From contig JACPSF010000284.1 in the NCBI GenBank assembly GCA_016193385.1, positions 6,615 through 20,932 of the forward strand: a stretch of DNA of 14,318 bases. The letters are read 5' to 3'. Made by a program: the position numbers and the translations under genes. The notes beneath the pieces are model-generated. The model saw nothing but the letters and a program-made list of their open reading frames with translations. It had not been told where the DNA came from and did no database searches. Source of the stretch: Deltaproteobacteria bacterium. Lineage in GTDB: Bacteria; Desulfobacterota_B; Binatia; UBA9968. Positions 1 to 14,318 of this stretch are shown piece after piece (positions within the stretch are counted from its first letter, which is position 1; every line of letters begins with the position of its first letter).

Positions 1-2
1 GG

Positions 3-1985
3 CGGGTGTATGACATGCCCATACTGGGCGATGGCGTGGTTCGGTTCATCGGTGAAAAGGTCGCGGCAGTCGCGGCCGAGACCGAGGAGATTGCCGAGCA
101 GGCGCTCGATCTGATCGAGGTCGAATATGAAGAGCTGGAGCCGGTGCTGGACCCTGTAGAGGCCATGAGTCCCGCAGCTCCGCTGATTCACCCGGACGTC
201 GCCAGTTACAATGGCCTCCCGGCCAAGCTCGACGCGCCCAGCAATGTTTTTATCTACATTTCCTGGAAGAAAGGAAACGTCGAGCTTGGATTCCAGGAGT
301 CGGACCTGATCGTCGAGAATACGTTTACAACGGGCAAAGTTCACCAAGCGTACATCGAGCCGCACTCGTGCGTCGTCAAAACCAATGAGTCCGGAGGCGC
401 GGAGCTGTGGTCGTGCAGCAAGGTCCCCTATGGGGTAAGGGACCAACTGGCCACCGCGGTCAGAATCGACCCTGAAAAACTTGTCTTTCACCCCGTTTAC
501 ATCGGCGGCGATTTTGGCGGCAAGGGCGACTTCATGGATCTTCCCGTTTGCTACTTTCTCTCCTTGAAGAGCGGCCGGCCGGTGAAGATGATCATGGACT
601 ATGACGAAGAGTTCATCGCGGGCAATCCAAGGCACTCGTCCATCATCAAGATCCGGACGGGAGTGAAAAAGGACGGGACCCTCAAAGCGCACCATATGGA
701 ATTCATCTTCGACAGCGGGGCCTACGGCGCGTTCAAGCCGAATGGACTCCTGCAAGGCCCGAGGGAATGTCCGGGTCCTTACAAGATTCCTCACGCTCTC
801 GTAGAAGAGAGGATGGTTTACACGAATAAGATCCCTTGTGGCCACATGCGGGCCCCAGGTGACCCGCAGGGAGTCTTTGCCAATGAGAGCCAGATGGATC
901 TGGTGGCACGAAGACTAGGCATGGATCCTGCGGAGTTCAGAAGAAAAAATCTGATGCGCGACGGCGACGAGCTGCCCACAGGCGGAGCGATCACGCATAT
1001 CAAAGGCGAGGAAACGTTGGCGTTGGCGCTTAAGGAGTCCGGTTACCATAAGCCAAAGCCGAAAAACACGGGCCGTGGAATTGCCGTGACTCAATGGCTC
1101 CCCAACGGCGGCGAAGGGGCGGTAACCATTACCATCGACGAAAAAGGAGACATCGCCCTCGCCTCGGCGATGCTGGATCAGGGGGCCGGTACTTATACCG
1201 TCTTGTGCGAGATCGTTGGAGAGGAGCTCCAGGTCCCGCTCGATAAGATCCGGGCGGAATCTTTGGACACCAAGACCGGGAGAAAAGATACCGGCGTGGG
1301 CGGAAGCAGGGCCACGAGAGTCTACGGCAGCGCGGCGTATGATGCAGTCATGAAAGCCAAGGAAGAAATCAGGAAGGCCGCCGCCGAGCGCCTCGGCGGT
1401 AGCCCTGATGAGATCCTCATCGCCAACGGCGCAGTCCTGCACCGCGGGGCCGAGCGGCGGATGACCTACGGGGAGCTGGTCAAGGCAAAAGGATCACCGA
1501 TCCGCGTCGAGGGCTACTACAATGATAGATCGAAAGTTCACGAGGCTTCGATGTGTGCTCAGGTCGCGGAGGTCGAGGTGGATCCGGAAACCGGTCAGAT
1601 CAAATTAACGAAGCTAACCAATGCCCACCATACGGGGACGATACTCAACCCGCTCATGCACCAAGGCCAGATCGACGGAGGGGCGGTGATGGGAATTGGC
1701 TACGCCTTGATGGAACATCTCATGGTCGATGGCGCCAAAGTGGTTACGGCCAACTTCGGCGACTACAAGATTCCCACGATCCAAGACATCCCTGAGCTCA
1801 AGACCGTCGTCAGGGAAGCCCCCACGGGTCCCGGCCCCTATCACAGCATGGCCATCGGGGAAACGGCGATCATTCCCGTGGCTGCGGCTATCGCAAACGC
1901 CGTGGAAGACGCCGTCGGCGTAAGGGTCAAGTCACTTCCGCTCACGGCAGAGGATGTCTTCGAGGCTTTGCATCGGAAAAGCTGA
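3..1985 (+). CDS. Xanthine dehydrogenase family molybdopterin-binding large subunit (5' partial)
   Basis: Large catalytic subunit of a molybdenum hydroxylase (xanthine oxidase / aldehyde oxidase / CoxL superfamily). Such enzymes hydroxylate a carbon of an aldehyde or N-heterocycle using a Mo-pterin cofactor, usually with separate FeS and FAD subunits. The frame is open to the left edge (an Arg codon precedes the first possible GTG at 6), and the visible protein begins inside the N-terminal domain, so I judge that roughly 70-100 residues are missing. Counting from the GTG at 6: GGDFGGKG at 167-174 is the Mo-cofactor glycine loop, RAPGDPQ at 282-288, DQGAGTYT at 391-398, GVGGSRATRVYGSAAYDA at 430-447, and GETA at 618-621 carries the expected catalytic Glu. 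The C-terminus is complete. It lacks the CoxL active-site Cys motif, so it is probably not a CO dehydrogenase. The substrate cannot be told from sequence. msrA follows after 4 bases, probably co-transcribed. Confidence 0.93.
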   Translation, partial: RVYDMPILGDGVVRFIGEKVAAVAAETEEIAEQALDLIEVEYEELEPVLDPVEAMSPAAPLIHPDVASYNGLPAKLDAPSNVFIYISWKKGNVELGFQESDLIVENTFTTGKVHQAYIEPHSCVVKTNESGGAELWSCSKVPYGVRDQLATAVRIDPEKLVFHPVYIGGDFGGKGDFMDLPVCYFLSLKSGRPVKMIMDYDEEFIAGNPRHSSIIKIRTGVKKDGTLKAHHMEFIFDSGAYGAFKPNGLLQGPRECPGPYKIPHALVEERMVYTNKIPCGHMRAPGDPQGVFANESQMDLVARRLGMDPAEFRRKNLMRDGDELPTGGAITHIKGEETLALALKESGYHKPKPKNTGRGIAVTQWLPNGGEGAVTITIDEKGDIALASAMLDQGAGTYTVLCEIVGEELQVPLDKIRAESLDTKTGRKDTGVGGSRATRVYGSAAYDAVMKAKEEIRKAAAERLGGSPDEILIANGAVLHRGAERRMTYGELVKAKGSPIRVEGYYNDRSKVHEASMCAQVAEVEVDPETGQIKLTKLTNAHHTGTILNPLMHQGQIDGGAVMGIGYALMEHLMVDGAKVVTANFGDYKIPTIQDIPELKTVVREAPTGPGPYHSMAIGETAIIPVAAAIANAVEDAVGVRVKSLPLTAEDVFEALHRKS

Positions 1986-1989
1986 TGGT

Positions 1990-2541
1990 ATGAAGCCAAC
2001 AGACGAAACCGCGGTCTTTGGCGGCGGCTGCTTCTGGTGCACTGAAGCGGTCTTTAATGAGCTTCGCGGGGTGATATCCGTCATGCCCGGGTACGCCGGC
2101 GGGAGCGTGAAGAACCCAACCTATGAACAGGTGTGCGGCGGGCGAACCGAACACGCCGAAGTCATCAGGATCGAATTCGACCCGAGCCAGATCAGCTATA
2201 AGGATCTCCTCACGGTCTTCTTTGCTACCCACGATCCGACGACGCTCAACCGTCAAGGAAGCGATGCAGGCACCCAGTATCGCTCGATCATTCTGTACGC
2301 GGGCGAGGAGCAGAAGCGGGAGGCGGAGGTATTCATCAAAGAGCTGAACGACTCTTCAGCGTTCGGCAGGCCCGTTGTAACCGAGATAAAACCGCTGGGC
2401 AAGTTCTACGAGGCCGAAGAGTACCATCGTAACTACTACGCGAACAATTCCTTTCAGCCCTACTGCCAGGTTGTCATCAGCCCCAAGCTCCACAAACTCC
2501 ACAAGCAGTTCTCCGACCTCCTCAAGTCTCACAGCAAATAG
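1990..2541 (+). CDS. msrA: Peptide-methionine (S)-S-oxide reductase MsrA
   Basis: Reduces the S-epimer of methionine sulfoxide, free or in proteins, back to methionine, using thioredoxin; cytoplasmic repair enzyme. The 183-residue product has the family signature GGGCFWCTEAVF at 11-22, with catalytic Cys14, then GYAGG at 34-38, HDPTTLNRQGSDAGTQYRS at 81-99, and a C-terminal PYCQVVISPKL segment at 157-167. Cys17 and Cys159 are the only obvious partners for regenerating the catalytic Cys. The ATG at 1990 is chosen because it puts the start about ten residues before the signature and just 4 bases after the upstream stop. The in-frame ATG at 1954 lies inside the upstream gene and adds a peptide foreign to the family. 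There is no fused MsrB domain and no msrB in the window. The tight spacing suggests it shares a transcript with the Mo-hydroxylase gene. Confidence 0.95.
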   Translation: MKPTDETAVFGGGCFWCTEAVFNELRGVISVMPGYAGGSVKNPTYEQVCGGRTEHAEVIRIEFDPSQISYKDLLTVFFATHDPTTLNRQGSDAGTQYRSIILYAGEEQKREAEVFIKELNDSSAFGRPVVTEIKPLGKFYEAEEYHRNYYANNSFQPYCQVVISPKLHKLHKQFSDLLKSHSK

Positions 2542-2562
2542 CCATCAGACAACCAAGGGTCG

Positions 2563-2598
2563 AATCCTGAAGAGCGCAGGCACCTCGCTTACAGGATT
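2563..2598. terminator. Hairpin after msrA, possible terminator
   Basis: AATCCTG (2563-2569) pairs with CAGGATT (2592-2598), and inside it AGCG (2573-2576) pairs with CGCT (2586-2589). It begins about 20 bases after the msrA stop. There is no T-tract, so a Rho-independent function is doubtful; it may be a transcript-end stabiliser or part of the repeat cluster that overlaps its right arm. Confidence 0.35.
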
Positions 2599-2649
2599 GC
2601 GAATTCCAGATTTCAAATTGCAAATGTGAGATTCGAAATGTGAAATTCC
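2594..2649. repeat. Eight-unit degenerate 7-bp tandem repeat
   Basis: The stretch divides without gaps into eight 7-mers: GGATTGC, GAATTCC, AGATTTC, AAATTGC, AAATGTG, AGATTCG, AAATGTG and AAATTCC, with consensus close to RRATTSC. The last four units also form a 14-bp tandem pair that matches at 12 of 14 positions. A perfect two-unit 7-bp repeat (TCGTATT twice, 7771-7784) occurs after the kinase gene, so 7-bp periodicity may be a habit of this genome. Function unknown. Confidence 0.6.
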
Positions 2650-2653
2650 GATG

Positions 2654-2708
2654 TTTGTCACTTTTTGTCCCTTGAAGTTAGCTTTTGTCATTTTTGGTCG
2701 CTAGAGGT
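2654..2708 (+). promoter_or_regulatory. Helically phased TTTGTC array, candidate activator binding sites
   Basis: Two 25-bp direct repeats (2654-2678 and 2684-2708) match at 20 of 25 positions and start exactly 30 bp apart. Each contains two TTTGTC-type elements 10 bp apart: TTTGTC at 2654, 2664 and 2684, and TTGGTC at 2694. All four elements would therefore lie on one face of the helix. They sit about 100-150 bp upstream of the start site expected from the sigma-54-like element at 2778-2793, a usual distance for enhancer-binding proteins. Which protein would bind is unknown. Confidence 0.45.
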
Positions 2709-2777
2709 GCGTAATCGACCACCCCTTGAACAGTCGATTCTCCTTTAAAAGCAAGAGGTTATAAAATTTCAGAAGCC

Positions 2778-2793
2778 TGGCATGGGCCTTGCA
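2778..2793 (+). promoter_or_regulatory. Sigma-54-like -24/-12 promoter element
   Basis: TGGCATGGGCCTTGCA matches the sigma-54 consensus TGGCAC-N5-TTGCA at all but one conserved position, with the required 10 bases between the GG and GC doublets. The start site would be near 2804, giving a leader of about 165 bases before the receptor gene. The caveat is that the same bases read as Gly-Met-Gly-Leu-Ala, a kinase G2-box pattern, and may be part of a decayed gene, so the match could be accidental. Confidence 0.4.
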
Positions 2794-2912
2794 TTTCTCT
2801 CTTACGCCCGTGGAGGTATAGCGATAAGCAACGGGCAACAGGAGCTCACACTTTGATCTCTTTCAAACCTTTGGGGAAAGGGGCGACCTTCTACTTCACT
2901 ATGCCGGCAGCG
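2779..2912 (+). pseudogene. Possible remnant of a histidine-kinase ATPase domain
   Basis: One frame from 2779 reads GMGLA followed by ARGGIAISNG, like the G2 box and following Gly-Gly strand of a HATPase_c domain. It reaches a stop near 2855. A second frame from 2871 reads LGKGATFYFTMPA, very like the G3 box and last strand of a sensor kinase. The motifs are in the correct order but in different frames and with abnormal spacing, as expected for a decayed 3' end. No upstream HisKA remnant was found. Chance resemblance is a real possibility. Confidence 0.3.
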
Positions 2913-2956
2913 TCTGAATCGCCTGGTACCAGCCCGAATAGCGCAGTTTTAAGGGT

Positions 2957-2963
2957 AAGGAGG
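2957..2963 (+). promoter_or_regulatory. Shine-Dalgarno sequence of the receptor gene
   Basis: AAGGAGG lies 5 bases before the GTG at 2969 and 11 before the GTG at 2975. It supports a GTG start for the receptor. The ATG at 2965 is out of frame and too close. Confidence 0.7.
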
Positions 2964-2968
2964 CATGA

Positions 2969-4963
2969 GTGGTCGTGAAGATCCTATTATCATTATTGCT
3001 CGCTTCGATCTTAGCGGTCCCTCTCTCCGGGGACATAGCCTGGTCACAAAGCCTTCCGGCAGATCTCACCAAGCTATCGATTGAGGATTTGATGAAGCTC
3101 ACGATCGAGAGCGTTTCCAAGTTTGAGCAAAAGGTGGTCGAAGCTCCGGCTTCGATTACGATCATTACGAGCGACGACATCAAAAAGTTCGGCTATCGCA
3201 ATCTGCCGGACATTTTGCGAAGCGTACGCGGGCTGTTCGTTAACTATGACCGCAACTACAATTACGTAGGTTTCAGAGGCTTCTCGCGGCCGGGCGACTA
3301 TGATACCCGGATCCTGATTTTAATTGATGGCCACCGATTGAATGAGCCCATCTACGATTCGCCGGGAACTGGCGGCGACTTCATCCTAGATGTCGATTTG
3401 ATCGATCGCGTTGAAGTCATTCGCGGGCCGAGTTCTTCCCTTTATGGCAGCAGCGCCTTCATGGGCATCATCAACGTCAAGACCAAACGCGGCAAGGACA
3501 TCGAAGGGGTCGAAGTGTCCGGCGCCGGCGGGCGCTTTAGCACTTACAACGGGCGGCTTAGCTACGGCAACAAGTTTGAAAACGGCCTTGAGCTGCTGGT
3601 CTCTGGCAGCGGGTTCGGCAGTGATGGCGACCGCCGGCTGTTTTACCAAGAATTTAACGATCCGACGACCAACAACGGTATTGCCAAGAATAAGGACGGG
3701 GAACAAGGTCAAAGTTTCTTCGGCAGTTTGTCCTACAAGGGCTTTAGCCTGGCAGCAGGATACGTCAACCGCGAGAAGGATGTTCCGACGGGGTCGTTTG
3801 AGACGGTGTTTAACGCTCACAGCAGCACGACCGATAGGAAGGGATTCGCCGATTTGAAGTACGAGCATGAGTTTGCCGGAAATCTGGGTCTTAAGGCGCG
3901 AACTTATTACGACAACTATTATTATAAGGGACTGGCCGATTACGACTATGGGTTGGCGAACCTGGTCCGTAACAAGGATTTCGGCTGGGCGAACACGGTC
4001 GGCACGGAGCTGCAAATCACCAAGACTCTATTCGATAAGCATAAGGTAATTTTCGGCGGGGAGTTCCAATATGTTCTGCGGCAGGACCAGAAGAATTACG
4101 ACATAGAGGTTTATCTCGATGAGCGGAACAGCAGCCGCAACTGGGCGATCTACTTACAGGATGAGTATGAAATCCTCAAAGGGCTACGCCTCACCGCCGG
4201 CGTGCGCTTCGATCACTTCAGTCTGTCGGACAATAGCGCGGTAAGCCCGCGCGTTGGGTTGGTCTATCTGCCGTTCGACAAGACGGTGATCAAGCTGCTC
4301 TACGGTCACGCCTTCCGCGCGCCCAATGCGTTTGAACTGTTTTATCAGGTCCCATCCAATTTTTTGCCGAGTAATGGCTTGGGGCCTGAGCGAACCCGAA
4401 CCGTCGAACTTCTCGTGCAGCAGTACCTTGGTTTTAATCTCTGGGGCGCCGCTAATCTCTATTATCAGAAGAGCAAAGATATCATTACCCAAATCGTTGA
4501 ACCTGTGAGTGGGCTGCCGATGTTCCAAAACGCGGGTGAGGTCGCCCAAAAGGGCGTTGAATTCGAATTGGAAGGTAAGTGGCAAAACGGTGTCCGCGGC
4601 CGGATGAGTTACGCGGTGCAGCGGACCGAAGATGTCGACACCAAGTTAAGACTTACCAACTCGCCGGTTCACCTGGCGAAGTTTAACGGCGTGGTGCCGT
4701 TGATGGCTGACAAGTTATTTCTCGGCTTGGAGGAGCAATACACCAGCGGCCGGAAGACTCTAGCAGGAAATCAAATCGGTGGCTTTTGGGTGACCAACGT
4801 CACGCTGTTTAATCAAAGGCTTTTCAAAGGATTGGATTTGTCGGCGAGCATTTACAATTTATTTGGCAAAAAGTATAGCGACCCCGGATCGGGAGAGCAC
4901 GAGCAAGACGCTATAAGACAAGATGGTCGCAGTTTTCGGTTCAAACTGACGTTCAGGTATTGA
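2969..4963 (+). CDS. TonB-dependent outer-membrane receptor
   Basis: A 22-strand beta-barrel gated by an N-terminal plug, driven by TonB-ExbBD to import scarce ligands or relay their presence. The 664-residue product starts with a short Lys-containing n-region and a hydrophobic stretch (about 5-25), giving a Sec signal peptide with cleavage probably near AWS-QS. The plug spans about 55-173 and includes FRGF (102-105) and the classic IRGPSSSLYGS (151-161). The barrel fills the rest and ends in the aromatic-terminated strand RFKLTFRY expected for BAM-dependent insertion. I see no canonical TonB box; the segment LSIEDLMKLTIESVSKFEQ sits where one would be expected. The ligand is not identifiable. 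It is followed by yfiR-like and kinase genes in the same direction, which suggests a sensing role as well as transport. By eye its GC content is lower than that of the flanking genes. Confidence 0.93.
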   Translation: MVVKILLSLLLASILAVPLSGDIAWSQSLPADLTKLSIEDLMKLTIESVSKFEQKVVEAPASITIITSDDIKKFGYRNLPDILRSVRGLFVNYDRNYNYVGFRGFSRPGDYDTRILILIDGHRLNEPIYDSPGTGGDFILDVDLIDRVEVIRGPSSSLYGSSAFMGIINVKTKRGKDIEGVEVSGAGGRFSTYNGRLSYGNKFENGLELLVSGSGFGSDGDRRLFYQEFNDPTTNNGIAKNKDGEQGQSFFGSLSYKGFSLAAGYVNREKDVPTGSFETVFNAHSSTTDRKGFADLKYEHEFAGNLGLKARTYYDNYYYKGLADYDYGLANLVRNKDFGWANTVGTELQITKTLFDKHKVIFGGEFQYVLRQDQKNYDIEVYLDERNSSRNWAIYLQDEYEILKGLRLTAGVRFDHFSLSDNSAVSPRVGLVYLPFDKTVIKLLYGHAFRAPNAFELFYQVPSNFLPSNGLGPERTRTVELLVQQYLGFNLWGAANLYYQKSKDIITQIVEPVSGLPMFQNAGEVAQKGVEFELEGKWQNGVRGRMSYAVQRTEDVDTKLRLTNSPVHLAKFNGVVPLMADKLFLGLEEQYTSGRKTLAGNQIGGFWVTNVTLFNQRLFKGLDLSASIYNLFGKKYSDPGSGEHEQDAIRQDGRSFRFKLTFRY

Positions 4964-4976
4964 TGAGAACGGCCAT

Positions 4977-5026
4977 AGCGCGGCGAGAGTGCGATTTCTG
5001 TGACGTTTATTTACGGCCGCGCTTTT
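4977..5026 (+). terminator. GC-rich hairpin with short T-run between receptor and yfiR-like gene
   Basis: AGCGCGGC (4977-4984) is perfectly complementary to GCCGCGCT (5016-5023), followed by TTT. The 31-base loop is long and the T-run short. It begins 13 bases after the receptor stop, so it may be a partial terminator or RNA-processing site that lowers expression of the two downstream sensor genes relative to the receptor. Confidence 0.4.
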
Positions 5027-5073
5027 AGACGAGAAACTCCGCGCGTGAACTTGTGTCGGCATTAGTGTCGGAG

Positions 5074-5685
5074 ATGGTTAACCTCAACCCGGATAGTGAG
5101 TCAAGAAAACGACCCGGCCGGTTTTTTGGATTCTGCGCTCAGGTGCGGGCGATTCTGTGCCTCCTGGCATGGCTCTCGGCTGGCTCATTGCATGTGATCT
5201 ACCCGGCCTCCTTCTCGGAATACCAGATCAAAGCGGCGTTCTTGTATAACTTCGCAAAATTCGTGGATTGGCCGTCGACAGCATTTCGTGCCGGTCAGAA
5301 CTCTCTGGTCATTTGTGTGGTGGGAGAGGACCCCTTTGGCGCCGCGCTCGACGAGCCGATCATAGGACAATCAATCGGGGGAAGGAACCTGGTCGTCAGA
5401 CGGCTCAAACAGATTCACCGCGACGAGACCTGTCACCTCGCCTTTATAAGCCGGTCCGAGAAAGACAAGCTCGGGCAGCTTTTGAGCGTCATCAAGGGCT
5501 CACCATTCCTAACAGTCGGGGACGACGGTAATTTCATCGACCAGGGCGGCATGATCAACCTCGTCGTCGAGGACAGAAAAGTCCGTTTTGAGGTTAATCT
5601 TGAGGCGGTAGATCGGGCGGGACTTAAGATCAGCCCCGAGCTGCTGCGGCTGGCAAAGAGTGTCCGCGAAAGGAGAAAACTCTAG
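5074..5685 (+). CDS. YfiR family (DUF4154) periplasmic protein
   Basis: The Pseudomonas YfiR protein is a periplasmic repressor of the membrane diguanylate cyclase YfiN, whose sensor is a CHASE8 domain. This 203-residue homologue has a basic n-region (RKRPGRF) and hydrophobic segment (about 24-45) forming an export signal. A near-complete DUF4154 domain follows: SEYQIKAAFLYNFAKFVDWP (48-67), VICVVGEDPFG (79-89), CHLAFISRSEK (120-130), FLTVGDDGNFIDQGGMINLV (145-164) and LKISPELLRLAKSV (184-197). Mature cysteines are only C81 and C120, 39 residues apart. The start is uncertain: ATG 5074 is used, while in-frame GTGs at 5053 and 5065 would add up to 7 residues; none has a convincing ribosome site. 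It is one base from the TTG start proposed for the CHASE8 kinase, the strongest hint that it regulates that kinase. Confidence 0.92.
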   Translation: MVNLNPDSESRKRPGRFFGFCAQVRAILCLLAWLSAGSLHVIYPASFSEYQIKAAFLYNFAKFVDWPSTAFRAGQNSLVICVVGEDPFGAALDEPIIGQSIGGRNLVVRRLKQIHRDETCHLAFISRSEKDKLGQLLSVIKGSPFLTVGDDGNFIDQGGMINLVVEDRKVRFEVNLEAVDRAGLKISPELLRLAKSVRERRKL

Positions 5686-5686
5686 C

Positions 5687-7732
5687 TTGCAGAGATTCGG
5701 CGACATATCCATCAGGCGGAAGCTCACTCTGATCATCATGGCCACAAGCGGCGCGGCTCTCCTGCTGGCCGGCGCGAGTTTTCTTGTCTATGACTCGGTC
5801 GCGTTCCCGCAAGCCGTTGCCCAGAATCTCTCTTCCCTGGCCGTCGTGATTGGCAACAATAGCGCGGCGGCTATCGTCTTCGACGATGAAAACGCCGCCA
5901 ACGAGATATTAGCTGCGCTCCGAGCTACGCCCAATGTCGTCTCGGGCTACATTTATCGGAAAGATCGGACCGTTTTCGCGCGCTATGCGCGCGCGGGTTG
6001 GATGGCGCCGCCGCAGTGCCCGACACAATTCCACGATTATCGCGTGGTCGACAAGCACGTGGAGGTGTGCCGCCCCATTCTATTCCGCGGAGAAATGTTA
6101 GGGACCATTGGCCTAAAGTCCGATCTACGCGAATGGCAGGCGCGTCTGTGGAACTATGGCCAGATCGTTGTCGCCATCCTGGCATTATCGCTTGTCGTGG
6201 CATTTGCTGTGTCGGCGGTACTGCAGCGCGTTGTGTCCACCCCGCTCCTTTCCCTGGCAAGGTTGGCGAGAAACGTGTCCAACGAGCACGACTATTCGGT
6301 CCGGGCGTCTAAAACGAGCCAGGATGAAATAGGCGTTTTGGTCGATGGGTTTAATGACATGCTGGGTCAAATTCAACAGCACTTAAAGCGCGTCACTGCA
6401 CTGCACGATATTAACCTGGCCGTGACTTCGACTTTGGATCTCCGCGATGTCCTGAATATCCTGTTCGACAAGATAGATCTGTTTCTTTCCTATTCCGTCG
6501 CCACAATCGGGCTGTTGAACAAACAGACCGGACTACTGGAGCCCGTGGCCTGTCGCAATCTTGACGAAAAGGAGTGGAGAGCCGAGGAGTGGAAGGGTGG
6601 GCGCGGCTCCGCCAATGAAGTATTGAAGGCCAAGGAGCCTCTGTTGATCCCAAACTGTCAAACCGATCCCCGCATCCGTGACCCCGAATTTTATCGCAGG
6701 AACGGGTTGGTTTCTTATCTTGGGGTACCCCTGATATTCAAGGACGAGATTCTGGGCGTCCTTTCCTTCCACACGAAAAAAGAGTATGAGTTCCACAACG
6801 ATCAGATCGAGTTTCTCTCCACGCTGGCAGGCCAAGCGGCTATAGCTATTAACAATTCCCGGCTCTATGAGGAGATGACAGAGCTAGCGGCCGATCTATC
6901 AAAGTCCAATAAAGTAAAGGATGAGTTTCTAAGCGTCATGTCACATGAGCTTAGGACGCCGCTCAATGTGGTCATGGGCTATGTCGCGATGATCAAAGAC
7001 GGTCTATACGGATCCATCAGTCCGGAACAACAAGAGGCCTTAGAGAAAGTGATGAGCAGAGCCAGGGATCAGTTGACGATGATCACCGGCATCTTACACG
7101 CTACGCAAATCGAGGCGGAGCGAGTCGGCGCGGAGGTGCAACCATTCAGCCTTCGAGATTTTCTCGACGATCTTAGATCCAGTTACGAGGTCCGCTTGGA
7201 GAAGGATCTGGCCATTCACTGGAACTACTCCCCGGATCTGCCCGCAATTACAACCGACCGCGAAAAGCTTAAGCACATTCTTCAGAATCTCATTAACAAC
7301 GCGATTAAATTTACCGAGAAGGGACGCGTGGAGGTTTCGGCGCGCGTCGTGGCAGCCGGGGAACCAGGAGCAGCACCGCTCCCGCTCGCTGACGCTTCGC
7401 GTGAGCACAATGCGGCTCCGTTCGGCACGGGAACGGACAATCGACTCTGTTGGGCGGAGTTCACCGTGGCTGACACGGGGATCGGGATTCCGGAGAGCGC
7501 CCTCCTTCACATCTTCGATAAGTTTCATCAGGCAGACAGTTCGGAGACCAGAGCTTACGGCGGCGTGGGACTGGGGCTTTACATAGTGAAGCAGTATGCA
7601 GCGCTTTTGGGCGGCAGCGTTACAGTAAAAAGCCGTCCTGGTAAAGGTTCGACTTTCACGCTTGTGATACCTTACGGAACGCCTGAGCCGGAGGTCTGGA
7701 CTCAGGAAGCAAGTAAACAACAAGGTGCTTGA
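5687..7732 (+). CDS. CHASE8-HAMP-GAF sensor histidine kinase
   Basis: Inner-membrane sensor kinase of 681 residues from the TTG at 5687, which follows AAGGAG (5670-5675) by 11 bases and the yfiR stop by one. A GTG at 5660 would overlap yfiR and lacks a clear ribosome site. Domain order: TM1 about 12-35; periplasmic CHASE8 about 43-150 (NNSAAAIVFDDENAANEILA is typical); TM2 about 158-180; HAMP about 181-234; GAF about 238-395; HisKA with SHELRTP, phospho-acceptor His420; HATPase_c with N box NLINNAIKF (534-542), G1 DTGIGIP (596-602), G2 GVGLGL (626-631) and G3 GKGSTF (652-657). All catalytic motifs are intact, so it should be active. An unusual insert of about 30 residues (557-587) lies between strands just before G1 and contains a palindrome-encoded peptide. 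There is no receiver domain, and no response regulator gene in the window. Confidence 0.94.
   Translation: MQRFGDISIRRKLTLIIMATSGAALLLAGASFLVYDSVAFPQAVAQNLSSLAVVIGNNSAAAIVFDDENAANEILAALRATPNVVSGYIYRKDRTVFARYARAGWMAPPQCPTQFHDYRVVDKHVEVCRPILFRGEMLGTIGLKSDLREWQARLWNYGQIVVAILALSLVVAFAVSAVLQRVVSTPLLSLARLARNVSNEHDYSVRASKTSQDEIGVLVDGFNDMLGQIQQHLKRVTALHDINLAVTSTLDLRDVLNILFDKIDLFLSYSVATIGLLNKQTGLLEPVACRNLDEKEWRAEEWKGGRGSANEVLKAKEPLLIPNCQTDPRIRDPEFYRRNGLVSYLGVPLIFKDEILGVLSFHTKKEYEFHNDQIEFLSTLAGQAAIAINNSRLYEEMTELAADLSKSNKVKDEFLSVMSHELRTPLNVVMGYVAMIKDGLYGSISPEQQEALEKVMSRARDQLTMITGILHATQIEAERVGAEVQPFSLRDFLDDLRSSYEVRLEKDLAIHWNYSPDLPAITTDREKLKHILQNLINNAIKFTEKGRVEVSARVVAAGEPGAAPLPLADASREHNAAPFGTGTDNRLCWAEFTVADTGIGIPESALLHIFDKFHQADSSETRAYGGVGLGLYIVKQYAALLGGSVTVKSRPGKGSTFTLVIPYGTPEPEVWTQEASKQQGA
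7388..7406. repeat. REP-like palindrome inside the kinase gene
   Basis: GCTGACGC and GCGTGAGC flank a TTC loop and pair at 7 of 8 positions. The hairpin is read in frame as part of PLADASREH within the extra loop of the kinase ATPase domain. Short palindromes that insert in frame and encode peptides resembling LADARGS or LADASRE occur, to my recollection, in many genomes, so this may be a repeat element captured by the gene. No second copy is visible here. Confidence 0.4.
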
Positions 7733-7950
7733 GGGTTGGCGCTCCCGGTCTCTCATAGAGTGGTGTCCTATCGTATTTCGTATTTCTTTCCCCGATCTAG
7801 CAGGCTGTCGTCCTGCCTCTTAAGCCTCGCTGCAGGTGGCGCTAATTGGGGGCACCGCCCTCCTGCTGCGGCAAACCGCAAAAGCCCAGTTTGACAATCA
7901 TCGCTGGAAACGTTTTATTCCCGAGCTGTGCGCAGGATTGCGAATCGGTG

Positions 7951-8811
7951 ATGGGAACAGAGTTTTTCGCTTTATTTGCAGCGTTGGGTTGGGCGGTTGA
8001 GGCGATCCTGGTGCGCAAAGGCGCTCAATACGCCAGTGTCTCTCTGGCTGTGCTCATGAGCTTCTTCGTCACTGCGCTCGTACTCTGGACCGTCAACTGG
8101 TGGTCTCTCCCCTTCAGCCTGCTTTATTCGCCCGCTACCTTCTACTTCATCCTGAGCGGGCTGATCCAACCCGCCATCGTTCGTTTCCTCCACTACACGG
8201 GCATCGTCCGACTCGGGGCATCCCGCGCCGCTCCTGTGCGTGGGATTGCGCCTCTCTTCGCCATCGTAGTCGCGTTCTTTTTCTTAGGCGAGCGTCCCGG
8301 CTTCTCCGTTTATGTAGGAGCGGTCTTGAGCGTCGCAGGCCTCTGGCTGATCTCGTATCGGCGCGAAGGCGAAACGGCTTGGAAAACCATCGATCTCCTT
8401 TTTCCGCTGGGAGCCGCGCTCCTGACCGCGGTCTCCCAAAATATCCGCAAGACCGGCCTTCTCATTCTTCCCAACCCGTATATTGCCGCCGCGGTGACTA
8501 CGACGACCTCACTCGTCGTCTTTCTCCTGAGCCTCATTCTTACCGGGCAGATCCGCTCGATTAAAATGGACAAGAGATGCCTGCCCTCTTATGGCAGCGC
8601 CGCTGTGACATCCACCGCGGCGCAACTTTTCACCTTTATCGCCCTGAGCAAGGGACAGGTCTCCGTGGTCGTCCCGCTGGTCAACGCCAATCCTCTTTTT
8701 ATCGTCTTCCTCAGCGCGCTTTTTCTCAAAGACCTGGAGAAGGTCACCGGACTCGTGGTCACAGGCGCGCTCCTGATCGTCGGCGGGGTCGCGCTGATCA
8801 CCTATCGTTAA
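7951..8811 (+). CDS. EamA/DMT family transporter
   Basis: Inner-membrane protein of 286 residues with about ten hydrophobic segments in two EamA repeats, the usual length and architecture of drug/metabolite transporter superfamily exporters. The first repeat ends with GASRAAPVRGIAPLFAIVVA and FFFLGER (about 89-115), and the second contains ALSKGQVSVVVPLVNANPLF (about 231-250) and FLKD; these match the Pro-rich TM and conserved acidic motif of the family. Substrate unknown; members export amino acids, sugars or other small metabolites. ATG 7951 is chosen because the first TM begins at once (FFALFAALGWAVEAIL). An upstream in-frame TTG at 7846 would add a Cys- and Pro-rich, non-family leader. 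A transcript of its own is likely: 218 bases separate it from the kinase gene, and a hairpin follows its stop. Confidence 0.9.
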   Translation: MGTEFFALFAALGWAVEAILVRKGAQYASVSLAVLMSFFVTALVLWTVNWWSLPFSLLYSPATFYFILSGLIQPAIVRFLHYTGIVRLGASRAAPVRGIAPLFAIVVAFFFLGERPGFSVYVGAVLSVAGLWLISYRREGETAWKTIDLLFPLGAALLTAVSQNIRKTGLLILPNPYIAAAVTTTTSLVVFLLSLILTGQIRSIKMDKRCLPSYGSAAVTSTAAQLFTFIALSKGQVSVVVPLVNANPLFIVFLSALFLKDLEKVTGLVVTGALLIVGGVALITYR

Positions 8812-8824
8812 GCGAGGAATTGTC

Positions 8825-8858
8825 TTCAGATCTCTACCGCTGGCGGCAGAGATCTGAA
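8825..8858. terminator. Bidirectional hairpin between convergent genes
   Basis: TTCAGATCTCT (8825-8835) pairs perfectly over 11 bp with AGAGATCTGAA (8848-8858), and CCG/CGG pairs extend it inside. It begins 13 bases after the transporter stop and ends 21 bases before the end of the opposing BNR gene, the expected place for a shared terminator. Neither side has a strong T-tract. Confidence 0.6.
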
Positions 8859-8879
8859 ACTAAACCAACAAGAGAAGAT

Positions 8880-9980
8880 TCAGGCGGCGGATGCCCGAAG
8901 ATTGTGATGATGGTCCGCTTTGGAGACCGGACCAATCCCCTGGATGATCTTCTGCCAGCTCTCCCCCTCATCGGCGCTGTAGAAGACCTCTCCATCCGTG
9001 GTGCCGGCAAACAGGGCAAAGCCGCCATTCCAGACGTCCATAGCCAGCGCTTCGATGTTTCCTCGAATGTGCTCGGGCAGCCCCTCGTTCAAGATCTCCC
9101 AGGTCCTGCCGCCGTCCCTGCTGCGGGCAATGCGCGCATCGGCGCTGCGCGTCTTTCTCCAGGTGCCGGGACCGGTCTTTGCGCCTGCGGTAAAAATCAC
9201 GCTGCCGTTGCGCGGATGCACGAGGAGCGGGTCCACATATCCGATCCTGAAATCCCTAGGCGTAAGGCTCACCCAGCTCTCGCCGCCATCCCGACTGACG
9301 CATACGCCGGCTATGTCCGTCGGCGCGCCATTGGTGGTGGGCATGACCAGATAGACCGTTCCCGGATCCGAAAAGGGAACCAGTACCCGGTGCGCATCCG
9401 GATTCAGGCCTGAAGCCGTCTTCCAGCTCCTCCCTCCGTCTTCGCTCTTTAGAAAGCCTCCCACTTCGACCGCGGCATAGATAATGTCGGAACGCCTAGG
9501 GTCAAAGGCGAGACTTTTGACATGCGCTTGGTGCGGTGAGCCAGGAAAGGTCCACTTCTCTACGCCCGGCACCTGGCGCAAACCGGAGAGCTCGCTCCAG
9601 CTCTGTCCCAGGTCATCGCTATAGAAGAGGTGGGCCGGCTGGGTTCCGGCATAGAGTCTGGGCCGTCCCCCGGCCTCCCGGACGGCCAGCGTGTAGATCT
9701 CACGGTTTCCAATGCCCTGGTCTCTCCTTTCCCAGTTCCGACCTAAATCCTTGCTTGCATAAAGCGCTTCGCCATAGGTGCCGGCAAACAGGGTCCGGCT
9801 CCTGGACTCGTAAAGGAGCGAGCTGATATGCTCGCCGGGTAGAAGCCTCTCTTGCGGGCTCCACGAACCGTGCCGGCGTTCGCAAGAAAAAATCCCCTCG
9901 GCTGTGCCGACCAGGAGCGTGCCCCTGGGCGACTCACCCACCGTGGTCGTCTGGCCTCCGGGCGATAAACAGATTACCAT
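8880..9980 (-). CDS. BNR/Asp-box repeat beta-propeller protein (sialidase-like fold)
   Basis: A 366-residue protein made of repeated beta-propeller blades with at least six Asp-box motifs of the S-x-D-x-G-x-x-W type: SKDLGRNW, SDDLGQSW, SEDGGRSW, SRDGGESW, SRDGGRTW and SADEGESW, spaced roughly 40-70 residues apart. Each blade also shows a LFAGT or LYAGT strand. This is the fold of sialidases, Ycf48/HCF136 and VPS10-type propellers. The Arg triad of true sialidases is not obvious, so enzyme activity should not be assumed from the sialidase-like annotation that this family often carries. No signal peptide or TM is visible, so it is probably cytoplasmic. The start is an ATG preceded, on the minus strand, by GAGAGGAGAGGAG. 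It is divergent from the tctC operon with about 137 bp between the starts, so the two may share regulation. Biological role unknown. Confidence 0.85.
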   Translation of the reverse strand: MVICLSPGGQTTTVGESPRGTLLVGTAEGIFSCERRHGSWSPQERLLPGEHISSLLYESRSRTLFAGTYGEALYASKDLGRNWERRDQGIGNREIYTLAVREAGGRPRLYAGTQPAHLFYSDDLGQSWSELSGLRQVPGVEKWTFPGSPHQAHVKSLAFDPRRSDIIYAAVEVGGFLKSEDGGRSWKTASGLNPDAHRVLVPFSDPGTVYLVMPTTNGAPTDIAGVCVSRDGGESWVSLTPRDFRIGYVDPLLVHPRNGSVIFTAGAKTGPGTWRKTRSADARIARSRDGGRTWEILNEGLPEHIRGNIEALAMDVWNGGFALFAGTTDGEVFYSADEGESWQKIIQGIGPVSKADHHHNLRASAA

Positions 9981-10020
9981 GGACTCCTCTCCTCTCGTGT
10001 ATCTAAACTTACCCAGGATT

Positions 10021-10035
10021 TTGACCCCTCGTCAA
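10021..10035. promoter_or_regulatory. Inverted repeat in the divergent intergenic region
   Basis: TTGAC (10021-10025) and GTCAA (10031-10035) are inverted with a 5-base spacer, between the divergent BNR and tctC genes. It could be an operator for a dimeric regulator acting on either side. The arms are short, so chance is not excluded. Confidence 0.25.
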
Positions 10036-10086
10036 GCCAAAAATCCGCGCAGCACTGTCCTTGCGCCGCCCTGGGGGTTCAACTAC

Positions 10087-10092
10087 TATAAT
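10087..10092 (+). promoter_or_regulatory. Probable -10 box of the tctCAB operon
   Basis: A perfect TATAAT lies 25 bases upstream of the tctC ATG, giving an expected start site near 10099 and a very short leader. The best -35 match, TTGCGC at 10061-10066, has a 20-base spacer, longer than optimal, so the promoter may need an activator. Confidence 0.5.
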
Positions 10093-10104
10093 TCTTAAAC
10101 TCAC

Positions 10105-10113
10105 GGGAGGTGA
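10105..10113 (+). promoter_or_regulatory. Shine-Dalgarno sequence of tctC
   Basis: GGGAGGTGA ends 4 bases before the ATG at 10118. It settles that ATG as the start rather than the in-frame TTG at 10061, which lies upstream of the -10 box and so outside the transcript. Confidence 0.8.
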
Positions 10114-10117
10114 CGGT

Positions 10118-11122
10118 ATGCGGCAACTAACAGCGGTGCTTTTTTTTCTGGCGAGCCTCTGGATTCCGGGCTTCTCCCACGGGGCCGCCTATTATGAAGG
10201 AAAGACGCTGACGATCGTGGTAGGCTATAAGCCCGGCGGGGGATATGATCGCTATGCGCGGCTTTTCGGGAAGTATCTGCCCAGACATATTCCCGGAAGT
10301 CCCACAGTCGTGATCCAGAACATGCCCGGGGCGAACAGCATCATCTCAGCCAACCATATCTACAGCGTGGCCAAGCCTGACGGCCTCACGATCGGGACCT
10401 TTAATAATGGCCTCGTCATCGCCCAACTCACGAAGGTAGAGGGGGTAAGGTTCGACCTTACGAAATTAGCCTGGATCGGAAGCGCCGCGAGCGACGCGGC
10501 CATCCTCGCCGTGCGCGCGGACCTCCCCTACAAGACCGCCGATGATCTGCGCAAGGTCAAGGAAGCGGTGGTGATCGGAGCCACCGGACCGGGAAGCTCT
10601 ACTTACGACCTGCCCGCTCTGCTGAAAGAATTTGCGGGCCTCAATCTGAAACTCGTCCCCGGTTACTCTTCAAGCTCTGACGTCATGCTCGCCATCGAGC
10701 GAAAAGAGGTGGACGGGCGCGCTGGCTCGTACGCTTCCATCTTGCCCTTCATAGAGCGCGGATTGGTGCGTCCCGTGGTCCGCACGCGCGTGCCGGTGCC
10801 GGAGATCGAGAAGCTCCCCGTGGACGAAGACCTGGCAACCACCGCCAAGGGAAGAGCGATCATGGCGGTGCGCTCGACGCCGGAAATCATCTACCGGCCG
10901 TACGCGGCTCCTCCGGGAACGCCGGCTGAGACGCTGAAGATCCTGCGCGATGCTTTTGCCAGAGCGGCCAAAGATAAAGAGCTTCTGGCCGAAGCCAAGA
11001 AGACCAAGCTGCCGATCGACTACGTGACAGCGGAGGACGCCCTGAAGGTTGTTCAGGAGGTTCTTCGCCAGCCGCCGGAGATGGCACAGGAGATTACCAA
11101 ATACATAAAATTCGGAGATTAG
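10118..11122 (+). CDS. tctC: TctC/Bug family periplasmic solute-binding receptor of a TTT transporter
   Basis: Periplasmic receptor that captures a carboxylate and hands it to the TctAB membrane complex. The 334-residue product has a signal peptide (MRQLTAVLFFLASLWIPGFSHGA, cleavage likely near position 23), then YYEGKTLTIVVGYKPGGGYD (25-44), the Pro-Gly-Gly ligand loop of Bug proteins, IQNMPGANSIISANHIY (67-83) and AKPDGLTIGTFN (86-97). Length and motif order are normal for the family. Bug proteins commonly bind carboxylates or amides such as citrate, glutamate, nicotinate or aromatic acids; the ligand here cannot be assigned. First gene of a tight operon: tctA starts 3 bases after its stop. 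In the classical Salmonella system the order is tctCBA; here it is C-A-B. Confidence 0.92.
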   Translation: MRQLTAVLFFLASLWIPGFSHGAAYYEGKTLTIVVGYKPGGGYDRYARLFGKYLPRHIPGSPTVVIQNMPGANSIISANHIYSVAKPDGLTIGTFNNGLVIAQLTKVEGVRFDLTKLAWIGSAASDAAILAVRADLPYKTADDLRKVKEAVVIGATGPGSSTYDLPALLKEFAGLNLKLVPGYSSSSDVMLAIERKEVDGRAGSYASILPFIERGLVRPVVRTRVPVPEIEKLPVDEDLATTAKGRAIMAVRSTPEIIYRPYAAPPGTPAETLKILRDAFARAAKDKELLAEAKKTKLPIDYVTAEDALKVVQEVLRQPPEMAQEITKYIKFGD

Positions 11123-11125
11123 ATC

Positions 11126-12640
11126 TTGCTCGACGCTTTTATCCAGGGACTTACCACCATCTTTCAATGGCAGACTTTTCTCATCATGCTCCTGGGGATC
11201 TTCCTGGGTTTCTGGGTTGGCCTTCTGCCGGGGTTAGGGGGATCGACCACTCTCGCCCTCATGCTCCCCTTTATTTACAAGATGACCCCGGTCGAGGCGT
11301 TCGCCTTCTTGCTGGGAATGCACTCCGTTGTCGCCACTACAGGAGACATCACCTCCGTCCTCTTCGGCGTTCCCGGCGAGGGAACCACGGCTGCCACGAT
11401 CCTGGACGGCCATGCCATGGCCAAGAAGGGGGAAGCAGGTAGGGCTCTGGGAGCGGCGCTGATGAGTTCCCTTGTCGGCGCCCTCATCGGCGCGTTTGCG
11501 CTGGCCGTTTCGATCCCCGTGGTGCGCCCCCTCGTCCTCACGTTCGGCGCACCGGAGCTCTTTATGCTCGCCGTCGTGGGCATCGCTTTCATCTCATCCC
11601 TCAGCGGGCAGGGAGGACGGGCCCTCCTGCGGGGCGCCCTCGGCGGCCTTTTGGGCCTTCTCATCGCCATGGTGGGCCAAGATCCTCAGGCAGGTGTCCA
11701 GCGTTTCACTTTCGGTCAGCTCTATCTCTGGGGTGGCCTCGATCTGGTTCCTGTCCTGGTCGGACTCTTCGCGATCCCCGAGATTATCGATCTCGCAATC
11801 CGGGGAACAGCCATTGCCGGGGAGCTTCCCAAGGGGGACCTGAGCAGCGGGGCTTGGGAAGGAATCAAGGATACCTTCCGCCATTTTTGGCTCACGGTCC
11901 GTTGCAGCCTCATCGGCACCTTCATCGGCATCATGCCCGGTCTTGGTGGAGGCGTGGCCCAGTGGATCTCTTACGGCCATGCAGTGCAAAGCGCCCGGGA
12001 TGACGAGGAGCGGCGCGGTTTCGGGAAGGGCGATGTGAGAGGGGTACTCGGGCCGGGGGCAGCCAACAATTCTAAGGAAGGAGGATCGCTCGTCCCCACG
12101 ATCGCATTCGGGGTTCCGGGGAGTTCGGCCATGGCCATTCTCCTCGGCGCCTTCTTCCTCCAGGGAATCATGCCCGGCCCGGATATGCTCGACAAGTATC
12201 TCGTCGTCACGTTTTCCATGGTCTGGACGATGGTGGTCGCCAATATCATCACCGTGGCCGCCAGCCTGATCTTCCTTAATCAACTGGCCAAGCTCACCCT
12301 GGTGCGCGGCTCCATTTTGATTCCTTTCATCCTCTTTCTTGCCTTTATTGGCGCCTATACTTCCAATAACCATCTGGGAGACTTGCTGGTTTTGCTCGTC
12401 TTCGGTCTTCTCGGTTATGTGATGATCTGCAGCGGCTGGCCTCGGGCGCCGCTGGTTCTCGGGTTCGTCTTGGGCAAGATCGCCGAGAACAACTTCTACA
12501 TCTCCACCATTCGATACGGCTCGTCTTGGCTTCTTCGGCCGATGGTCCTGATCCTGATTGTTTTGACTGTGGTCGTCCTTCTCTATCCCTTCATCCGCTT
12601 CCACAAAAGAGGAGCCTCGGCGAGAGACTCGACGGCATGA
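11126..12640 (+). CDS. tctA: TctA family large membrane subunit of a TTT transporter
   Basis: Large membrane subunit (504 residues, about 12 TM segments) forming the substrate path of the tripartite tricarboxylate transporter, driven by an ion gradient rather than ATP. Family motifs: GLLPGLGGSTTLALMLPF (33-50) and its internal counterpart GIMPGLGGGVAQWISYG (about 270-286), LFGVPGEGTTAATILDGHAM (79-98), GEAGRALGAAL (102-112), and FGVPGSSAMAILLGAFFLQG in the second half. The two PGLGG motifs reflect an ancient internal duplication. The TTG start at 11126 has GGAG 8 bases upstream and follows the tctC stop by 3 bases. Its stop overlaps the tctB start in an ATGA, which indicates translational coupling. 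Confidence 0.95.
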   Translation: MLDAFIQGLTTIFQWQTFLIMLLGIFLGFWVGLLPGLGGSTTLALMLPFIYKMTPVEAFAFLLGMHSVVATTGDITSVLFGVPGEGTTAATILDGHAMAKKGEAGRALGAALMSSLVGALIGAFALAVSIPVVRPLVLTFGAPELFMLAVVGIAFISSLSGQGGRALLRGALGGLLGLLIAMVGQDPQAGVQRFTFGQLYLWGGLDLVPVLVGLFAIPEIIDLAIRGTAIAGELPKGDLSSGAWEGIKDTFRHFWLTVRCSLIGTFIGIMPGLGGGVAQWISYGHAVQSARDDEERRGFGKGDVRGVLGPGAANNSKEGGSLVPTIAFGVPGSSAMAILLGAFFLQGIMPGPDMLDKYLVVTFSMVWTMVVANIITVAASLIFLNQLAKLTLVRGSILIPFILFLAFIGAYTSNNHLGDLLVLLVFGLLGYVMICSGWPRAPLVLGFVLGKIAENNFYISTIRYGSSWLLRPMVLILIVLTVVVLLYPFIRFHKRGASARDSTA

Positions 12641-13119
12641 AAACCGTGCTCAATCTTCGCTTCCTGCTGGCCCTTACCGTTGCGGTAGCCGCGCTCTATG
12701 CCCTTTACGCATCTTCGCACTGGTCCTTGCGACCCGCGCTATTCCCCAGGGTAATCGGAATTCCCCTTCTTTTCCTGGCCCTCACCGAAATGCTCCTGAG
12801 CGTATGGGGCGCAGAAAAACAAACAGAGGGTCACGCAGTGGATTTTCAGTTGACGACGGATGTCGATCCGGTGGTAGCGAGGAAGAGAACGACATCAATC
12901 TTGGCCTGGATCCTTGGGTTTTTGGTTCTGATCGTCTTGGTCGGGTTCCCGTTCGCGGTGCCGCTCTTTGTCTTTCTCTACCTCAGGATAGCGGGTAGAG
13001 AAGGATGGGTTCTGACCGTTCTGCTAACGGCAGTCTCATGGCTTTTCATGGAGGGGCTCTTCAACCGGCTCCTCCACCTCCCCTTTCCTCAGGGCTGGCT
13101 CTTCTTGCTCTGGAGCTAA
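12637..13119 (+). CDS. tctB: TctB family small membrane subunit of a TTT transporter
   Basis: Small, poorly conserved four-TM subunit needed by TctA. The 160-residue protein has hydrophobic segments near 8-25, 38-58, 86-118 (two segments) and 124-160, and the family pattern ALFPRVIGIPLLFLAL (34-49) in the first half. The start is the ATG at 12637 that overlaps the tctA stop (ATGA). A longer in-frame start at 12526 lies inside tctA and is rejected. It ends the operon: the region after it is degraded, and a 6-bp hairpin (TCTGGC 13141-13146 with GCCAGA 13151-13156) lies just downstream, without a T-tract. Confidence 0.88.
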   Translation: MKTVLNLRFLLALTVAVAALYALYASSHWSLRPALFPRVIGIPLLFLALTEMLLSVWGAEKQTEGHAVDFQLTTDVDPVVARKRTTSILAWILGFLVLIVLVGFPFAVPLFVFLYLRIAGREGWVLTVLLTAVSWLFMEGLFNRLLHLPFPQGWLFLLWS

Positions 13120-13323
13120 TGTACCGCTGGGGCGCAAGGTTCTGGCGTCCGCCAGAGAAAAAGTCAGTGAGCTTTTCGGCGAATTATTGGAGGATGAGTA
13201 AAATCTCGGCCGCTCGGCGGAGAGTGTCGCCGATAAGCGTGAACATCGTCGGAAAACTCTGCGCTCAAGGCATTGGAAATCACCGAGGGTTCACTCGAAG
13301 AGGTGGCTGAGCACGATGAATGA
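13120..13323 (+). pseudogene. Possible decayed small gene upstream of chrA
   Basis: No intact gene fits here, yet two pieces read like protein. One frame gives GRKVLASAREKVSELFGELL and ends at a stop at 13199-13201. Another gives SALKALEITEGSLEEVAEHD, then Glu and the stop at 13321-13323, which overlaps the chrA ATG at 13316 as in a coupled operon. Stops (13234, 13240) break the second frame upstream. I infer a frameshifted remnant of a small acidic, helical protein, but the family is not recognised and chance is possible. Confidence 0.3.
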
Positions 13324-14249
13324 GAGGGCGGACACGGTCGCTCAGGCGAGGGCAAACCGATCTAGATCGGAAGGATCCCTTAGCGAACTCGCTCGACTAT
13401 TCCTGAAACTCGGAACCATCGCCTTCGGTGGCCCCGCCGCCCACATCGCGATGATGGAAGAAGAGGTGGTGCGGCGGCGCGGTGGCTTGACCACGAGCGG
13501 TTCCTCTAACGGCGCTTATTGGCGCAACCGTGATGGTGTTATTTTTCTTTGGGATTAACGAGATTTTTCTCCTTTTCGCGGCTGGTTTCATGGTGATGGC
13601 CTTGAACAACCTCTGGCGTGGCTGGAAACAAGGGGCATGCACAACAGCAGGATTGCCTATCCTCTGGATCAGTTCAGCGCAAGCGGCCGGTAGCTCAACC
13701 ACAGCAATGACAGCAGTAGCTCCTATAAGCCTTGTGAAATTAACTCTCTTTTTTCTGAAAATTGGCTCGGTTCTCTTTGGCAGTGGCTACGTGCTTCTCG
13801 CGTTCCTCCGGGCCGATCTCGTAGACCGCTGGCACTGGCTCACCGACCAACAGCTTCTCGACGCCATTGCCATAGGGCAATTTACTCCCGGTCCCGTCTT
13901 CACCACGGCAACCTTTATCGGTTATGTGGTGGCCGGTTCGCCTGGCGCCGTGCTGGCGACGATTGGCATTTTTCTTCCCTCTTTTGTGTTTGTTATGGCA
14001 ACTAGCCCGCTGATCCCGCGCCTTCGTCGTTCTACCTGGGCTGCCGGCTTTCTGGACGGAGTTAACGTGGCTTCCCTGGGTTTAATGGCAACGGTTACGT
14101 GGCAGCTGGGGCGCGCCGCCTTGATCGATTGGTTTACACTGGCGTTGGCTTTGATTTCAGCCGCCTTGGTCTTCCGTTTTAGGATCAACTCTGCCTGGTT
14201 GGTTCTCGGCGGGGGAATATTCGGATGGTTGTATAAAGTGCTGGCGTAG
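13316..14249 (+). pseudogene. chrA: Chromate transporter chrA, frameshifted with internal deletion
   Basis: ChrA exports chromate and normally has two homologous CHR halves. The start at 13316 gives ELARLFLKLGTIAFGGPAAH and MMEEEVVRRRG, typical of the N-terminal half. At about 13481-13483 one base is missing: the next frame continues correctly as WLDHERFL (13483-13506) and then hits a stop. Directly after, a third frame reads ALIGATVMVLFFFGINEIFL and FAAGF, which belongs about 100-120 residues further on in an intact protein, so the NLIPGPNSTE region is deleted. From there the frame is open to 14249 and the second half is well kept: LFFLKIGSVLFGSGYVLLAF, LLDAIAIGQFTPGPVFTTA and PGAVLATIGIFLPSFVFV. 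Translation could only restart at weak sites such as the GTG at 13530, which has no clear ribosome site. An assembly error is the alternative. Confidence 0.85.
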
Positions 14250-14318
14250 CCAAAAGCGGCCCGTGCCATTGCGGATGAGGAGAAGGCCTGCGACGGTGAG
14301 TCGGGGATGCGGGTCGGA

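Follow-up and report, generated by a model that had tools for sequence, protein, structure and literature searches.

The window analyzed here, a stretch of 14,318 nucleotides, carries three consecutive genes on its + strand, encoding a TonB-dependent receptor (TBDR), a periplasmic protein of the YfiR/DUF4154 family and a sensor histidine kinase. The original prediction had these genes in a row on one strand with the last two a single base apart, and both the Pfam matches and the ends of the open reading frames (ORFs) agree. The stop codon of yfiR (TAG, 5683-5685) is followed one base further on by the TTG start codon of the kinase gene at 5687, which has a GGAG sequence 11 nt upstream, within the 3′ end of yfiR. 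This TAG-C-TTG junction is identical in L001, the closest relative among the best 80 of 550 confirmed stretches, whose YfiR is 84% identical to that of the window. A mechanical ORF list started the kinase at a GTG inside yfiR (5660); we rejected this candidate, TTG 5687 being the better start. The receptor gene also begins with GTG, and the GTG start of yfiR is ATG at the same position in L001. An Rfam scan gave no match, and a promoter scan of positions 2400-8900 returned one site versus 3.6 expected by chance and was set aside. The features of the locus are collected in Table 1.

Table 1. Features of the receptor, YfiR and kinase genes in the window
Feature	Position	Strand	Details and basis
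TonB-dependent receptor (TBDR)	2969..4963	+	664 aa; plug residues 56-167, barrel 251-631; Pfam, AlphaFold model, alignment
Pre-plug motif PADLTKLSIEDLMKLTIESVS	3056..3118	+	Residues 30-50 of the receptor, ahead of the plug; characteristic of TBDRs linked to YfiR; position-specific scoring matrix (PSSM)
YfiR/DUF4154 periplasmic protein	5053..5685	+	210 aa, GTG start; Pfam DUF4154
YfiR residues 191-203	5623..5661	+	Densest top couplings to CHASE8; co-variation
Sensor histidine kinase, CHASE8-HAMP-GAF-HisKA-HATPase	5687..7732	+	TTG start; Pfam, NCBIfam NF053592, start common to L001
CHASE8 periplasmic domain	5810..6115	+	Pfam PF17152
AAIVF, the AAxVF (YfiR-binding) motif of CHASE8	5867..5881	+	Alignments; role as given in passages of PMC3375315
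HisKA phospho-acceptor domain	6917..7120	+	Pfam; H429 nearly invariant in kinase alignment
HATPase_c catalytic domain	7256..7675	+	Pfam

The receptor ORF matched the Pfam Plug domain (PF07715, 3.7e-22) and barrel (PF00593, 6.8e-43). The only other Pfam match in the receptor was sub-threshold (OMP_b-brl_4, E 0.001), and no STN domain was found there. In its AlphaFold model (mean pLDDT of 91), a disordered N-terminal stretch and a short helix modeled with modest confidence (residues 38-42) precede the plug. The ORF at 5053-5685 matched DUF4154 (PF13689, 3.1e-50) and scored 163.9 with NCBIfam model NF053591 (TOL_0243-type YfiR), above the cut-off of 125. The kinase ORF contains CHASE8 (PF17152, 6.5e-18), HAMP (PF00672), GAF, HisKA and HATPase_c domains, and its score of 233.1 with NF053592 (HK_near_YfiR_like) exceeds the cut-off of 194.

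Alignment with YfiR of E. coli K-12, the single classic YfiR in our comparisons, revealed that the structural disulfide C145-C152 is absent in the window and that the C88/C127 pair, the equivalent of C71/C110, is present. Residues F162, E163, I169 and L183 of the C-terminal patch in Pseudomonas aeruginosa YfiR correspond to F179, E180, V186 and L200, the only change being I169 to V; among 257 relatives, F is found in 199, E in 114 and the leucine at L200 in 178. On the kinase side, the AAIVF sequence aligns with AAVVF of E. coli DgcN, and its phenylalanine is conserved in 255 of the 257 CHASE8 domains aligned. Co-variation between YfiR and CHASE8 was concentrated where Pseudomonas genetics places the contact. 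This patch was sought with the Pseudomonas residues already in mind, and a strictly pre-set block of residues gave a p value of 0.02 when scored by the mean and of 0.07 when scored by the top three couplings. A contact between YfiR and CHASE8 had been predicted; the co-variation around the predicted contact and the presence of the AAxVF motif both speak for it. No fusion of YfiR to CHASE8 or to a receptor was seen among the locus ORFs examined up to that stage.

Alignment of 40 YfiR homologues led to 80 named loci (L001-L080, the best 80 of 550 confirmed stretches), chosen by likeness to the query. Their titles name Acidobacteria, Nitrospirae, Verrucomicrobia, Deltaproteobacteria, Betaproteobacteria, Ignavibacteriae, Armatimonadota, Planctomycetota and others. 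By in-house profiles, 56 of these best 80 have a receptor upstream and CHASE8 downstream on the same strand, each within 800 nt. We then drew genome samples evenly per group, each containing its known YfiR-positive centre genome. NF053591 matched 25/198, 26/149, 53/299, 24/148 and 22/194 genomes in five phyla and 31/229 in one class (E threshold of 1e-12 for the 25/198 sample and 1e-20 for the others), which puts YfiR, with the centre genomes counted, in about one out of every six to nine genomes in the sampled groups. Classic YfiR (NF053586) matched 3 of 229 genomes at E 1e-15, none above the cut-off.

The full gene order was found in 25/30, 18/30, 21/30 and 16/29 of 119 short loci, which are best-scoring matches reaching about 1.4 kb on each side. 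Among 40 further, mostly lower-scoring matches, 12 had the full order; in eleven more, the receptor lay beyond the CHASE8 gene, at a downstream distance of 2.7 to 2.9 kb. We rejected the idea that the receptor always lies upstream, as divergent and downstream orders exist.

For a longer context, we used 177 distinct YfiR genes (L001-L080, L208-L247, L325-L337 and L399-L438), with the 3.4-kb loci and the window itself set aside. A TBDR lay within 4 kb of YfiR in 146 cases, was missing despite room in 21 and could not be scored so near the contig end in 10; a CHASE8 gene lay within 800 nt in 142. Both partners were within 800 nt of 98 YfiR genes, and in 19 others the CHASE8 gene was that close and the receptor lay farther off, inside 4 kb. 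Sixteen had CHASE8 and room but no receptor, and five had neither partner. The remaining class (29/177), with a receptor within 800 nt and no CHASE8 gene that near, indicates that receptor and YfiR genes occur together without the kinase gene too. The predicted co-occurrence therefore held: a receptor accompanies 117 of the 133 CHASE8-linked YfiR genes, with nine at contig ends excluded. In 20 YfiR-positive genomes selected for long contigs, a plug domain occurred within 4 kb of at least 29 of 32 YfiR genes versus 0.7 expected (217 plug matches listed); the plugs of one genome (G647) were not entered, and its YfiR was scored as a miss. These results confirm that the row is real and widely conserved, far beyond chance.

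Receptors linked to YfiR share a motif ahead of the plug, with the consensus DLTxLSLE[DE]LMxIxVTSVS (DLTxLSLEDLMxIxVTSVS). In the window receptor, the model confidence of this block is a pLDDT of 52 for residues 31-40 and 77 for residues 41-50. We built a PSSM of 21 columns from 68 receptors of L001-L080 (the best 80 of 550 stretches) and recovered the motif in 67 of these training receptors, the exception (L048) having lost its N-terminus at a contig end. Before scoring the held-out loci (L208-L337), we removed repeats, entries whose N-terminus could not be read and far entries with less than 3 kb of room. At a score of at least 10, the motif was present in 38/42 receptors near YfiR versus 3/71 far receptors (Fisher p 6e-22), the latter not drawn at random but made up of the 30 best plug matches and of stretches hand-picked from the list; at a score of at least 20, the counts were 33/42 and 3/71. 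Among the far motif-positive receptors, L276 is adjoined by a divergent YfiR in longer context (L293), L243 is a second receptor within a YfiR locus, and L278 (5865-7934) is an orphan with no YfiR or CHASE8 match within 12 kb, perhaps served in trans. Low scorers near YfiR include motif variants (L242 and L266) and motif-less receptors (L238 and L247). The motif permits YfiR-linked receptors to be recognized from sequence alone.

In two multi-copy genomes, G1020 (nine YfiR matches) and G1157 (five), most receptors score below 10; SLExL-like cores are present in part of them and missing from the others. The G1020 loci (L399-L406; same class as G599), where the motif has drifted or is absent in several of the receptors nearby, offer a natural set for studying pairing specificity.

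By comparison with CirA, we take the motif to occupy the position of the TonB box in other receptors; the STN domain of other receptors sits further out in the same N-terminal region. The NCBIfam profile NF053590 (TOL_0244 receptor) starts at the same pre-plug segment. With this profile the window receptor scored 160.1, far under the cut-off of 645, and it falls in a second subfamily, apart from NF053590, that bears the same motif. Four of ten receptors tried reach 645, and receptors of the NF053590 family adjoin YfiR in L005, L414, L430 and L438. The NCBIfam YfiR-like family is named after TOL_0243, by gene number the neighbor of TOL_0244. Passages of PMC6304351 report a sevenfold rise of TOL_0244 on n-C28 alkane versus Tween 80 and put its similarity to OmpS, cited there as needed for alkane detection, at 40.3%. 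This alkane ligand is not transferable to the window receptor, which belongs to the other subfamily.

We also searched for co-variation between the receptor N-terminus and YfiR. From 157 YfiR genes with a readable receptor close by, repeats and receptors with a motif score below 8 (19) were dropped, leaving 135 pairs. No receptor-YfiR contact was detected in the pre-set block (p 0.44, 135 pairs). Motif columns took 27 of the top 100 couplings versus 15.5 expected, with the top couplings lying elsewhere; receptor M42 couples to YfiR L143, L200 and F179. One of three re-pairings of receptors with YfiR peaked about as high as the real pairing (5.6 vs 5.7). Given this equal peak and the null block test, we claim no receptor-YfiR contact from co-variation.

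To survey the output side, we ran Pfam on 66 CHASE8 proteins, from the window and 65 named loci; of 71 proteins, the five longest had been left out on account of their size. CHASE8 was found in 65, HAMP in 64, HATPase in 56, HisKA in 52, REC in 34, Hpt in 13, GGDEF in 3 and EAL in 2. In 30 of 72 loci, the next gene on the same strand after the CHASE8 gene encodes a regulator by our in-house REC profile; by in-house profile alone, a REC protein bearing a GGDEF motif is encoded no more than three genes away in 16/72. Six of the 72 loci end at a contig edge. Signaling through the kinase may therefore often end in c-di-GMP again. The original prediction placed the response regulator elsewhere, which fits the window and L001 and fails for the family, many of whose members carry REC in the kinase or the next gene. 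In the window, no response regulator was found among the 12 ORFs scanned with Pfam or, with the REC profile, among all ORFs of at least 70 aa.

In L001, as in the window, no regulator lies behind the kinase; the genes there encode EamA and tripartite tricarboxylate transporter (Tct) proteins instead (window 7846-13119; L001 5111-8160). They are possible targets of the module, seen in two close genomes only. The window has a gene for a BNR/sortilin-like repeat protein on the - strand (8880-9980) between EamA and Tct; L001 runs from EamA directly to TctC without it. The chromate transporter (ChrA) at 13316-14249 is encoded in two pieces that lie in overlapping frames; the first of them matches the domain start only, which points to a broken gene or an assembly error.

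Taken together, gene order and its conservation, the domains, the association of the motif with YfiR and the YfiR-CHASE8 co-variation suggest that the trio is probably one trans-envelope relay, from the receptor arm through YfiR to the kinase via AAxVF. The original prediction of a single module, in which a kinase replaces the cyclase and a TBDR takes the position of YfiB, gains from both the receptor co-occurrence and the co-variation. The receptor would be an outer-membrane sensor of an external signal whose short, flexible N-terminal arm (LSxEDLM, just before the TonB-box position) faces the periplasm and handles YfiR. By analogy, YfiR would act as a periplasmic repressor of the kinase, its C-terminal helix and hydrophobic patch docking on the AAxVF region of CHASE8, as is thought to occur between YfiR and YfiN. 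Ligand binding and TonB work would alter the hold of the arm on YfiR, free YfiR would fall, and the kinase would switch. The original prediction words this step as a possible titration of YfiR by ligand passage or plug movement. In many relatives the phosphoryl group might pass to a REC-GGDEF protein, with c-di-GMP again as the end product; in the lineage of the window, the regulator would be encoded elsewhere. Within this relay we infer the contact between receptor and YfiR, the sign of control, the ligand and the phosphotransfer partners.

The same module could run with the opposite sign, the arm releasing YfiR on ligand binding or YfiR activating the kinase. The sequence itself fixes no sign, and kinases with phosphatase activity often give an inverse readout. 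We consider this version possible, if on the unlikely side, since the YfiBNR precedent has YfiR as the repressor and an outer-membrane partner that lifts the repression (PMC3375315).

A further reading, which we find unlikely, is that YfiR and the CHASE8 kinase signal alone, in response to redox state or a periplasmic ligand, with the receptor either under their control or serving simply to import a nutrient, its gene lying beside that of its regulator. The motif that tracks YfiR linkage would be superfluous for mere import, and the receptor-YfiR pairs with no CHASE8 gene near do not sit well with it. It would suit the 16 of 133 CHASE8-linked YfiR genes with enough context that have no receptor within 4 kb, the lack of receptor-YfiR co-variation at the pocket, the C88/C127 pair of YfiR and the YfiNR pairs without YfiB described by Malone 2012 (PMC3375315). 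That the genes are chance neighbors or hitch-hikers with no functional tie is highly improbable given the plug count near YfiR and the same row in loci titled from many phyla, and we found nothing in its favor, as the EamA and Tct genes common to the window and L001 reflect only close kinship.

The idea may reach further. It is quite conceivable, although we stop short of calling it probable, that widespread STN-less TonB receptors use the N-terminal LSLEDLM peptide before the TonB box to capture or release YfiR; that TonB-driven cycling, not envelope stress, sets how active CHASE8 kinases and cyclases are; and that hydrophobic-substrate sensors of the TOL_0244 type, perhaps OmpS, are members. 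This would give TonB receptors a further inward route, via YfiR to kinases and cyclases, and would supply an input for many orphan CHASE8 kinases and a function for many orphan TonB receptors.

TonB receptors are known to signal inward mainly via STN domains and anti-sigma factors, as in the TonB-dependent transducers FecA and FpvA with their anti-sigma partner. The window receptor resembles these in that it is an outer-membrane receptor that would signal through its N-terminal periplasmic part; in contrast, no STN domain was found in it, its arm is a motif of about 20 residues, and the Pfam scan of 12 window ORFs revealed no FecR-type anti-sigma or sigma genes. A second comparison is with OmpS of Alcanivorax dieselolei and TOL_0244 of Thalassolituus oleivorans, the namesake of NF053590, whose neighbor by gene number, TOL_0243, is YfiR-like by its NCBIfam name. 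The NCBIfam trio NF053590/NF053591/NF053592 carries the names TOL_0244 receptor, TOL_0243 YfiR-like and 'HK near YfiR-like', so the neighborhood is already familiar to curators; the window YfiR and kinase pass their cut-offs, whereas the receptor falls far below.

YfiBNR of P. aeruginosa and YfiR-DgcN-YfiB of E. coli K-12 share with the window the YfiR fold, the C-terminal patch, the CHASE8-HAMP partner directly after yfiR and the AAxVF motif. However, the window kinase has HisKA/HATPase where YfiBNR has GGDEF, a TBDR stands where YfiBNR has the OmpA-like lipoprotein YfiB (the 12 window ORFs put through Pfam gave no OmpA family match), and the C145/C152 pair of YfiR is missing. The window therefore is not YfiBNR proper, differing in output, YfiB and one disulfide. 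A YfiBNR-like mode of action has good support in the YfiR-CHASE8 half; for the receptor half, we infer it. Also close are the divergent Yfi systems of Malone 2012, described with sensor-kinase, Hpt or GGDEF-EAL outputs, which combine YfiR with a YfiN-type periplasmic domain on a histidine kinase; the receptor and its motif are added here, TonB being absent from the main text (PMC3375315). The swap of kinase for cyclase was thus already published in 2012 (Malone, PMC3375315), and the YfiR-CHASE8 core with kinase output and the NCBIfam models for the trio are known. In the open-licence PMC papers searched, we found no description of a receptor, with its tail motif, as the regular partner of YfiR and kinase. 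New here are the receptor as the usual third member across phyla, the pre-plug receptor motif, the YfiR-CHASE8 co-variation at the Pseudomonas contact and the REC-GGDEF regulators after the kinase.
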